A DNA stretch of 64,000 bases from Rubrivivax gelatinosus IL144 (GTDB lineage Bacteria; Pseudomonadota; Gammaproteobacteria; Burkholderiales; Burkholderiaceae_C): contig NC_017075.1 in assembly GCF_000284255.1 (NCBI RefSeq), positions 1,302,001-1,366,000 on the forward strand, written 5' to 3'. The translations under genes and the position numbers were made by a program. Each line of letters opens with the position of its first letter. Within the stretch, counting starts at the first letter, position 1. Shown here in pieces: positions 1-64,000 of this stretch. The notes beneath the pieces were generated by a model that saw only the letters and a list, made by a program, of their open reading frames with translations, was not told the origin of the DNA and made no database searches.

Positions 1-233
1 CGATGATCGCCGCCGACAACGAGTGGGTGAAGGTCGTGCCCAACACCCGCGAAGCGACGCTGCGCGACCTGACCCCGGTGGCCGTCACCGGCACGATGAC
101 CATTCCGGTCGGCCGCATCCGCAGCCTGGCGATGGGCCCCGAGTACATCGGCGCCTTCACGATCGGCGACCAACTGCTCTGGGGCGCGGCCGAGCCGCTG
201 CGCCGCATGCTGCGCATCCTGCTGGAGCAGTGA
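1..233 (+). CDS. asd: Aspartate-semialdehyde dehydrogenase, C-terminal end (partial)
   Basis: The gene is cut by the left window edge; about 76 C-terminal residues remain. The sequence reads like the end of Asd, the NADPH-dependent enzyme that reduces aspartyl phosphate to aspartate semialdehyde for lysine, threonine and methionine synthesis. Recognisable pieces are the core strand [14 protein letters not shown], the segment [20 protein letters not shown] and the final [16 protein letters not shown] helix. The asd-fimV-truA order fits Burkholderiales. The catalytic Cys and His lie outside the window. Confidence 0.9.
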
Positions 234-241
234 CGCGCCGC

Positions 242-266
242 GCCGGCCGGCTCGTTGCCGGCCGGC
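242..266 (+). terminator. Perfect 10-bp hairpin after asd
   Basis: GCCGGCCGGC is repeated around a TCGTT loop nine bases after the asd stop. Each arm is itself palindromic, so the two copies can pair into a strong stem. There is no T-run, so it may only be a Rho-dependent or mRNA-stabilising hairpin. The rest of the 228-bp gap up to fimV shows nothing else that I recognise. Confidence 0.35.
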
Positions 267-461
267 AACAAGGCGTGCGAGCCGCGGAATTGGCCGCACT
301 TCGCTCCCGAATGTCAGGCTTTGGGTGAGCTTGTCTGCCTATATGCTTGACATCGTTGTGATTTCCGTCGCAGGTGCCGGCCATAATCCGCGTTTTCCCG
401 GCGACGAAAATCGAGGCGGCCCGCGCGGGTGCGCCGTCCGGGACGTGTTGTGGGAGACGCC

Positions 462-3041
462 TTGAATCACCGTTCGACGAACGCGGCGCGTTTCGCGCTG
501 ACCGGGGTGGCGCTGGCCGCCGCCTGCCTCTGGGGCACGCCCGCCTGGGCGCTCGGTCTGGGCCGGCTCAACGTGCAATCGGCCCTGGGCGAGCCGCTGC
601 GCGCCGAGATCGACGTCACCAGCCTGACCCCGGAAGAAGCCGGCACGCTGAAGCTGCGCATCGCGCCGCCCGACGCCTTCCGCGCCGCCGGCGTCGAATA
701 CAACGCCGTGCTCGGTGACGCCCAGGTCTCGCTGCAGCGCCGGCCCGACGGCCGCCAGGTGCTGCGCCTGAGCAGCGACCGCAGCATCGTCGAACCCTTC
801 GTCGACATCATCCTCGAAGCCAACTGGGCCACCGGCCGCCTGGTGCGCGAGTACACGATGCTGTTCGACCCGCCGTCGTCGCGGGCGGCGCAGACGCCGC
901 CGGCGCCGGTGGCCTCGCCGTCGATCTCGCCCGCGCCGTCGCCGGTGCGTCCACCGGCGCCCGCCGCGCCGGTTCAGACCCCGGCGCCGGCCATCGCGCC
1001 GCCGCCGGTCGCCGTGACCCCGCCGGCCCCGGCCCTGAAACCGGCGACGCGCCCGGCGCCCAGCAAGGCCAGGACCAAGGCGGCCAAACCCGCGGAAACG
1101 CCGCGTGCCGCCGAGACCGCCGAGCAGGTGCGTGTGCGCCGCGGCGACACGCTGTTCGGCATCGCCTCGCGCACCCAGGCCGCCGGCGTCTCGCTCGACC
1201 AGATGCTGGTCGCGCTGTTCCGTGGCAACCCGGACGCCTTCGTCGGCGACAACATGAACCGGCTGAAGTCGGGCGCGGTGCTCACCGTGCCCTCGGCCGA
1301 GAGCGCGAACAAGACCACGCCGGCCGAGGCGCGCGGCATCATCCTCGCCCAGTCGGCCGACTTCGCCGCCTATCGCCAGCGTCTGGCCGGCAGCACGACG
1401 GCCGCTGCCGAACAGCCGGCGCGCCAGGCCAAGGGCAAGGTCCAGGCCAGCGTCGAAGACCGTCGCCAGACCGCGGCGCCGACGCCCGACAAGCTCAAGC
1501 TCTCTCAGGGCGCGGTCAAGTCCGCGCCCGAGGCCAAGCTCTCCAAGGAGGCCGAGCGCCGCGCCGCCGACCAGCGCCTGGCCGAGCTGGCGCGCAACGT
1601 CGACGAGCTGAAGAAGCTGCAGGGCGCGGCCTCCGCGCCGCCGCAAGCCGCCCCCGCGCCGGCCGCCAAACCCGAGCCGGCTTCCGCGCCGGCGGTGACG
1701 GTGGCTGCCGCGCCGCCGGTCGCTTCCGCTCCCGAAGCCGCGTCGGCGGCCGAGCCGGCGTCGGCTGCTGCGTCCGCAGCCGCCAAGAAGCTGAACAAGA
1801 TGCCGCCTCCGCCGATGCCGGTCGACGAGGAGCCGGGATTCCTCGAGTCGATGCTCGACAACCCGATGCTGCTGCCGGCCGGCGGCCTGCTCGTCGCGCT
1901 GCTCGGCGGCCTGCTGATCTGGCGCCGCCGCCAAGCCGCGCAAGGCGGCGGTGGCGAGACCTCGTTCCTCGAAAGCCGGCTGCAGCCCGATTCCTTCTTC
2001 GGCGGCAGCGGCGGCCAGCGTGTCGACACGCGCGAGGCCGCGCCCTCGGGCGCGCCGTCGTCGATGAGCTACTCGCTGTCGCAGCTCGACGCGATCGGCG
2101 ACGTCGACCCGGTCGCCGAAGCCGACGTCTACCTCGCCTACGGCCGCGACCTGCAGGCCGAGGAGATCCTCAAGGAGGCGATGCGCGCCAACCCCGAGCG
2201 CATGGCGATCCGCGTCAAGCTGCTCGAGGTCTACGTCAAGCGCCGCGACATCAAGGGCTTCGAGCTGCTCGCCACCCAGGTCTACACGATGACCCAGGGC
2301 AGCGGCGAGGACTGGGAGAAGGCCCAGGAACTGGGCCGCCAGATCGACCCCGAGAACCCGCTGTACCAGCCGGGCGGGGCGCCGACGCTGGAAGTCGGCC
2401 CGGGAGGCAAGGTCATCGAACCGCTGGCCGCGACGACGCTGCCGCACGCCGCCAAGCCGGCACCGTTCGCGCCCGAGGAGTCTTCGCTGCCCCCCGAGCC
2501 GGCGCCCGCGCCGGCGTCGCTCGACCTGGATCTGGACCTCGACGCGCCGTCCGCACCGTCGCCGCTGGCGATGGAGGCGACCAAGCCGATCCCGCGCGAC
2601 GAAGGCCCGGTCTCCGACAACACGCCGCTGGACTTCGAGCTGCCGCTGGTCGACACCGGCCCGGCGCCGCTGGACGAGCCGATCCCGACGCCCGAGATGT
2701 CCTTCGGCGAACGCGCCGACGCCACGCCGCCGGCACCGATGGACGCGCTGGACTTCGACCTCGGCGACCTGGCACCGCCGGCCCCGGCAGCGGCGCCGTC
2801 GCAAGCGGCCGCGCTGGACGCCGGCGAACCGGCGCTGGACTTCAGCGACTTCGGCCTGGGCCCGGATTCGCTGCCGCCGATCGGCGACGGCGACCCGCTG
2901 GCGCGCAAGCTGGAGCTGGCCGAGGAGTTCCGCCAGATCGGCGACCTCGAAGGCGCGCGCGATCTGCTCGACGAAGTCATCGCCAAGGCCGACGGCGCTC
3001 TGAAGGCCAAGGCCCAGGCCATGCTGTCCTCGCTTGGCTGA
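462..3041 (+). CDS. fimV: FimV-family cell-pole/pilus assembly protein
   Basis: About 859 residues. A signal peptide (to about residue 31, ...WGTPAWA) precedes the conserved FimV N-terminal domain (LGRLNVQSALGEPLRAEIDV). Next come a Pro/Ala-rich linker, a LysM peptidoglycan-binding domain (VRRGDTLFGIA, about 222-275), a further low-complexity region and one membrane segment (about 469-490, followed by RRR). The acidic cytoplasmic part has a TPR-like stretch and ends in the FimV C-terminal helical motif. FimV organises the cell pole and is needed for type IV pilus twitching. I chose the TTG at 462 because GGGAG lies six bases upstream and it starts directly before the signal peptide; an in-frame GTG at 429 would add 11 residues. 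Confidence 0.9.
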   Translation: MNHRSTNAARFALTGVALAAACLWGTPAWALGLGRLNVQSALGEPLRAEIDVTSLTPEEAGTLKLRIAPPDAFRAAGVEYNAVLGDAQVSLQRRPDGRQVLRLSSDRSIVEPFVDIILEANWATGRLVREYTMLFDPPSSRAAQTPPAPVASPSISPAPSPVRPPAPAAPVQTPAPAIAPPPVAVTPPAPALKPATRPAPSKARTKAAKPAETPRAAETAEQVRVRRGDTLFGIASRTQAAGVSLDQMLVALFRGNPDAFVGDNMNRLKSGAVLTVPSAESANKTTPAEARGIILAQSADFAAYRQRLAGSTTAAAEQPARQAKGKVQASVEDRRQTAAPTPDKLKLSQGAVKSAPEAKLSKEAERRAADQRLAELARNVDELKKLQGAASAPPQAAPAPAAKPEPASAPAVTVAAAPPVASAPEAASAAEPASAAASAAAKKLNKMPPPPMPVDEEPGFLESMLDNPMLLPAGGLLVALLGGLLIWRRRQAAQGGGGETSFLESRLQPDSFFGGSGGQRVDTREAAPSGAPSSMSYSLSQLDAIGDVDPVAEADVYLAYGRDLQAEEILKEAMRANPERMAIRVKLLEVYVKRRDIKGFELLATQVYTMTQGSGEDWEKAQELGRQIDPENPLYQPGGAPTLEVGPGGKVIEPLAATTLPHAAKPAPFAPEESSLPPEPAPAPASLDLDLDLDAPSAPSPLAMEATKPIPRDEGPVSDNTPLDFELPLVDTGPAPLDEPIPTPEMSFGERADATPPAPMDALDFDLGDLAPPAPAAAPSQAAALDAGEPALDFSDFGLGPDSLPPIGDGDPLARKLELAEEFRQIGDLEGARDLLDEVIAKADGALKAKAQAMLSSLG

Positions 3042-3858
3042 ACACGACACCGGCGGCCCGGCCGTCGCGCCGGGCGGCCGCATCGCGCTGGGCGTCGCCT
3101 ACCGCGGCGCGCGTTATCACGGCTGGCAGTCGCAGCCCGACGGCCGCACCGTGCAGGACGTGCTCGAACGCGCGCTGGGCCAGTTCGCCGCCACGCCCGT
3201 CTCGACGCTGTGCGCCGGCCGCACCGACGCCGGCGTGCACGCCTTCAACCAGGTCGTGCACTTCGACGCGCCGGTCGATCGCGACGAGTTCTCCTGGGTG
3301 CGCGGGACCAACCGCTATCTGCCCGACGACGTCGCGGTGCAGTGGTGCCGGCTTGTCGACGCCCGTTTCCACGCCCGCAACAGCGCCCACGGGCGGCGCT
3401 ACCGCTTCGTCATCCTCGAAGCGCCGGTGCGCCCGGCGATCGAGGCCGGCGCCTGCGGCTGGGTCTTCCGGCCGCTGGACGGCGACGCGATGCGTGCCGC
3501 CGCGACGCACCTGATCGGCGAGCACGACTTCAGCTCCTTCCGCGCCGCCGGCTGCCAGGCGCTGACGCCGGTGAAGACGATGCGCTCGATCGGCGTCGAG
3601 CGCCGCGGCGCCTACTGGCGCATCGAGTTCGACGCCAGCGCCTTCCTGCACCACATGGTGCGCAACATCGTCGGCTGCCTGGTCGCCGTCGGCAGCGGCC
3701 GCCAGCGGCCGGAGTGGATGGCCGAGGTGCTGGCCGCACGCAGCCGCGACGCCGCCGCGCCGACCTTCCCGCCGGACGGGCTGTACTTCGTCGGCCCGTA
3801 CTACGATCCGGCCTTCGCCATCCCCGAGCACACGCCGGCCATGGACTGGCTGGTCTGA
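3034..3858 (+). CDS. truA: tRNA pseudouridine(38-40) synthase TruA
   Basis: 274 residues, normal for TruA, which makes pseudouridine at positions 38-40 of the tRNA anticodon arm. The opening strand IALGVAYRGARYHGWQSQ and the catalytic motif CAGRTDAGVHA are clear, with the nucleophile Asp at about residue 65. Other family signatures are RTNRYLPDDVAV, HARNSAHGRRYRF and FLHHMVRNIVG. It starts at a TTG overlapping the fimV stop by eight bases, which suggests translational coupling; no better downstream start precedes the first conserved strand. Confidence 0.95.
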   Translation: MAEHDTGGPAVAPGGRIALGVAYRGARYHGWQSQPDGRTVQDVLERALGQFAATPVSTLCAGRTDAGVHAFNQVVHFDAPVDRDEFSWVRGTNRYLPDDVAVQWCRLVDARFHARNSAHGRRYRFVILEAPVRPAIEAGACGWVFRPLDGDAMRAAATHLIGEHDFSSFRAAGCQALTPVKTMRSIGVERRGAYWRIEFDASAFLHHMVRNIVGCLVAVGSGRQRPEWMAEVLAARSRDAAAPTFPPDGLYFVGPYYDPAFAIPEHTPAMDWLV

Positions 3859-3871
3859 CGCTTCCCGCCCG

Positions 3872-4504
3872 ATGTCCCGCACCCGGATCAAGATCTGCGG
3901 CCTGACGCGCGAGGCCGACGTGGCCGACGCCGTCGAGGCCGGCGCCGACGCGCTGGGCTTCGTGCTCTACCCGAAGAGTCCGCGTGCGGTGACGCCCGAG
4001 CGCGCCGCCGAGTTGGCGCGCCGGCTGCCGCCTTTCGTGACGCCGGTGCTGCTGTTCGTCAACGCCGCGCCGGAGACGATCGCGCACGCCGTGCGCCTGG
4101 TGCCGCAGGCGCTCGTGCAGTTCCACGGCGACGAGACGCCCGAGCAGTGCGCCGCCGTCGGGCGCCCCTGGCTGCGCGCCGCGCGCATGGCGCCGGGGTT
4201 CGATTTGTTAGACTTCGCCCGGCGCCATCCCGGCGCGACGGGCCTGCTGCTCGACACGCATGTCGAGGCTTACGGCGGGAGCGGAAAGGTCTTCGATTGG
4301 TCACTGATACCACCAAGCGTGCCCGTTCCGGTCGTTTTGTCTGGTGGGTTGAATCCTGCCAACGTGACCGATGGGGTGCTTCGAGTCCGGCCCTGGGCCG
4401 TTGACGTCAGCTCCGGCGTCGAGCGCGACAAAGGCATCAAGGATGCCGCGCTGATGCGCCGGTTCTGCCAAGCGGTGCGCGAGGCCGATGCCCGCACCGC
4501 CTGA
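3872..4504 (+). CDS. trpF: Phosphoribosylanthranilate isomerase
   Basis: 210 residues. Catalyses the third tryptophan step, the Amadori rearrangement of phosphoribosylanthranilate to CdRP. Visible: the N-terminal KICGLTRE motif with the catalytic Cys, the [17 protein letters not shown] strand-loop, the catalytic Asp in [15 protein letters not shown] and the phosphate-binding [12 protein letters not shown] and VDVSSGVE segments. It lies 13 bases after truA and 18 bases before trpB, so it is probably cotranscribed with trpBA. Codon use in the middle (around 4200-4380) is slightly less GC-biased than its neighbours. Confidence 0.96.
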
Positions 4505-4522
4505 ATCGAAGGACACCTCACC

Positions 4523-5770
4523 ATGCTGAATTACGACCAGCCCGATGCCCGCGGGCATTTCGGGCCTTATGGCGGCAGTTTCGTCGCCGAAACCCTGACC
4601 CACGCGCTGCACGAACTGCAGGACGCCTACGCCCGCTACCGCGAGGACCCCGAGTTCGTGGCCGAGTATCGCTACGAGCTGAAGCACTTCGTCGGCCGCC
4701 CGAGCCCGATCTACCACGCCGCGCGCACCAGCCGCGAACTCGGCGGCGCGCAGATCTACCTGAAGCGCGAGGACTTGAACCACACCGGCGCGCACAAGAT
4801 CAACAACGTCATCGGCCAGGCGCTGCTCGCCAGGCGCATGGGCAAGCCGCGCGTGATCGCCGAGACCGGCGCCGGCCAGCACGGCGTCGCCACGGCGACG
4901 ATCTGCGCGCGCTACGGCCTGGAGTGCGTGGTCTACATGGGCAGCGAGGACGTCAAGCGCCAGAGCCCCAACGTCTACCGCATGCATCTGCTCGGCGCCA
5001 AGGTCGTGCCGGTGGAAAGCGGCAGCAAGACGCTGAAGGACGCGCTCAACGAGGCGCTGCGCGACTGGGTCACCAACGTCGAGAACACCTTCTACATCAT
5101 CGGCACGGTGGCCGGCCCGGCGCCGTACCCGGCGATGGTGCGCGACTTCCAGCGCATCATCGGCGACGAGTGCCTGGAGCAGATGCCCGAACTCGCCGGC
5201 CGCCAGCCCGACGCGGTGATCGCCTGCGTCGGCGGCGGCAGCAACGCGATGGGCATCTTCTACCCGTACATCCGCCACGAAGCCACGCGGCTGATCGGCG
5301 TCGAGGCCGCGGGGCAGGGCCTGGAGACCGGCAAACACGCCGCGTCGCTGTCGGCCGGCTCGCCCGGCGTGCTGCACGGCAACCGCACCTATCTGCTGCA
5401 GGACGACAACGGCCAGATCACCGAGACGCACTCGATCTCGGCCGGCCTCGACTACCCCGGCGTCGGCCCCGAGCACGCGTATCTGAAGGACATCGGCCGT
5501 GCCGAGTACGTCGGCATCACCGACGACGAGGCGCTGAAGGCCTTCCACCACCTCTGCCGCACCGAGGGCATCATCCCGGCGCTGGAGTCCAGCCACGCAC
5601 TGGCCCACGCGATGAAGATCGCGCCGACGATGCGCCCCGACCAGATCCTGCTGGTCAACCTCTCCGGCCGCGGCGACAAGGACATCGGCACCGTCGCCGA
5701 CCTGTCCGGTGCCGACTTCTATTGCCGCCCCTCGTGCCGCGGCCAGACGGTGAAGGGGGGCCAGCAATGA
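4523..5770 (+). CDS. trpB: Tryptophan synthase beta subunit
   Basis: 415 residues. PLP enzyme that condenses indole with serine to give tryptophan, working with TrpA in an alpha2-beta2 complex. It begins with the typical [18 protein letters not shown]. The PLP lysine is in [10 protein letters not shown] (about Lys92), the phosphate loop is GGGSNAMG, and [16 protein letters not shown] and NLSGRGDKD are conserved. The stop overlaps the trpA start by four bases (ATGA), as is usual for trpBA coupling. GAAGGA lies upstream of the ATG. Confidence 0.97.
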
Positions 5771-6576
5771 GCCGCATCGCCGCCACCTTCGAGGCCCTGG
5801 CCCGTGACGGCCGCCAGGCGCTGATTCCCTACGTCACCACCGGCGACCCGTACGCCGACGCGACGCCCGAGATCATGGCCGCGCTGGCCGAGGGCGGCGC
5901 CGACGTCATCGAGCTCGGCGTGCCGTTCTCCGACCCGATGGCCGACGGCCCGGTGATCCAGCAGGCCGGCGAACGCGCGCTGGCGCGCGGCATCGGCCTG
6001 GCCCAGGTCTTCGCCGCGGTGCGCGCCTTCCGCGAGCACAACCAGCACACGCCGGTCGTGCTGATGGGCTACGCCAACCCGGTCGAGCGCTACGACGGCC
6101 GCCACGGCGACGGCGCCTTCATCCGCGACGCGGCGGCCGCCGGTGTCGACGGCGTGCTGATCGTCGACTACCCGCCCGAGGAGTGCGAGGACTTCGCCGC
6201 GCGCCTGAAGGCCGCGGAGCTGGACCTGATCTTCCTGCTGGCGCCGACCTCCACCGACGAGCGCATGCGCCAGGTCGGACGGCTGGCCAGCGGGTATGTG
6301 TACTATGTCTCGCTGAAAGGCGTCACCGGCGCGGGTCACCTCGACACCGCGGCGGTGGCGGCGATGTTGCCGCGCATCCGCGCGCAGGTTCAGACGCCGG
6401 TCGGCGTCGGCTTCGGCATCCGCGACGCCGCGACGGCGCGCGCGGTCGCGGAGGTCGCCGACGCGGTCGTCATCGGCTCGCGGCTGGTGCAGCTGCTCGC
6501 CGAGCAGCCGCGCGAGGCCGTGGCCGCCGCGGCGCGCGACTTCATCGCCGGCATCCGCGCCGCGCTGGACGCATAA
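5767..6576 (+). CDS. trpA: Tryptophan synthase alpha subunit
   Basis: 269 residues. Cleaves indole-3-glycerol phosphate to indole and glyceraldehyde 3-phosphate; the indole is channelled to TrpB. The catalytic Glu lies in [10 protein letters not shown] and the catalytic Asp in [19 protein letters not shown] and [10 protein letters not shown] are the usual later strands, and GVGFGIRD is the phosphate-binding segment. Start ATG overlaps the trpB stop. A TAA stop is followed by TAGGAG, which serves as the ribosome site of accD 14 bases on. Confidence 0.97.
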
Positions 6577-6590
6577 CTAGGAGTGAACCG

Positions 6591-7463
<873 letters not shown>

Positions 7464-7488
7464 CCGCTTCCATCCGTCTGACCGGACA

Positions 7489-7512
7489 CCGGGCCCTTCG
7501 CGGCCCGGTTTT
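7489..7512 (+). terminator. Rho-independent terminator after accD
   Basis: CCGGGCC pairs perfectly with GGCCCGG around a six-base loop, followed by TTTT. It ends only six bases before the folC start codon, so it could also act as an attenuator or hinder folC translation. Confidence 0.7.
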
Positions 7513-7518
7513 GCTTCC

Positions 7519-8802
7519 ATGACCGCCTTGCCCGCCACGCTGGACGACTGGCTCGCTCACTGCGAGCGCATGCACCCGATCTCGATGGACCTGTCGCTGG
7601 AGCGCACCGTCGAGGTCCGCCGCCGGCTCGGCATCGAGTTCACGATGCCGCTGATCGTCGTCGCCGGCACCAACGGCAAGGGGTCGACCTGCGCGATGCT
7701 GGAATCGATCGCGCTGCAGGCCGGCTACCGCGTGGGCCTCTACCAGAAGCCCGAACTGGTGCACTTCACCGAACGCTGCCGTGTCGACGGCCGGCCGGTC
7801 GACGCCGACGCGCTGCTGCCGCACTTCGACGCCGTCGAGCAGGCGCGCGGCGACATCACGCTGACCAAGTTCGAGTTCACGACGCTGGCCATCGCCCGGC
7901 TGCTGGCGCAGGCGCCGCTGGATCTGGTGATCCTCGAAGTCGGCCTTGGCGGGCGCTACGACGCCGTCAACGCCTTCGACGCCGACTGCTCGGTCATCAC
8001 CAGCATCGACCTGGACCACACCGAGTTCCTCGGCCCCGACCGCGAGAGCATCGGCTTCGAGAAGGCGCACGTGATGCGCACCGGCCGCCCGGCGATCGTC
8101 GGCGACCCGCTGCCGCCGGCCAGCGCCGTCGACCACGCCCGCGAGATCGGTGCCGACCTCTGGCTGGCGGGGCGCGACTTCCGCCACGACGGCGACCGCC
8201 AGCAGTGGAACTGGGCCGGCCGCGGCCGGCGCTACAACGGCCTGGCCTTCCCGGCGCTGCGCGGCGCCAACCAGCTGCTCAACGCCTCGGCGGCGCTGGC
8301 GGCCTTCGAGAGCCTGCGCGAACGCCTGCCGATCACCGCCCAGGCGGTGCGCACCGGGCTGGCGCTGGTCGACCTGCCGGGGCGTTTCCAGGTCGTGCCG
8401 GGGCAGCCGGCGCTGGTGCTGGACGTCGCGCACAACCCGCAGTCGGTGGCCGCGCTGGCGCTCAACCTCGACGCGATGGGTTTCTACCCGCGTACCCGGG
8501 CGGTCTTCGGCGCGATGCGCGACAAGGACATCGCCGGCGCGCTGGCGAAGATCCGGCCGCTGATCGACGCGTGGCACGTCTGCACGCTGCCGACGGCGCG
8601 CGCCGCGACGCCCGACGAGCTCGCCGCCGTGCTCGGCGACACGACGCCGGTGCATCGCCACGCCACGCCGACCGAGGCCTTGCAGGCCGCGCTCGCCGCG
8701 TCCGACCCAACCGATAGAATCGTCGTCTTCGGATCGTTCTACACCGTGGGCGGCATCCTGCGCGACGGCCTGCCGCGGCTGTCGGCGCCGCACGCCGGCT
8801 GA
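7519..8802 (+). CDS. folC: Bifunctional dihydrofolate synthase/folylpolyglutamate synthase
   Basis: 427 residues, typical for FolC, which adds glutamate to dihydropteroate and then to tetrahydrofolate using ATP. A Mur-ligase-like core is visible: P-loop GTNGKGST (about 50-57), the EVGLGGRYDAVNAFD segment, SIDLDHTEFLG, and a C-terminal domain with VLDVAHNPQS. The start fits other FolC N-termini (DWLAHCERMHP). No ribosome-binding sequence is visible, because the accD terminator occupies the upstream region. Confidence 0.95.
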   Translation: MTALPATLDDWLAHCERMHPISMDLSLERTVEVRRRLGIEFTMPLIVVAGTNGKGSTCAMLESIALQAGYRVGLYQKPELVHFTERCRVDGRPVDADALLPHFDAVEQARGDITLTKFEFTTLAIARLLAQAPLDLVILEVGLGGRYDAVNAFDADCSVITSIDLDHTEFLGPDRESIGFEKAHVMRTGRPAIVGDPLPPASAVDHAREIGADLWLAGRDFRHDGDRQQWNWAGRGRRYNGLAFPALRGANQLLNASAALAAFESLRERLPITAQAVRTGLALVDLPGRFQVVPGQPALVLDVAHNPQSVAALALNLDAMGFYPRTRAVFGAMRDKDIAGALAKIRPLIDAWHVCTLPTARAATPDELAAVLGDTTPVHRHATPTEALQAALAASDPTDRIVVFGSFYTVGGILRDGLPRLSAPHAG

Positions 8803-8808
8803 CACCCG

Positions 8809-9657
8809 ATGCCCCTGCCTTCGTTTCTGAAGCGTTCTCCTTCCCCCGCCCGCGAGCGCCGCAGCGCCGCGCCCGCCGACGACGGCGCCGACGTCCAGGC
8901 CGCGCGCACCCGCGCCCGCCGCCGCCTGATCGGCGCTGCGGTGCTGCTGGTCGCCGGCGTCATCGGCTTCCCGCTGGTCTTCGACACCCAGCCGCGCCCG
9001 TTCTCGGTCGACGTGCCGATCGCGCTGAACGGCGCATCGGCGTCCGGCGCCTCGCTGCCGCCGCGCAGCGCGCGCGCCAGCGGTGTCGTCGTCGCCGACG
9101 CGCCGGTCGACGAGGAACCGTCGTCAGCGCCGGCGGCCGCGCCCGCCCCGGCGCCGCAGCCCAAGGCCGAGACGCCGCCGGCTCCCGCGCCGGACCCCAA
9201 GCCCGCCGCGCCCGAACCCAAGGCCGTGGTGCCGGAGCCGACGAAGCCGGCCGCGCCGGTGGCCTCGGCCCCCGCGCCGGCCAAGCCGGCCTCGGCGCCG
9301 ACGGTCAAGCCCGACGCCGCAGCGACGATCGCCAAGCCGGCCTCGGCGGTGCAGCCCAAGGCGGCCCACGCCAAGGCCGACGCCGAGCGCGCCAAGGCGC
9401 TGCTCGACGGCGCCGCGGCACCCAAGGAAGCGCGTTTCGTCGTCCAGATCGGCGCCTTCGCCGACGCTGCGGCGCTGAACCAGGCGCGCTCGCGTGCCGA
9501 CAGGAGCGGGCTCAAGAGCTACACCCAGGTCGTCGAGACCAGCGCCGGCAAGCGCACCCGGCTGCGCGTCGGCCCCTTCGACAGCCGCGACGCCGCCGAC
9601 CGCGCCGCCGCCAAGCTGAAGGCCGCCGGCCTGCCGGCGGCGGTGCTGACGCTGTGA
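8809..9657 (+). CDS. SPOR-domain membrane protein (DedD-like)
   Basis: 282 residues. A short basic cytoplasmic end is followed by one membrane segment ([19 protein letters not shown], about 39-57). A long Ala/Pro/Lys linker spans about 95-200, and a C-terminal SPOR domain follows ([10 protein letters not shown]...[15 protein letters not shown], about 205-282). SPOR domains bind denuded glycan strands at the division septum, so a role in cell division or septal wall binding is likely. The folC-SPOR-cvpA-purF order matches the E. coli folC-dedD-cvpA-purF cluster. It starts six bases after folC and its stop overlaps cvpA. Confidence 0.88.
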
Positions 9658-10154
9658 TGGCCGCGCTGGGCTGGGTCGACTGGACGCTGCTGGCCGTGCT
9701 CGCGGTGTCCACCGTCATCGGTCTGGTGCGCGGTTTCGTCTTCGAGGCCATGTCGCTCGCCGGCTGGATCGTCGCCTGGTTCTCGGCGCAGTGGTTCGCC
9801 GCCGATCTGGCGCGCCATCTGCCGGTCGGCACGCCGGGCGGCGCGCTGAACCACGCCGCGGCTTTCGTGCTCACCTTCGTCGCCGCGCTCGTCGTGTGGT
9901 CGCTGCTGTCGCGCCTGGTGCGCCTGATCGTGCACGCGACCCCGCTGTCGCCGGCCGACCGCGCGCTCGGCGCCGGCTTCGGCCTGCTGCGCGGCACCGT
10001 CCTGCTGCTGGCGCTGGCGACCGTCGTCGCCCTCACGCCGGTGGCGCAATCGTCGTCGTGGCGCCAGTCGCACGGCGCCGTGTGGCTCAATACCGCCATG
10101 CAGGGGCTCAAGCCCGTGCTGCCGGTCGATCTGGCCCGGCACCTGCCGGCCTGA
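9657..10154 (+). CDS. cvpA: CvpA family inner-membrane protein
   Basis: 165 residues with four predicted membrane segments. The first has the family's [22 protein letters not shown] opening (Asp in the first helix, RGF turn), and the end has [16 protein letters not shown]. CvpA is linked to colicin V production and envelope homeostasis; its biochemical role is unclear. The ATG shares its A with the stop codon of the SPOR gene; a GTG one codon earlier is possible. purF follows after 11 bases, as in E. coli. Confidence 0.93.
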
Positions 10155-10165
10155 AAGGAACTCCC

Positions 10166-11674
10166 ATGTGCGGCATCGTCGGCGTCATCGCGAAGACGCC
10201 CGTCAACCAGCTGATCTACGACGCGCTGCTGCTGCTGCAGCACCGCGGCCAGGACGCCGCGGGCATCGTCACGATGCAGGGCACGAAGTGCTTCATGCAC
10301 AAGGCGCGCGGCATGGTGCGCGACGTCTTCCGCACCCGCAACATGCGCGCGCTGCCGGGCAACGTCGGCCTGGGCCAGGTGCGCTACCCGACCGCCGGCA
10401 ACGCCTACAGCGAGGAAGAGGCGCAGCCCTTCTACGTCAACGCGCCGTTCGGCGTCGTGCTGGTGCACAACGGCAACCTGACCAACGCCCACGCGCTGAA
10501 GCAGGAGCTGTTCGACGTCGACCGCCGCCACATCAACACCGAGAGCGACACCGAGGTGCTGATCAACGTGCTGGCGCACGAGCTCGACAAGGCCGCCACC
10601 GGCCTGCCGCTGACGCCGCAGGAGATCTTCACCGCCGTCGCCGCGGTGCACAAGCGCGTGCGCGGCTCCTACGCCGTCATCGCGCTGGTCGCCGGCTACG
10701 GCCTGCTGGCCTTCCGCGACCCGCACGGCATCCGCCCGCTGTGCCTGGGCGTCGGCCCCGAAGGCGAGACGATGCTCGCCAGCGAGTCGGTGGCCATCGA
10801 GGGCAGCGGCTTCCGCTTCGTGCGCGACATCGCGCCGGGCGAGGCGGTCTTCATCGACGAGGCCGGCCAGACCCACACCCGCCAGTGCGCCGAGGCGCCG
10901 CGGCTGAACCCCTGCATCTTCGAGTACGTCTACCTCGCGCGGCCGGACTCGGTGATGGACGGCATCTCGGTCTACCAGGCGCGGCTGAACCTCGGCGAGA
11001 CGCTGGCCCAGCGCCTGATCTCGACGATGCCGCCGAGCGAGATCGACGTCGTGATCCCGATCCCGGAGTCCAGCCGCCCGAGCGCGATGCAGCTGGCGCA
11101 CAAGATCGGCAAGCCGTACCGCGAAGGCTTCGTCAAGAACCGCTACGTCGGCCGCACCTTCATCATGCCGGGCCAGTCGGTGCGCAAGAAAAGCGTGCGC
11201 CAGAAGCTCAACGCGATCGGCGTCGAGTTCAAGGGCCGCAACGTGCTGCTGGTCGACGACTCCATCGTGCGCGGCACGACGAGCAAGGAGATCGTGCAGA
11301 TGGCGCGCGAGGCCGGTGCCCGTCGCGTCTACATGGCCAGCGCCGCGCCGCCGGTGCGCTTCCCCAACGTGTACGGCATCGACATGCCGACCAAGGAAGA
11401 GCTGATCGCGCACGGCCGCAGCATCGAGCAGATCCGCGAGTTCATCGGCGCCGACGCGCTGATCTACCAGGACGTCGACGCGATGAAGCGCGTCGTCGGC
11501 GCGCTCAACCCGAACGTGCAGGGTTTCGAGGCTAGCTGCTTCGACGGCGTCTACGTCACCGGCGACGTCAGTGCCGCCGACTTCCATGCCATCGAGACGC
11601 AGCGCAAGCTGCAGTTCGACGAAGAGGACGGCCCGGCCCGCTCTCGTCTGGCGCTGCAGAGCGCCGAGGAATGA
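10166..11674 (+). CDS. purF: Amidophosphoribosyltransferase
   Basis: 502 residues. First committed step of purine synthesis: PRPP plus glutamine to phosphoribosylamine. The protein begins MCGIVGVI with no propeptide, so Cys2 becomes the N-terminal nucleophile of the glutaminase (Ntn) domain. The C-terminal phosphoribosyltransferase domain has the PRPP loop [14 protein letters not shown]. The allosteric and catalytic region [18 protein letters not shown] is conserved. AAAGGAA precedes the ATG. metZ starts four bases past the stop. Confidence 0.97.
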
Positions 11675-11678
11675 TCCG

Positions 11679-12884
11679 ATGATCCGCAAGACCGATCTGC
11701 CCGCCGACGCGCGCCGCGACACGCTGGCCGTGCGCGAGGGCCTGCCCCGCACCGAATGGGGCGAGAACTCCGAGGCGCTGTTCATCACCAGCAGCTTCGT
11801 GCACCCCGACGCCGAGACCGCTGCGCGCCGTTTCGCCAACGAGGAAGAGGCTTTCGTCTACAGCCGCTTCTCCAACCCGACGGTGACGATGATGGAGCGC
11901 CGGCTGGCGGCGCTGGAAGGCACGAGCGGCTGCATCGGCACCGCCAGCGGCATGTCGGCGATCCTGCTGCTGGTGCTGGGGCTGCTGAAGGGCGGCGACC
12001 ACGTCGTCTGCTCGCGCAGCGTCTTCGGCTCGACGATCAAGCTGTTCCAGGACTTCGCCAAGTTCGGCATCGAGACCACGTTCGTCTCGCAGACCGAGGT
12101 CGCCCAGTGGCGCGACGCGATGCGCCCGAACACCAAGCTGCTGTTCGCCGAGACGCCGAGCAACCCGCTGACCGAGACCTGCGACATCCGCGCGCTGGCC
12201 GAGATCGCGCATGCCGGCGGCGCCAAGCTGGCCGTCGACAACTGCTTCTGCACGCCGGCGCTGCAGCGCCCGGTCGAGTTCGGCGCCGACTTCGTCGTGC
12301 ACTCGGGCACCAAGTTCCTCGACGGCCAGGGGCGTGTCGTCGCCGGCGCCGTCTGCGGCCCGGCCGAGGCGATCGACGGCCAGCTGGTGCCGGTGATGCG
12401 CAGCGCCGGCATGGCGTTGTCGCCGTTCAACGCCTGGGTCGTGCTGAAGGGCCTGGAGACGCTGTCGATCCGGCTGAAGGCGCAGAGCGAACGGGCGCTG
12501 GCGCTGGCGCGCTGGCTCGAGGCGCACCCGGCCGTCGAACGCGTCTACCACCCGGGGCTCGAATCGCACCCGCAGCACGCGCTGGCGATGGCCCAGCAAG
12601 ACGGCTGCGGCGGCGCCGTCGTCTCCTTCATCGCACGCGGCGAGCGCGCCGGCGCCTTCGCCGTCATCGACGCCACGCGCATCTGCTCGATCACTTCCAA
12701 CCTGGGCGACACCAAGACCACGATCACGCACCCGGCGAGCACCTCGCACGGGCGCTTGAGCGAGGATCAGCGCCAGGCCGCCGGCATCACCCAGGGCATG
12801 ATCCGTGTCGCGGTCGGCCTCGAAGACATCGAAGACCTGAAGGCCGACCTCGCGCGCGGCCTGGATCAACTGAAACTGGCATGA
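11679..12884 (+). CDS. metZ: O-succinylhomoserine sulfhydrylase
   Basis: 401 residues, a Cys/Met-metabolism PLP enzyme. MetZ makes homocysteine directly from O-succinylhomoserine and sulfide. The PLP lysine sits in [13 protein letters not shown] (about Lys212). Other family marks are [31 protein letters not shown] and the C-terminal [18 protein letters not shown] and [13 protein letters not shown]. The purF-metZ pairing is a proteobacterial arrangement that favours MetZ over cystathionine gamma-synthase. Its stop overlaps the gltX start by four bases. Confidence 0.94.
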
Positions 12885-14269
12885 ACGTCCGCACCCGCAT
12901 TGCCCCGTCGCCGACGGGTTTCCTGCACCTGGGCACCGCGCGCACCGCGCTGTATTCCTGGGCCTACGCCCGACACTTCGGCGGCCAGTTCGTGCTGCGC
13001 ATCGAGGACACCGACGTCCAGCGCTCGACGCAGGAATCGGTCGACCAGATCCTCGACGCGATGAAGTGGCTGGGCCTGGAATACGACGAAGGCCCGTTCT
13101 ATCAGACGCAGCGCCTGGAGCGTTACCACGCCGTCATCGAGCAGATGCTCGCCGAGGGCACGGCCTACAAGTGTTATTGCACGCCCGAGGAACTGGACGC
13201 GATGCGCGAGGAGCAGCGCGCACGCGGCGAGAAGACGCGCTACGACGGCCGCTGGCGCCCCGAGCCGGGCAAGGTGCTGCCGCCGGTGCCCGAGGGCGTG
13301 AAGCCGGTGGTGCGCTTCCGCAACCCGCCGCAGGGCATGGTCGCCTGGGACGACCTGGTCAAGGGCCCGATCATGATCTCCAACACCGAGATCGACGACC
13401 TGATCATCCTGCGCCCGGACGGCATGCCGACCTACAACTTCGCGGTGGTGATCGACGACTGGGACATGAAGATCACCCACGTCTTCCGCGGCGACGAGCA
13501 CATCAACAACACGCCCTGGCAGATCAACATCTTCCGCGCGCTGGGCGCGCCGCTGCCGCGTTTCGGCCACTGCCCGATCATCCTCGGCGAAGACGGGCTG
13601 AAGCTGTCCAAGCGCCGGGGCGCGGTCAGCGTCACCGCCTACCAGGAAGCCGGCTACCTGCCCGAGGCGATGCTGAACTACCTCGCGCGCCTGGGCTGGA
13701 GCCACGGCGACGAGGAACTGTTCCTGCGCGACCAGATGGTGCGCTGGTTCGACGGCAGCCACCTCGCCAAGAGCCCGGCGCAGTGGGATCCGGCCAAGCT
13801 GGCCTGGGTCAACGCCCACTACATGAAGGCGGCCGACGACGCGCGCCTGGCGGGCCTGGTGCAGCAGCAGCTCGCGTCGCGCGGCGTCGCGGTGGGCGAC
13901 CTGGACCAGCTGACGCGCGCCGCGGCGCTGTTCAAGGACCGCTGCACGACGGTCGTCGAACTCGCCGACTGGGCCGAGATGCTCTACGTGCCGATCACGC
14001 CGCGCGACGAGGACCTGCAGGCCCACGTCGGCGAGGCCGTGAAGCCGGCGATCCGCGCGCTGCGCGAGCGCTTCGAAACCCTGGAATGGGACAAGGCGAC
14101 GATCGCCGCGGCGATGAAGCAGGCGCTGGGCGAGTTCGGCCTGAAGATGCCGCAACTGGCGCCGGCGCTGCGCGTTCTGGTCTGCGGCCGGCCGCAAACG
14201 CCGTCGATCGACGCGGTGCTCGCACTGTTCGATCGAAAAATTGTTATCGAACGCTTGCAATCCACCTGA
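12881..14269 (+). CDS. gltX: Glutamyl-tRNA synthetase
   Basis: 462 residues, a class I synthetase that charges tRNA-Glu. The HIGH-type signature is in [19 protein letters not shown] and the KMSKS-type loop is [10 protein letters not shown] (near residue 241). [33 protein letters not shown] and the C-terminal anticodon-binding helices are present. The start overlaps metZ (ATGA). Two tRNA-Glu genes, its own substrate, lie just downstream. Confidence 0.96.
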
Positions 14270-14284
14270 AAGACGTTCTATACT
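14255..14284 (+). promoter_or_regulatory. Sigma-70-type promoter for the tRNA genes
   Basis: TTGCAA (14255-14260) and TATACT (14279-14284) are 18 bases apart. The -35 box lies inside the end of gltX and the predicted start is about 30 bases before tRNA-Ala. Inferred from sequence only. Confidence 0.55.
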
Positions 14285-14321
14285 CTTGGTCTCGCTTGAA
14301 CGGCAACGTCTGTTCCTCGAA

Positions 14322-14397
<76 letters not shown>

Positions 14398-14435
14398 ACA
14401 GTCAGCGGCGCCGTTCAAAGATGCGAAGGATTTCA

Positions 14436-14511
14436 GTCCCCTTCGTCTAGAGGCCTAGGACACGACCCTTTCACGGTTGTAACAGGGGTTCGAATCCCCT
14501 AGGGGACGCCA
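14436..14511 (+). tRNA. tRNA-Glu(TTC), copy 1
   Basis: 76 bases. Acceptor GTCCCCT pairs with AGGGGAC, the anticodon stem CGACC/GGTTG encloses CTTTCAC (anticodon TTC at 14470-14472), and the T-arm has GGTTCGAATCC. The discriminator is G and CCA is encoded. It is identical to the copy at 14606. Confidence 0.97.
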
Positions 14512-14517
14512 AACAGC

Positions 14518-14548
14518 AAACGGCACCGCAAGGTGTCGTTTGTCTTTT
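14518..14548 (+). terminator. Terminator after tRNA-Glu copy 1
   Basis: AAACGGCACC pairs with GGTGTCGTTT (one G-T pair) around GCAA, followed by GTCTTTT. It is near-identical to the hairpin after copy 2. Confidence 0.75.
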
Positions 14549-14605
14549 CAAGACCGGTTTTCCGCGTCGGGAGAATCGGTTTCGCACGAGACGACGCAAA
14601 GTCCT

Positions 14606-14681
14606 GTCCCCTTCGTCTAGAGGCCTAGGACACGACCCTTTCACGGTTGTAACAGGGGTTCGAATCCCCTAGGGGACGCCA
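14606..14681 (+). tRNA. tRNA-Glu(TTC), copy 2
   Basis: Sequence-identical to the tRNA-Glu at 14436-14511 over the whole tRNA, 170 bases downstream. The tRNA and its following hairpin were duplicated together, while the sequence between them (14549-14605) is unrelated. Confidence 0.97.
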
Positions 14682-14693
14682 TTCAGGCAGCAC

Positions 14694-14722
14694 ACGGCAC
14701 CGCAAGGTGCCGTTTGTCTTTT
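14694..14722 (+). terminator. Terminator after tRNA-Glu copy 2
   Basis: ACGGCACC and GGTGCCGT pair perfectly around GCAA, followed by TTGTCTTTT. It lies end-to-end with the 3' end of the convergent TetR gene and may serve both directions. Confidence 0.75.
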
Positions 14723-15384
14723 CAGGGCCGCGGCGACCACTTGCAAGCCTCGCCGGCCAGCAGCCGCAGCGCCTGCTCGATGCGCGGCCCCGGATCCCAC
14801 GCCGGCACCGGCGGCGTCAGGCCCAGGGCCATCTGCCTCAGCGGTTCGGCGATCACCATCGACAGCAGCAGGTCGCAGACGAGCTCCGGCTCCTCGACCT
14901 TCAGCAAGCCTTTGGCGCACTGGCGCCGCAGCCAGTCCGCCAGCATCGCGCGGCCGCGTTCGATGCCGTTGCGCTGGTAGACCTCCAGCAGGTCCGGCTT
15001 GGCCGGGAAGTCGGTGCTCAGCAGGCGGAACAGCCCGACCGCGTCGGCCGACAGCACACGCTCGGCCACCTGCCGCAGGATCGCCGCCAGCGCCGGCTGC
15101 AGCTCCGCGGCAGAGCGCACGTCGGCCGCCATCGCCGGGCGGAACGCATCGGTCCAGCTGCGCACGACCAGCGCCACCAGTTCCTCGCGGTTGGCCGCCA
15201 GGCGGTACAGCGTCTTCTTCGCCAGCCCGGCGCGTTTCGCCACGGCTTCCATCGTCGCCGCCGCATAACCCTCGTGCAGCAGCAGCCAGGTGGCGGCTTC
15301 GACCGCGGCCTCGTGGGCCTCGTGTTCGGGACGGGCAGGGCGCCCGCGTGGCCGGGCGGGTGCGGGCGTGAGGTCGGCGGGCAT
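14722..15384 (-). CDS. TetR/AcrR family repressor, divergent to the PhlG-like hydrolase gene
   Basis: About 220 residues from the ATG at 15384; an earlier in-frame ATG at 15423 would add 13 residues but lies inside the palindrome. After a Pro/Arg-rich N-terminus, the TetR helix-turn-helix is clear (AATWLLLHEGYAAATMEAVAKRAGLAKKTLYRLAANREELVALV). The C-terminal ligand domain is diverse, as usual. It is divergent to a PhlG-like hydrolase with a perfect 13-bp inverted repeat between them. That resembles the regulation of phlG by the TetR proteins PhlH and PhlF in pseudomonads, so it probably represses both genes until it binds a substrate-like ligand (inference). Confidence 0.88.
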   Translation of the reverse strand: MPADLTPAPARPRGRPARPEHEAHEAAVEAATWLLLHEGYAAATMEAVAKRAGLAKKTLYRLAANREELVALVVRSWTDAFRPAMAADVRSAAELQPALAAILRQVAERVLSADAVGLFRLLSTDFPAKPDLLEVYQRNGIERGRAMLADWLRRQCAKGLLKVEEPELVCDLLLSMVIAEPLRQMALGLTPPVPAWDPGPRIEQALRLLAGEACKWSPRP

Positions 15385-15420
15385 CGGGCTTCGGATCGTG
15401 GGCGGTGCACGATTATCCGT

Positions 15421-15451
15421 CATTAAAGAAACGTGTTGCGTTTCTTTAATG
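15421..15451. promoter_or_regulatory. Perfect 13-5-13 inverted repeat, likely TetR operator
   Basis: CATTAAAGAAACG and CGTTTCTTTAATG are exact reverse complements separated by TGTTG. It is the most AT-rich stretch in the area and lies between the divergent TetR and hydrolase genes, 40 bases before the hydrolase ATG, where an operator overlapping both promoters is expected. Confidence 0.8.
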
Positions 15452-15490
15452 TACGATGGCGCTTCCTCACCGACCGACAACGGACACGCC

Positions 15491-16186
15491 ATGAACGACC
15501 GCGCCTTCGAACCCGACATCTCTCACATCGACGACCTGCTGCAGATCACGCCGCTGCGGCTGGAGACCGGCATCTCCCGCCTGCCCAGCGGCTGCCTGGT
15601 GGTCGCCTGCCGCACCGACATGCACGGCTGCAGCGGCCGCATGCTGGACTGGTGGTTCAAGTTCTTCGAGACCACGCAGCACATCAAGTGTTGGCACCCG
15701 CACGACCACGTCTCCCACCACGGCTGGGACGCGCGCTGGAAGAAGGGCGAGAACTACATCGGCGCGTCCATCGAAGCCGTCGAGTCGCTCGCTGACATCC
15801 CGCCGGTAACGGCCAAGCTCAAGTTCCACGACCCGCGCGAGCTGTTCGACCCGGCGCAGCTGGAAAAGGCTTTTGCCGAGAAACGCGCCTCGGCCGCGGT
15901 CTATGCGCGAATCGGCTTCGGCGAGCATGTGCAGCTCGACGTCCACGGCGACCCGCTGGACGGCGAGATGGTGCACCTGGCGCGCGACACGCCTTTCGGC
16001 TGCGTGCTGCGCAGCCGTTTCCTGCTCGGTCGCTCCAGCGCCGACCCGGCGCGTGAACTGCCCGATGCGCTCGGCCTCGCGCTGCTGCGCCACTGCTACA
16101 CCGAGTTCAGCTACCTGTCGCGTTTCCTGCCGTCGCTGTACTACGGCGAACACGCCAACGGCGAAGCGGCGCCGCTGCCCTGGTAA
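15491..16186 (+). CDS. DAPG hydrolase (PhlG)-family protein, short form
   Basis: 231 residues against about 294 for PhlG. PhlG is a zinc enzyme that hydrolyses the carbon-carbon bond of 2,4-diacetylphloroglucinol, releasing acetate. Visible family marks: the aromatic motif DWWFKFFETTQHIKCWHPHD with several histidines (69-77), and a C-terminal HCYTEF where His201-x3-Glu205 matches the PhlG metal-binding HxxxE. The N-terminal part of PhlG is shortened. It is controlled together with the divergent TetR. The true substrate is unknown; an acylated phenol or 1,3-diketone is a reasonable guess. Confidence 0.75.
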   Translation: MNDRAFEPDISHIDDLLQITPLRLETGISRLPSGCLVVACRTDMHGCSGRMLDWWFKFFETTQHIKCWHPHDHVSHHGWDARWKKGENYIGASIEAVESLADIPPVTAKLKFHDPRELFDPAQLEKAFAEKRASAAVYARIGFGEHVQLDVHGDPLDGEMVHLARDTPFGCVLRSRFLLGRSSADPARELPDALGLALLRHCYTEFSYLSRFLPSLYYGEHANGEAAPLPW

Positions 16187-16264
16187 TCCGGGCTGCGCCC
16201 CCGGCAGGTGCGCGACTTGCCGCCTCGGCCTGCCGGCATGTGCCGGCGCGAGCCGGAGCACGAG

Positions 16265-16540
16265 ATGGCCCAGATTCCCCACCGTGTCGTCGGCGCCTGG
16301 CAGGCCGTGCGCGAGTTCGACGAGCGACGTGCCAGCCTGCCCGGCGAGCACCTGGCGACGCTGGGGGCCGGCCTGGTGCTGCTGCGCCAGGCCCCACGAA
16401 CCTCCTCGACGCTGGCGCGGGTGCTGGTGCTGGCCGCCGGCACGGCCTTGCTGTGGCGCGCCGCCAGCGGCCGCGACGGCCTGCGGCGCTTCAAGCGCGG
16501 CGCGGTTCAGCGCGGCGGCGAGCCCGACCCGTCGGCCTGA
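16265..16540 (+). CDS. Small hypothetical protein with one hydrophobic segment
   Basis: 91 residues, unrecognised. An amphipathic N-terminal half (HRVVGAWQAVREFDERRASL) is followed by a hydrophobic stretch (TLARVLVLAAGTALLWRAA, about 56-75) and a basic tail, so it is probably an inner-membrane protein. GGAG lies nine bases before the ATG. Its end overlaps the convergent small gene at 16507 by 34 bases, which makes one of the two less certain. Confidence 0.5.
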   Translation: MAQIPHRVVGAWQAVREFDERRASLPGEHLATLGAGLVLLRQAPRTSSTLARVLVLAAGTALLWRAASGRDGLRRFKRGAVQRGGEPDPSA

Positions 16541-16722
16541 TCGGCCGGCGTGTCCAGCGTGCCGGTCGAACTCGGCCCGGTGCCGTCGGGCTCGATGCGT
16601 ACCTGCTTGTCCTCGATCGCCTCGTCCTGCACCTGGCGCGGCTGGCCGGCGTGGGCGCGGCGCTGGGCTTCGAGCAGTTCGTCGCGCTGGCGGCGCGTGT
16701 CGTCGGTGTCGTTCGGGGTCAT
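16507..16722 (-). CDS. Small hydrophilic hypothetical protein
   Basis: 71 residues, very polar (MTPNDTDDTRRQRDELLEAQ start; Asp, Gln, Gly and Ser rich), probably disordered and soluble. A strong GAGGAGAG ribosome site precedes the ATG, which is the main reason to believe it. No function recognised. Confidence 0.55.
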   Translation of the reverse strand: MTPNDTDDTRRQRDELLEAQRRAHAGQPRQVQDEAIEDKQVRIEPDGTGPSSTGTLDTPADQADGSGSPPR

Positions 16723-16775
16723 CGCGCTCTCCTCGGTCGGGGAGTGCGTGCCGGCAAACCGTGCACCCGTAGGCT

Positions 16776-17198
16776 TCAGAGCTGGCCGGCGGTGAGCGGG
16801 TCCGGGTGGCCGTCGTAGAAGCGCTCGAGCAGGCGCCGGAACACCGGCTCCTCGGGCGCGACGGCGGCGAACAGCGTCAGCGACGAACGCAGCTTCAGGT
16901 CGTCGGGGCTGCCGAAGATCTGCAGCGCCGACGCGTGGCCGGGCACCTCCAGCAGCCGTTCGCAGCACTGCCGCAGCCGCGGCCCCAGCACCGGGTGCTG
17001 CCAGTAGGCCAGCGCCTCCTCGCGCCCGTGCAGCCCGTACAGGCGCGCGGTCGAACTGCGCCCCAGGCTCGCGAGCTGCGGGAAGATGAACCACATCCAG
17101 TGCGTCGTCTTGCGGCCGGCGCCGATCTCGGCGAGCACGCGGTCCATGACCGGATCCTGCGCGTCGACGAAACGTTGCAGGTCGTGGCGGTCTTCCAT
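16776..17198 (-). CDS. DUF1810 family protein
   Basis: 140 residues, the usual size. Family signatures are DLQRFVDAQDPVMDRVLAEI, the strongly conserved KTTHWMWFIFPQL, and SLTLFAAVAPEEPVFRRLLERFYDGHPDPLT at the end. DUF1810 proteins are small soluble proteins with no settled reaction. The gene stands alone between the small polar protein and the ABC exporter. Confidence 0.9.
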   Translation of the reverse strand: MEDRHDLQRFVDAQDPVMDRVLAEIGAGRKTTHWMWFIFPQLASLGRSSTARLYGLHGREEALAYWQHPVLGPRLRQCCERLLEVPGHASALQIFGSPDDLKLRSSLTLFAAVAPEEPVFRRLLERFYDGHPDPLTAGQL

Positions 17199-17300
17199 CT
17201 TCGGCCCCAGGCAATCATCGAACCCGTCGCGGCGAGCCCGGCCCGTCGCGTCCCTGGGCCCGGAGGATGCAGCCGGCGCCGAATGCCGGGTTGACCGCCG

Positions 17301-19085
17301 TCAAGCGGCGGCGGTGGCCGCGGGTTCGTGCCCGCTGCCCAGCAGCATCGCCGCGAACAAGGGCTGGCGGGCCTGCAACTCGTCGACGCGGCCGACGTCG
17401 ACGACACCGCCGCCGACCATGAACACGACGCGGTCGAAATGCGCCAGCAGCGACATCCGGTGCACCGCCGAGACGATGCAGGCGCCCGGAAACGCCGCCG
17501 CCAGCCGCTGGTGCACACGCTGCTCGGTCAGCGCGTCCAAGGCGCTGGTCGGCTCGTCGAGCAGCAAGAGCGAGCTGTCGCGTGCCGCCAGCACGCCGCG
17601 CGCCAGCGCCAGCCGCTGGCGCTGGCCGCCGGAAAGGTTGAAGCCGCGTTCGCTCATCGGCGTCGCCAGCCCGAGTGGCAGCGTCTGCAGCACCTCGTCC
17701 AGCGCGCTGGCGTGCACCGCCTGCGCCAGTGCCGTGTCGGGCGCGGCGCGTTCTAGCGTGATGTTCTCCAGCATCGTCGCCTCGAAGATCTCGGCTTCCT
17801 GCGGGATCAGCGTCGACAGTTCGGCGAGATGGCGGCGGCCGGGCTCAACCACGCCGTCGATCGAGATGCGCCCGCCCTGGGCGTCGTAAAGCCCGGCCAG
17901 CACGCGCAGCAGCGTGCTCTTGCCCGAGCCGCTGGGCCCCACCAGCGCGACACGCTCGCCGCGCCGCAACGCCAGGCTGACGCCGTGCAGCCCGCCTCGC
18001 GAGGCGCCGGCATGCCGGAAGACGAGGCCGTGCAACTCGATCGCCTGCCAGCGCGCGTCCGGTGCCGCGCCCTCGGCTCGCGGCGGTGGCGCCTCGCGGA
18101 TCAGCTCGCCGCTGGCGAAGTGGGTGCGCATGCGCGCCAGGTTCTGGTAGTTGGCGGCGATCGAGCCCATCACGCCCGAGGCCTGCTGCGCGTACTGGTA
18201 GACCATGAACAGGCTGCCGATCAGCAGCGGGCCGCCGGCCCCCGACGCCGTCGACAGCGCGTAGGCCACCACCAGGCCCCAGCTCAGGCCCAGCCCGAGC
18301 AGATCGACCGCGCACCACTTCCATTCGGTCAGCACGATGCTGCGCCGCAGCGGCACGAAGACCGCCGCCAGCCGCGAAGCCAGCATCGTGCGCGTCGCTT
18401 CCTGCAGCCGCAGGCTGGCGACGGCCGAGATGTTGCCGACGAAGTCCAGCAGCCGCGCGACGTAGCGGCGTTCGGCCAGGTTCTCGTCGGCGGCCAGGCG
18501 CATCAGCGCGCGGTCGAAACGCAGGATCACCGTGCCGATGGCGACGAAGCCGGCCAGCGCCAGCGCCCCGGTCTGGCGCGACAGCAGCGCCAGCGCCACC
18601 AGCGGGCCGGCGACGTTGATCACGTTCTGCAAATAGATGAACTGGCTCTGCGTGAAGTCGTAGAGCGCGGTGCCGGTCATCGCGACGCGGTGCTGCAGAT
18701 CGCCCGAGTGATGGCGCTCGTGCCAGGCCAGCGGCGCATGCACGAGCTGGGTGTACATGCCGTCGGCGACGCTGGCGCGCACGCGCACCGCGACCGAACG
18801 CTCCAGCACGCGTGCCGGCCCGTGCAGCGCCCACAGCGCCAGGCTGGTGGCGACGATGGCCAGGATCCAGAGCCCGGCGTCGGCCAGCCCGGCGGCGCCG
18901 CGCGTCTGCAGCGTGTCGATCGCCTTGGCCGCCAGCCAGGGCAAGGCGAGCTTGAGCAGCTGCGCGCCGGTCTGCATCGCCAGCGCCGCGCCCAGCCGCG
19001 CGCGCACGCCCTGGGCGTGGCGCCAGAGATGGCGGTACATCTGCGGCAACGGGGCCGGTCGGACCGGGATCGGAGCATCGCTCAT
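17301..19085 (-). CDS. ABC exporter, fused membrane and ATPase domains
   Basis: 594 residues, a half-transporter that would act as a dimer. Six membrane helices occupy about residues 20-310. The nucleotide-binding domain has Walker A GPSGSGKST (about 380), the signature LSGGQRQRLALARG (about 480), Walker B SLLLLDEPTSALD and the H-loop in SAVHRM. It resembles lipid- or drug-type exporters of the MsbA superfamily; the substrate cannot be inferred. The start at 19085 (MSDAPIPVRP) precedes the first helix. Divergent to a DUF2380 gene across 208 bases with no clear operator. Confidence 0.9.
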   Translation of the reverse strand: MSDAPIPVRPAPLPQMYRHLWRHAQGVRARLGAALAMQTGAQLLKLALPWLAAKAIDTLQTRGAAGLADAGLWILAIVATSLALWALHGPARVLERSVAVRVRASVADGMYTQLVHAPLAWHERHHSGDLQHRVAMTGTALYDFTQSQFIYLQNVINVAGPLVALALLSRQTGALALAGFVAIGTVILRFDRALMRLAADENLAERRYVARLLDFVGNISAVASLRLQEATRTMLASRLAAVFVPLRRSIVLTEWKWCAVDLLGLGLSWGLVVAYALSTASGAGGPLLIGSLFMVYQYAQQASGVMGSIAANYQNLARMRTHFASGELIREAPPPRAEGAAPDARWQAIELHGLVFRHAGASRGGLHGVSLALRRGERVALVGPSGSGKSTLLRVLAGLYDAQGGRISIDGVVEPGRRHLAELSTLIPQEAEIFEATMLENITLERAAPDTALAQAVHASALDEVLQTLPLGLATPMSERGFNLSGGQRQRLALARGVLAARDSSLLLLDEPTSALDALTEQRVHQRLAAAFPGACIVSAVHRMSLLAHFDRVVFMVGGGVVDVGRVDELQARQPLFAAMLLGSGHEPAATAAA

Positions 19086-19293
19086 CGGCTGCCTTGCGTC
19101 GGCGGGACAGTCGGCCACTGTAGGAGGCGGCTCGAGGCGCGGGCAGTCGGCGCCCGGCCGCAATGCCTGTCGGAATCCGGCCGACAGGAATCGGCCTTCG
19201 CGACGCGGGTCAACGCCAGTGGTCCGCGGCCACGGCCGCCGCGAAGATCGGCACGCCGCCTGCCCCGCCGGGAGCCGACCCGGCCCACACTCG

Positions 19294-19824
19294 ATGCGAC
19301 ACCTGCTGCTCCTGCTCCTCGCCGCCGGCCTGCTGGCCGCGCCCGCCCATGCGCAGACGGCGGAGCCGCCGGCGCTCGCAGTGCTCGACGTCGAACTCGT
19401 CGACGACCACCTGAACCCGGCGACCGTCGTCGACCAGCAGCGCCGCCTGGCCGAGGCCGGCGAGCAGCTGCGGCGTGAGCTGGCCGCCACCGGCGCCTAC
19501 CGCGTCGTCGAGCTGGCGCCGGCCGCGGCGCTGGTCGAGCGCCTGCGCGGCCAGCACGAGTACCTCTACCGCTGCGACGACTGTGCCGACCAGGTCGGCC
19601 GCGCGTTGGGCACGCGGCTCGTGATGAGCGCCTGGGTGCAGAAGGTCAGCGAGCTGATCCTCAACGTCAACCTGCAGGTGCGCGACGTCGACAGTGGCCG
19701 CCTGGTGCTGACCAAGTCGGCCGACATGCGCGGCAACCGCGACGAGTCCTGGCGCCGCGCGGTGCACTTCCTCGTGCGCGACCTCGCCGAGCGCCGCGCA
19801 CGCGACCCGGCTTACGGGCGTTGA
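19294..19824 (+). CDS. DUF2380-like periplasmic protein
   Basis: 176 residues with a clear signal peptide (MRHLLLLLLAAGLLAAPAHA, cleavage near residue 20). The mature part (LAVLDVELVDDHLNP..., LRRELAATGAYRVVEL, YRCDDCADQVGRALG, LNVNLQVRDVDSGRLV) looks like the DUF2380/DUF3280 secreted family with a two-Cys motif. Function unknown. The end overlaps the convergent lipoprotein gene by 13 bases. Confidence 0.75.
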   Translation: MRHLLLLLLAAGLLAAPAHAQTAEPPALAVLDVELVDDHLNPATVVDQQRRLAEAGEQLRRELAATGAYRVVELAPAAALVERLRGQHEYLYRCDDCADQVGRALGTRLVMSAWVQKVSELILNVNLQVRDVDSGRLVLTKSADMRGNRDESWRRAVHFLVRDLAERRARDPAYGR

Positions 19825-20327
19825 GCGGTGGTGGCGGCGGCCGCGGGGCAAGCCTGGGCGCTGCGCCAGCCTTTCAGGAAGGCGCGGCGTGCGCCGCCGG
19901 CGGTCACCGCGGCGGCGACTTCGCGCGAGTGGCGTTCGGCCCCGGTCAGCTTGCGGATCCAGCCGCGGAACGGGACGATGTCCTCGGCGGTGCTGCGCAC
20001 GGCGCCGACGGCGGCATCGCCGGCGATGTCGCCGCCGCGTTCCAGCAAGCCGCGTTCGGCGCCCGGCGGCGCGTCGAGGTCGGGGCCCAGCGCCTCGTCG
20101 AGCGCGGCGATCTCGGCTGCGCTGCTGGCGCAGCTGGTGTCGGGCGCCAGCCGGTACGGCCCCTTGCGCGCCGCGTGCAGCGCTTCGGGGATGGACTCGC
20201 GCACGACGTTGAGGTCTCGCAACGGCGTCGTCGCCGCATTGCCGGCGCGGCCGACCTCCTGGGACGCGCAGGCGCCGAGCAGGCCGGCCACGAGGGCGGG
20301 CAAAAGCAATCGAACGGGCATGGACAT
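19812..20327 (-). CDS. Hypothetical lipoprotein
   Basis: 171 residues. The lipobox LLGACAS follows a short hydrophobic signal (LLLPALVAGL), so it is probably lipidated at the Cys and held in the envelope. The mature part has a conserved-looking Cys (PDTSCASSA) and the segment EDIVPFRGWIRKLTGAERHSREV, reminiscent of small lipoproteins in beta- and gammaproteobacteria. No function assigned. The start is either the ATG at 20327 or the one at 20321. Confidence 0.7.
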   Translation of the reverse strand: MSMPVRLLLPALVAGLLGACASQEVGRAGNAATTPLRDLNVVRESIPEALHAARKGPYRLAPDTSCASSAAEIAALDEALGPDLDAPPGAERGLLERGGDIAGDAAVGAVRSTAEDIVPFRGWIRKLTGAERHSREVAAAVTAGGARRAFLKGWRSAQACPAAAATTAQRP

Positions 20328-20368
20328 CGCCGGAGTATCTCCGCGGGGCTGACGCAAAGGAGCAATGG

Positions 20369-21202
20369 ATGACGGCCACGATCCGCGTGGGCATCGGCGG
20401 CTGGGTCTACGAACCCTGGCGCGAGACCTTCTACCCGCCCGGCCTGCCGGCCGCGCAGGCGCTGCCCTATGCCAGCGCCCGGCTCGACACGATCGAGGTC
20501 AACGGCACCTTCTATCGTTTGCAGCGGCCCTCGACCTTCGCCGCCTGGCGCGACGAGACGCCCGAGGGTTTCGTCTTCGCGCTGAAGGCCCCGCGTTTCG
20601 CCACCTACCGGCGGGCGCTGGCCGAGGCCGGTGAAGCGATCGAGCGCTTCGTCGCCAGCGGCATCGCCGAACTGGGCGCCAAGCTCGGCCCCGTGCTCTG
20701 GCAGTTCGCGCCGAGCAAACGCTTCGACGCCGCCGAGATCGAGGCCTTCGTGCGCCTGCTGCCGCGCGAAGCCGGTGGCCGGCCGCTGCGCCACGCGCTG
20801 GAGCCGCGCCACGACAGCTTCCGCTCGCCCGAGTACGTCGAGCTGGCGCGCCGGCTGGGTGTGGCGACGGTCTTCACCGACTCCGACCTGCACCCCTCGT
20901 TCGCCGACCCGACCGGCGACTTCGTCTACGCCCGGCTGATGCGCACGCAGTCGGACGAGCCGCTGGGCCTGTCGCCGCGCGTGTTCCCGGCGCTGGCCGC
21001 CTGCGCGCGCGACTGGCGCGACGGCGGCGAGCCCGAGGGCCTGCCGCGCGTGCTGCCGCCCCTGCCGCCCGGGCCGCCGCGCGACGTCTTCCTGTTCTTC
21101 ATCGCCGGCGCGAAGGAGCGTGCGCCGGCCGCGGCGATGACTTTGCGGCGCGTGCTGGCCGAAGCCGAGGGCGAGCAGCCGCCTTCGCCGCAGCTCGCCT
21201 GA
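20369..21202 (+). CDS. DUF72/YecE-family protein, first copy
   Basis: 277 residues. DUF72 is a TIM-barrel-like family of unknown activity. Signatures: the opening VGIGGWVYEPWRETFYPPGL, the IEVNGTFYRLQRPSTFAAW box, FALKAPRFATYRR, GPVLWQFAPSKRFD and ALEPRHDSF. AAAGGAG lies six bases before the ATG. A second, clearly homologous copy lies at 22610 on the other strand. Confidence 0.88.
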   Translation: MTATIRVGIGGWVYEPWRETFYPPGLPAAQALPYASARLDTIEVNGTFYRLQRPSTFAAWRDETPEGFVFALKAPRFATYRRALAEAGEAIERFVASGIAELGAKLGPVLWQFAPSKRFDAAEIEAFVRLLPREAGGRPLRHALEPRHDSFRSPEYVELARRLGVATVFTDSDLHPSFADPTGDFVYARLMRTQSDEPLGLSPRVFPALAACARDWRDGGEPEGLPRVLPPLPPGPPRDVFLFFIAGAKERAPAAAMTLRRVLAEAEGEQPPSPQLA

Positions 21203-21205
21203 GGC

Positions 21206-21574
21206 TCAGGCCGGCCGGTGGATCACCGCCTCGACGTTGTGACCGTCGGGGCCGATGACGAAGGCGGCGTAGTAGTTCGGGTGGTAGTGAGGGCGCAGCC
21301 CCGGGCCGCCGTTGTCCTGGGCGCCGGCGGCCAGCGCCGCGGCGTGGAAGGCGTCGACCTGGGCGCGGCTCTCGGCGACGAAGGCCAGGTGCAGCGGCGC
21401 GGGGGCAGTGGGCGTCTCGTACAGCCACAAGGACGGCTTGCCGTCGCGGCCCAGGCCGACGCTGCCGTCGGGGCCGCGCATCACGAGTTCGACCCGCAGC
21501 GGCGCCAGCGCCGCGAGGAAGAAGGTGCTGCTGGCTTCGATGTCGCGGACGCCGAAGCCGAGGTGGTCGAACAT
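21206..21574 (-). CDS. VOC family (glyoxalase-like) protein
   Basis: 122 residues, a single vicinal-oxygen-chelate domain of two beta-alpha-beta3 modules. It opens MFDHLGFGVRDIEASSTFF and ends YYAAFVIGPDGHNVEAVIH, both typical of small VOC proteins of the lactoylglutathione-lyase type. Candidate metal ligands are the His of the opening strand and the final Glu. Substrate unknown. It overlaps no gene and ends three bases from the DUF72 gene. Confidence 0.85.
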   Translation of the reverse strand: MFDHLGFGVRDIEASSTFFLAALAPLRVELVMRGPDGSVGLGRDGKPSLWLYETPTAPAPLHLAFVAESRAQVDAFHAAALAAGAQDNGGPGLRPHYHPNYYAAFVIGPDGHNVEAVIHRPA

Positions 21575-21653
21575 GCTTGCTCCCGGTCGCGGCGAGGGCC
21601 GCGTCGTGGCGACGATGCTAGGCGCTGGGCGGCGTCTTGCAGGCGGCAGCCGG

Positions 21654-22547
21654 TCAAGGGCGCAGCGCCTGGCGGCGTGCGGCGAGCTCGGCGGCGGCCG
21701 CGGCGTCGCCGCGGGCGCGCTGGATCGCCTCGAGTTCCTCCAGCACCTCGGCGTCGGGCCGGCCGGCGGCCGTCGCGGCGCGGTCCAGCGCGGTCTGGAT
21801 CGCCAGCGCCTCTTCGAGCTGGCCGGCTTCGCGCAGCGCCCAGCCGAGCGCGAAGCGCGCGTCGGCGATGCGCTCGGGCTGGCCGCGTTCGAGGCGCAGC
21901 GCCAGCGCGGCGCGGAACTGGGCGATGGCTTCGGCGTGCCGGCCCAGGTCGTGCAGCGCCGTGCCGAGGTTGTTGCGCAGCGAAGCCTCCCAGCGACGCG
22001 CGGCGGGCTGCGGCGAGGCCGAGGCCAGGTCCAGTGCCTGCTGCGTCCAGCGCAGCGCGTCGGCCGGCTCGCGGTCGACGAAAGCCATCATGTGCAGTGC
22101 ATCGACGGCCAGGCCGTCCAGGCCGCTGCGGCGCGCGAGCTCGGCGGCGGCCAGGTAGTCGGCACGCGCCGCCGCCAGCGCCTGCGGCGTGCGCGCCGCG
22201 TCGTCGTGCACCGGCGAGATCCTGGCGCGGCCTCGCTCCAGCAGGAAGCGCACGCTCGCTTCCGGGCCTGCGGTCGCGAGTTGTGGTTCGATCGCCGCCA
22301 GTTCGGCGAGCGCGCCGTCGAAGTCGCGCCGCAGGCCCTTGGTGCGCGCGATCTGGGTGCGCAGGACGAGCGCGTCGTCGCCGCGTGCGTCGGCCAGCGC
22401 GGCGCGGAAACGCTGCTCGCTCAGCGCCGGCTGGCCGAAGTCCCAGAGCGCGTCCAGGTCCAGCGCGGCGGCCGGCAGCGCCGACGCGGCGAACATCGTG
22501 GCCAGAAGGACGCGCAGCGCGCGGGGCAGGGTGGGAAGACGGCGCAT
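21654..22547 (-). CDS. Secreted TPR-repeat protein
   Basis: 297 residues. The signal peptide runs to about residue 28 (LLATMFAASALPAAALD). The rest is helical with TPR-type repeats, for example WEASLRNNLGTALHDLGRHAEAIAQFRAALAL and IADARFALGWALREAGQLEEALAIQ. It is likely a periplasmic protein-protein interaction scaffold. No catalytic motif. It lies between the two DUF72 genes. Confidence 0.75.
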   Translation of the reverse strand: MRRLPTLPRALRVLLATMFAASALPAAALDLDALWDFGQPALSEQRFRAALADARGDDALVLRTQIARTKGLRRDFDGALAELAAIEPQLATAGPEASVRFLLERGRARISPVHDDAARTPQALAAARADYLAAAELARRSGLDGLAVDALHMMAFVDREPADALRWTQQALDLASASPQPAARRWEASLRNNLGTALHDLGRHAEAIAQFRAALALRLERGQPERIADARFALGWALREAGQLEEALAIQTALDRAATAAGRPDAEVLEELEAIQRARGDAAAAAELAARRQALRP

Positions 22548-22609
22548 CGGAACCTCGGTGTGAACCTGGCCCGATTCTGTGCGGTGGTGCCGGCGCCGCG
22601 ACCCCGCGT

Positions 22610-23569
22610 TCAGGAGGCGCGGCGGCCGTGCCCCGGCGCTCGCGCGCGCACCGGCGGCGGCGAGGGCAGCGGCGGGCGTGGCCCGGTCAGCCCGGTCGGC
22701 ACGCTCAGCCGCTGCGCCAGCGCGGCGGCGTCGTAGGGCGCGTGCACCTTCACGTCGTTGTCGAAGTAGACGTAGACCTCGCGCGCCGCGGCGCGTGGCG
22801 CCGGCTCGGGCGATGCGCGGCGGGCGTCGTCAACCTCGCCGCCGCGGGCCCAGGCCTCGATGCGGCGCGCCCAGTCGTCGAGCGCGGCGTCGCCGTAGCC
22901 GCTGGCGTAGAGCTCGGCGTCGCCGTGCAGGCGCAGGTAGACGAAGTCGGCACACAGGTCTTCCAGCAGCGGCCAGCGGCCGGCTGTGTCGGCGACGACC
23001 AGCGCCACCCGGTGGCGGCGCAGCAGCGCGACGAACTCCGGCGTCGCGAAGCTGGCGTGGCGGATCTCGACCGCGTGGCGCAGCCGTCGCCGCGGCCCGG
23101 CGTCCAGCCAGGGCTCGGCGATGCGCGCATCGTGCCCGGCGGCCAGCGTGGCCGCGGCGGTGGTGTCCTGCGGCAGCAGCGCGAGGAAGTCGTCGAAGCG
23201 CGCGGCGTCGTAGCGCATCTGCGGCGGGAACTGCCACAGCAGCGGCCCCAGGCGCTCGCCCAGCGCCAGCAGCCCGGAGGCGAAGAAGTTGGCCAGCGGC
23301 ACGCGCACGTCCTTCAGCCGGCGCAGATGGGTGATGTAGCGCGGCCCCTTGATGGCGAAGACGAAGCCCTCGGGCGTCGCCGCGTGCCAGGCGCGGTACG
23401 AGGACGGCGTCTGCAGCGAGTAGAACGAGCCGTTCAGCTCGATCGTCGGCAGCTGGCGCGACGCGAACGCGAGCTCGTCGCGCTGCACGAGATCGGGCGG
23501 ATAGAAGACGCCGCGCCAGGGCGCGTAACGCCAGCCGGAGATGCCGATGCGGATCGTGCCGCGTGCCAT
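22610..23569 (-). CDS. DUF72/YecE-family protein, second copy
   Basis: 319 residues. It has the same signatures as the first copy (IGISGWRYAPWRGVFYPPDL, IELNGSFYSLQTPSSYRAW, FAIKGPRYITHLRR, GPLLWQFPPQMRYD, AVEIRHASF) plus the later FVYLRLHGDAELYASGYGDAALDDWARRI that the first copy lacks in this form. This is the more typical member of the family; the two copies are divergent paralogues rather than a recent duplication. Confidence 0.88.
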   Translation of the reverse strand: MARGTIRIGISGWRYAPWRGVFYPPDLVQRDELAFASRQLPTIELNGSFYSLQTPSSYRAWHAATPEGFVFAIKGPRYITHLRRLKDVRVPLANFFASGLLALGERLGPLLWQFPPQMRYDAARFDDFLALLPQDTTAAATLAAGHDARIAEPWLDAGPRRRLRHAVEIRHASFATPEFVALLRRHRVALVVADTAGRWPLLEDLCADFVYLRLHGDAELYASGYGDAALDDWARRIEAWARGGEVDDARRASPEPAPRAAAREVYVYFDNDVKVHAPYDAAALAQRLSVPTGLTGPRPPLPSPPPVRARAPGHGRRAS

Positions 23570-23608
23570 CGCCCGCGCACGGCAAGCGCCGTACCGCGGG
23601 GACGCGCC

Positions 23609-23827
23609 TCAGGCGGCGGGCGTCTCGTCGGCCGGCGTGGTGTCGGTGGCGGTCTCGCCCGACGGCGGCACCCAGTCGTGCCAGTCGGGGCCGAAGAACT
23701 CGACCGGGTGCTGGGTGCGCTCGGAGCCGTTGCCGCAGATCAGCTGGTCGGCGGCGCAATAGCGGTCGCAGCCCCAGCAGGTGCGTTCAGGGTGCGGCGG
23801 GTTGATCGGGAAACGTTTGGTGGCCAT
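23609..23827 (-). CDS. DUF3079 family small cysteine protein
   Basis: 72 residues. MATKRFPINPPHPERTCWGC is the family's standard opening, with four Cys (CWGCDRYC...C), then a WHDWVPP-like segment and a Thr/Ala tail. The Cys spacing suggests a small metal-binding protein. Function unknown. Confidence 0.85.
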   Translation of the reverse strand: MATKRFPINPPHPERTCWGCDRYCAADQLICGNGSERTQHPVEFFGPDWHDWVPPSGETATDTTPADETPAA

Positions 23828-23901
23828 GCGCGGGGCGCCGGCCGGGAGCACGGCGCCGGGCCAGTGTCGCCGCGCATCTCGCGGCGTGGTTTTGAGTTCC
23901 G

Positions 23902-24588
23902 TCAAGCTGACGGGAGCCCGCCAGGACGCCGCTGCTCGGGGCAGTAGGCGGCGAGGATGGTGTCCACCGCGATCGCCACCTTGCGTGCGACCTCGGCCGG
24001 GCTGGGCCGGTCGGTCGGGTTCAGCAGCGAGTTGATGACCGGCAGGCCCAGACACAGCGAGCAGAAGCTGTCGGCGGCGATTTCGGCTCGCGTGGCGTCG
24101 AAACCCGGTTGCGACTCGAGGTAGCTCTTCAGCAGGAAGGTCGCGCGCAACGGCCCGGAGCGCAGCAGCTTCAGCGCGAGTTCGGGGAACTCGGCCGCTT
24201 CCTCGACCAGTATCCTGAACAGGGAGCCCATGCGCGGGTCGTACATCGTCGCGAACAAGGTGTGCCCGAAGGCCGTCATCACCTCGACCAGACCGGCGCC
24301 GCCCGCCAGCTGGCTGCTGAACACCTGCTCCACCTGTTCGATCTGGTGCTCGATGACCGCGCCGAACAGCTCGCCCTTGGTGGCGTAGCGCGCGTACAGC
24401 GTGCCTTTGGAGCCGCCGAGCTTGGCGATGATGTCGGAGATCTTGGTGTTGCGGTAGCCGTTCTCCAGGAACACCTCGGCCGCGATCTCCAGCAGCTCCG
24501 CCGACTTGTGTTCGGCCTCGGCGACGGTCGGCCGACCCGGGCGACGGGCTCGTCGTGGGCTGGCGTTCTGCGGCGGGGAGGGTTCCAT
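23902..24588 (-). CDS. TetR/AcrR family regulator of the porin/hydrolase locus (inferred)
   Basis: 228 residues from the ATG at 24588. The helix-turn-helix is textbook TetR (LLEIAAEVFLENGYRNTKISDIIAKLGGSKGTLYARYATKGELFGAVIEH). The C-terminal domain (PELALKLLRSGPLRATFLLKSYLESQ...INSLLNPTDRPSPAEV) is of the AcrR-type C-terminal kind. It lies just downstream of the porin gene on the same strand, so it is the most likely reader of the operators upstream of the porin and the EthD operon (inference). Confidence 0.85.
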   Translation of the reverse strand: MEPSPPQNASPRRARRPGRPTVAEAEHKSAELLEIAAEVFLENGYRNTKISDIIAKLGGSKGTLYARYATKGELFGAVIEHQIEQVEQVFSSQLAGGAGLVEVMTAFGHTLFATMYDPRMGSLFRILVEEAAEFPELALKLLRSGPLRATFLLKSYLESQPGFDATRAEIAADSFCSLCLGLPVINSLLNPTDRPSPAEVARKVAIAVDTILAAYCPEQRRPGGLPSA

Positions 24589-24846
24589 CTCGGTCTCGGC
24601 AAGTCCATGCGCGCTGTGACGCCGGCGTGCGACTTGGCGTCGCGCATGAACAACCTGACGGCGGAACCCGGCGCCGCGACGGCGCATGGGCGTCCGGGCC
24701 GGAGACGGAGCCTGTCATGGGCGATTTCGCCCTGGCTCCGGTCCGGCGGAATTGTATCGGCGCCTCGTGGCGGCCTTCCCGCGCCGCACTCCGGACCGCA
24801 CCCCGGACGATAGGCCCGGAGGTGGCGGCCAGGGCCGACGGCAGCG

Positions 24847-26184
24847 TCAGAAGTAGATCCGCGCGTCGACCGACAGCGTGGTCTGCTGCTGCTTGGTGTG
24901 GTCGCCGAAGGCCTTGAGGACGCCGCGATCGGTCTGCCAGTCGTAACGCAGTTCCGGTCTCAGCACGACGTTGGGCGTCAGCGAGTACGAGATGCCGGTG
25001 GTGACACCGTGGAAGCGGCCGCGGGCCATCGTGTTGGGGAAGGTCGCAACGCCCCGTGTGTCGTTGAAGACCTCGGCGCGAACGCCAGCGGTCATCTGCG
25101 GCGACAAGCGGTAGCGCATGCCGGCATTGACCCCGTAATAGGCCCCACCCTTGTAGTAAGGGCCGTCGAATATGTCGACGGTGTCGGCCTTGCCGTCGCC
25201 GTCCTGGCGGCCACGCAGGTATTCGACGTGCATGCCCAGCGCTTCGCTGGCGTTGTAGATCATCGTCAGCGAGTGGTGCTGGCGGTTCTGGTTGCGCGGC
25301 GAACTGACGCGGTGGAACGGCATCTGCGTCGGATAACCGGGCTCGGTCTGCTCGGCGCCTGTCATGAAGCCGTAGTCGACGCGCCAGCGCATTTCCGGGC
25401 TGCGCCAGCGCAGCGCGCCGATGACGCTCTTGTCGTTGTTGTTGTCCTGCCAGTTGGCGCGGCCGTTGACGATGCCGAGTTCAGCCGCCATCAGCCCCCG
25501 CTCGCCGCGCATCACGTTCGCCGAGGCTAGCGCGCCGACGGCCTCGATCGGCTGCGAGGCGAAGGCGTAGGTCCGGGAATAGAACTGGCTCGGGTCGTAG
25601 CCGCCGGTGGTCGGCAGCAGGTGGCCGATGCCGGTCATGAAGCGGCCGATCGTCAGCACCACGCCTTCGCCGTAGGGGGCGTAGATCTGGGCGTAAAGGT
25701 TGGCGAATCCGAGGTAATTCTGGCGCGACTTGCCGTTCGGATCGTCGCTCGGCGCGCGGTTGACGCCCCAGTCGGCATCGAATCCATTGACCAGGGTGTG
25801 GATGCCGTCACGGCCATAGACCATGTCCATGCGCATGCCCCAATCCCATTCGGTCGCGGTCGGGCCGGGGAGCGGGCCCATTCGTGACAGGAGATTGGCT
25901 TTCAGCCGCCTTTCCAGCGTCCACTGGACACGGTTGAATTGCAATCCTTCGTCTGCCGGACCGACCATCGGGCCAGTGCTGTTGGCGCCCGTGGCGGTGT
26001 CGTGACTGGTGTTGCTGTTGGTCGAGAAGCCCAGCCAGACAAAACCCGAGGAGGAAATGCCGGTGTGCGGCTCGGGGTTCTCGAACATGCGATACGGTTT
26101 GCTTCCGTCACCCTCCGCCTGGGCTGCCGTCGCGGCCACGGTCAATGTCACGCCGAAGACGGCGCGTCGAATACTGGCGTTCAT
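24847..26184 (-). CDS. Outer-membrane beta-barrel protein (porin-2/OmpL-like)
   Basis: 445 residues. The signal peptide (to about 24, ...AATAAQA) precedes a Tyr/Trp/Arg-rich sequence of alternating strands ending in a terminal Phe (SVDARIYF), the usual outer-membrane barrel ending. It probably forms a substrate channel. The ATG at 26184 (MNASIRR) is preferred because AGAGG lies nine bases upstream; an ATG two codons earlier is also in frame. It is the only barrel protein here, next to TetR and the hydrolase/EthD operon, with a complex 580-base upstream region. GC and codon bias are a little lower than in the neighbouring genes. Confidence 0.82.
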   Translation of the reverse strand: MNASIRRAVFGVTLTVAATAAQAEGDGSKPYRMFENPEPHTGISSSGFVWLGFSTNSNTSHDTATGANSTGPMVGPADEGLQFNRVQWTLERRLKANLLSRMGPLPGPTATEWDWGMRMDMVYGRDGIHTLVNGFDADWGVNRAPSDDPNGKSRQNYLGFANLYAQIYAPYGEGVVLTIGRFMTGIGHLLPTTGGYDPSQFYSRTYAFASQPIEAVGALASANVMRGERGLMAAELGIVNGRANWQDNNNDKSVIGALRWRSPEMRWRVDYGFMTGAEQTEPGYPTQMPFHRVSSPRNQNRQHHSLTMIYNASEALGMHVEYLRGRQDGDGKADTVDIFDGPYYKGGAYYGVNAGMRYRLSPQMTAGVRAEVFNDTRGVATFPNTMARGRFHGVTTGISYSLTPNVVLRPELRYDWQTDRGVLKAFGDHTKQQQTTLSVDARIYF

Positions 26185-26413
26185 GATCATCTACCTCTTG
26201 CTTCATGCTTCTTGATGCCGTCGTCGCCTTTCGATGCCCGTATCCGGGGCCGCGGGTTGGCGATCTTTCGGCTGTTTCGCTGTTCTCCTGCTGCGCCCGC
26301 CGGTGGTTCCCGGTGCGTCGTGGCGTGCAGGCTGACGGCTCTTTTCCCGCGGTTCCAGCCAGTTCCGGCGTTGCCGCCGAAAACCTGCTGGTCGATTTCA
26401 AGAATCTGTTGCT

Positions 26414-26452
26414 GACCTGGCGCCCGCGCCTTTTTAAAAGGTGGCGCAGGTC
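26414..26452. repeat. Imperfect inverted repeat in the porin leader
   Basis: GACCTG(G)CGCC and GGCGCAGGTC pair with one bulged base, enclosing a second AT-rich palindrome CCTTTTTAAAAGG. It could be a leader hairpin or a regulator site. Confidence 0.45.
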
Positions 26453-26519
26453 GCGAATGAAGCGCTGACGATCCACCGTCCGGCATCGTCGGAATTCCCC
26501 GCCGATGCCGTGTCGATGT

Positions 26520-26539
26520 ATCGTTCTGCGGAGTACGAT
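26520..26539. promoter_or_regulatory. ATCGT-N10-ACGAT inverted repeat, likely operator (porin side)
   Basis: ATCGT and ACGAT arms separated by TCTGCGGAGT. The same arms with the same 10-base spacing form the core of the longer palindrome upstream of the EthD gene (28544-28573). Confidence 0.55.
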
Positions 26540-26567
26540 AAAACGCGCGAAGCGCTCTATCGCGCGT

Positions 26568-26590
26568 CAAATGTCAGGCGTTGACATTTG
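26568..26590. promoter_or_regulatory. Perfect 9-5-9 palindrome
   Basis: CAAATGTCA and TGACATTTG are exact reverse complements around GGCGT. About 380 bases upstream of the porin start; likely a dimeric regulator site, regulator unknown. Confidence 0.55.
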
Positions 26591-26653
26591 GAATTTGCGC
26601 CGCCGCAAGGGGCGTGACGGCGAGTGGTGCTAACCGCAGCTTGGCGCGGGATG

Positions 26654-26690
26654 AAAAAAGGCTGCGCAACGCAGCAGCGTTGCACAGCCT
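26654..26690 (-). terminator. Rho-independent terminator of the EthD/hydrolase operon
   Basis: On the minus strand AGGCTG-GCAACG and CGTTGC-CAGCCT form a 12-bp stem with one A/C mismatch and a six-base loop, followed by six T. It lies about 75 bases after the hydrolase stop, separating that operon from the porin gene. Confidence 0.85.
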
Positions 26691-26765
26691 GTGAATTGCC
26701 CTAGAGGGGCGCTTGACGATCTGTTCAAATCTCCGGCAGAAGTTGCCGGAATATCGCGAGAAGGC

Positions 26766-27668
26766 TCAGGCGAGCATATTTCCGCCGAGTTCCTTGTAGA
26801 TTCTCGGGAGGAACTGCGCGTAGCGCGTGAACTCGCTCACGTTGTGCCGTGCGAGGCCTTGCACGCTTTCCGCCGGGACGCGCACGCCGGGCGGCAGCGT
26901 CAGCTCGGGACGTTTGCCGACGAGGCGATAGCCCATCCAGAACCGGGTGCGGTGCTCCAGCCCCTGGGGCGTCTCGCGGAAGATGTGGCACATCATCGCC
27001 GGCGCCGTGACGCTGTCGTCGGTCTTGTTCACCGACACCGCCCAGCCCTGGCCGCAGGCCACCGTGGCGACGGCCGGGCGCTTCCAGCGCGCCATGTCGA
27101 AGCCGAAGTCCTCGGGCGACTTGAAGTGGATGTCCACGTTGTCCATGCCGCAGTTGCAGTTCTCGGTGACGTGGTGCGTGACGCCCCAGTTGCGCTGCGA
27201 CATCGGGATCGACTCGTCGAGCAGGCGCTTGCGGTTCTCGGGGCTGACCATGATCCCGGCGTGCTGCGGCGGGTACCAGATGCGGTAGCGCAGATCCTCC
27301 AGCGGGTGCCAGGCGAACCACCAGTCGATCATGTCGGCGGTGACGTCCGGGTACACCGACTTGTTGGCGATGAAGCCGGCGCCGTTGCGCAGGATGCACC
27401 AGCCGGCCTCGACCTCGAGGTAGCCCGGGTCGAGCAGGCGGTTCATGTCCTCGGGGAGCAGCGCCTTGTCGGGGTCGCAGGGCTGGTCCATCACCGCCAT
27501 GGCCTTGGGGTCGGGCTGCGGGATCTCGTCGAAGAGATATTTCGCGAAGGGCCGCGCGCGTTCTTCCTCGGTCAGTTCGAGGAGCGAGGCCTTGACCTTG
27601 GTGTGGGCGAGATACTCCGTGTAGGTCTGCTGCACGGCGAGCTCGCGCAGAGTTTCGCTGGTTGCCAT
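26766..27668 (-). CDS. DAPG hydrolase (PhlG)-family protein, full-length form
   Basis: 300 residues, close to PhlG (about 294). PhlG hydrolyses the aryl-acyl carbon-carbon bond of diacetylphloroglucinol with a zinc ion held by two His and two Glu. Here the conserved WWFAWHPLEDLRYRIWYPPQH segment spans 116-136 (candidate ligand His136), HHVTEN gives candidate Glu169, and RHNVSEF gives His275-x3-Glu279; spacing and order match the PhlG metal site. It is the second gene of an operon with the EthD protein, 25 bases after it. The real substrate may differ from DAPG; a hydrolytic carbon-carbon cleavage of an acylated phenol is inferred. Confidence 0.82.
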   Translation of the reverse strand: MATSETLRELAVQQTYTEYLAHTKVKASLLELTEEERARPFAKYLFDEIPQPDPKAMAVMDQPCDPDKALLPEDMNRLLDPGYLEVEAGWCILRNGAGFIANKSVYPDVTADMIDWWFAWHPLEDLRYRIWYPPQHAGIMVSPENRKRLLDESIPMSQRNWGVTHHVTENCNCGMDNVDIHFKSPEDFGFDMARWKRPAVATVACGQGWAVSVNKTDDSVTAPAMMCHIFRETPQGLEHRTRFWMGYRLVGKRPELTLPPGVRVPAESVQGLARHNVSEFTRYAQFLPRIYKELGGNMLA

Positions 27669-27693
27669 TTCTTGATACTCCGTTGAGTGGCCC

Positions 27694-28485
27694 TCAGGCC
27701 GCCGGGCGATAACCGTCGGTGTCGCGAATGATGACGATCTGCTTGGTCATCAGGAAGAACGACTTCGACCAGTTGACGAACTTGCGCGAGGACTTCTGCA
27801 GTGCCTCGTGGTATTCGCGGAAGGCGCCTGCCTGTTCCATCGTGTCGTACCAGTGGCAAGACACCAGGTTGTAGACCGGCGGGTTCACCTGCTTGAAGTG
27901 CTTGCGCGCCGCGGCGTCGTTGTCGTTCAGGCGCAAACGCCAGTTGGCCTGGCAGCGGCGGAGCTGGCTCTTGGCATACGGAGCCTTTTCCAGCGCTTCG
28001 TCGTGGGCTTCGCGCCAGTACTTCTGGAAGTCTTCCGGATAGATGCTGTCGTCACGCATGACGAAATGCATGACCTTCATCCCGCCCTGGTTCTTGAGTC
28101 CCGCCAGGCCGGGGTTGAACGACGGCACCGGACAGGCCACCGGAATTTCTTCCTCTTCGGCCATGACGGTGATGCTGTTGCATTCGTCGGCGAAGAACTG
28201 GCCGTCCGGGCCCACCGGCGTCGGCTCTTTCGGTTCGAGCGCGTTGATCATGTCCGGGAAGGTGTCGAACATCAGTTCGACGACCGCGTCGCGATCCGCG
28301 ATCTGCTGGTGCGTCGAATCCTGCAGCGTCCCGAACGCGCTGTCGATGACGTGGTTCTGGATATAGGCGCGGAGCGACGAGCGATGTTCCCGTGCGAGCG
28401 TGCCGTGATAGAACTCGATATAGCGTTGGTAATCCGCTCGCGTCAGGCCGGGCCGTCTACGCGAGGCGGCGAGTAGTTTCAGCAT
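27694..28485 (-). CDS. EthD-domain protein
   Basis: 263 residues, first gene of the operon. It appears to hold two ferredoxin-like EthD halves. The first starts MLKLLAASRRRPGLTRADYQRYIEFYHGTLAREH; the second has MKVMHFVMRDDSIYPEDFQKYWREAHDEALEK, and both carry the F/Y..YW/Y...H pattern of EthD proteins. EthD proteins accompany ether and aromatic degradation enzymes, and fungal relatives act on polyketides. GAGGTG lies about eight bases before the ATG. A binding, cyclising or cleaving role on the same compound as the PhlG-like partner is inferred. Confidence 0.8.
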   Translation of the reverse strand: MLKLLAASRRRPGLTRADYQRYIEFYHGTLAREHRSSLRAYIQNHVIDSAFGTLQDSTHQQIADRDAVVELMFDTFPDMINALEPKEPTPVGPDGQFFADECNSITVMAEEEEIPVACPVPSFNPGLAGLKNQGGMKVMHFVMRDDSIYPEDFQKYWREAHDEALEKAPYAKSQLRRCQANWRLRLNDNDAAARKHFKQVNPPVYNLVSCHWYDTMEQAGAFREYHEALQKSSRKFVNWSKSFFLMTKQIVIIRDTDGYRPAA

Positions 28486-28805
28486 GTCATTTCACCTCAT
28501 GAATGAAGGCCGAGCTTTTGGGGTTGTCAGCTAAGCCCGTTTTGACCAATCGTACCCGCAGGAACGATTGGTCGGGCCATCGTATGCCTGTTGCATCACG
28601 GGGTCAACACGCTTTCGCAAGTCCGAGTTGCTCCCACGCGAAGGCGCGTTGCGTCGCGTGATGCGCCGCAGCGCTTGACGAGTGCGTGGGAGAGGCGTGC
28701 CCGGGGCGGCACGGCGCCCGACGGGGCGCCCGAATGCGCGGCGCAGCGCGCAGCGTCCGGCGCCTGGGCCGTAGGCCGCGTGCAAGAGCCGCTATGGGCT
28801 CGCGC
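28486..28805. promoter_or_regulatory. Non-coding region upstream of the EthD operon
   Basis: It contains the 10-10-10 palindrome at 28544-28573 and the leader of the EthD gene. The part nearer the sirtuin gene (28580-28800) is GC-rich and shows no gene or structure that I can support. Confidence 0.5.
28544..28573. promoter_or_regulatory. Perfect 10-10-10 palindrome, likely operator of the EthD operon
   Basis: GACCAATCGT and ACGATTGGTC are exact reverse complements separated by ACCCGCAGGA, about 60 bases before the EthD start. The inner ATCGT-N10-ACGAT recurs upstream of the porin. A TetR-type dimer site is likely. Confidence 0.7.
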
Positions 28806-29534
28806 TCAGGCGGTGCCCAGCCAGCGGGGCAGCAGTTCCTCGGCCGGGCCGATCAGCTCTTCGGCGAAAGCCGGGTGGCGCGGGCGCATCGGCTCGAGGT
28901 TGAGGTAGACGGTGTGGGCGCCGGCGTAGCGCGCGCCGCGCACGAACTCGGCCGCCGGGGTCACGGTGCCCGAGGTGCCGACGGCCACGAAGAGCTCGCA
29001 TTCCTGCAGCGCCTGCTGCACGTGGCGCAGCGCCTGCATCGGCAGCATCTCGCCGAAGAGCACGATGTCCGGCCGCAGCGCCGAGCCGCAGTGCGGGCAG
29101 CGCGGCACCGCGCCGGCGTGCGTCGTCGAGTCGGGATAGGGCACGAGCGCGCAGTCGTCGTTGCTGCAGCGCGTCGTGCTGACGTTGCCGTGCAGCTCGA
29201 CGACACGCCGGCTGCCGGCGCGCTGGTGCAGGCCGTCGATGTTCTGCGTGATCAGCAGGAAGTCGTGCTCGGGCCCGAGCGCCGCCTCGAAGCGCGCCAG
29301 CGCGAGGTGCGCGGCGTTGGGCTCGGCGGCGGCTACCGGCTCGCGCATGCTGCCGAACAGCGCCCAGGTGCGCTGCGGCTGGGTGTGCAGCGTGTGCACG
29401 TGGCCGCATTCGGCGACCTGGGCGTCGTCCCAGATGCCGCCCGGGCCGCGATAGGTGCGCAGCCCCGATGCGGCGGAGATGCCGGCGCCGGTGAGGAAGA
29501 CGATGCGGCGGTAGTGCGACAGCTCGGGGTTCAT
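28806..29534 (-). CDS. Sir2-family NAD-dependent deacylase
   Basis: 242 residues. A sirtuin: removes acyl groups from lysine using NAD. GAGIS (16-20) and QNID (97-100) bind NAD, His115 in ELHG is the catalytic base, and Cys123/128/146/149 form the zinc knot (CSNDDC, CPHC). VAVGTSGTVTPAAEF is conserved. It starts a minus-strand array rich in acetyltransferase genes and overlaps the end of the upstream MliC gene by four bases. Confidence 0.95.
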   Translation of the reverse strand: MNPELSHYRRIVFLTGAGISAASGLRTYRGPGGIWDDAQVAECGHVHTLHTQPQRTWALFGSMREPVAAAEPNAAHLALARFEAALGPEHDFLLITQNIDGLHQRAGSRRVVELHGNVSTTRCSNDDCALVPYPDSTTHAGAVPRCPHCGSALRPDIVLFGEMLPMQALRHVQQALQECELFVAVGTSGTVTPAAEFVRGARYAGAHTVYLNLEPMRPRHPAFAEELIGPAEELLPRWLGTA

Positions 29535-29848
29535 CGTTCGGCGAGCGGCTTGCGGCGCACCTCGCGGCAGTCGACCGGCACCCGCCGCCCGATCTCCAAC
29601 TGCAGTTCCGTGCCCTTGCCACGCAGGCCGACGCGGCCGTTGGAGTAGGCGTAGCCCGAGCCGGTGCGCTGCTGCGGCAGTTCCAGCGTGTCGCCGTCCC
29701 AGGCCAGACGCGCAAGCTCGCGCTCCGGCACGAAGACGACGTCCAGCGTGCGTCCGTCGTCGCAGGCGAACAAGGCGTGGATCTCGTCGACGGTCGGCGC
29801 GGCGCAGGCGGTGGCGGCGACCGGGGCGAAGAAGACCAGGCGTTTCAT
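29531..29848 (-). CDS. MliC-like periplasmic protein
   Basis: 105 residues. The signal peptide runs to about residue 17 (...ATACA) and is followed by a small beta domain with FACDDGRTLDVVF, the YAYSNGRVGLRGKGTELQLE strand pair and a second Cys (VDCREV). This matches the C-type lysozyme inhibitor (MliC/PliC) fold; inhibition of lysozyme is plausible but unproven. Four-base overlaps on both sides indicate one transcription unit with the sirtuin and DUF523 genes. Confidence 0.75.
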   Translation of the reverse strand: MKRLVFFAPVAATACAAPTVDEIHALFACDDGRTLDVVFVPERELARLAWDGDTLELPQQRTGSGYAYSNGRVGLRGKGTELQLEIGRRVPVDCREVRRKPLAER

Positions 29849-30381
29849 CGGGGCTCCGCGGGTTGGGATGGGGGGATCGTGCCGCCGTCCAGCGCCCGAA
29901 GCCAGCGATCCGCGGCTTCGATCTCGGTGTCGGCGAACACGGCCAGGCCGGCCGCCGCCAGCCGCTCGGCGGCGACGCCGCGGCCCGGCACCGTCGCGCC
30001 GGTGAAACAGCCGTCGTGCACGCAGCGGCTGCCGCACGAGGGGCTGGCGTCCTTCAGCAGTGCGACCGTGGCGCCGGCCGCCTGCGCGGCCCGCAGCGCG
30101 GCTTCGGCGCCGGCGACGAAGGCGGCGCTCAGATCCCGGCCGTCGCGCGCGAGCACCCGTGCGCGCCCGGCCAGCACCGCGGCCGCGTCGGCCCCGGGTT
30201 CGATCTCGGCCGGCGGCCGCGGCACCGCCAGGCCGGCGGCGCATTCGGGGCAGAAGCCGAGGACCCGGCCTTCGGCCTGCCAGCGCCGCAGCACCGCTGC
30301 GTCCAGGCGTTTGTGGCCGCCGTCCCAGCGCACCGCGTCGCCGAACAGGCAGGCGCTGACGAGCACGCGGGCCGGTGCCAT
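29845..30381 (-). CDS. DUF523 family protein
   Basis: 178 residues. The family signatures are VLVSACLFGDAVRWDGGHKR, GFCPECAAGLAVPRPPAEI and KDASPSCGS. Three Cys sites suggest a metal or Fe-S centre. DUF523 relatives are sometimes annotated as purine-nucleoside or thiouracil-desulfurase related. Function here unknown. Overlaps the MliC gene by four bases. Confidence 0.88.
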   Translation of the reverse strand: MAPARVLVSACLFGDAVRWDGGHKRLDAAVLRRWQAEGRVLGFCPECAAGLAVPRPPAEIEPGADAAAVLAGRARVLARDGRDLSAAFVAGAEAALRAAQAAGATVALLKDASPSCGSRCVHDGCFTGATVPGRGVAAERLAAAGLAVFADTEIEAADRWLRALDGGTIPPSQPAEPR

Positions 30382-30385
30382 CGCG

Positions 30386-31384
30386 TCAGTCGGCCGGGCG
30401 GGCGTAGACCAGCGTCGGGATGCCGTCGTCTTCGTCGCGGCGTTCGACGCAGTGCATGCCGGCCTTCTCGATGACGCGCCGCGACGCGAGGTTGGGCTCG
30501 GCGACGGTGGCGATGACCGGCCCGATGCCACGCGCGTCGGCCCAGCCCAGCAGGCCTTGCAGCGCCTCGCTGGCCAGGCCCTGGCCCCAGTGTTCGCGTG
30601 CGAAGGCGTACTTGGCCTCGGGCTCGACCTGGCCGCCCGGGTGCACCAGGCCGCAGAAGCCGACGATGCGGCCGTCGCTGCGCCGCTCCAGCGTTGCCAT
30701 GCCGTAGCCGCGTGTCGCGTCGTTGATCGCGGTGACGCGCCGCCAGGCTTCGCACTCGGCCGGCGTGATGCCGCGGCCGTCGCCGGCCCAGCGCATCGCG
30801 TCGGCGTCGCCGTAGACACGCTGCAGCGCTTCGTGGTCTTCGGGCCGCCAGCGCCGGCAATGCAGCCGCTCGGTGTCGAACAGCGCCGCCGGCGCGGCGG
30901 GCGCCAGTTCGCGGCTCATGTAGAGCACCTCGAACGGCAGGTGCTCGAAACGCCGCGCAGTGCCGGCGACGAAACCCAGGCGCTCGTACCAGCGCACCAG
31001 CTCGCCGTGCGCGGCGATGACGCCGATGCTGACGCGCGCAGCGCCCCAGCCGGCGGCGGCGGCCAGCACGGCCTCGCTCAGCGCGCGGCCGACGCCGCGC
31101 CGGCGCCAGGGCGGCAGCACCGACAGACGGTTCAGGTAGACGGTGCCGGGTTCGGCCGGGAAGTCCAGCGCGACGCAGCCGGCGGCCTCGCCGTCGACGC
31201 GCGCCAGGATGTAGCGCTGGCCGCGTGCGTTCTCGTCGGCGATCCACGCCGGCGTGCAGAACGACGGGTGTTTCGGGCAGTTGGTTTCGGTGAGGCCGAA
31301 ACGTGCGGCGACGTCGGCGTTGGAATGCGCGACGATCGCCGCGATCAGTTCGCGGTCGTCGGCGGTGGCGGGCAGCAACTGCAT
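30386..31384 (-). CDS. Tandem GNAT acetyltransferase (two domains)
   Basis: 332 residues with two GNAT domains in one chain. The first (1-165) has YLNRLSVLPPWRRRGVGRALSEAV, the acetyl-CoA loop R-R-G-V-G-R-A. The second (about 170-332) is of the RimJ/RimL type, with TERLHCRRWRPEDHEAL, HWGQGLASEALQGLL and EPNLASRRVIEKAGM. The start is the ATG at 31384 (MQLLPATADDREL). Substrate unknown; the fusion suggests a protein or small-molecule N-acetyltransferase pair. Confidence 0.88.
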   Translation of the reverse strand: MQLLPATADDRELIAAIVAHSNADVAARFGLTETNCPKHPSFCTPAWIADENARGQRYILARVDGEAAGCVALDFPAEPGTVYLNRLSVLPPWRRRGVGRALSEAVLAAAAGWGAARVSIGVIAAHGELVRWYERLGFVAGTARRFEHLPFEVLYMSRELAPAAPAALFDTERLHCRRWRPEDHEALQRVYGDADAMRWAGDGRGITPAECEAWRRVTAINDATRGYGMATLERRSDGRIVGFCGLVHPGGQVEPEAKYAFAREHWGQGLASEALQGLLGWADARGIGPVIATVAEPNLASRRVIEKAGMHCVERRDEDDGIPTLVYARPAD

Positions 31385-31392
31385 GGGGGGCT

Positions 31393-31800
31393 TCAGTGGG
31401 ACGAGCGCATGCGCTCGCGGCGCTCGGCCGGGTCGATGACGACGCGGTCCAGCCAGATCAGGAAACGTCGCGTGCGCAGCGCCTGGGCCTGCGTCAGCTC
31501 GCGGCGCAGCGTGCGCGCCTCGATGCGTTCGACACCCCCGTCCTCGTCGCGCCGCAGCCCGCGCGGGTGGCGGTGGCGCAGCGACGGGAAGACCGGCAGC
31601 TCGGGCACGACGCGGCGCACGTGGTCCAGTCGCAGCCAGCGTTCGGAACCCTCGCCTTCGACGATGTCGATCGGGACGTGGCGGAACTCGTGGTGCCGGC
31701 CTTCCAGGTCGCGCCAGGCGAAGGCGCGCAGGCGCTCGTAGATCCACAGCACCGCCTCGATGACGACGGCGCCGACGGCTTCGATCGGGGTGCGGATCAC
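31393..31800 (-). CDS. Hypothetical protein
   Basis: 135 residues from a GTG that overlaps the stop of the upstream GNAT gene (GTGA). It opens with a hydrophobic helix (EAVGAVVIEAVLWIYERLRAF) and continues with charged segments (HHEFRHVPIDIVEGEGSERWLRL, RTRRFLIWLDRVVIDPAERRERM). No family recognised. Confidence 0.6.
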   Translation of the reverse strand: MIRTPIEAVGAVVIEAVLWIYERLRAFAWRDLEGRHHEFRHVPIDIVEGEGSERWLRLDHVRRVVPELPVFPSLRHRHPRGLRRDEDGGVERIEARTLRRELTQAQALRTRRFLIWLDRVVIDPAERRERMRSSH

Positions 31801-32389
31801 GGCAGCGTCGAGCCGGGCTGGTCGCGCGGCACCCGTTCGAGGTACTCGGCGACACCGGCGTCGCCCAGGCACTTGAGCATCGCCGTCGTCGTGCGCGTGC
31901 TTCCGTCGGCGGCTTCGACCGGCCGCGTGCGCAGCGCCTCGTAGCCGCAGCGGCGCCAGAAACGTTCGGCGCGTTCGTTGCCGACGACGACGCCCAGCCG
32001 CAGCCAGCGGGCGCCTTGCGCGCGCGCCCAGGCTTCGAGCGCGGCGTGCAGTTCGGCGGCGGCGCCGGTGCCGCGCTGGCGCGGATGCAGCAGGAACAGC
32101 GCCGTGTGCCAGCAGCCCGGCGTGCCGAGGTCGGCGATGACCAGCAGCACGCCGGCCAGCGCGCCGTCGGGCTCGAAGGCGCCGGCGCACCAGTGGCGCG
32201 TCCAGCTCAGGTGTTCGGGCGGGCGTTCGGCGAACATCTCGGCGGCTTCGTTTGCCGCCGGCGGCAGGCCGCCGACCAGGACGTAGAAGTCGCTGCAGGC
32301 CTCCAGCAGCGCCTGCAAGGCCGGCACTTCGCCGGCCGCGAGTTCGCGCACGGTCAGTCGCGGCGTCGTGAACAGCGCTGGCATGTCGT

Positions 32390-32393
<4 letters not shown>
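31797..32393 (-). CDS. GNAT family N-acetyltransferase (RimJ/RimL-like)
   Basis: 198 residues. It opens with TTPRLTVRELAAGEVPAL, as in RimL-like enzymes. The acetyl-CoA motif is LHPRQRGTGAAAELHAALEAWARAQGARWLRLGVVVGNERAERFWRRCGYEAL in outline (G-T-G loop, then the final strand with Asn-Glu-Arg and Phe/Tyr). It overlaps its neighbours by four bases at both ends. Confidence 0.88.
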
Positions 32394-33436
<1,043 letters not shown>

Positions 33437-33479
33437 CGTGCAGACGGCTCGCGGGCGAAGCCTTCGATGCTACGCCGCG

Positions 33480-33902
33480 TCAGACGCCCGGCGGCCGCCA
33501 GCCCGAGGCGTGCACGCTGGCCGCCGGCGCGAACAGCGGCTGCGGCAGCGCGTCCCAGGAGAACCAGCGCCATTCGGCGCAGCGCTCGGGCTCCATCGCA
33601 CGCGGCTCGCCGTCGGCCGCGGGCACGACGGTGATCAGCGTCACGTAGTGCCGGCCGACGTCGGCAAAGACGTTGTTCACCCAGGTCGCGGCGAGCACCT
33701 CGCGGGCGACCAGGCCGGTCTCTTCCTGCAGCTCGCGGCGCGCGCAGTCCTCGGGCGTCTCGCCGAACTCCAGGTGGCCGCCAGGCGGCGCCCAGGTGCC
33801 CTGGCCGTGCGCGCCCAGGCGCCGGCCCAGCAGCACGAGGCCGTCGCGCACGACGATGACGCCGACGCCGACGCGCGGCGCCTCGGTCTGCGGCGTGCTC
33901 AA
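33480..33902 (-). CDS. Nudix hydrolase
   Basis: 140 residues. The Nudix box GGHLEFGETPEDCARRELQEETGL fits GX5EX7REUXEEXGU. RVGVGVIVVRDGLVLLGRR is the typical first strand. The NNVFADVGRHYVTLITVVPAADGEP region resembles nucleotide-sanitising MutT-like enzymes. It begins at a TTG that shares bases with the stop of the upstream gene (TTGA). Confidence 0.9.
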   Translation of the reverse strand: MSTPQTEAPRVGVGVIVVRDGLVLLGRRLGAHGQGTWAPPGGHLEFGETPEDCARRELQEETGLVAREVLAATWVNNVFADVGRHYVTLITVVPAADGEPRAMEPERCAEWRWFSWDALPQPLFAPAASVHASGWRPPGV

Positions 33903-34357
33903 CGCGGGGCGAACGCCTGCTCGAAGCGCTTGCGGTCGAGGTAGCGCGTGTAGCCTTGCAGCGTCTGGGCGACCGCCGGGTTGGTCGTCAGCTCCATGAA
34001 CGCGACGCGGCCCAGCGCCTCGAAGGCCTTGCCCAGCGAATCGCTGCCTTCGGCTTTCATCAGCGCGCGCACCTGGTCGACGCAGCGCACGGTGATCAGC
34101 TGGGTCACCAGATCGGCGACGCGGCGCTGCGACTCGTCGGCTGCGGCCATGCTGACCTGGCTCAGGTCTTCCAGGCTGGGGTGCGTGGCCATCGCGATGA
34201 AGATCCAGCGCGTCAGGTCCTTGCGGTCCTTGCCGGTGGTGTTGTCGGTCATGCAGGTCGACACGGCGTCGACGGCGGGGCTGGCCAGCGCGGGGGCGGC
34301 GAGGGTGCCGGCCAGGGCCAGCGCGGCGGCCGCGCTTGCGGCGATACGGAGGTTCAT
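33899..34357 (-). CDS. Secreted hypothetical protein
   Basis: 152 residues. The signal peptide (MNLRIAASAAAALALAGTLAAPALA) is cleaved near residue 26. The mature part has a Cys pair (TCMTDN and VRCVDQV) and SPAVDAVSTCMTDNTTGKDR, then helices. It probably folds in the periplasm with one disulfide. A family of small secreted proteins of unknown function is likely. Ribosome site GGAGG lies close before the ATG. Confidence 0.68.
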   Translation of the reverse strand: MNLRIAASAAAALALAGTLAAPALASPAVDAVSTCMTDNTTGKDRKDLTRWIFIAMATHPSLEDLSQVSMAAADESQRRVADLVTQLITVRCVDQVRALMKAEGSDSLGKAFEALGRVAFMELTTNPAVAQTLQGYTRYLDRKRFEQAFAPR

Positions 34358-34463
34358 CGCGTCTCGGGAGGTGCTGCGGCCCGTGCCCGGCACCGACCAT
34401 CGGCCCCGGCGGCGCGGGCCGCGTCGCGCAGGATAGCCCGACCGTGACGGTGTGTAACCCGCT

Positions 34464-35084
34464 TCAATCGACCCGCGCGAGGATCGCGACGCGGCCTTTG
34501 TCGCGGCCGCCGTTCGGCCGGTTCAGGAACTCGTGCCGCACGACGATGAAACCTTCGGCCTCGAGCATCGCCAAGCTGGTCTCGGGCGGGTGCGAGTCGT
34601 AGAAGAACTCGTGACCGAACATCGTGTCGGTGAAAGCCGGGTGCGCCGAGCCGCCGACGGTCAGCATGAAGCGCGCGCCGGGGGCGAGTGCCGCACGCAC
34701 GCGGCGCAGGATGGCGGCGTGCGCCGCGCGCGGAATGTGGAACAGCGAGTCCCAGGCCAGCGCCGCGGCATAAGGGCCATCGGGCTCGAAACCTTCGAGC
34801 CGCGCCAGGCGCCAGTCGTGGCCGGGCAGGCGTGCGCGCGCCAGCGCCAGCATCGATGCCGACTGGTCGACACCGGTGACACGCAAGCCTCGCTCCGCCA
34901 CGGCCTCGGCCATCGGCCGGCCGCTGCCGCAGCCCAGGTCGAGCACGCGCGCGCCAGGGGGCAGGCCGTCGAGCAGCTGCGCCAGCAGGCCCGCCTCGGC
35001 GTCCGACATCCGCGTGCGTGCATCCTCCCAGTCGGCCGCGATGGCGTCGTAGGAGCGGCAGTTGAGCGTGTGTGGGTCGTGCAT
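34464..35084 (-). CDS. SAM-dependent class I methyltransferase
   Basis: 206 residues. SAM-binding motif I is VLDLGCGSGRPM (47-58), with VTGVDQSASMLALARARL as motif II and the acidic residue at its end. The C-terminal half FMLTVGGSAHPAFTDTMFGHEFFYDSHPPE is of the small-molecule O/N-methyltransferase type. Substrate unknown; in this array it may act as a modifying or detoxifying enzyme. Confidence 0.9.
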   Translation of the reverse strand: MHDPHTLNCRSYDAIAADWEDARTRMSDAEAGLLAQLLDGLPPGARVLDLGCGSGRPMAEAVAERGLRVTGVDQSASMLALARARLPGHDWRLARLEGFEPDGPYAAALAWDSLFHIPRAAHAAILRRVRAALAPGARFMLTVGGSAHPAFTDTMFGHEFFYDSHPPETSLAMLEAEGFIVVRHEFLNRPNGGRDKGRVAILARVD

Positions 35085-35090
35085 GCAGCC

Positions 35091-35564
35091 TCAGCGAGCC
35101 TGCGCCGCGCGCCGCGCCCGCAGCGTCATCACCATCACGGCGACGACGGCGACGTTGGCCGCCATCACGCCCAGGCCCAGCGCGGTCGGTTTGTGCAGCA
35201 CCTCGGCCAGTTCGATCGGCACGTAGATCGCGCCGCCGCTGGCGGCCAGCCATTCGGCCCAGGCGCGTTCGCGGTACAGGCCCCAGGCCTCGACCAGGCG
35301 CAGCAGCGAGTAGGCGATCGCGCCCAGCGCCAGCCACACCAGCCTGGGCGTCTGCAGGTGCGAAGCGGCGTCGATGAGGATCTGCGGGTAGTGCGACGCC
35401 GGATTCAGGTGCGAGTAACGCACCAGCCGCGCGGCGAGCGCGCCCAGGTCGGCGTGCACCAGCGACAGCAGCCCGCTGGCCGCCAGCAGCACGACGAGGC
35501 CCTTGGCGGCCTCGAACGCGGCGATGGTGCGGATGGCGCGGCGGGCGGTCGACGGGCTGGGCAT
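35091..35564 (-). CDS. DUF2127 family membrane protein
   Basis: 157 residues with four predicted membrane segments. The openings ARRAIRTIAAFEAAKGLVVL and LVRYSHLNPASHYPQILI are DUF2127 signatures, as is AYSLLRLVEAWGLYRERAWAEW. Inner-membrane protein of unknown role, six bases upstream of the methyltransferase on the same strand. Confidence 0.88.
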   Translation of the reverse strand: MPSPSTARRAIRTIAAFEAAKGLVVLLAASGLLSLVHADLGALAARLVRYSHLNPASHYPQILIDAASHLQTPRLVWLALGAIAYSLLRLVEAWGLYRERAWAEWLAASGGAIYVPIELAEVLHKPTALGLGVMAANVAVVAVMVMTLRARRAAQAR

Positions 35565-35612
35565 CGCGGGATTCTGACCGCCGGCCGGGACTGGTGGATC
35601 CGTGGGCGAGGT

Positions 35613-36119
35613 TCAGCCGATCGCGAAGGCCAGCCGGTCCGACGCATCCCAGACGTGGAGGTCGTCGCTCTGGTAGCCGCGCAGCCAGACCTGGCCGTCG
35701 GCGCGGCGGAGGTAGAAGCCGCGCGGCTGCGTCGGGTCTGCGGGCTCCGGCGACACCACGGTCAACGAACCCGGCGGCGCACGATGACGGGTCGGTGCCG
35801 CCACGACCTCGGCCTGCCCGGGCCACTGCAGGCGCAGCCAGGGCGCCAGCGCCAGCGGCGCCGGATGCCAGCCGCGGCGGGCCGCGGCGGCCAGCAGTTC
35901 CGGCCAGGTCGCGCCCTGCGCGAAGCCCAGCCCGGCGACGTCGGCGATGCCGAGCGAGATCGTCCGTACCGGCACGACCTTCTGGAACGCCGGCGATGCG
36001 AGCAGTTCCAGCGCACGCTCGTTCAGCGCGATGCCGCCACGCCGCAACTCGGCCAGCAGCCCGGCGCCATCGAGGCCGCCGATGCGAACCTGCGAAGGCG
36101 GGGCCGTCTCAGCGCCCAC
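35613..36119 (-). CDS. Hypothetical protein, partly conserved
   Basis: 168 residues from a GTG overlapping the end of the Nudix gene by 11 bases. The motif pattern LLAELRRGGIALNERALELLASPAF, LGFAQGATWPELLAAAARRGW, LAPWLRLQWPGQ resembles a small soluble family seen in many bacteria and sometimes mislabelled helicase; no helicase motif is present here. It ends with WLRGYQSDDLHVWDASDRLAF. Function unknown. Confidence 0.68.
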   Translation of the reverse strand: MGAETAPPSQVRIGGLDGAGLLAELRRGGIALNERALELLASPAFQKVVPVRTISLGIADVAGLGFAQGATWPELLAAAARRGWHPAPLALAPWLRLQWPGQAEVVAAPTRHRAPPGSLTVVSPEPADPTQPRGFYLRRADGQVWLRGYQSDDLHVWDASDRLAFAIG

Positions 36120-36549
36120 CGTCCCAGCCGAACTCCGAATACAGCTCGCCGGCCGCGATGCACGCCAGCGCGTGGCGCACGTAGGGCACCATCGTCTCGG
36201 GCAGCGCGTCCAGCGGGTACCAGGCGAGTTCGCTGCACTTGTGCGGCTCGCGGTTCTCGGGCTCGCCCTGCCAGCGTTCGGCGGCGAAGAACATCGACAT
36301 GCGTTCGTTGTCGCTGCGGCGGTGGATCAGGTGCACGAGGCGCAGGTCCTCGGGCGCGATGGCGAGGCCGGCCTCCTCGAGCGCTTCGCGCGCCATCGCG
36401 GCGCGGGACGGTTCGCCGCCGTCGACGTGGCCGGCGACCAGGCTGTGGAGCCCGTCGGCATAACCGGTGTTGGCGCGCTGCAGCAGCAGCACGTGGCCAT
36501 CGCGCACGAGCACGAGGTGGACTTCGGGGATCAGGGAAAAGCGTGCCAT
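36109..36549 (-). CDS. Nudix hydrolase
   Basis: 146 residues. The Nudix box GHVDGGEPSRAAMAREALEEAGL is intact. It opens FSLIPEVHLVLVRDGHVLLLQRANTGYADG, typical of ADP-ribose or nucleotide pyrophosphatases. The end (SELAWYPLDALPETMVPYVRHAL) is common in MutT-like proteins. Independent of the Nudix gene at 33480; the two share little beyond the box. Confidence 0.9.
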   Translation of the reverse strand: MARFSLIPEVHLVLVRDGHVLLLQRANTGYADGLHSLVAGHVDGGEPSRAAMAREALEEAGLAIAPEDLRLVHLIHRRSDNERMSMFFAAERWQGEPENREPHKCSELAWYPLDALPETMVPYVRHALACIAAGELYSEFGWDGGR

Positions 36550-36579
36550 GCGGCGACGCTAACCGATGCGGCGCTCGGT

Positions 36580-36654
36580 CCTCGCGCGTGAAATCGCGTT
36601 CGGGCCCTCGGCAGGCGCACGACGCCTTCCGGCGTCCTGCGTCCAGGCTCAGGC
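36580..36654. repeat. 75-bp dispersed repeat, copy A
   Basis: Matches 58623-58697 at 69 of 75 positions in the same orientation. On the minus strand it contains a stem CGCAGGACGCC / GGCGTCGTGCG around a GGAA tetraloop (one mismatch). The stop codon of the SRPBCC gene (36649-36651) lies inside it. Confidence 0.75.
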
Positions 36655-37095
36655 CGGGATCTCGGGCTCCACCAGCCAGGCGAGCTGGGCCAGCGACTCC
36701 TGCCAGCCCAGGTGGCACATCTCCAGCGGGATCGCGTCCGGGATGCCGCTCTGCTGCACCGCGAGCGCCGTGCCGCAGCTGACCGTCGCGAAGCTGACCG
36801 CGGTGCGCATCTCGCCGGGCAGCGCGGGGTCGTCGAAGCGGTCGGTGTAGACCAGCCGCCGGCCGGGATCGACCTCCAGGTACTCGCCGCCGAACGAATG
36901 CACGCCGCCGTGGCCGAAGTTGCGGAAACTCATGCGGAAACGCCCGCCGGTGCGCACGTCCAGCGTCTCGACGCGGCAGGTGAAGCCGTAGGGCGGCAGC
37001 CAGCGCACCAGCGCGTCGGCTTCGGTGAAGGCGCGGAAGACCTTGTCGGCCGGGGCGCGCAGCACGCGGTGCAGGTGGATCGTGCGGTCGGTCAT
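36649..37095 (-). CDS. SRPBCC/AHSA1-like START-fold protein
   Basis: 148 residues. IHLHRVLRAPADKVFRAFTEADALVRWLPPYGFTCRV is the Aha1-type opening; GGRFRMSFRNFGHG, EVDPGRRLVYTDRFDD and LGWQESLAQLAWLVE complete the fold. A hydrophobic ligand pocket protein; could bind or turn over a small molecule. Its stop codon lies inside the 75-bp repeat. Confidence 0.9.
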   Translation of the reverse strand: MTDRTIHLHRVLRAPADKVFRAFTEADALVRWLPPYGFTCRVETLDVRTGGRFRMSFRNFGHGGVHSFGGEYLEVDPGRRLVYTDRFDDPALPGEMRTAVSFATVSCGTALAVQQSGIPDAIPLEMCHLGWQESLAQLAWLVEPEIPA

Positions 37096-37160
37096 CGTCG
37101 GCTCCTCGGGTGGTTCGTCGGCGCCGCGGCGCGGGCAGCAGGCGTGCCCGCCGGCGGCCG

Positions 37161-37538
37161 TCAGGCCGGCGCGTCGCTGCGCGGCAGCCGCTGCGCGATG
37201 CGCCAGAGCACGCCCGAGGGGTCGAACAGCGTGAAGTCGCGCATCGCCCAGGGCCGGTCTTCGGGCGTGCCGATCGAGGTGTCGAAGCGCTCGGCGACGC
37301 CGCGTGCCAACGCATGCCAGGCCTCGACGTCCAGCACCTGCAGGTGCATCTGGTAGTTCGCGGCGAAATCCGGCGCCTCGAAGTCCTGCAGCAGGAAAGC
37401 GCAGTCGCCGTGGCAGAGGTAGGCGAGCTCGCCGTCGGTCCAGTGCAGTTCGAAGCCCAGCGCCTGGTAGAAGTCCAGCGACCGCGCGAAGTCGCGCGCC
37501 GGGACGAAAGCCTTGATCTCTTCGGTCTGCAGCGTCAT
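37161..37538 (-). CDS. VOC family protein (bleomycin-resistance type)
   Basis: 125 residues. The opening IKAFVPARDFARSLDFYQALGFELHWTDGELAYL and the end WAMRDFTLFDPSGVLWRIAQRL are typical of VOC resistance-like or dioxygenase-like proteins. Met-Thr-Leu start at 37538. It follows a GNAT gene by 13 bases. Substrate unknown. Confidence 0.88.
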   Translation of the reverse strand: MTLQTEEIKAFVPARDFARSLDFYQALGFELHWTDGELAYLCHGDCAFLLQDFEAPDFAANYQMHLQVLDVEAWHALARGVAERFDTSIGTPEDRPWAMRDFTLFDPSGVLWRIAQRLPRSDAPA

Positions 37539-37551
37539 CACGGTCTCCTGT

Positions 37552-38118
37552 TCATTCCAGGGCGAGGGAGATGCGCCAGCGCAGCCCCGGCGTGCTGCCG
37601 AACTGCTCCGGTTGCGTGAACCGTTCGAGCAGCACGCCGCCGTTGGCGACGATGACGCGCTGCGAGGCCAGGTTGTCGGGATCGGTGGTGATGTCCACCC
37701 AGGGCAGGCCGACGGCGCGCGCCTCGGGCAGCATCTGCCGCAGCGCCGCGGTGGCGTGGCCGCGGCGGCGCTTCCAGGGCACGACCGAGTAGCCGATGTG
37801 GCCCAGGCAGTACGGCGGCAGTTCGGGCGTGCCGCGCTGCCAGCGCAGGCCGATGACGCCGGCAAAACCCTCGTCGTCCCACATCCAGCGGCGCAAGCCC
37901 GGCAGCCGCGCGACCTGGCTGCCGTCGGGCAGCGTCACCGGCGCGCCGCGGCCCTGGCGGTCTTCGAGCAACTCGACGAAGACCGCCGGCGCGCGCTCGA
38001 TCGCGGCCAGCTCCTCGCGTGCCGCGTCGGCGCCGCGCACCGTGTCGGCCGACCAGCCGGCCTGCAGCGCGGCGGTGTAGCCGGGCAGGTGTTCGAGGGT
38101 GGGGCGGACGAGGTGCAT
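37552..38118 (-). CDS. GNAT family N-acetyltransferase
   Basis: 188 residues. The start MHLVRPTLEHLPGYTAALQAGW and the core IGYSVVPWKRRRGHATAALRQMLPEARAVGLPWVDITTDPDNLASQRVIVANGG in outline (R-R-R-G-H-A-T loop and TDPDN-ASQRV strand) resemble YjcF/Nat-like small GNATs. The substrate is unknown. Confidence 0.88.
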   Translation of the reverse strand: MHLVRPTLEHLPGYTAALQAGWSADTVRGADAAREELAAIERAPAVFVELLEDRQGRGAPVTLPDGSQVARLPGLRRWMWDDEGFAGVIGLRWQRGTPELPPYCLGHIGYSVVPWKRRRGHATAALRQMLPEARAVGLPWVDITTDPDNLASQRVIVANGGVLLERFTQPEQFGSTPGLRWRISLALE

Positions 38119-38132
38119 GGCGTGGGGCGGGC

Positions 38133-39086
38133 TCACTCCGGGGCGCGGCGTGCATCCTCCCGCACCCAAGCGTACAGCGTCGTGTCGCGTGGCCCGCCGC
38201 CGAGGTTGGGGCGTCGAGTCGCCCTAAGCATCACGCCTTCGAGCTCCAGTCCCAGGCGTTCGAGCAGCCGGCGCGAGCGCAGGTTGTCGACGTCGGCCGT
38301 GGCCCGGATGCGCACGATCTGCGGCTGGCTGCGCAGCCAGGCGAGCACCGCGCCGGCGGCTTCGAACGCCAGGCCGCGCCCCCAGGCGCCGCGTGCCAGG
38401 AAGTAGCCGAAGTCGGCCTCGTGGCCGTGCGGGCGGCAGGAGATCGTGCCGACCACCGCGCCGTCCCTGCCTTCGACGATGACCCACTGGAACTCGCGTC
38501 CGGCGTCCCAGTCGCGCACGGCGGCGGCCAGATGACGGCAGACGTCCTGCGGCCCGGTCGGGCGTGGCCAGTCGAGATGGCGCATTACCTCGGCGTCGTC
38601 GGCGGCAGCGAACAGGGCCGCGGTGTCGGCCAGTGCGACCCGGCGCAGGCGGGCGCCGCTGGCTAGTTCCAGGCCTTCGGGTGGCTGCGGCAGCGCCTCG
38701 TCTCCGTCCGGCGCGACGACCTCGACCTTGATGCGGTCCGGATCCTCGCAGTACATCGCGTAGTAGCCGGGGCCGCCGGCAAAGGGGTAGCGGTCTTCGT
38801 AGAGCAGCGTGTGGCCGGCCGCGCGCGCCCGGTCGCGCAACGCATCGACCTGCGCGCGCGACGCCGCCTGGAACGCCAGGTGGTTCAGGCCGATGCGCTG
38901 GCGGTGATAACCGGCGGCGAGGTGTTCGGCCGGCGCCTGCAGGAAACAGAGGTAGTGGTCGCAGTGCAGGTAGTTGACGCCGCCGGACCAGGGCGGGACC
39001 TGCCAGCCCAGTGCCTGCATCAGCGGTGTCCAGAAGACGGTGGAGCGATCGAGGTCGCCGACGTAGAGCTCGACGTGATGCAGCAT
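38133..39086 (-). CDS. VOC-GNAT fusion protein
   Basis: 317 residues. The N-terminal VOC domain (1 to about 140) has MLHHVELYVGDLDRSTVFWTP, GLNHLAFQAASRAQVDALRDRA and YYAMYCEDPDRIKVEVVAP. The C-terminal GNAT domain (about 150-317, RimJ/RimL type) has RRVALADTAALFAAADD, ARGAWGRGLAFEAAGAVLAWL and DVDNLRSRRLLERLGL. The domains are continuous in one frame with no stop or frameshift. One of two VOC-GNAT fusions in the array (see 40192). Confidence 0.87.
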   Translation of the reverse strand: MLHHVELYVGDLDRSTVFWTPLMQALGWQVPPWSGGVNYLHCDHYLCFLQAPAEHLAAGYHRQRIGLNHLAFQAASRAQVDALRDRARAAGHTLLYEDRYPFAGGPGYYAMYCEDPDRIKVEVVAPDGDEALPQPPEGLELASGARLRRVALADTAALFAAADDAEVMRHLDWPRPTGPQDVCRHLAAAVRDWDAGREFQWVIVEGRDGAVVGTISCRPHGHEADFGYFLARGAWGRGLAFEAAGAVLAWLRSQPQIVRIRATADVDNLRSRRLLERLGLELEGVMLRATRRPNLGGGPRDTTLYAWVREDARRAPE

Positions 39087-39097
39087 GGAGCCTCTCT

Positions 39098-39634
39098 TCA
39101 GATGCCGTCGTCCAGCCGCGCCAGCATCAGCCGGTAGTCGCGGCGCTCGCCGAGGTCGATGAAGCCGCAGCGCGCGTACAGGCGGCGTGCCGGGTTCTCG
39201 GGGTGCACGGTCAGCGACACCTGCCGCACGCCGGCTGCGCGCGCTGCGGCCAGCGCGCCGCGCATCAGCGGCTCGCCCAGGCCGCGGTGCTGGAACGGCG
39301 GCTCCAGCGCGATGCCCAGCTGCGGCGTCCGTTCGTCGACCCAGGCCAGGCCCTGGCCGTCGGCCACCCGGCGCATCCAGCAGGCGCCGGCGTCGACACC
39401 GGCTACGCGCAGGACGACGCCGACGTCGCCGGGGCGGCCCCAGTCTTCGGCGTAGATGCGCACGGCGGGCAGCTGCAGCACCTCGATCGGGCGCGGGCCT
39501 GCCGGCGGCGGATCCCAGAGCGCGACGTGCAGCCAGTGCCACAGGCGGGGCTGGTCGGCGGCGACCAGCGGGCGGAGCTCCAGGGGCGGCGGCTGTTTGC
39601 GGCCGTCTTCGGGGGCGGTCGGGGCGTCGTCCAT
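39098..39634 (-). CDS. GNAT family N-acetyltransferase
   Basis: 178 residues. PPPLELRPLVAADQPRLWHWLHVALW opens; the CoA region is LGIALEPPFQHRGLGEPLMRGALAAARAAG, then VSLTVHPENPARRLYARCGFIDLGERRDY, a textbook GNAT final motif. Eleven bases upstream of the VOC-GNAT fusion on the same strand. Confidence 0.9.
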   Translation of the reverse strand: MDDAPTAPEDGRKQPPPLELRPLVAADQPRLWHWLHVALWDPPPAGPRPIEVLQLPAVRIYAEDWGRPGDVGVVLRVAGVDAGACWMRRVADGQGLAWVDERTPQLGIALEPPFQHRGLGEPLMRGALAAARAAGVRQVSLTVHPENPARRLYARCGFIDLGERRDYRLMLARLDDGI

Positions 39635-39644
39635 CGCGCCGAGC

Positions 39645-40187
39645 TTAGCGCCGGGCTTCGCCTTGCGGCGGCCGGGCCCGCAGCCAGGCCTGGGCCTCGC
39701 GCGGCGTGCGCAGCTCGTGCCAGCGCAGGCCGGCCCAGCGCGGGTCGGCGCGCAGCTCGGCGTAGCGGGCGCGGTTCTTCGCGAAGGTCTTCAGCGACCA
39801 CAGCAGGATGCTGTCGCGCGACAGGAAGGCCTTGCGAAAACTTTCGCGGTTGCCGGCCCAGAGTTCCCGACGGCCGGCGACCCGTGCGACGGTGCGCCTC
39901 AGCACCCGCGGCCAGACGACGTGGCGGCCGTAGTTCAGCCAGACGATGTCGGTCGCACGTGGCCACAGCACGCCGCGCGCGACGCCGTAGTTGCCGTCGG
40001 CCACCCAGGCCTCGCCGGCCACCGCCTCGGCGACACGGGCGCGGAAGTCGTCCGGATCGCGCGCGGTCCAGCCGGGCAGCCAGTACAGCGCGTCGAGTTC
40101 GACCCGCGGCACGCCGAGCCGCGCCGCGAGCCGTTTCGCGAAGGTCGACTTGCCGGCGCCGCTGGTGCCGATGACGACGACGCGCAT
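39645..40187 (-). CDS. P-loop kinase-like (adenylate kinase/FlaR-like) protein
   Basis: 180 residues. Walker A GTSGAGKST (7-15). LGVPRVELDALYWLPGWTARDPDDF and AEAVAGEAWVADGNYGVARGVLWPRATDIVWLNYGRHVVWPRVLRR are characteristic of the small family annotated as topology-modulation or adenylate-kinase-like proteins. Nucleotide binding is probable; the phosphoryl acceptor is unknown. Four bases from the downstream end of the VOC-GNAT fusion gene at 40192. Confidence 0.85.
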   Translation of the reverse strand: MRVVVIGTSGAGKSTFAKRLAARLGVPRVELDALYWLPGWTARDPDDFRARVAEAVAGEAWVADGNYGVARGVLWPRATDIVWLNYGRHVVWPRVLRRTVARVAGRRELWAGNRESFRKAFLSRDSILLWSLKTFAKNRARYAELRADPRWAGLRWHELRTPREAQAWLRARPPQGEARR

Positions 40188-40191
40188 CGGC

Positions 40192-41037
40192 TCAGCCGCC
40201 TTGGCGGCCGCCGGTGGCGATCGACAGGAGCGCCAGTTCGACCCGCTCGACGGCCTGTTGCCGCCGCCAGAAGGCCGGGCCCTCGGTGTTGTCGGCGAAG
40301 ACCATCAGGTGGCACTTGCCGATGCCCTGGGCCTGCAGCGCCGCCAGCGCGGCGTCCAGCAGCGCGCGGCCCAGCCCGCGGCGGCGCCGGCCGGGTGCGA
40401 CGGCCAGATGGTGGATCAGCCCGCGCCGGCCATCGTGGCCGCAGAGGATGGTGCCGACGAGTTCGCCGCCGTCCTGCGCAACGAAACTCAGCCCCGGGTT
40501 GCGGCGCAGGAAGGCGGCCAGCGCCGCCGGCTCGTCGGCTTCGCTGAGCCCGATGCCGGGGATCGTTCGCCACAGCGCCAGCGCGGCCGGCAGGTGGCGG
40601 CGCTCGAACGCGACGACGGTCGGTGTCGTGGCGCCGAGCCCGGGCCGCACGGCGCGGCAGACGGCTTCGAGCCGGTGGCCCTCGGGGTCGACGACGAAGG
40701 CGGCGTAGTAGTCCTCGCCGTAGTCCGGCCGCCAGCCCGGCGCGCCGTTGTCGCGGCCGCCGTGCGCCAGCGCCGCGGCATGGAAGGCCTCGACCGCGGC
40801 GTGCGTGGCGGCGCCGAAGGCGATGTGCTGCCCGGGGATGTCGCCAGCGGACCTCGCGACCTGCTTCAGCGCCAGCACGTCGCCGCCGCCCGGCGGCCCG
40901 TAGCCGACGGCCTGGCCGGTCTCGCCGGGGCACAGGTCGGTCCAGACGCGCACATGGCCCAAGCTGCCGAGCACGGCGTCGTAGAAACGTGCCGCGCCTT
41001 CGATGTCGTGCACGCCCAGCGAGAGATGGTGGATCAC
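40192..41037 (-). CDS. VOC-GNAT fusion protein
   Basis: 281 residues from a GTG that overlaps the stop of the upstream GNAT gene (GTGA). The N-terminal VOC domain (1 to about 128) has IHHLSLGVHDIEGAARFYDAVL and the end YYAAFVVDPEGHRLEAVCR, very like the stand-alone VOC at 21206 (same YYAAFV-DPEGH ending). The C-terminal GNAT (about 133-281) has LIHHLAVAPGRRRRGLGRALLDAAL and the strand CHLMVFADNTEGPAFW. The linker is short. Compared with 38133 the GNAT half is of a different subtype, so the two fusions probably arose separately. Confidence 0.87.
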   Translation of the reverse strand: MIHHLSLGVHDIEGAARFYDAVLGSLGHVRVWTDLCPGETGQAVGYGPPGGGDVLALKQVARSAGDIPGQHIAFGAATHAAVEAFHAAALAHGGRDNGAPGWRPDYGEDYYAAFVVDPEGHRLEAVCRAVRPGLGATTPTVVAFERRHLPAALALWRTIPGIGLSEADEPAALAAFLRRNPGLSFVAQDGGELVGTILCGHDGRRGLIHHLAVAPGRRRRGLGRALLDAALAALQAQGIGKCHLMVFADNTEGPAFWRRQQAVERVELALLSIATGGRQGG

Positions 41038-41558
41038 GTCGCGGCTCCGGAGGCGGGCGGGCGGCCGGCCCGGTGGAACACCAGGTCGCCGGCGTCGTAG
41101 CTCTGCAGCACCGGCGCCACGGCTGGCGGCACCTCGACGTAGCCCGCGCGCCGCAGCAGCGCCTGACAGCGCCGGTTGGCCGGCAGCGTGGTGGCCCAGA
41201 AATCGACGTCGCCGGCCTCGCGGCGCAGTTCGTCGTGCAGCCAGGCCAGGCCTTCGCTGGCGTAGCCGTTGCCCCAGACCGCGGGCGCGAACAGGAACGC
41301 CACCTCGGCGACGCGGCCGACGACGGTGGCTTCCAGCCGGCCGAGCATGGTGCGCGAGTCGGCGTGGCGCACGAGGTACTGGAACCAGCGCTGGCCGGCC
41401 GGCGGGCCGGCCAGCGCACGTTCGAGGCCGAGGCGGAACTCGGCGGCCGACGGCACGTTGCCGCCGATGTGTTCGTAGACCGCCGGGTGGCGCAGCACGG
41501 CGGCCAGTTCGTCCAGGTGCTGCGGTCGCAGCGGGGTGATGCGCAGACGCGAAGGCAT
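41034..41558 (-). CDS. GNAT family N-acetyltransferase (RimJ/RimL-like)
   Basis: 174 residues. LRITPLRPQHLDELAAVLRHPAVYEHIGG opens; VAEVAFLFAPAVWGNGYASEGLAWLHDELRR is the CoA segment and LPANRRCQALLRRAGYVEV the last. The GNGYASE motif is the RimJ-type loop. It overlaps the downstream VOC-GNAT gene by four bases. Confidence 0.9.
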   Translation of the reverse strand: MPSRLRITPLRPQHLDELAAVLRHPAVYEHIGGNVPSAAEFRLGLERALAGPPAGQRWFQYLVRHADSRTMLGRLEATVVGRVAEVAFLFAPAVWGNGYASEGLAWLHDELRREAGDVDFWATTLPANRRCQALLRRAGYVEVPPAVAPVLQSYDAGDLVFHRAGRPPASGAAT

Positions 41559-41634
41559 CGGGCGATTCTGCCGCCGCTGCGTGTGCGGGCCGGCGCCGCC
41601 CCTTCAGCAAGGGGCCCGGGCTCAGGCGGCCGCC

Positions 41635-41967
41635 TCAGCCGCGCTGCCAGCCCCAGGCGATGACCGCCATGCCGGTCAGCGCGATGGCCGAGCCGGCGAG
41701 GTCCCAGGCCGAGGGCCGTACGCCGTCGACCAGCCAGAGCCAGACGACGGCGGTGGCGACGTAGACGCCACCGTAGGCGGCGTAGACCCGGCCCGAGGCC
41801 GCCGGGTGCAGCGTCAGCAGCCAGACGAAGGCCGCCAGCGCCGCGGCCGCCGGCAGCAGCACCCAGGCGCCGGCGCGGCCCTGCAGCCACAGCGCGGGCA
41901 GGAAGCAGCCGGTGATCTCCATCAGCGCGGTGGCGACGAACAGGGCGGCGGTGGTGGCGAGGTTCAC
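41635..41967 (-). CDS. YnfA family membrane protein
   Basis: 110 residues, the family length, with four membrane helices. Conserved segments: [58 protein letters not shown]. YnfA resembles small-multidrug-resistance proteins in size and topology. Function not established; a small efflux or membrane protein is plausible. Confidence 0.93.
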
Positions 41968-42026
41968 GGCGTGCGGCGGGGCTGCGGACGCCGCATCCTA
42001 GGGCCGGCCCGCCGCCGGCGCCGGCC

Positions 42027-42305
42027 TCAGGTCTCGGCGCCGCCGCGGGCCTCGAACTCCAGGCCGCCGACGACCCGCGCCAGGCCGTTGTAGAGCAGGC
42101 AGCCGACGGCGGTGAGCGCGTAGTTCAGCAGCACGTAGGCCACCGCGGCGACGAGCAGCAGCGTCGGATCGAGCGTCATCGGCGCGCCGTAGGCCATCGC
42201 GATCGCGGCCACCGGCAGCAGCGCGACCAGCGCCATCGTGGAGACGAGCACCGCCAGCACCTTGGCGTTCTGGTGCGGGGACAGACGGGCAACCTGTTGC
42301 TTCAT
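42027..42305 (-). CDS. Small hypothetical membrane protein
   Basis: 92 residues with two hydrophobic segments (about 15-40 and 48-75) and a short acidic tail. No family recognised. The N-terminus (MKQQVARLSPHQNAKVLAVL) resembles proteins of the DUF3566/YtxH size class only loosely. Inner membrane predicted. Confidence 0.62.
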   Translation of the reverse strand: MKQQVARLSPHQNAKVLAVLVSTMALVALLPVAAIAMAYGAPMTLDPTLLLVAAVAYVLLNYALTAVGCLLYNGLARVVGGLEFEARGGAET

Positions 42306-42457
42306 GGAGGACTCCGGAACGGGGCGCGGGACATCCGCATCCGACGCTGCGAAGGCTAGGCAGCCGGCCGGTGCCCGGCCATCCGCCCAGCGGCGGGATC
42401 GGCCGGCCTGCGGGCGAGGGCACCCGCTCGGGCGGATGGCAGCGCCTCACGCGGCGC

Positions 42458-42925
42458 TCAGAGCGCCAGGGTCATGAAGACGCTGTGCGGGTCGGGCCGG
42501 TAGTCGCCGAAAGGCCCGCAGGGCACGAAGCCGGCGCTGGCGTACAGCCGGTGGGCCGGCTCGAAAGCCGCCGTCGAGCCGGTTTCCAGGCTCAGCCGGC
42601 GGTAGCCGCGCTGGCGCGCGACGGCGATCAGGTGCTCCAGCATCGCGCGGCCTGCGCCGCAGCGGCGCCGCGCGTGCGGCGTGCGCATCGACTTGATCTC
42701 GCCGTGCGCCGGGTCCAGCTCGCGCAGCGCGCCGCAGGCCAGCAGCGTGTCGCCTTCGCGCACGGTCCAGAAGGTGATGTCCGGGCGCTTGAGCCGCGAG
42801 ACGTCGAGCGCGTGCACGCTCTCGGCGGGCGACTGCGCGTGCATGTCGCGCAGATGCTCTTCCAGCAGCGCGCGCACGTCCTCGCGGGCCGGGTCGTCGG
42901 GCGCGATGCGGCGCGTCGGCGTCAT
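42458..42925 (-). CDS. GNAT family N-acetyltransferase
   Basis: 155 residues. DVSRLKRPDITFWTVREGDTLLACGALRELDPAHGEIKSMRTPHARRRCGAGRAML is the YsnE/PaiA-like small GNAT pattern; the later GYRRLSLETGSTAAFEPAHRLYASAGFVPCGPFGDYRPDPHSVFM is its characteristic end. Overlaps the downstream end of the upstream GST gene by four bases. Confidence 0.92.
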   Translation of the reverse strand: MTPTRRIAPDDPAREDVRALLEEHLRDMHAQSPAESVHALDVSRLKRPDITFWTVREGDTLLACGALRELDPAHGEIKSMRTPHARRRCGAGRAMLEHLIAVARQRGYRRLSLETGSTAAFEPAHRLYASAGFVPCGPFGDYRPDPHSVFMTLAL

Positions 42926-43557
42926 GCCGACTGCACCGTGCCGTCGCCGTGCGGCGCGGCCTGGAACTCGGGCAGGGCCTCGGCGGCGGCCGACAGCGCG
43001 GCCAGCTGCGGGTAGCGCCCGGCCGGCAGCAGCTCGGGCAGCATCTGCTGCATGAAGTGCCAGCCGACGGCCGCCGTCACCGCCGCCTGGCGCAGCGCGT
43101 CGCGTGCGGCCGGCAGCGGGGCGCGTTCGAGTTCACGTTCGAGTTCGCCGCAGGCCGCCTGGAGCTGGCCGGTGACGCGTTCGACCCAGGGCGCGTGCTG
43201 CTTCTCGGGCGGGCGCAGGCCGCGCTCGTAGACGATCTGCACGCATTTTTCCAGCGCCGCCAGCGCCAGGCCCAGCAGGCGCAGGTCGCGGGCGCGCGCC
43301 GCCGGGTCCTCGGGCATCAGGCTGCGCGGGCGTGCCAGCGCCTCGGCGTAGTCGAGGATCAGCGTCGAGTCCATCAGCACCGTGCCGTCGTCGGCGATCA
43401 GCGTCGGCGCCTTGACGACCGGGTTCAGCGCGGCGAACTCGTCGAACTGTCGGAACACCGACACCGACCGGTGTTCGAACGGCAGCCCGAGCAGCTGCAG
43501 CGAGACGGCGACACGGCGCACGTAGGGTGAGTCGAGCATGCCGATGAGCTTCATCAC
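42922..43557 (-). CDS. Glutathione S-transferase family protein
   Basis: 211 residues. An N-terminal thioredoxin-like domain (MKLIGMLDSPYVRRVAVSLQLLGLPFEHRSV, with the cis-Pro in VVKAPTLIADDGTVLMDSTLIL) is followed by an all-helical domain from about 90. Ser8-Pro9-Tyr10 suggests a bacterial beta/phi-type active site. Likely conjugation or stress-related; substrate unknown. It overlaps the neighbouring GNAT gene. Confidence 0.9.
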   Translation of the reverse strand: MMKLIGMLDSPYVRRVAVSLQLLGLPFEHRSVSVFRQFDEFAALNPVVKAPTLIADDGTVLMDSTLILDYAEALARPRSLMPEDPAARARDLRLLGLALAALEKCVQIVYERGLRPPEKQHAPWVERVTGQLQAACGELERELERAPLPAARDALRQAAVTAAVGWHFMQQMLPELLPAGRYPQLAALSAAAEALPEFQAAPHGDGTVQSA

Positions 43558-43584
43558 GGTCCTCTCCGGTTGGGGCCTCCGACT

Positions 43585-44160
43585 CTAAGCGGCCGGTGGC
43601 GGGCCCGCCAACCGGGAGCCCGCCAGCCGCGCCAGCATCAGCAGATCGTGCGGCTGGCCGCCCCACCAGGCGACTTCGCGCAGCCGGCCTTCGTGCTCGA
43701 AACCCAGCCGCTGCAGCAGCGCCAGCGAGGCGCGGTTGCGCTCGTGCACCTGGGCCTCGAGGCGGTGCAGCTGCATCGTCTCGTGGCCCCAGGCGAGCAC
43801 CGCCTGCAGCGCTTCGTGCATCAGGCCCTGGCCGCAGGCCGCTCGCGCCAGCTCGTAGCCCAGCGTGCACTTGCGCCAGCCGCGGTTCCAGGCGAAGAGG
43901 CCGCAGCTGCCGATCAAACCCGCCTCGGGCGCGTCGCGCCGCACCAGGCCCCAGCGGGTGCCGGGGTTGGGCTGGCGGCGCCAGCCGGCGAAAGTCTCGA
44001 CCAGCGCCCGGGCCTGCGCCAGCGTGCTGATCGGGTCGGTGCCGAACCACTTCATGTGCTCCGCGTCGCCGTGGATCGCCAGCAGCGCCGGCGCGTCGTC
44101 GGGGCCGATCTCGCGCAGCAGCAGGCGCGGGGTTTCGAGGGTCGGAAAGGCTGTCGTCAT
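43585..44160 (-). CDS. GNAT family N-acetyltransferase (RimJ/RimL-like)
   Basis: 191 residues, the first gene of the minus-strand array in transcription order. TLETPRLLLREIGPDDAPALLAIHGDAEHMKWFG is the RimJ-type opening; CTLGYELARAACGQGLMHEALQAVLAWG and EAQVHERNRASLALLQRLGFEHEGRLREVAWWGGQPHDLLMLARL complete it. The start is the ATG at 44160. The region 44161-44346 up to the divergent ABC gene is AT-rich and probably holds promoters for both directions. Confidence 0.92.
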   Translation of the reverse strand: MTTAFPTLETPRLLLREIGPDDAPALLAIHGDAEHMKWFGTDPISTLAQARALVETFAGWRRQPNPGTRWGLVRRDAPEAGLIGSCGLFAWNRGWRKCTLGYELARAACGQGLMHEALQAVLAWGHETMQLHRLEAQVHERNRASLALLQRLGFEHEGRLREVAWWGGQPHDLLMLARLAGSRLAGPPPAA

Positions 44161-44346
44161 CGCGGTTCGTCGTGGCCGAGGTCGATTCTGGCGCGCGGCA
44201 CCGCGCCGGCCGCAGTGGAGATGCATCGTGTATGCATATTCCAAAATGCAATAAAGATGGTCTTGTATGCGGGTTTACGATTATTAGGAGCCTCTCGTCT
44301 AGACAAGCCGTTGCGGGAGGTGCAACGCATCTGAGGAGAAGAACAC

Positions 44347-45159
44347 ATGAAATACGTCCGTCCGCAGGCCCTCGCGCTGGCCGTGCTCGCCCTGGCCGCC
44401 AGCGGCGCCTGGGCCGACCGGCTCGACGACATCAAGAAGGCCGGCGTGCTGCGTGTCGCCGCCTTCGACGCCAACCCGCCCTTCGGTTTCGTCGACGCGA
44501 AGACGAAGAAGATCGTCGGCCTGGACGTCGACTACGCCGAGGCCTTCGCCAAGAAGCTGGGCGTCAAGCTGGAGATCGTGCCGACCAACCCGGCCAACCG
44601 CATCCCGCTGCTGGCCTCGAACAAGGTCGACCTGGTCTTCGCCAACTTCACGATCACCGAAGAGCGCGCCAAGGTCGTCGGCTTCAGCATCCCGTACTTC
44701 GCCTCGGGCACGCAGTTCATCGCCAGGAAGGGCACGCTGAAGTCGCCCGAGCAGCTGAGCGGCCTGCGCATCGGCGTCGACAAGGGCACGACCAACGAGA
44801 TCCAGCTGCGCGAGAAGTACCCGAAGGCGACGCTGGTGGCCTACGACGACACGCCGTTCGCCTTCACCGCGCTGCGCAACGGCAACGTGCAGGCCATCTC
44901 GCAGGACGGCCCCAAGCTGATCGGCCTGCTGGCCAACGTGCCCGACCGCGACAAGTACGAGATCCCGCCGTTCGCGATCTCGCAGGACTACATCGGCGTC
45001 GGCATCCCCAAGGGCGAGACGGCGCTGACCGAGTTCGTCAACAAGACGCTGGTGGAGTTCGAGGCCGACGGCCGCGCGCAGAAGATCTACGACACCTGGT
45101 TCGGCCCGACGACCAAGACGCCGCTCAAGCGCATCTTCAAGATCGGCGACAAGACCTGA
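44347..45159 (+). CDS. Amino-acid-type ABC transporter substrate-binding protein
   Basis: 270 residues. Signal peptide to about residue 22 (...SGAWA), then the family-3 solute-binding fold: IKKAGVLRVAAFDANPPFGFVDAKTKKIVGLDVDYAEAFAKKLGV, IRIGVDKGTTNEIQLRE-like segment and SQDYIGVGIPKGETAL. Periplasmic; binds a polar amino acid or similar. AGGAG lies about ten bases before the ATG. Followed by two permease genes. Confidence 0.93.
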   Translation: MKYVRPQALALAVLALAASGAWADRLDDIKKAGVLRVAAFDANPPFGFVDAKTKKIVGLDVDYAEAFAKKLGVKLEIVPTNPANRIPLLASNKVDLVFANFTITEERAKVVGFSIPYFASGTQFIARKGTLKSPEQLSGLRIGVDKGTTNEIQLREKYPKATLVAYDDTPFAFTALRNGNVQAISQDGPKLIGLLANVPDRDKYEIPPFAISQDYIGVGIPKGETALTEFVNKTLVEFEADGRAQKIYDTWFGPTTKTPLKRIFKIGDKT

Positions 45160-45229
45160 ACCCGGGCGGCGCCGCCGCCTTGAACCCGCCGGGCCCGCCT
45201 TGCCGCGCGCCCGGCTTTCGCACTTCCGG

Positions 45230-45985
45230 ATGGACTGGTTACCCCCCGCGCTGCGCCAGGATCTGCTGGCGCCCAAATACCTCGGCTGGCTGCTCGACGG
45301 CTGGTTGATGACGCTGTGGACGACGGCGATGGTCGTCGTCGCCGCGACGCTGCTCGGCGCGCTGCTGGCCGCCGCGCGCGAGAGCGGCCGGCCGGCGCTG
45401 ACGCGCGCCACCGGCGTCTACCTCTCGCTGTTTCGCAACACGCCGCTGCTGGTGCAGCTCTTCTTCTGGTACTTCGGCCTGCCGGCGCTGCTGCCCGAAG
45501 GCCTGTTGCCGTGGCTGAACACGCCGCACGAGCTCGCCCTGGGCGGCCTCGTGCTGCGTTGGCCCTCGTTCGAGTTCCTGGCCGCGGCGGCCGGGCTGGT
45601 GTTCTATTCGGCGGGCTACGTCGGCGAGGACATCCGCTCGGGCCTGAGAGGCGTGCCGGCCGGCCAGCGCGAAGCGGCGATCGCGCTCGGCCTGACGCCG
45701 TGGCAGGCGCTGCGCCACGTCGTGCTGCCGCAGGCGCTGCGCATCGCGCTGCCGCCGCTGCTGGGCCAGTACATGAACATCCTGAAGAACACCTCGCTGG
45801 GCATGGCGATCGGGCTGCTGGAGCTGTCCTACCGCACCCGCCAGGCCGAGGCCGAGACCTGGAAGACCTTCCAGGTCTACGGCGTCGCGACGCTGCTCTA
45901 CATCGTCGCCATCGTCGCGCTGCAACTGCTCGGCCAGGTGCTGCAGAGCCGGCGCCAGCGCCGCATCGTGGCGGCGGGGAGCTGA
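45230..45985 (+). CDS. Polar amino acid ABC transporter permease 1
   Basis: 251 residues (ATG at 45230; a TTG at 45200 would add ten). It has six or so membrane helices, and the cytoplasmic loop REAAIALGLTPWQALRHVVLPQALRIALPPL matches the permease EAA motif that contacts the ATPase. LSLFRNTPLLVQLFFWYF is the HisM/GlnP-type signature. Pairs with the next gene as a heterodimer. Confidence 0.93.
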   Translation: MDWLPPALRQDLLAPKYLGWLLDGWLMTLWTTAMVVVAATLLGALLAAARESGRPALTRATGVYLSLFRNTPLLVQLFFWYFGLPALLPEGLLPWLNTPHELALGGLVLRWPSFEFLAAAAGLVFYSAGYVGEDIRSGLRGVPAGQREAAIALGLTPWQALRHVVLPQALRIALPPLLGQYMNILKNTSLGMAIGLLELSYRTRQAEAETWKTFQVYGVATLLYIVAIVALQLLGQVLQSRRQRRIVAAGS

Positions 45986-45989
45986 GGCG

Positions 45990-46688
45990 ATGGACTTCTC
46001 GTTCCTGCAGGACGACCTGGGCTACCTGCTGTGGGGCACCTTCCCCGACGGCCCGCCCGGCGGCGCGCTGCTGACGCTGCTGCTGTCGGCGGGTTCGGGC
46101 CTCGCCTCGGCGCTGCTGGGCCTGGGGCTGGGCGTGTCGCTGGTGATGCTCGACGGCGCGGCGCTGGCGCTGCTCAGCGCGGTGCTGGGCCTGCTGCGCG
46201 CGATCCCGGTGCTGATGCTGATCTTCTGGACCTACTTCCTGCTGCCCATCGTCTTCGGCCTCGACGTGCCCGGCGTGCTGTCGGTGATGGTGGCGCTGGC
46301 GCTGGTCGGCGGCGCCTATCTCGCGCACGCGGTGGCCGCCGGCATCCGCGGCATCGGCGGCGGGCAGTGGGCGGCGGGCATGGCGCTGGGCTTCACGCGC
46401 TGGGGCGCGCTGCGCCACGTCGTGCTGCCGCAGGCGCTGCGCATGATGGCGCCGTCGTTCATCAACCAGTGGGTCACGCTGATCAAGGACAGCTCGCTGG
46501 CCTACATCGTCGGCGTCGGCGAACTGTCGTTCCTGGCGACCCAGGTCAACGCCCGGGTGATGGTGCACCCGACCGAGGTCTTCCTCTTCGTCGGCGCCGT
46601 CTACTGGCTGCTGTGCAGCGCGCTGGACTGGGCGGCCGGCGCCGCGGCGCGTGCCGCCGGCCCCGAGGCCCGCGCGGCCGCCGGCTGA
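45990..46688 (+). CDS. Polar amino acid ABC transporter permease 2
   Basis: 232 residues, a second HisM/GlnP-type permease. The helix LGLLRAIPVLMLIFWTYFLLPIVFG and the EAA-type loop GMALGFTRWGALRHVVLPQALRMMAPSFINQWVTLIKDSSLAYIVG are clear. Starts four bases after permease 1. No ATPase gene follows, so the complex must borrow one encoded elsewhere. Confidence 0.93.
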   Translation: MDFSFLQDDLGYLLWGTFPDGPPGGALLTLLLSAGSGLASALLGLGLGVSLVMLDGAALALLSAVLGLLRAIPVLMLIFWTYFLLPIVFGLDVPGVLSVMVALALVGGAYLAHAVAAGIRGIGGGQWAAGMALGFTRWGALRHVVLPQALRMMAPSFINQWVTLIKDSSLAYIVGVGELSFLATQVNARVMVHPTEVFLFVGAVYWLLCSALDWAAGAAARAAGPEARAAAG

Positions 46689-46689
46689 A

Positions 46690-47535
46690 TCAGCCCTGCC
46701 AGAGCACGAAGCCGGCGGCCGCCAGGCAGTAGGCGCCGAAGAGGTGCCAGCGGCCCGACTCCAGCCAGCCCGACAGCCAGCGCAGCGCCAGCAGCCCGGC
46801 GAAGAAGCTCAGCACCATGCCGATCAGGCCGGGCGTCAGCGTCTGCCACAGCGACGCGCCCGAGGCCTGCGGCGCCAGCGCGTGCGCGCCGAGCAGCCGG
46901 TGCGCTTCCTTGACGATGACCGCCGGCGTCAGCACGACGGCCAGCGCGAAGCTGAACTCCTCGGCGCGGCGGCGCGCCACGCCCATCGCCAGCGCGGTGG
47001 AGATCGTCGCCCCCGAGCGCGAGAAGCCGCGGAACGGCAGGCACAGCCCCTGCACCGCGCCGACCAGCACCGAGCGCCACAGCGTCAGCCCGCGGTTGGA
47101 GCGTTCGGGGATGAAGGACGAGCCGATGATCAGCAGCCCGGCGGCGGCCAGCGCCGCGGCCATCAGCTTGGGGTTGCCGAACAGGTGCTCGATCTCGAAG
47201 CCCGGGTCCGAGCCCATCACCGCGTGCTTGATCAGCGCCAGCAGCCCGAGGCCGACGATGCCGGTGGCCGCGGTCGCGGCGAGCACGATGACGGCGTTGT
47301 CGCGGAACGCGCTCCACGAGCGGAAATAGGCGTACTTCCAGCTGCGCCAGAAGTACAGGATGACGGCGAACATCGTGCCGGTGTGCAGCATCACCAGCAG
47401 CATCGTCATCTCCGGCGACGTGGGGTCCAGCCCCATCAGCTTCTCGGCGGTGATGACGTGTGCCGAGCTCGACACGGGCAGCAACTCGGCCGCGCCTTGC
47501 ACGGTGGCCAGGACGGCGATCTGGAAGAAATCCAT
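46690..47535 (-). CDS. uppP: Undecaprenyl-diphosphate phosphatase family protein
   Basis: 281 residues with about eight membrane helices. The two UppP/BacA signature loops are present: GAAELLPVSSSAHVITAEKL (usually LPISSSGHL) and LPFRGFSRSGATISTALAMG (usually PGTSRSGATI). The enzyme recycles undecaprenyl pyrophosphate for wall synthesis and gives bacitracin tolerance. The altered loops mark it as a subfamily; the catalytic Ser/Arg/Glu are kept. Convergent with the permease gene, one base apart. Confidence 0.88.
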   Translation of the reverse strand: MDFFQIAVLATVQGAAELLPVSSSAHVITAEKLMGLDPTSPEMTMLLVMLHTGTMFAVILYFWRSWKYAYFRSWSAFRDNAVIVLAATAATGIVGLGLLALIKHAVMGSDPGFEIEHLFGNPKLMAAALAAAGLLIIGSSFIPERSNRGLTLWRSVLVGAVQGLCLPFRGFSRSGATISTALAMGVARRRAEEFSFALAVVLTPAVIVKEAHRLLGAHALAPQASGASLWQTLTPGLIGMVLSFFAGLLALRWLSGWLESGRWHLFGAYCLAAAGFVLWQG

Positions 47536-47668
47536 CGGTATCGGGAGCAGGGTGTGACAAGGGCCCGGACCTGCGCCGGGCGCGGCGCCGGGGGCACCGG
47601 CGGCGCGGCATTGTCGGCCAGCCGCTCGACGCGGCCGGCGCGCGGGACTCGGTGAGCCTCGGTGAGCG

Positions 47669-48112
47669 TCAGTGCGGCCGCTTCAGCGTGATGCGCACCG
47701 TCTGCGTCGCCAGGTGCACCTCGCGCAGAAAGTAGGCCAGGCCGACCAGCAGCGCCAGCGTCGCGGCGGTGAACAGCAGGCCGACCAGGCCGCGCAGGCT
47801 GATCTGCAGATAGACCTCGACGAAGAGCGCGGCGATGACGGTGCACACCAGCAGCGCGGCGCTGGCGCAGGCGGTGATCGCGGCGCCGGCAAAACGCCGG
47901 CGGCGTTCCAGCGTCTGCAGTTCCAGCGTCAGATAGGGCTCGGCCACCGGCGGCGGGCCTTCGGTCAGCTTGCGCCCGCGGTCGATGATGCGCGCCAGCC
48001 GCGAGGCCATCACGTTGAGCATGCCGGCGATGCCGGTCAGCAGGAACACCGGCGCCAGCGCGAGCTGGATCGCACGCGGCACGTCGCCGAGGGCGGAGGA
48101 GGGGTCGATCAT
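47669..48112 (-). CDS. DUF2721 membrane protein
   Basis: 147 residues, three membrane segments. AIQLALAPVFLLTGIAGMLNVMASRLARIIDRGRKL is the DUF2721 opening; LLGLAYFLREVHLAT-like end. Function unknown. Start at 48112. Confidence 0.88.
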   Translation of the reverse strand: MIDPSSALGDVPRAIQLALAPVFLLTGIAGMLNVMASRLARIIDRGRKLTEGPPPVAEPYLTLELQTLERRRRFAGAAITACASAALLVCTVIAALFVEVYLQISLRGLVGLLFTAATLALLVGLAYFLREVHLATQTVRITLKRPH

Positions 48113-48230
48113 GGTCGATCGGGCGCTCGTGTTGCGGGGAAGCCGGCCGTCGAGCGCTGGGCTTCGGCTGCCGGAACGTCGAGCCTCGAACGGCTCAGCG
48201 CGCGATTCTGGCCGCTGCCGGCGCCGGCCG

Positions 48231-49100
48231 TCAGCGCTTCTGCGCCGGACGCATCGTCTGCTGCTGGCGGGTGGCCGTCTCGATCTGAAGCTTGCCGTCG
48301 TGCGTGTCGGTGACGAAGGTGATCGTCGCTTCCGACACGCTGCTCATCATCGTCTGCGTCGCCACGTCGTAGTTCAGCGTCCCGTGGCCGCTGCCACCGG
48401 CTTGCAAGGCGACTGCGTCGTCCCCCTGGAGCGACAGCGTGTAGACCATGTCGATCTCCGCGACCCCGTCGTGGACGTCGAGCAGGCGCTGGTGGGCCGT
48501 CATCTGCATGTCCAGGGGCTTCATGCCCGGGACCGGCATCGTCATCTTCAGGTGCTGCGGCACCGTCTCGCCACGGCGCAGTTGCACGGGTTCCCACGAC
48601 GGGATCTGCTGCATCATGGCGGTCATCAACTGTTGCAGCATCTCGCGCTGCTGCGGCGTCGCGTTCTCGACCTCGGTCTCGACCGACGCCGGCACGATGT
48701 GGCCGTCGGCGGTCAGCGTCCCGCGGACCTTCAAGCCCTGCAGCGGCACCTTGACCGGCAGGGCCTGCTCGCGGCCGTCGGGCAGCTTCAGCGCCGAGCC
48801 TTGCGCCACGACCTCCAGCGTCATGCCGTAGCTGCCGTCGGCGGCCGGGGCGCCGGTCGTCGCGTGGAGCGTCTGGCGCTGCTGCAAGGTCGTCGTGAAT
48901 GGGAAGACGACGGCTTGCGCCTGGGCCTTGGCCATGATGCCCCTGTCCTCCAGCACCCGCACGGTGGTCCGGACTTCGACCACGGACTCCAGCACCTGAT
49001 CGCGGTTCGGTTGCGGCCGGTAGTCCAGCTCTACGATGTCGGTGGCTGCCCAAACCGGGCCGGCGGACAGCGCAAGACAAAGCAGAAGGGGACGCAGCAT
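48231..49100 (-). CDS. Secreted hypothetical protein
   Basis: 289 residues. Signal peptide to about 18 (MLRPLLLCLALSAGPVWA). The mature part is beta-rich and polar (VVEVRTTVRVLEDRG, LKVRGTLTADGHIVPASVETEVENATPQQREMLQQLMTAMMQQIPSW, VPGMKPLDMQMTAHQRLLDVHDG). It has few Cys and no catalytic motif. Periplasmic, function unknown. The stretch to the divergent dnaE2 gene (49101-49218) contains the LexA box. Confidence 0.68.
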   Translation of the reverse strand: MLRPLLLCLALSAGPVWAATDIVELDYRPQPNRDQVLESVVEVRTTVRVLEDRGIMAKAQAQAVVFPFTTTLQQRQTLHATTGAPAADGSYGMTLEVVAQGSALKLPDGREQALPVKVPLQGLKVRGTLTADGHIVPASVETEVENATPQQREMLQQLMTAMMQQIPSWEPVQLRRGETVPQHLKMTMPVPGMKPLDMQMTAHQRLLDVHDGVAEIDMVYTLSLQGDDAVALQAGGSGHGTLNYDVATQTMMSSVSEATITFVTDTHDGKLQIETATRQQQTMRPAQKR

Positions 49101-49189
49101 CGGGTTCCTTCAAGGGAGGCCGTTCGATTCTGCCGATCGGGGCGGGGCTCCTGCGGCCTGCTTCCTTCGGGAGAAGGAAGGACTCGTGA

Positions 49190-49209
49190 TACTGTATGAA
49201 TAAACAGTT
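49190..49209 (+). promoter_or_regulatory. LexA (SOS) box upstream of dnaE2
   Basis: CTGTATGAATAAACAG fits the LexA consensus CTGT-N8-ACAG exactly, flanked by TA and TT as in strong boxes. It ends ten bases before the GTG start of dnaE2, so SOS control of the polymerase is nearly certain. Confidence 0.9.
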
Positions 49210-49218
49210 TTTCGCGCC

Positions 49219-52200
49219 GTGTCCGCCCTCCCGCCCTACGCCGAGCTGCACTGCCGCAGCAACTTCAGCTTCCTCGTCGGGGCCTCGCACCCGGAGGAGC
49301 TGGTGGCGCGTGCGCACGAGCTGGGCTACGCGGCACTCGCCATCACCGACGAAGGCTCGCTGGCCGGCGTCGTGCGCGCGCATGGCGAGGCCGAGCGCCT
49401 GGGGCTGAAGCTGATCGTCGGCGCCGAGATGCGGCTGGCGCCGCCGCCCGATCAGCCCGACGCCGACGAACCGCGCCTCGTGCTGCTGGCGCAGACGCGC
49501 CGCGGCTACGGCAACCTGGCGCACTGGATCACCGTCGCGCGCCGGCGGGCGGCCAAGGGCGAGTACCTGGCCTGGCGCAGCGACCTCGAAGGCGGCGTGC
49601 CGACCGCGCCTTTTCTCGCCGGGCTGCCGGGCTGCATCGCGCTGCTGCTGCCCGATGCCGAGCAGCCGCTGGAGACGGTGTTCGCGCACGCGTCCTGGCT
49701 CAAGACCTGGTTCGGCCCGGAACGCGCCGGCGTCGCGCTGGAGCTGCTGCACCACGCCGACGATGCCGATCTCGCCGACACCGTCACGCGTGTCGCGACC
49801 CAGGCCGGGCTGCCGGTGGTCGCCGCCGGCGGCGTGCTGATGCACACCCGCTCGCGCAAGCCGCTGCTCGACGTGCTGACGGCCACCCGGCTCAAACGCC
49901 CGGTGGCCGAATGCGGCTTCGAGCTGGAGCCCAATGCCGAGGCCCATCTGCGTCCGCGTGCGCGGCTGGCGGCGCTGTACCGGCCCGAGTGGCTGGCGGC
50001 GACGCTGGCCATCGCCGAGCGCTGCAGCTTCACGCTGGCCGAGCTGAAGTACGAGTACCCGCGCGAGATCGTGCCCGAGGGCCACACGCCGACCTCCTGG
50101 CTGCGCGAGCTGACCGAATCGGGCGCGCGCCGGCGTTTCGCGGCCGGCGTGCCCGACGCGGTGCGCGCGCAGATCGAGCACGAGCTGGCGCTGATCGCGC
50201 GCCTGGGCTACGAGCCTTATTTCCTCACCGTCGCCGACATCGTTCACTGGGCGCGTGACCAGGACATCCTCTGCCAGGGCCGCGGCAGCGCCGCCAACTC
50301 GGCGGTCTGCTACTGCCTGGAGGTCACCGCGGTCGACCCGTCGAAGTCGACGCTGCTGTTCGAGCGTTTCATCAGCGAGGAGCGCAACGAGCCGCCGGAC
50401 ATCGACATCGACTTCGAGCACCAGCGCCGCGAGGAGGTCATCCAGTACGTCTACCGCAAGTACGGCCGCCACCGCGCCGCGCTGACCGCGGTCGTCATCA
50501 GCTACCGGCCACGTTCGGCGCTGCGCGACGTCGGCCGTGCGCTCGGGCTGGACCTGGACCGCATCGAGTCGGTCGCACGCGGCCAGCAGTGGTTCGACGG
50601 CCGCCGCATCGACCCCGAACGCTTGCGCGAGCAGGGCCTGGACCCGGCGGCGCCGCTGTGCCGGCTGTGGGTCGAGCTGACCGAGCAGCTGATCGGTTTC
50701 CCGCGCCACCTGAGCCAGCACCCCGGCGGCTTCGTCATCGCGCGCGACGAGCTGTCGCAGCTGGTGCCGGTGGAGAACGCGGCGATGGAAGGGCGCAGCG
50801 TCGTGCAGTGGGACAAGGACGACCTCGACGCGCTCGGGCTGATGAAGGTCGACCTGCTGGCGCTGGGCATGCTGAGCGCGATCCGGCGCGCGCTGGACTT
50901 CGTCGGCGCCAAACGCGGCGCGCCGCTGGCGCTGCACCAGATCCCGCAGGACGAGAAGACGGTCTACGACATGCTCTCGGCCGGCGACAGCATCGGCGTC
51001 TTCCAGGTCGAGAGCCGGGCGCAGATGAGCATGCTGCCGCGGCTGAAGCCCCAGCGTTTCTACGACCTCGTCATCGAGGTCGCGATCGTGCGTCCGGGGC
51101 CGATCCAGGGCGGCATGGTGCATCCCTACCTGAAGCGGCGTTGCGGCGAGGAGCCGGTCGACTACCCCAGCGCCGAGGTCAGGCAGGCGCTGGAGCGCAC
51201 GCTGGGCGTGCCGATCTTCCAGGAGCAGGTGATGCAGCTGGCGATCCTGGCCGCCGACTTCACGCCCGGCGAGGCCGACCGGCTGCGCCGCGCGATGGCG
51301 GCCTGGAAGCGCAAGGGCGGGCTGGGGCCGTTCTACGAGCGCCTCGTCGGACGCATGGTCGCCAAGGGCTACACGGCCGAGTTCGCCGAACGCATCTTCA
51401 AGCAGATCGAGGGCTTCGGCGAATACGGCTTCCCCGAGAGCCACGCGACCAGCTTCGCGCTGCTGGTCTACGCCAGCGCCTGGCTCAAGCGCCACCACCC
51501 CGACGCCTTTCTCGCCGCGCTGCTGAACAGCCAGCCGATGGGCTTCTACGCTCCGGCGCAGCTGGTGCGCGACGCACGCGAGCACGGCGTCGTCGTGCGC
51601 CCGGTCGACGTGTTTCGCAGCGACTGGGCGACGACGCTGGAAGACGAGGCCGCGGCCGCCGGCGCGCCGCCGGGGTTGCGTGCAGTGCGGCTGGGTTTGA
51701 GCCGCGTCACCGGCTTCCCGCAGGACGCGGCCGAGCGGCTGGTCGCCGCGCGCACGGCCGACGGCGCCTTCGCCTCGGCCGAAGACCTGGCGCGGCGCGC
51801 CCGGCTGGACCGGCGTGAACTGGCGTTGCTGGCCGACGCCGGCGCCCTGGCGGCGCTGGCCGGCCACCGCCACCAGGCGGCCTGGGCCGTGGCCGGCATC
51901 GACGCCCGCGCGACGCCGCTGCTGCGCGCCACGCGCACCGAGGAGGCCGCCATCGCACTGCCGGCGCCCGGCGCCGCCGAGTCGGTGCTGGCCGACTACC
52001 GCGCCACCGGCCTGAGCCTGGAGCGCCACCCGCTGGCGCTGCTGCGCGAGCAGCTCGCCGCCTACCGCGTGCAGCCGGCGGCGGTGCTGCGCGACTACCC
52101 CTCGGGCCGGCTGGCGCGTGCCAGCGGCCTGGTCACGCACCGCCAGCGGCCCGGCACGGCCAAGGGCGTGGTCTTCGTCACGCTGGAAGACGAGACCGGC

Positions 52201-52389
52201 AGCGTCAACGTCATCGTCTGGCCGGCGGTGGCCGAGGCCCAGCGCAAGCCGCTGCTGGGCAGCACGCTGCTGACGGTCTACGGCATCTGGCAGCGTGAAG
52301 GCGAGGTGCGCCACCTCGTCGCGCGCCGGCTCGTCGACCACACGGAGCTGTTGAAAGGCTTGCAATCGCGCAGCCGCGACTTCCATTGA
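49219..52389 (+). CDS. dnaE2: Error-prone DNA polymerase III alpha subunit DnaE2
   Basis: 1056 residues, right length for DnaE2 (ImuC), the SOS-induced translesion polymerase. An N-terminal PHP domain (ELHCRSNFSFLVGASHPEELV, AITDEGSLAGVVRAH) precedes the polymerase III active site (NEPPDIDIDFEHQRREEV, with the catalytic acidic residues). GYPES-like GFPESHATSFALLVYASAWLKRHHPDAFLAALLNSQPMGFY is a DnaE2 mark. An OB-fold ends the protein (VFVTLEDETGSVNVIVWP). GTG start, LexA box ten bases upstream. Usually it sits with imuA-imuB; neither is next to it here. Confidence 0.95.
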   Translation: MSALPPYAELHCRSNFSFLVGASHPEELVARAHELGYAALAITDEGSLAGVVRAHGEAERLGLKLIVGAEMRLAPPPDQPDADEPRLVLLAQTRRGYGNLAHWITVARRRAAKGEYLAWRSDLEGGVPTAPFLAGLPGCIALLLPDAEQPLETVFAHASWLKTWFGPERAGVALELLHHADDADLADTVTRVATQAGLPVVAAGGVLMHTRSRKPLLDVLTATRLKRPVAECGFELEPNAEAHLRPRARLAALYRPEWLAATLAIAERCSFTLAELKYEYPREIVPEGHTPTSWLRELTESGARRRFAAGVPDAVRAQIEHELALIARLGYEPYFLTVADIVHWARDQDILCQGRGSAANSAVCYCLEVTAVDPSKSTLLFERFISEERNEPPDIDIDFEHQRREEVIQYVYRKYGRHRAALTAVVISYRPRSALRDVGRALGLDLDRIESVARGQQWFDGRRIDPERLREQGLDPAAPLCRLWVELTEQLIGFPRHLSQHPGGFVIARDELSQLVPVENAAMEGRSVVQWDKDDLDALGLMKVDLLALGMLSAIRRALDFVGAKRGAPLALHQIPQDEKTVYDMLSAGDSIGVFQVESRAQMSMLPRLKPQRFYDLVIEVAIVRPGPIQGGMVHPYLKRRCGEEPVDYPSAEVRQALERTLGVPIFQEQVMQLAILAADFTPGEADRLRRAMAAWKRKGGLGPFYERLVGRMVAKGYTAEFAERIFKQIEGFGEYGFPESHATSFALLVYASAWLKRHHPDAFLAALLNSQPMGFYAPAQLVRDAREHGVVVRPVDVFRSDWATTLEDEAAAAGAPPGLRAVRLGLSRVTGFPQDAAERLVAARTADGAFASAEDLARRARLDRRELALLADAGALAALAGHRHQAAWAVAGIDARATPLLRATRTEEAAIALPAPGAAESVLADYRATGLSLERHPLALLREQLAAYRVQPAAVLRDYPSGRLARASGLVTHRQRPGTAKGVVFVTLEDETGSVNVIVWPAVAEAQRKPLLGSTLLTVYGIWQREGEVRHLVARRLVDHTELLKGLQSRSRDFH

Positions 52390-52443
52390 CGGGCATGCGG
52401 CGCGCCGCGCGCAGACCCGGCCACGAACGCCGACAATCGCGGG

Positions 52444-53148
52444 ATGCACCTCGCGATCGAATCCTTGCCGGCCCAGGGCGCGCCCGAACAGCTGGTGCTG
52501 CTGCTGCACGGCGTGGGCTCCAGCGGCGCATCGATGGCCGCGCTGGCGCAGGCGCTGCGCCACGAGTTCCCGCAGGCCGCGCTGCTGGCGCCCGACGCGC
52601 CCGAGGCCTTCGACGGCGGCGGCGCCGGCCGCCAGTGGTTCTCGGTCGCCGGCATCGACGAAGCCAACCGCCCCGAGCGGGTCGCCGAAGCGCTGCCGGC
52701 GCTGTGGAGCTGGGTGCGCGCCGAACAGCGCCGCCTGGGCGTGCCGGCGCCGGCCACCGCGATCGCCGGCTTCTCGCAAGGCGCGATCCTGGCGCTGGAG
52801 ACGGCCGCGCAGTGCGACGGCCTGGCCGGGCGCGTGCTGTCGTTCTCGGGCCGTTTCGCCCGCCTGCCGGCGCGGGCGCCGCGGCTGACGACGCTGCACC
52901 TGTTCCATGGCGCCACCGACGCGGTGATCGACGCCGCGCACGCTCGCCGCGCCTTCGAGACGCTGGCCGGGCTGAACGGCGACGCCACGCTGGACGTCGC
53001 CGAAGGCCTGGGCCACGTGCTGCACCCGGCGCTGGTCGACCGGGCGATCTTCCGCCTGCGTCACCACATCCCGGCGCGCACCTGGGCCGAGGCCCTGGGC
53101 TCGGCGCCGCCGGGCGCGCTGGCCGACGACGACGAACCGCTGCACTGA
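52444..53148 (+). CDS. Alpha/beta-hydrolase (YpfH-like carboxylesterase)
   Basis: 234 residues. Nucleophile elbow GFSQG (about 108-112), the oxyanion LLLHGVGSSGASM near the start and the catalytic His in EGLGHVLHP; LFHGATDAVI holds the Asp. The pattern matches phospholipase/carboxylesterase proteins such as YpfH. Cytoplasmic; ester substrate unknown. It follows dnaE2 by 54 bases, so it may share the SOS transcript. Confidence 0.9.
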   Translation: MHLAIESLPAQGAPEQLVLLLHGVGSSGASMAALAQALRHEFPQAALLAPDAPEAFDGGGAGRQWFSVAGIDEANRPERVAEALPALWSWVRAEQRRLGVPAPATAIAGFSQGAILALETAAQCDGLAGRVLSFSGRFARLPARAPRLTTLHLFHGATDAVIDAAHARRAFETLAGLNGDATLDVAEGLGHVLHPALVDRAIFRLRHHIPARTWAEALGSAPPGALADDDEPLH

Positions 53149-53161
53149 CCTTTCTCCGCCG

Positions 53162-53947
53162 ATGCTCTACCTGCTGTCTCCGGCCAAGCGCCTGGACTAC
53201 GAAACCCCCGTGCCCGCCGCCGTCGCGAAGAAGGCGAGCGACCCGCTCTTCGTCGAGCGTGCCGCCGAGCTGATCGAGGTGATGCGTGCCAAGACACCGG
53301 CCGAGGTGGCGTCGCTGATGTCGCTGTCGGACCCGCTGGCCCAGCTCAACGTCGCGCGCTACGGCGCCTGGGAGCCCGAGGCGACGGCGGCCAACAGCAA
53401 GCCGGCGGTGCTGGCGTTTGCCGGCGACGTCTACGAAGGCCTGGACGCCGGCTCGCTGGCCACCGCCGATCTCGCCTGGGCGCAGCAGCACCTGGTCATC
53501 CTCTCGGGCCTGTACGGCGTGCTGCGGCCGCTGGACCGGCTGCAGCCCTACCGGCTGGAGATGGGCACGGCGGTGGCCACCGCGCGCGGCAAGGACCTCT
53601 ACGCCTTCTGGGGCGACGCGCTGGCCGAACACCTGAACGAGCGCCAGGCCGACGAGGCCGCGCCGGTGGTCGTCAACCTGGCGTCGCAGGAGTATTCGCG
53701 CGCCGCGTTGCGCCCGGCGCTGAAGGCGCGTGTCGTCGACTGCGTCTTCGAGGAGTGGAAGCAGGACCGCTGGCGCATCGTCAGCTTCTACGCCAAGCGT
53801 GCGCGCGGGCTGATGGCACGCTGGGCGATCCAGCAGCGCATCGGCACGCCGTCGCGGCTGAAAGGCTTCGCCGCCGAGGGCTACGCCTTCGACGCCGAGG
53901 CGTCGTCGCCCGACCGGCTGGTGTTCCGCCGCCGCCAGGGCGAGTGA
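53162..53947 (+). CDS. yaaA: Peroxide stress protein YaaA
   Basis: 261 residues, family length. MLYLLSPAKRLDYET opens; LAFAGDVYEGLDAGSL, HLVILSGLYGVLRPLDRLQPYRLEMGT, NLASQEYSRA and IVSFYAKRARGLMARWA are the DUF328 signatures. YaaA limits free iron during peroxide stress and binds DNA. Thirteen bases after the esterase gene. Confidence 0.95.
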   Translation: MLYLLSPAKRLDYETPVPAAVAKKASDPLFVERAAELIEVMRAKTPAEVASLMSLSDPLAQLNVARYGAWEPEATAANSKPAVLAFAGDVYEGLDAGSLATADLAWAQQHLVILSGLYGVLRPLDRLQPYRLEMGTAVATARGKDLYAFWGDALAEHLNERQADEAAPVVVNLASQEYSRAALRPALKARVVDCVFEEWKQDRWRIVSFYAKRARGLMARWAIQQRIGTPSRLKGFAAEGYAFDAEASSPDRLVFRRRQGE

Positions 53948-53979
53948 GGGCCGCACGCCGCGGCCGTGGAGTGTTCCGA

Positions 53980-54297
53980 ATGACCGTCATCCGTTCGCTG
54001 TCCGGGCTGCTGGCCGCCGCGACGATCGCCGCGCTGGGCGGCTGCTACGTTCCGTCGCACGTGCCGCATGCGCTGCTGGAGGTGTCGGCCGACGGCGCCT
54101 ACAAGCTCGAAGGCCTGCCGGTCGACACCGCCTCGCTGGCCGCCGCCGTGGCCGAGCACAAGGCCCCGGGCGCGGCCCTGGTCGTCGAGATCAAGGTCAC
54201 GCCGGGCGCGCCGATGACGGCCGTCGACGCCGCGGTGGCGACGATCGAGAAGTCCCAGGCGCGCGTCGCCTTCGTCGGCGCCACCGCCGCGCGCTGA
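53980..54297 (+). CDS. Small hypothetical lipoprotein
   Basis: 105 residues. Lipobox LGGCYVP after a hydrophobic signal. The mature part contains a ExbD/TolR-like pattern (YKLEGLPVDTASLAAAVAEHKAPGAALVVEIKVTPGAPMTAVDAAVATIEKSQARVAFVG), i.e. the periplasmic fold of biopolymer-transport proteins without its membrane anchor. GGAG lies eight bases before the ATG. Function inferred only as envelope-located. Confidence 0.65.
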   Translation: MTVIRSLSGLLAAATIAALGGCYVPSHVPHALLEVSADGAYKLEGLPVDTASLAAAVAEHKAPGAALVVEIKVTPGAPMTAVDAAVATIEKSQARVAFVGATAAR

Positions 54298-54346
54298 ACG
54301 CCGCGGCGCGGGTTCCGCGCGGCCGGCGGCGCGGCAGAATCACGCC

Positions 54347-55186
54347 ATGAGCTCCCAGACCGTCACCGCCGAGCTGCGGCGCTGGATCCTGTCGCAGGCC
54401 CAGGCCGGTTGCCGCTCCGAGGACCTGCTGGCGTCGATGATGCGCAGCGGCTGGTCCGAGGACGTGGCGCTGGCCGCGCTGGAGGCCACGCTGGCCGAAC
54501 GGGCCGGCGCCGCCGCCCCGCTGGCCGCCGCGGCGGTGCCCGAGCCGGCACTGGACGGCGCGCCCAACCGGCTGCACACCCTCGACCGCGAGGTGCGCGT
54601 GCTGGCCGTGATGTCGCTGCCGCGCGTCGTCGTCTTCGGCGGCCTGCTCTCCGACGAGGAATGCGACGAACTCGTCGCGCTGGCGCGGCCGCGGCTGGCA
54701 CGCTCGGAGACGGTGGACAACAGCACCGGCGGCAGCGAGGTCAACGCCGCGCGCACCAGCGACGGCATGTTCTTCGAGCGCGGCGAGAAGCCGCTGATCG
54801 AGCGCATCGAGCGCCGCATCGCCGAACTCGTGCGCTGGCCGGTGGAGCGTGGCGAAGGCCTGCAGGTGCTGCGCTACCGCCCCGGCGCGCAGTACAAGCC
54901 GCACCACGACTTCTTCGACCCGGCGCACCCCGGCACGGCCAACATCCTGCGCCGCGGCGGCCAGCGTGTCGGCACCGTCGTGATGTACCTGAACACGCCC
55001 GCCGGCGGCGGCGCGACGACCTTCCCCGAGGTCGGCCTGGAGGTCCAGCCGGTCAAGGGCAACGCCGTCTTCTTCAGCTACGAGCGCCCGCTGGCCTCGA
55101 CACGCACGCTGCACGGCGGCGCGCCGGTGCTCGACGGCGAGAAGTGGGTGGCGACGAAGTGGATGCGCGAAGGCGTCTTCGCCTGA
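54347..55186 (+). CDS. 2OG-Fe(II) oxygenase, prolyl 4-hydroxylase-like
   Basis: 279 residues. A helical N-terminal part (to about 85) leads into the P4H domain: HEADER RVVVFGGLLSDEECDELVALARPRL, the iron pair His186-x-Asp188 in KPHHDFFDP, VGTVVMYLNTPAGGGATTFPEVGLEVQPVKGNAVFF, and the distal His256 with the 2-oxoglutarate Lys in HGGAPVLDGEKWVATKW. Catalyses hydroxylation with oxygen and 2-oxoglutarate. Substrate unknown; bacterial relatives modify ribosomal proteins, EF-Tu or secreted peptides. Confidence 0.92.
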   Translation: MSSQTVTAELRRWILSQAQAGCRSEDLLASMMRSGWSEDVALAALEATLAERAGAAAPLAAAAVPEPALDGAPNRLHTLDREVRVLAVMSLPRVVVFGGLLSDEECDELVALARPRLARSETVDNSTGGSEVNAARTSDGMFFERGEKPLIERIERRIAELVRWPVERGEGLQVLRYRPGAQYKPHHDFFDPAHPGTANILRRGGQRVGTVVMYLNTPAGGGATTFPEVGLEVQPVKGNAVFFSYERPLASTRTLHGGAPVLDGEKWVATKWMREGVFA

Positions 55187-55192
55187 ACCCGC

Positions 55193-56464
55193 TCAGCCGG
55201 CGGCCAGGCGGCTGACGGCCCACCAGGTCGCCCAGGCGGCGCCGGTCGAGGCGGCCAGCGACGCGGCGACGACGCTGCCGAAGCGCGTGCCGCCGGCGAC
55301 GAAGGCCGTGATCGAACGGGTCACCGCGTTCGTCGAGATCGCCACCAGCACGCCGTAGGCCGCGGCCTGCAGTTCCAGCCGGCCTTCGCCGGCCAGCGCG
55401 CCCAGCGCGGCGCAGGCGGCGTGGGCGTCGGCGATCGCCGTCAGCGCCGCGCCGGCCAGCACGCCGGCGTCGCCGAAATGGCGCTGCGCCCAGCCGACGC
55501 CGAGCGACGCGGCGGTCAGCAGCACCGCCACCAGCAGCGCCTCGCGCGGGCGCAGCGGCCCGGCCTTGGACGACTCGGGCGCCGTGCCCTTGGCGCCGCG
55601 GGCGCGCCACAGCCCGGTGCCGGCGGCCACCGCAGTGGCCACCAGCGCCGGGGCCGCGACCAGCGCCGCCAGCGGCGGCGAGGTCGCGGTCAGGATGATC
55701 AGCCCCAGCACCCAGGTCGCCGAGGTCGACAGCACCGAGCCGGCTTCGCAGGCGCGCGCCAGCGCCGGCTCGGCGCGCACGCGCGTGCCCATCGAGGCGA
55801 TCGTCGCGGTGCTGGAGACGAAGCCCGACAGCAGCCCCGACAGCGCCATGCCGGCGGCGGCGCCGAAGAAACGCAGCGCGACGTGGCCGGCGGCCTGCAG
55901 CACCAGGATCAGCGTCGCCAGCAGGCCCAGCGTGCGCGGCTGCAGCCCGCCCAGCCAGGCCACCGGCGTCGCCGGCAGCAGCGGCAGCACGACCAGCACC
56001 AGCGCCGCCAGCAGCAGCGCGTCGTGCAGCTCGGCTTCGGTCAGCACGCGGGTCGCGAAGCGGTGCAGCCGCGCCTGCGCCGCCAGCAGCACGGCGATGA
56101 CCACCGCCGCGCCGCCGCCCACCAGCGGCAGCTGCATCGACACCACGCCGACGAGGTAGGTGACGAACAGCGCCAGCTCGGTCGTCATGCCCGGGTCCCG
56201 GCTGCGCTGCACGACCTGGCTGCGCCAGTAGGCCACCGCGGCCAGCGCCAGCACCGCCAGCGCGCCGCAGGCCACGACCAGCGGCTCGCCGATCACCTGG
56301 GCGAAGGCGCCGGCCAGGCTGGCCAGCGTGAAGCTGCGGATGCCGGCGGGCTCGCGGTCAGGGCCGCTGCCTTTGCGCCGTTCGCGCTCCAGGCCGATCA
56401 GCAGCCCGCCGCCGAGCGCCGAGACCAGGCCCAGCGCGGCCGGGGTGGACGAGGGGTCGAACAC
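55193..56464 (-). CDS. MgtC/SapB family protein with DUF4010 domain
   Basis: 423 residues, many membrane helices. The N-terminal MgtC/SapB domain has GGLLIGLERERRKGSGPDREPAGIRSFTLASLAG; the long C-terminal part (about 170-423, with LLSGFVSSTATIASMGTRVRAEP and SISTNAVTRS-like segment) is DUF4010. MgtC-type proteins are associated with magnesium and phosphate homeostasis. The start is the GTG at 56464 (VFDPSSTPAALG); upstream residues would intrude on the neighbour. Confidence 0.88.
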   Translation of the reverse strand: MFDPSSTPAALGLVSALGGGLLIGLERERRKGSGPDREPAGIRSFTLASLAGAFAQVIGEPLVVACGALAVLALAAVAYWRSQVVQRSRDPGMTTELALFVTYLVGVVSMQLPLVGGGAAVVIAVLLAAQARLHRFATRVLTEAELHDALLLAALVLVVLPLLPATPVAWLGGLQPRTLGLLATLILVLQAAGHVALRFFGAAAGMALSGLLSGFVSSTATIASMGTRVRAEPALARACEAGSVLSTSATWVLGLIILTATSPPLAALVAAPALVATAVAAGTGLWRARGAKGTAPESSKAGPLRPREALLVAVLLTAASLGVGWAQRHFGDAGVLAGAALTAIADAHAACAALGALAGEGRLELQAAAYGVLVAISTNAVTRSITAFVAGGTRFGSVVAASLAASTGAAWATWWAVSRLAAG

Positions 56465-56474
56465 CGCCCGGGCC

Positions 56475-57830
56475 TCAGACGCTGACCTGCTCGCCGTGCT
56501 GCGGCACACGCGCCGCCCAGCCCAGCTCGTCGCGGATGCGCACGCGCAGCGCGTCGGCGGCGTCGGGCTCGCCGTGCACGACGAAGGTCTGGCGCGGCGC
56601 CTTGGGCGTCGTGCGCAGCCAGTCCATCAGCTCGTCGCTGTCGGCGTGGCCGGAGAAGCCTTCGAGGTGGCTGACCTCGCAGCGCACCGGCACGTACTCG
56701 CCGTGGATCTTGACCTCGGTGGCGCCGGCGACCATGCGTGCGCCGCGGCTGCCGCCGACCTGGAAACCGGGGAAGACGACGTGGTGCTGCGGCGACGGCG
56801 CCATCGCCTTCAGGTGGTGCAGCACGCGCCCGCCGGTGGCCATGCCGCTGGCCGACAGGATGACGCAGGGGAAGCGGTGCGAGGTCAGGCGGATCGACTG
56901 CTGCGGCGTCTCGACCATGCGCACGCCTTCGCAGGCGGCCTTCAGCTCGGCGGGTTTCACCCGCAGCACCTTGGCGAAGCGCCGGTACAGCTCGGTGGCC
57001 TGCACCGCCATCGGGCTGTCGAGGAAGATCGGCAGGTCCCGGGGGATCTCGCCGGCGCGCTTGAGGCGGTGCAGCACGACCATCAGCGCCTGGGCGCGGC
57101 CGACGGCGAAGGTCGGCATCAGCACCGAACCGCCGCGGCGCACCGTCTCGCGCACGATCTCGCCCAGCCGCGCGGCGACGTCCTCCTGCTCGTGGGCGCG
57201 GTTGCCGTAGGTCGACTCGACGAGCAGCACGTCGGCTTCGGGCAAGGGCTGCGGCGGCGGCATCAGCAGGTCGACGCTGCGGCCGACGTCGCCGGAGAAG
57301 ACGAGGCGCTCGCCGCGGCAGTCCAGCGTCACCGCGCAGGCGCCGAGCAGGTGGCCGACTGGCGTCAGCGTCACCGCGACGCTGCCGATCTTGAACGCCG
57401 AGCCGGTGTCCACAGGCGTCAGGCGCTGGATGGCGCGCGCGGCGTCGGCGCGCGTGTACAGCGGCAGCGCCTTCTCGTGGCGCGAGTAGCCGAACTTGTT
57501 GGCGCGCCGCGCGTCCTCTTCCTGCAGCTTGGCGCTGTCGAGCAGCAGCACCTCGGCCAGCGCGCAGGTCGCGGGCGAGGCGTAGATGCGGCCCTTCCAG
57601 CCGTGTTTGACCAGCGCCGGCAGGTAGCCGCTGTGGTCCATGTGGGCGTGGCTCAGCACCACCGCCTCGGCGTCGAGCAGGGCCGCAGGCGGCGTCTGCC
57701 AGTTGCGCTCGCGCAGCACCTTGAAGCCCTGGAACAGGCCGCAGTCGAGCAGCAGGCGCTGGCCGCCGAGGTCCACGCGGTGACGCGAGCCGGTCACGCT
57801 GTCGGCGGCGCCGAGGAAGTGCAGGTCCAT
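56475..57830 (-). CDS. Metallo-beta-lactamase/RMMBL-domain hydrolase
   Basis: 451 residues, a beta-CASP/RMMBL nuclease-like enzyme. The zinc motif is SHAHMDHSGYLPAL (HxHxDH). LGAADSVTGSRHRVDLGGQRLLLDCGLFQG opens, beta-CASP part SGMATGGRVLHHLKAM, and the RMMBL end VSHLEGFSGHADSDELMDWLRTTPKAPRQTFVVHGEP. Related to CPSF73/archaeal RNases and to exopolysaccharide and RNA processing. A 2-component zinc nuclease is probable; RNA substrate unproven. Confidence 0.93.
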   Translation of the reverse strand: MDLHFLGAADSVTGSRHRVDLGGQRLLLDCGLFQGFKVLRERNWQTPPAALLDAEAVVLSHAHMDHSGYLPALVKHGWKGRIYASPATCALAEVLLLDSAKLQEEDARRANKFGYSRHEKALPLYTRADAARAIQRLTPVDTGSAFKIGSVAVTLTPVGHLLGACAVTLDCRGERLVFSGDVGRSVDLLMPPPQPLPEADVLLVESTYGNRAHEQEDVAARLGEIVRETVRRGGSVLMPTFAVGRAQALMVVLHRLKRAGEIPRDLPIFLDSPMAVQATELYRRFAKVLRVKPAELKAACEGVRMVETPQQSIRLTSHRFPCVILSASGMATGGRVLHHLKAMAPSPQHHVVFPGFQVGGSRGARMVAGATEVKIHGEYVPVRCEVSHLEGFSGHADSDELMDWLRTTPKAPRQTFVVHGEPDAADALRVRIRDELGWAARVPQHGEQVSV

Positions 57831-57848
57831 CTCTCTCTCTTTCTCTCT

Positions 57849-58532
57849 TCAGCGGGAAACGGTGCGGGCCGGCTGCAGCGCGGCCGATTCGAGCCGCTGC
57901 AGGCCGGGCGAGGGGGCTGCCATGGCGCGCAGCAGCGCGGCGGCGACGTCGGCCGCGGCCACCGGGCGCCAGCGTGCCGGGATCAGCCCGACCAGCGGCC
58001 GCGACAGGCGCTGCGCCAGCGCTTCGCCGGGGCGCGGCAACTGGCCCAGGCCGTCGCGTTCGCCGAGCAGCAGCGAAGGGCGGGCGACGACCAGCGTCTC
58101 GAAGCCCAGCGCCTCGAGCGCGGCCTCGGCCTCGCCCTTGGTGCGCAGGCACAGGTTGGACGAGGCGGCATCGGCGCCCAGCGCCGACACGAGCGCGAAG
58201 CGGCGCACGCCGGCGGCACGCGCGGCGCGTGCGAAGGCGAGCACGGCGTCGAGGTCGACGGCGCGGAAGGCGGTGTCGGAGCCGGCGGCGGCGCGGGTCG
58301 TGCCCAGGGCGCAGAACGCGGTCTCGGCCGGCGGCAGCGCCGCGAAGGCGGCGGCGGCGAGGAAGTCGGGGACCTGGACATCGACGCGCCCGGCACGCGC
58401 CGGCAGCGGCCGCCGCGTCAGGCGGACCAGCGGCCCGGGGCCGGCCCAGAGCCGGTCGATCTCGCGGCCGACGAGCCCGGTGGCGCCGGCCAGCCACGCG
58501 GCGGGCGCCGCGCTGCCGTGGGGGATGGTCAC
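57849..58532 (-). CDS. NAD(P)-binding Rossmann-fold protein (YwnB/epimerase-like)
   Basis: 227 residues. Nucleotide motif LAGATGLVGREIDRLW near the N-terminus and CALGTTRAAAGSDTAFRAVDLDAVLAFARAARAAGVRRFALVSALGAD, the NAD(P)H-binding atypical short-chain pattern with no YxxxK motif. Probably an NADPH-dependent reductase or a regulatory relative. Substrate unknown. It starts at 58532, 18 bases before the metallohydrolase gene. Confidence 0.85.
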   Translation of the reverse strand: MTIPHGSAAPAAWLAGATGLVGREIDRLWAGPGPLVRLTRRPLPARAGRVDVQVPDFLAAAAFAALPPAETAFCALGTTRAAAGSDTAFRAVDLDAVLAFARAARAAGVRRFALVSALGADAASSNLCLRTKGEAEAALEALGFETLVVARPSLLLGERDGLGQLPRPGEALAQRLSRPLVGLIPARWRPVAAADVAAALLRAMAAPSPGLQRLESAALQPARTVSR

Positions 58533-58622
58533 GAGCCCATGCTAGCCGCGAGGTCTGCCGCGTGGCGGCAAGACCTTTCGTCGCACGTCAAAACGGCGCC
58601 ATTTCGGCGCCGTCGGATCAGC

Positions 58623-58697
58623 CCTCGCGCGTGCAATCGCGCTCGGGCCTTCGGCAGGCGCAGAACGCCTTCCGGCGTCCTGCGTCCAGACTCAGGC
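58623..58697. repeat. 75-bp dispersed repeat, copy B
   Basis: Matches 36580-36654 at 69/75 positions. On the minus strand it folds into CGCAGGACGCC-GGAA-GGCGTTCTGCG, a stem of 11 pairs (one G-T) with a GNRA-type loop. It lies 15 bases after the stop of the aminopeptidase gene. Confidence 0.75.
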
Positions 58698-58711
58698 AGC
58701 GGGGCGGGCGA

Positions 58712-60526
58712 TCAGATCGCCTCGGTGCGCGCCTTCAGCCAGGCCAGCGCGGCGCCGGAGAGCTTGGGCGCCAGGCGCTCGCGCACCGTCGCGTGGTACC
58801 GGTTGAGCCAGTCGATCTCGTCCGCGCGCAGCAACGAGCGCTCGATGCAGCGCGTGTCGATCGGGCACAGCGTCAGCGTCTCGAACTCGAGGAACTCGCC
58901 GAACTGGCCGTCCTCGGCGGTGGCCGCGGGCACCGCGAGCACCAGGTTCTCGATGCGCACGCCCCACTGGCCGGGGCGGTAGATGCCGGGTTCGATCGAG
59001 GTGATCATGCCCGGCTCGATGGCCATCTGCGGCTCGACGACGGCCTTGCTGATGGTCTGCGGGCCTTCGTGCACCGCCAGGCAGTAGCCGACGCCGTGGC
59101 CGGTGCCGTGGCCGTACTCGATGCCTTCGGCCCACAGCGGCGCCCGCGCCAGCGCGTCGAGCATCGGGCCCGGCGTGCCGCGCGGGAAACGCACGCGCGA
59201 CAGCGCGATCGTGCCCTTGAGCACCAGCGTGTAGTCGCGCTTCATCGCCGGCGTCAGCGTGCCGATCGGCCAGACGCGCGTGATGTCGGTCGTGCCGCCG
59301 AAGTACTGGCCGCCGCTGTCGATCAGCAGCAGCGTGCCTTCGCCGGGCTTGACCTCGACGACGGCATGCGCCTCCTCGGTGGCGCGGTAGTGCGGCATCG
59401 CGCCGTTGGGGCCGAAGCCGGCGATCGTGCCGAAGCTCGGGCCCATCGAGCCCGGGCGGCGCGAACGTGCGGCGGCGAGCTTCTCGTCGATCGTCAGCTC
59501 GGTGATGCGCTCGTCGCCCAGCGCGCCTTCGAACCAGGCGTAGAACTCGCACATCGCGGCGCCGTCCTCGGCCATCGCTTCGCGCGTGAACTGGGCTTCC
59601 TCGGCGGTCTTGCGGCTCTTGGCCAGCGTGCTCGGGTTGATCTTCTCGACGACCGCGCAGCGCGCGCGCTCGCGCAGGCCCAGCGTCACGCGCTTGGGGT
59701 CCAGCAGCAGGGTCTCGGTCTCGGCCAGCGCGGCCAGCGCGTCGCCGGCGCCGGCGTAGGGCGCCAGCGTGAAGCCGTCGGCGGCCAGGCGCTCGGCCAG
59801 TTCGGGGGCGATCTTGCCGTCGCCGATGAACAGCGTGGCGCTGTCGGCCGAGACCAGCAGGTGTGCCAGGAACACCGGGTTGTAGGGCACGTCCTGGCCG
59901 CGCAGGTTGGTGATCCAGGCGATGTCGTCGACGGTGGAGACGAAGTGCTGCGTCGCGCCGGCGGCCGCCATCGCCTCGCGCAGCGTCGCCAGCTTGGCGC
60001 TGCGCGGCACGCAGGCATAGGGCAGCGGGTGCTCGGCGACCGGCGCAGCCGGCAGCGCCGGGCGATCGGGCCAGATCTGCTCGAGCAGGTCGAGGTCGGT
60101 GCGCAGCGTCACGCCCTTGGGCTCGAGCGCGGCGCGCAGCGCCTTGGCCGCGGCCAGGCCCAGCACCTGACCGTCGACGACGACGCTGGCGCCGGCCGGC
60201 ACCTGCGCGGCCAGCCAGTCGACGTGCGCCGAGGCGTTGCCGGTGGGGATGCGCTCCAGATCGATGCCGCTGCCGGCGAGTTCGGCCTCGGCCTGCACCC
60301 AGTAGCGGCTGTCGGCGAAGAGCGCGGCGCGCTCGACGGTGACGACCAGGGTGCCCATCGAGCCGGTGAAGCCGGACAGCCATTGGCGGCCCTGCCAGCG
60401 TTCGGGCAGGTACTCGGAGAGATGCGGGTCGGCCGACGGGACGAGCAGCGCGTGGGCGCCGGCGGCCGCGAGGGCGTCGCGCGTCCGTTCGATCCGCAGG
60501 CGGATCGGGGAAGTGCGGGTGTCCAT
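58712..60526 (-). CDS. Aminopeptidase P family protein (M24B)
   Basis: 604 residues, the long eukaryote-like aminopeptidase P with two N-terminal creatinase-like domains. Metal ligands of the pita-bread domain are the Asp of LLIDSGGQYFGGTTDITRVWP, the His of GHGTGHGVGYCLAVHEGP and Glu of TSIEPGIYR and VRIENLVLAVPA. Hydrolyses an N-terminal residue before proline. Start ATG at 60526 (MDTRTSPIR). Downstream, 15 bases after the stop, lies the 75-bp repeat. Confidence 0.95.
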   Translation of the reverse strand: MDTRTSPIRLRIERTRDALAAAGAHALLVPSADPHLSEYLPERWQGRQWLSGFTGSMGTLVVTVERAALFADSRYWVQAEAELAGSGIDLERIPTGNASAHVDWLAAQVPAGASVVVDGQVLGLAAAKALRAALEPKGVTLRTDLDLLEQIWPDRPALPAAPVAEHPLPYACVPRSAKLATLREAMAAAGATQHFVSTVDDIAWITNLRGQDVPYNPVFLAHLLVSADSATLFIGDGKIAPELAERLAADGFTLAPYAGAGDALAALAETETLLLDPKRVTLGLRERARCAVVEKINPSTLAKSRKTAEEAQFTREAMAEDGAAMCEFYAWFEGALGDERITELTIDEKLAAARSRRPGSMGPSFGTIAGFGPNGAMPHYRATEEAHAVVEVKPGEGTLLLIDSGGQYFGGTTDITRVWPIGTLTPAMKRDYTLVLKGTIALSRVRFPRGTPGPMLDALARAPLWAEGIEYGHGTGHGVGYCLAVHEGPQTISKAVVEPQMAIEPGMITSIEPGIYRPGQWGVRIENLVLAVPAATAEDGQFGEFLEFETLTLCPIDTRCIERSLLRADEIDWLNRYHATVRERLAPKLSGAALAWLKARTEAI

Positions 60527-60613
60527 GGGGAAATGCTCCAGGGGGGATCGCGGCATTCTAGGAGCCGCCTCGTGCCCCTTGCCGTCCCTGGGCGGACGGC
60601 CCCCCTGCGGGGG

Positions 60614-61213
60614 TCAGCCGATGGTCGGCGTGCCGCCCTGGCCGTCGGGGTCGGGCAGGTTCAGGCCGAGCAGGTCGTCGGTCTGCTGCGACTGCTGGAC
60701 CTTGGCCGCAGCCTCGGCCGTGGCCTGCTGCTGGGCGACGGCGGCCTGGCTGTCGCGGCGCTCGTCCTGGGCCTCGTTCTCGGACTGGGTTTCGGCGGCG
60801 CGTGCCTTCTGCACCTCGGCGGGGGAGGGCGCCGCGGTCACCGTGTACTGCAGGTCGCCGCCGGCGCCGACCTCGACGAACTGCACCTGGGCGACGGTGG
60901 CGTAGTAGTTCAGCGCCTCGCGCACGCGCTGGCGGTCGGAAGTGCTGCGCGACTGCTGCAGGTCGACGCTGGCCACGGCGGCCGGCACTTCGCTGAAGCT
61001 GTAGGTCACCGTGCGCGGCGAGGTATTGCTGCTGGCCAGCGCCTGGTCGATGTTCACGTCGCCGGTCTCGCGCGTCTCCTGCCGCGAACGCTGGCGCACG
61101 CGCACGGCGTCGGAACTCGTGTCGACCGCGTGGACCGCCGTCACGGCACGGGCGGCCGAGGCGGCGTCGTGCGACGTCGTCGTGCTCCGGTCGATCTGTG
61201 ATAGCGGTCCCAT
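60614..61213 (-). CDS. Hypothetical protein with a metzincin-like N-terminal half domain
   Basis: 199 residues. The middle (TVTYSFSEVPAA...SDRQRVREALNYYATVAQVQFVEV...GDLQYTV, about 68-130) resembles the first half of serralysin-type M10 peptidase domains, which read ITYSF...Q..AVRAALDAWSAVANVTFTEV. The zinc motif HExxHxxGH that should follow is absent; instead there is an Ala/Gln/Glu-rich coiled tail (about 135-175). No signal peptide. It may be a degenerate peptidase or a calcium-rich secreted protein fragment; assignment is tentative. Confidence 0.6.
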   Translation of the reverse strand: MGPLSQIDRSTTTSHDAASAARAVTAVHAVDTSSDAVRVRQRSRQETRETGDVNIDQALASSNTSPRTVTYSFSEVPAAVASVDLQQSRSTSDRQRVREALNYYATVAQVQFVEVGAGGDLQYTVTAAPSPAEVQKARAAETQSENEAQDERRDSQAAVAQQQATAEAAAKVQQSQQTDDLLGLNLPDPDGQGGTPTIG

Positions 61214-61303
61214 GTCGGGCCTATCGGCCGAAAAGCGCCGTGCTTGAGGGTGCAGATCCGGCGATTGGACTAGGGAAAACCCTGATCAAGCGCTGTTTTC
61301 GTG

Positions 61304-62563
61304 TCAAGTCACCGCTTGTCGGCGATTGAACTCGGGCCGGCGCCACTCGCCGCGCTCCAGAACCTCGGCCAGCTGGACCGCGGCATCGTAGGCGTCGACG
61401 TGGCGCAGGTACAGCGGCGTGAAGCCGAAACGCAGGATGTCGGGTGCACGGAAGTCGCCGACGACGCCGCGGGCGATCAGCGCCTGCACGGTGGCGTAGG
61501 CCAGCTCCGGCTCGTCGCGCGGCGCCAGGCAGACCTGGCTGCCGCGTTCGGCGTCGCTTTCCGGCGACACCTGCACCAGCTGCGGGCAGCGCACACGCAG
61601 CTCGTTGGCGAACAGCCGCGTCAGCGCCAGCGACTTGGCGCGCAGCGCCGCCATGCCGCCGAAGGATTCGGCGGCGAGCACGGTGTCGACGCCGCACTCC
61701 AGCGCCGCCAGCGCCAGGATGGCCGGCGTGCCGCAGAGGTAGCGCACGATGCCCGGCGCCGGGCGGTAGCCGGGCGTGAACTCGAAGGGCGCGGCGTGGC
61801 CCATCCAGCCCGACAGCGGCTGGGCGAAGCGGCCGGCGTGGCGGCGGTGCGCCCAGACGAAAGCCGGCGCGCCGGGGCCGCCGTTCAGGAACTTGTAGCC
61901 GCATCCGATCGCGAAGTCCGCCTCGGCGGCGTTCAGGTCCACCGGCACCGCGCCGGCGCTGTGCGCCAGGTCCCAGACGGCCAGCGCGCCGGCGGCGTGC
62001 GCGGCGCGGGTCAGCGCCGCCATGTCGTGCAAACGCCCGGTGCGGTAGTTCACGTGGGTCAGCATCAGCACGGCGCAGCGCTCGTCCAGCGCGGCCGGGA
62101 TCGCCTCGGGCGTGTCGACCAGCAGCAGCTCGAAACCACGCTCGGCGGCCAGCGACTCGGCGATGTAGAGGTCGGTCGGGAAGTTGCTGCGCTCGCTGAC
62201 GATGCGCGTGCGCTGCGGCGCGTCGGCGCGCACGATGGCGAGCGCCGCGGCCAGCACCTTGTACAGGTTGACCGAGGTCGAGTCGGCGGCCACCAGTTCG
62301 CCCGGCGCGGCGCCCACGAGGCGCGCGATCTTGTCGCCGACACGCTGCGGCAGCGTGATCCAGCCGGCCTGGTTCCAGCTGCCGATGAGCCCGGTGCCCC
62401 ATTCGCCGGTGACGACTTCGGCGACCCGCGCCGGCGTCGCCCGGGGCAGCACGCCCAGCGAGTTGCCGTCGAGGTAGATCGTGCCGGGCGGCAGCGCGAA
62501 CTGCTCGCGCAGCGGGGCCAGCGGGTCGTGCGCGTCCAGCGCCAGGGCGTCGTCTCGGGTCAT
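61304..62563 (-). CDS. kynU: Kynureninase
   Basis: 419 residues. PLP enzyme that splits kynurenine to anthranilate and alanine. The PLP-binding Lys is in FAIGCGYKFLNGGPGAP; YLDGNSLGVLPR opens, VNLYKVLAAAL and HVNYRTGRLHDM are conserved, WDLAHSAGAVPVDL binds the cofactor. It overlaps kynB by four bases (ATGA) in a kynB-kynU operon; kynA is not in the window. Confidence 0.95.
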   Translation of the reverse strand: MTRDDALALDAHDPLAPLREQFALPPGTIYLDGNSLGVLPRATPARVAEVVTGEWGTGLIGSWNQAGWITLPQRVGDKIARLVGAAPGELVAADSTSVNLYKVLAAALAIVRADAPQRTRIVSERSNFPTDLYIAESLAAERGFELLLVDTPEAIPAALDERCAVLMLTHVNYRTGRLHDMAALTRAAHAAGALAVWDLAHSAGAVPVDLNAAEADFAIGCGYKFLNGGPGAPAFVWAHRRHAGRFAQPLSGWMGHAAPFEFTPGYRPAPGIVRYLCGTPAILALAALECGVDTVLAAESFGGMAALRAKSLALTRLFANELRVRCPQLVQVSPESDAERGSQVCLAPRDEPELAYATVQALIARGVVGDFRAPDILRFGFTPLYLRHVDAYDAAVQLAEVLERGEWRRPEFNRRQAVT

Positions 62564-63192
62564 GGCAGTTCTCGGAGGATGGCGCGCACCGGCGAGGCGT
62601 CGGCGGCGACCCATTTCAGCGGCAGGGCAATCAGCTCGTAATCGCCTTCTGGCACGGCGTCGAGCACGAGGTTCTCCAGCACACGCAGGCCGCGCCGGCG
62701 CAGCACCTGGTGCGCGTCCAGCGTCTTGCTGTCGGCCGGGTCGACGCTGGCGCTGTCGATGCCGACCAGGCGCACGCCGAGCTCGGCCAGGCGCTCCAGC
62801 GCCTGGGGCTCGATGCCGGCGAGCGCCGGGTCCCAGGCCTCGGGCGCACGTGCGTAGGTGCGCAGCAGCACACGCGGCGGCAGGCCGTCGAGCGCGTGCG
62901 TCAGGTGCTCCCAGCGCACCAGCGGCGCGGCGCCGATGGCGTGGATCACGCGGCAGCGACCGAGGTAGGGCGCCAGGTCGAGCAGGCCGACCGGCGTGCC
63001 GGCCTCGTCGTAGTGCAGCGGCGCGTCGGCGTGCGCGCCGACGTGCGGCGACAGCGTGACGGTCTGCAGGTTGACCGGGCAGCCGGGCGCGATGCGCGCC
63101 GCCCATTGCGCCTGGTAGGGCGCGTCGCCGGGAAAGACCGGGCTGCCGGCGTGCACCGGCGGCGAGATGTCCCAGATCCGCGCTTCGGCCAT
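62560..63192 (-). CDS. kynB: Arylformamidase (N-formylkynurenine formamidase)
   Basis: 210 residues, cyclase-family metal enzyme. It hydrolyses N-formylkynurenine to kynurenine. ARIWDISPPVHAGSPVFPGD opens, the metal site is LSPHVGAHADAPLHYDEAG (HxGTHxDxPxH type), and VRLVGIDSASVDPADSKTLDAHQVL is a KynB mark. Start 63192. Next to kynU. Confidence 0.95.
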   Translation of the reverse strand: MAEARIWDISPPVHAGSPVFPGDAPYQAQWAARIAPGCPVNLQTVTLSPHVGAHADAPLHYDEAGTPVGLLDLAPYLGRCRVIHAIGAAPLVRWEHLTHALDGLPPRVLLRTYARAPEAWDPALAGIEPQALERLAELGVRLVGIDSASVDPADSKTLDAHQVLRRRGLRVLENLVLDAVPEGDYELIALPLKWVAADASPVRAILRELP

Positions 63193-63200
63193 CTGCGGGC

Positions 63201-63527
63201 TCAGAGCGACAGCGGCGCCAGCCCGTGGCGTCGGCGGGCGGCGTCGCAGGCGTCGTCGCCGATGCCGAGGTTGGCGCGGGCGCCGAACTCGCGGCAGGGC
63301 GAAGGCCGCCATTCGTGGATCGCGCAGGAGGCCTTGACGCCGATGGTGCCGACCAGCGCCGCGCAGCGCGGCGGCGTGCGGTCGGTGCCGCGCATGCGGC
63401 ACAGGCGCGAGCTGATCTGCTCGGCCAGCGTCTCGGGCACCTGGCCGCCGGCGCCGGCCCATTCGTCGCGGTCGAAGTCGACGCGCCAGCTCGCGCAGCA
63501 GGCGCCGCAGTCCAGGCAGGGGTTCAT
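63201..63527 (-). CDS. YkgJ-family cysteine cluster protein
   Basis: 108 residues. MNPCLDCGACCASWRVDFDRDEW opens with the CxxCGxCC zinc/Fe-S-like pattern; more Cys in LCRM, RCAAL, SCAIHEWRPSPCREF. Probably binds zinc or an Fe-S cluster. Function unknown. It ends nine bases before kynB and overlaps the upstream gene by four. Confidence 0.9.
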   Translation of the reverse strand: MNPCLDCGACCASWRVDFDRDEWAGAGGQVPETLAEQISSRLCRMRGTDRTPPRCAALVGTIGVKASCAIHEWRPSPCREFGARANLGIGDDACDAARRRHGLAPLSL

Positions 63528-64000
63528 GCGCGCACCACCGTCACGGTGCAGTCGGCGCGCGCGACGACCTGGGAGCTGACGCTGCCCAGGTAGCGCCGCA
63601 GTGCACCGGCGCCGCGTGCGCCCATCACGATGTGGTCGACCTGGTTGCGCTCGGCGAAGTCCAGCAGCGCGGCGGCGGCGTCGGGCGCCTCGAGCACGTG
63701 GAAAGTCAGCCGGCCTTCGTCGAGTTCGAGCTGGCGCGTCAGCGGCCGCGCCCAGTGTTTCAGGCCGACCAGCTGCTTGACGTGGCGGCTCTGGCCGTCG
63801 GCGTCGACGAGGTCGTCCAGGCCGATGCGCGCGACGCGCATCACGCCGACGCAGGCCAGGCGCGCGCCGGGCTCGGTGACGAGGATGCGGCGCACCGACT
63901 CCTGCATCTTCTCCAGCAGCTCGGGCGTCGCGTGGTCGATGTCGACCGCGGCGACGACGATCGGGCTGCGGGCGACCTGGCTGGCGGCGCCGAGGCGCGG
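63524..64000 (-). CDS. Universal stress protein domain, C-terminal part (partial)
   Basis: The frame stays open to the window edge, giving 159 residues. A UspA fold is clear: SPIVVAAVDIDHATPELLEKM as the first strand-helix, RLTFHVLEAPDAAAALLDFAERNQVDHIVMGARGAGALRRYLGSVSSQVVARADCTVTVVRA as the ATP-binding end (G-x2-G-x9-G-S). The residues before it (PRLGAASQVAR) suggest it is the C-terminal domain of a larger protein; in this bacterial group Ser/Thr kinase-UspA fusions occur, so that is my guess for the rest. Confidence 0.8.
   Translation of the reverse strand, partial: PRLGAASQVARSPIVVAAVDIDHATPELLEKMQESVRRILVTEPGARLACVGVMRVARIGLDDLVDADGQSRHVKQLVGLKHWARPLTRQLELDEGRLTFHVLEAPDAAAALLDFAERNQVDHIVMGARGAGALRRYLGSVSSQVVARADCTVTVVRA

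Follow-up and report, generated by a model that had tools for sequence, protein, structure and literature searches.

What might an EthD-family protein contribute when its gene directly precedes that of a PhlG-type carbon–carbon hydrolase? The question is raised by a locus on the chromosome of the photosynthetic bacterium Rubrivivax gelatinosus, within a window (the whole stretch of DNA that was analyzed) of 64,000 nucleotides. A sequence-only reading had placed genes for a TetR regulator, an outer-membrane barrel, a PhlG-like hydrolase and an EthD protein here on one strand; ORF positions and Pfam matches agree, and all four genes of 23902..28485 were found where it had put them, on the minus strand. 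It had also suggested uptake and cleavage of an acylated phenol, which genomic context narrows to acylphloroglucinols of the flavonoid or chalcone type that would supply a phloroglucinol pathway. We consider it somewhat more probable than otherwise that the genes form a TetR-controlled catabolic module, probably acquired horizontally, that would convert such a compound to phloroglucinol and an acid. This proposal draws, at the level of sequence, on gene identities, metal ligands, conservation of the EthD-hydrolase pair, its catabolic linkage in other genomes, and shared operator-like sites. The features are as follows.

27694..28485, minus strand: EthD protein, 263 aa, first gene of the operon (PF07110, 6.2e-17, two matched stretches).
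26766..27668, minus strand: PF18089 C–C hydrolase, 300 aa, PhlG/phloretin-hydrolase type (PF18089, 2.4e-80; ligand alignment).
24847..26190, minus strand: BBP2 outer-membrane porin, 447 aa (PF07642, 6.1e-43).
23902..24687, minus strand: TetR-family regulator with an AefR-like C-terminal domain, start uncertain (PF00440 and PF14246).
28544..28573, no strand assigned: operator-like perfect inverted repeat with 10-nt arms, before the EthD gene (repeat search).
26520..26539, no strand assigned: another operator-like site, 330 bp upstream of the start codon of the porin (genome-wide core-form search).
28579..28607, minus strand: promoter-like TTGACC-17-TACGAT before the EthD gene (consensus scan only; one found against a mean of 0.8 in shuffles).
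26659..26690, minus strand: terminator-like hairpin after the hydrolase gene (14 pairs, 9 of them G-C, and a T run).

The core of the locus is a two-gene operon, in which the two-domain EthD gene comes first and the PF18089 hydrolase gene second; an operon of these two had been claimed, and the gap between them is 25 nt. Because a terminator-like stem and T run follow the hydrolase gene (the region scan returned 6 sites of this kind, where shuffles gave 3.9), the porin and TetR genes look like separate units. Position 28573, where the sequence-only reading had ended the locus, is the outer edge of the perfect inverted repeat.

The hydrolase belongs to the Pfam family DAPG_hydrolase (PF18089; 269.7 bits, cut-off 22.7), and among solved structures it matched 5xe5 (8.5e-38) and 3hwp (3.1e-33). 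Its metal ligands His136, Glu169, His275 and Glu279 align with H137, E168, H278 and E282 of 3hwp (residues counted along the alignment), and all four also align with His or Glu of the phloretin hydrolase 5xe5. H136 and E169 were invariant in 26 aligned relatives and H275 and E279 were each kept in 25 of them, in line with the ligands proposed earlier (His136, Glu169, His275-x3-Glu279). The PhlG-like label stands in part: the protein shares its family and aligned ligands with phloretin hydrolase (Mycobacterium abscessus 5xe5/5xey; Eubacterium ramulus Phy) and PhlG (3hwp), but it lies in a distinct clade with an EthD partner and is not a DAPG-specific PhlG, since it scored 123.8 bits against the NCBIfam PhlG model (NF047887), far below the equivalog cut-off of 600 bits.

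The EthD-hydrolase pair recurs well beyond this chromosome. Among 79 loci fetched from several phyla, 19 have the EthD gene directly before the hydrolase gene, in the same order; two peptide patterns had yielded 135 relatives, of which these 79 loci were the best, so the sample favors window-like enzymes, and many of the loci are metagenome bins whose organism names may be wrong. All 20 pairs (the window included) fell within a single set of 28 of the 87 hydrolases compared, in a quick tree with several long branches flagged. This 87-row set left out short or duplicate loci (L001-L008, L094, L095), and the window's third hydrolase lies outside it because matches weaker than 1e-30 were dropped. 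EthD and hydrolase protein distances correlated at r = 0.92 (18 pairs; L010 and L011 left out). In L033 the two ORFs overlap irregularly and the pair was labeled by hand. Upstream of EthD in L017 and L019 there are ORFs of 315 and 254 aa, judged antisense by appearance; one of them was scanned against Pfam and gave no match.

The search in other genomes recovered the pair but not the four-gene set, which among the examined loci was confined to R. gelatinosus (the window, L010 and L011). A Kosakonia locus (L014) has the pair together with a TetR that is 36% identical and an outer-membrane barrel from a different Pfam family (PF13557, assigned through homology to the L012 barrel). Nineteen plasmid records held PF18089 relatives (about 25-29% identity) and two held a distant EthD (23-24%), none both, and a class-wide search of 369 genomes gave one weak match besides the genome itself.

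The genes around the pair point to polyphenol catabolism. Chalcone isomerase, flavone reductase or phloroglucinol-pathway genes were near it in 8 of the 19 pair loci; the other 11 showed no chalcone isomerase, flavone reductase, cyclase or SDR marker within the fetched flanks. Each marker was called from phmmer matches to one query, and BKACE, SDR and OYE are broad families. Chalcone isomerase homologues occurred in six pair loci, and one (L037) has in a row chalcone isomerase, a flavone-reductase homologue (7d38, 5.9e-44), EthD and hydrolase. Phloroglucinol-pathway homologues adjoin the pair in L014, L017 and L027, and an SDR does so in L019.

R. gelatinosus itself has a phloroglucinol cluster at about 0.13-0.16 Mb, approximately 1.2 Mb from the window module. 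This cluster holds a second PF18089 hydrolase and a porin that is 53% identical to the window porin over 415 residues. The available text of PMC10470551, which describes such clusters (PGR, DPGC, TfD, TAL), names R. gelatinosus as a phloroglucinol degrader carrying one; the window module differs from its paralogues there in its separate position and in the added EthD.

Two sites connect the porin with the operon. The form ATCGTAC-N7-AACGAT occurs only twice in the whole genome, once upstream of the EthD gene and once upstream of the porin gene, and the latter site is kept in L010 and L011; this bears out the earlier linking of the porin to the pair. Elsewhere in the fetched loci the exact core pattern occurred once, in L082. 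The inverted repeats near EthD of the Kosakonia locus are of different sequence, and near EthD of Oleisolibacter (L012) none were found. The regulator matched TetR_N (PF00440; 41.0 against 24 bits) and TetR_C_7 (PF14246; 65.7 against 22 bits), with its start uncertain as the helix-turn-helix of the longest ORF starts only at residue 65; the porin match also exceeded its threshold (BBP2, 147.8 against 26.2 bits). The paired candidate operators suggest shared control of the EthD operon and the porin by the local TetR, whose binding at these sites we infer.

In the proposed module, the porin would pass the compound across the outer membrane, and EthD would perform a non-redox acid-base change, most likely C-ring opening or tautomerization in the manner of bacterial chalcone isomerase. 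The PF18089 enzyme would then hydrolyze the aryl–C(=O) bond to yield phloroglucinol and a phenylpropanoid-type acid, and the phloroglucinol would enter the pathway encoded at about 0.13-0.16 Mb. Against this reading, six pair loci already have a chalcone isomerase, and there EthD would be redundant or have another target.

The EthD step may be non-redox, since in other lineages of PF18089 its place is often taken by a flavin reductase. Outside the EthD clade, an FAD flavoprotein adjoins or is fused to the hydrolase in 34 of the 87 rows (ORFs >600 aa were labeled fusions by length, and 3 of the 6 were checked by Pfam), and an OYE-type reductase lies beside it in 3 rows, with both types in 1 more. 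The FLR–Fcr–Phy operon of Clostridium butyricum, as given in the accessible part of PMC11868195, and the related loci L046 and L055 likewise combine a PF18089 hydrolase with flavonoid enzymes but use reductases, unlike the window pair; the genomes of L046 and L055 gave no EthD match.

EthD itself scored 63 bits against a cut-off of 22 for PF07110. In 31 aligned relatives it had 80 invariant columns with His in both domains, although this invariance partly reflects closeness, all being at least 61% identical. The invariant Y22-x4-H27 has the spacing of W28-x4-H33 in the E. ramulus chalcone isomerase (3zph, 4d06), which is of similar length; an excerpt of PMC9694015 describes His33 as catalytic and the fold as two ferredoxin-like domains, an arrangement that EthD may share by analogy. 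Unlike that enzyme, EthD had no PF18232 match at E up to 10 and no profile match, which counts weakly against the proposed role. The hhalign probability was about 1%, which says little because a control between the two EthD domains likewise failed (0.87%). EthD gave no credible match to solved structures by sequence or by profile. For one chalcone isomerase homologue (L033), the second half came close to an EthD match, scoring 20.9 bits where the cut-off is 22. AurZ is presumably also an EthD-family protein. It is a dehydratase according to the portion of PMC3654996 available, which does not state EthD-family membership, and the comparison was therefore given no weight. Nothing in the analysis spoke for EthD as a fungal-type decarboxylase of the kind in the available text of PMC4591646.

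A possible though rather unlikely alternative is that the cleavage is redox-free throughout, EthD being a new chalcone-isomerase-like enzyme and the hydrolase splitting the unreduced chalcone into phloroglucinol and a hydroxycinnamate, e.g., p-coumarate. Phenolic acid decarboxylases act on hydroxycinnamates, and such a gene directly follows the hydrolase in L012 (by 22 nt) and L034 (overlapping), with a copy at 4.287 Mb of the R. gelatinosus chromosome; the reductase partners common outside the EthD clade fit as well. However, the decarboxylase accompanies the pair in only 2 of the 19 loci; L016, L026 and L027 have reductase-type genes no more than 9 kb from the pair, such genes also lie close to the second hydrolase of L030, and 6 of the 19 loci carry a chalcone isomerase. 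The available text of PMC11943482 mentions rat gut cultures of others in which naringin gave p-coumaric acid; its own cultures did not show this acid.

It is unlikely that EthD is accessory or redundant and that the hydrolase by itself is a conventional phloretin hydrolase acting on dihydrochalcones. An EthD of this type was missing from five genomes whose hydrolase belongs to the EthD-pair clade, which speaks against the proposed module as well, but three of these have an FAD flavoprotein near the hydrolase instead (L024, at 639 bp and so counted as no partner, L029 and L032), and the invariant EthD columns look catalytic, even if the sequences are close.

Detoxification of antibiotics such as 2,4-diacetylphloroglucinol, with TetR sensing the compound and the hydrolase inactivating it, is improbable. 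In its favor, a PF18089 hydrolase lies beside a TetR gene here, and PhlF is a TetR regulator. In Pseudomonas, phlG adjoins the phlF regulator gene, as described in part of PMC7062750, and the window neighborhood resembles this arrangement; the low PhlG score, a porin in place of an efflux pump in the four-gene unit, and the catabolic neighbors of the pair elsewhere argue against it. Equally doubtful is a hydration or retro-aldol reaction of the chalcone by EthD to an aromatic aldehyde and trihydroxyacetophenone (monoacetylphloroglucinol), after which the hydrolase would remove the acetyl group in a step close to the PhlG reaction. The kinship with PhlG speaks for it, as do genes for aldehyde ferredoxin oxidoreductase in the neighborhood of the pair in L021 and L033, but the same oxidoreductase cluster occurs in L024 without EthD, and EthD offers no aldolase-like evidence.

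Returning to the catabolic module, the EthD half of the pair has no known job, yet the pair recurs in several bacterial phyla, and with EthD seemingly where relatives hold a reductase it offers a defined place to seek the missing step, and an entry to what the EthD family, still poorly understood, does in bacteria. More tentatively, the pair may be a widespread redox-free polyphenol-cleaving system, in which EthD proteins of this type would form a second class of chalcone isomerase or hydratase in bacteria and the hydrolases would split chalcones directly to phloroglucinol and hydroxycinnamates. The paired operator-like sites offer a candidate polyphenol sensor, and how non-gut bacteria break down flavonoids matters for the release of carbon from soils and peat.

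The four genes picked out in a sequence-only reading, encoding a two-domain EthD protein (PF07110), a C–C hydrolase of the PhlG/phloretin-hydrolase-type family PF18089, a BBP2 porin and a TetR protein, were confirmed to lie together, all on the minus strand of the window (bases 1,302,001-1,366,000 within the 5,043,253-base contig). The features of the EthD-hydrolase operon are:

28544-28573, perfect inverted repeat, operator-like, just downstream of a promoter-like site and before the EthD gene
27694-28485, minus strand, EthD gene, first in the operon, 25 nt before the hydrolase gene
26766-27668, minus strand, PF18089 hydrolase gene, with a terminator-like hairpin downstream

The BBP2 porin and TetR genes follow this hairpin, apparently as separate units. 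The hydrolase also keeps the metal ligands proposed for it, with H136, E169, H275 and E279 aligning with residues of the solved PhlG and phloretin hydrolase structures; the matching residues are the zinc ligands of PhlG. Two DUF72 genes, on opposite strands and about 1.4 kb apart, lie beside the module (20369-21202, plus; 22610-23569, minus).

Among 79 hydrolase loci from named genomes (the best 79 of 135 relatives), 19 had an EthD gene immediately upstream of the hydrolase gene in the same orientation, the irregular L033 included, in addition to the window. Record titles of these pair loci included Oleisolibacter, Kosakonia, Castellaniella, Rhodobacteraceae, Holophagaceae, Thermoleophilia and other Actinobacteria, Acidobacteria, Bryobacterales, Planctomycetaceae, and Syntrophorhabdaceae. 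The 20 EthD-linked sequences all fell within one 28-row set when 87 hydrolases were placed in a quick tree (SH-aLRT 90; 99 for the 27 rows without L037), and none of the 59 hydrolases outside it had EthD within 350 bp. EthD and hydrolase distances were correlated (0.92, 18 pairs), a value reached by 0 of 5,000 permutations. Several changes in EthD presence were needed inside the set, and thus EthD was lost or exchanged there more than once. Eight members lacked it: L020, L028 and L038 start at or near a contig end, and the genomes of L024, L025, L029, L031 and L032 contained no match to EthD of this type. The pair recurs in other genomes, but among the loci examined the full four-gene set was found only in R. 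gelatinosus strains (the window, L010 and L011), and the unit under conservation is the EthD-hydrolase pair rather than the set of four.

The loci of R. gelatinosus DSM 1709 (L010) and IM 151 (L011) are near-identical to the window, with hydrolase identities of 100% and 99%. In 59 same-genus genomes (73-100% complete, E 0.001), G024 carried a close hydrolase copy, G048 gave two weak matches, and 57 had no hydrolase match at that threshold. G024 corresponds to DSM 1709, its copy sharing contig coordinates with L010. G+C content is 0.67 over 24-26 kb and 0.63 over 26-28 kb, with most of the window at 0.70-0.75. This rarity within the genus and the local G+C drop suggest that the module was horizontally acquired. 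G024 also has an additional PF18089 hydrolase (L091:5260-6072; 46% identical) that was absent from the matches found in the genome of the window. The window has a further G+C dip at 14-16 kb. There, the ORF of a third PF18089 hydrolase (15290-16186, plus; 26% identity to that of the module, 3.6e-48) overlaps that of a divergent TetR protein (14722-15519, minus) of the same TetR_C_7 type as the module's, close to a tRNA-Ala/Glu/Glu run.

The core of the 28544-28573 repeat is ATCGTACCCGCAGGAACGAT; a similar sequence, ATCGTACTCCGCAGAACGAT, lies upstream of the porin gene at 26520-26539. Of the genome's 17 ATCGT-N10-ACGAT sites, only this pair has the form ATCGTAC-N7-AACGAT, and both are retained in L010 and L011. 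With up to two mismatches, four matches were seen in the window vs. 0.3 in window shuffles, the four being two places each counted on both strands. No site of this form was found upstream of the TetR gene. These putative operators suggest that both the operon and the porin are under the control of the local TetR. For the porin this would mean a long leader, as 330 bp separate its site from the start codon.

Markers of flavonoid or phloroglucinol pathways (chalcone isomerase, flavone reductase, cyclase, or a strong SDR/dehydrogenase) were found within the fetched flanks of 8 of the 19 pair loci (L014, L017, L019, L021, L023, L027, L033 and L037); this count and the neighbour counts that follow are lower bounds because contigs end in the flanks. 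Chalcone isomerase homologues occurred in six, identified in L017, L021, L033 and L037 by Pfam or solved structures (L037 scoring just below the Pfam cut-off) and in L019 and L023 by homology to that of L037. Gene order was EthD, hydrolase, chalcone isomerase, second hydrolase in L021, L023 and L033; chalcone isomerase, flavone-reductase homologue (7d38), EthD, hydrolase in L037; and EthD, hydrolase, PF04199 cyclase, SDR, 3-hydroxyacyl-CoA-dehydrogenase-type gene in L027. L014 and L017 carried homologues of the L027 pathway genes, except the SDR, plus BKACE. A phenolic acid decarboxylase directly followed the hydrolase in 2/19 (L012, L034). A SnoaL-like gene (PF13577 in L027) near the pair in 4/19 (L013, L015, L027, L030) could encode a third component. 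Aldehyde ferredoxin oxidoreductase genes were present near actinobacterial loci (L021:13791-15626, L033:12528-14483), and a ~206-aa protein with no Pfam match adjoins chalcone isomerase in L017:4335-4955 and L019:11093-11716; it is akin to the C-terminal part of the flavoproteins L024:6996-9362 and L029:4172-6547, where a weak PF18089 match was seen.

R. gelatinosus is among the bacteria reported to degrade phloroglucinol and to carry the gene cluster for it (PMC10470551). At ~0.134-0.161 Mb of the IL144 genome we identified CoA-transferase-like genes, a name given on sequence alone, and genes for a PGR-like SDR, PF04199 cyclase, BKACE, phosphate acetyltransferase, acetate kinase, thiolase and 3-hydroxyacyl-CoA dehydrogenase, together with a second PF18089 hydrolase (40% identical to the window's) and a BBP2 porin (53%). 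A phenolic acid decarboxylase lies at 4.287 Mb, and chalcone isomerase was not found in genome searches that ran without a working positive control.

Other hydrolases had other partners. A FAD_binding_2/Succ_DH_flav_C-type flavoprotein adjoined the hydrolase or shared its ORF in 34 of the 87 rows, an OYE-type reductase was adjacent in three, both reductase types occurred in one, and 29 had none of EthD, flavoprotein or OYE-type reductase within 350 bp. Six hydrolase-flavoprotein single ORFs exceeded 600 aa. These apparent fusions, of ~815 aa (L060, L062, L063, L064, L067, L074), were confirmed by Pfam in the three checked. L030 has two hydrolases, one with EthD and one with flavoprotein, and within the EthD clade a flavoprotein is adjacent in L028, L029, L032 and L038 and 639 bp away in L024. 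EthD thus seems to occupy a place often held by reductases, although L016, L026 and L027 have reductase-type genes no more than 9 kb from the pair, which argues against strict exchange.

The PF18089 enzyme would most likely hydrolyze a phloroglucinol-type aryl ketone. By analogy, the nearest functional parallel of EthD is bacterial chalcone isomerase, described as having two ferredoxin-like domains and a catalytic His33 (PMC9694015). EthD of this clade has 263 residues, two EthD domains and an invariant Y22-x4-H27 (31 sequences), the spacing of W28-x4-H33 in chalcone isomerase (numbers counted along the alignment). A near-cut-off EthD match was seen in the second half of the L033 chalcone isomerase homologue, one of six proteins scanned. 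We do not count EthD among the chalcone isomerases, since it gave no PF18232 match and profile comparison with that family gave a probability of about 1%, although the control, one EthD domain against the other, scored as low (0.87%). Where a chalcone isomerase is also present, EthD must have another function or act on other isomers. In the open-licence papers searched, EthD was not mentioned together with 'DAPG hydrolase' or with flavonoid plus phloroglucinol, and 'EthD domain' was absent from related papers among the matches listed. The proposed uptake and cleavage of an acylated phenol by a TetR-repressed system stands in broad terms, with conservation shifted from the four genes to the pair. 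This pair is a variant of known PF18089 hydrolase systems, in which the chemistry of the EthD partner may, by analogy, resemble that of chalcone isomerase.
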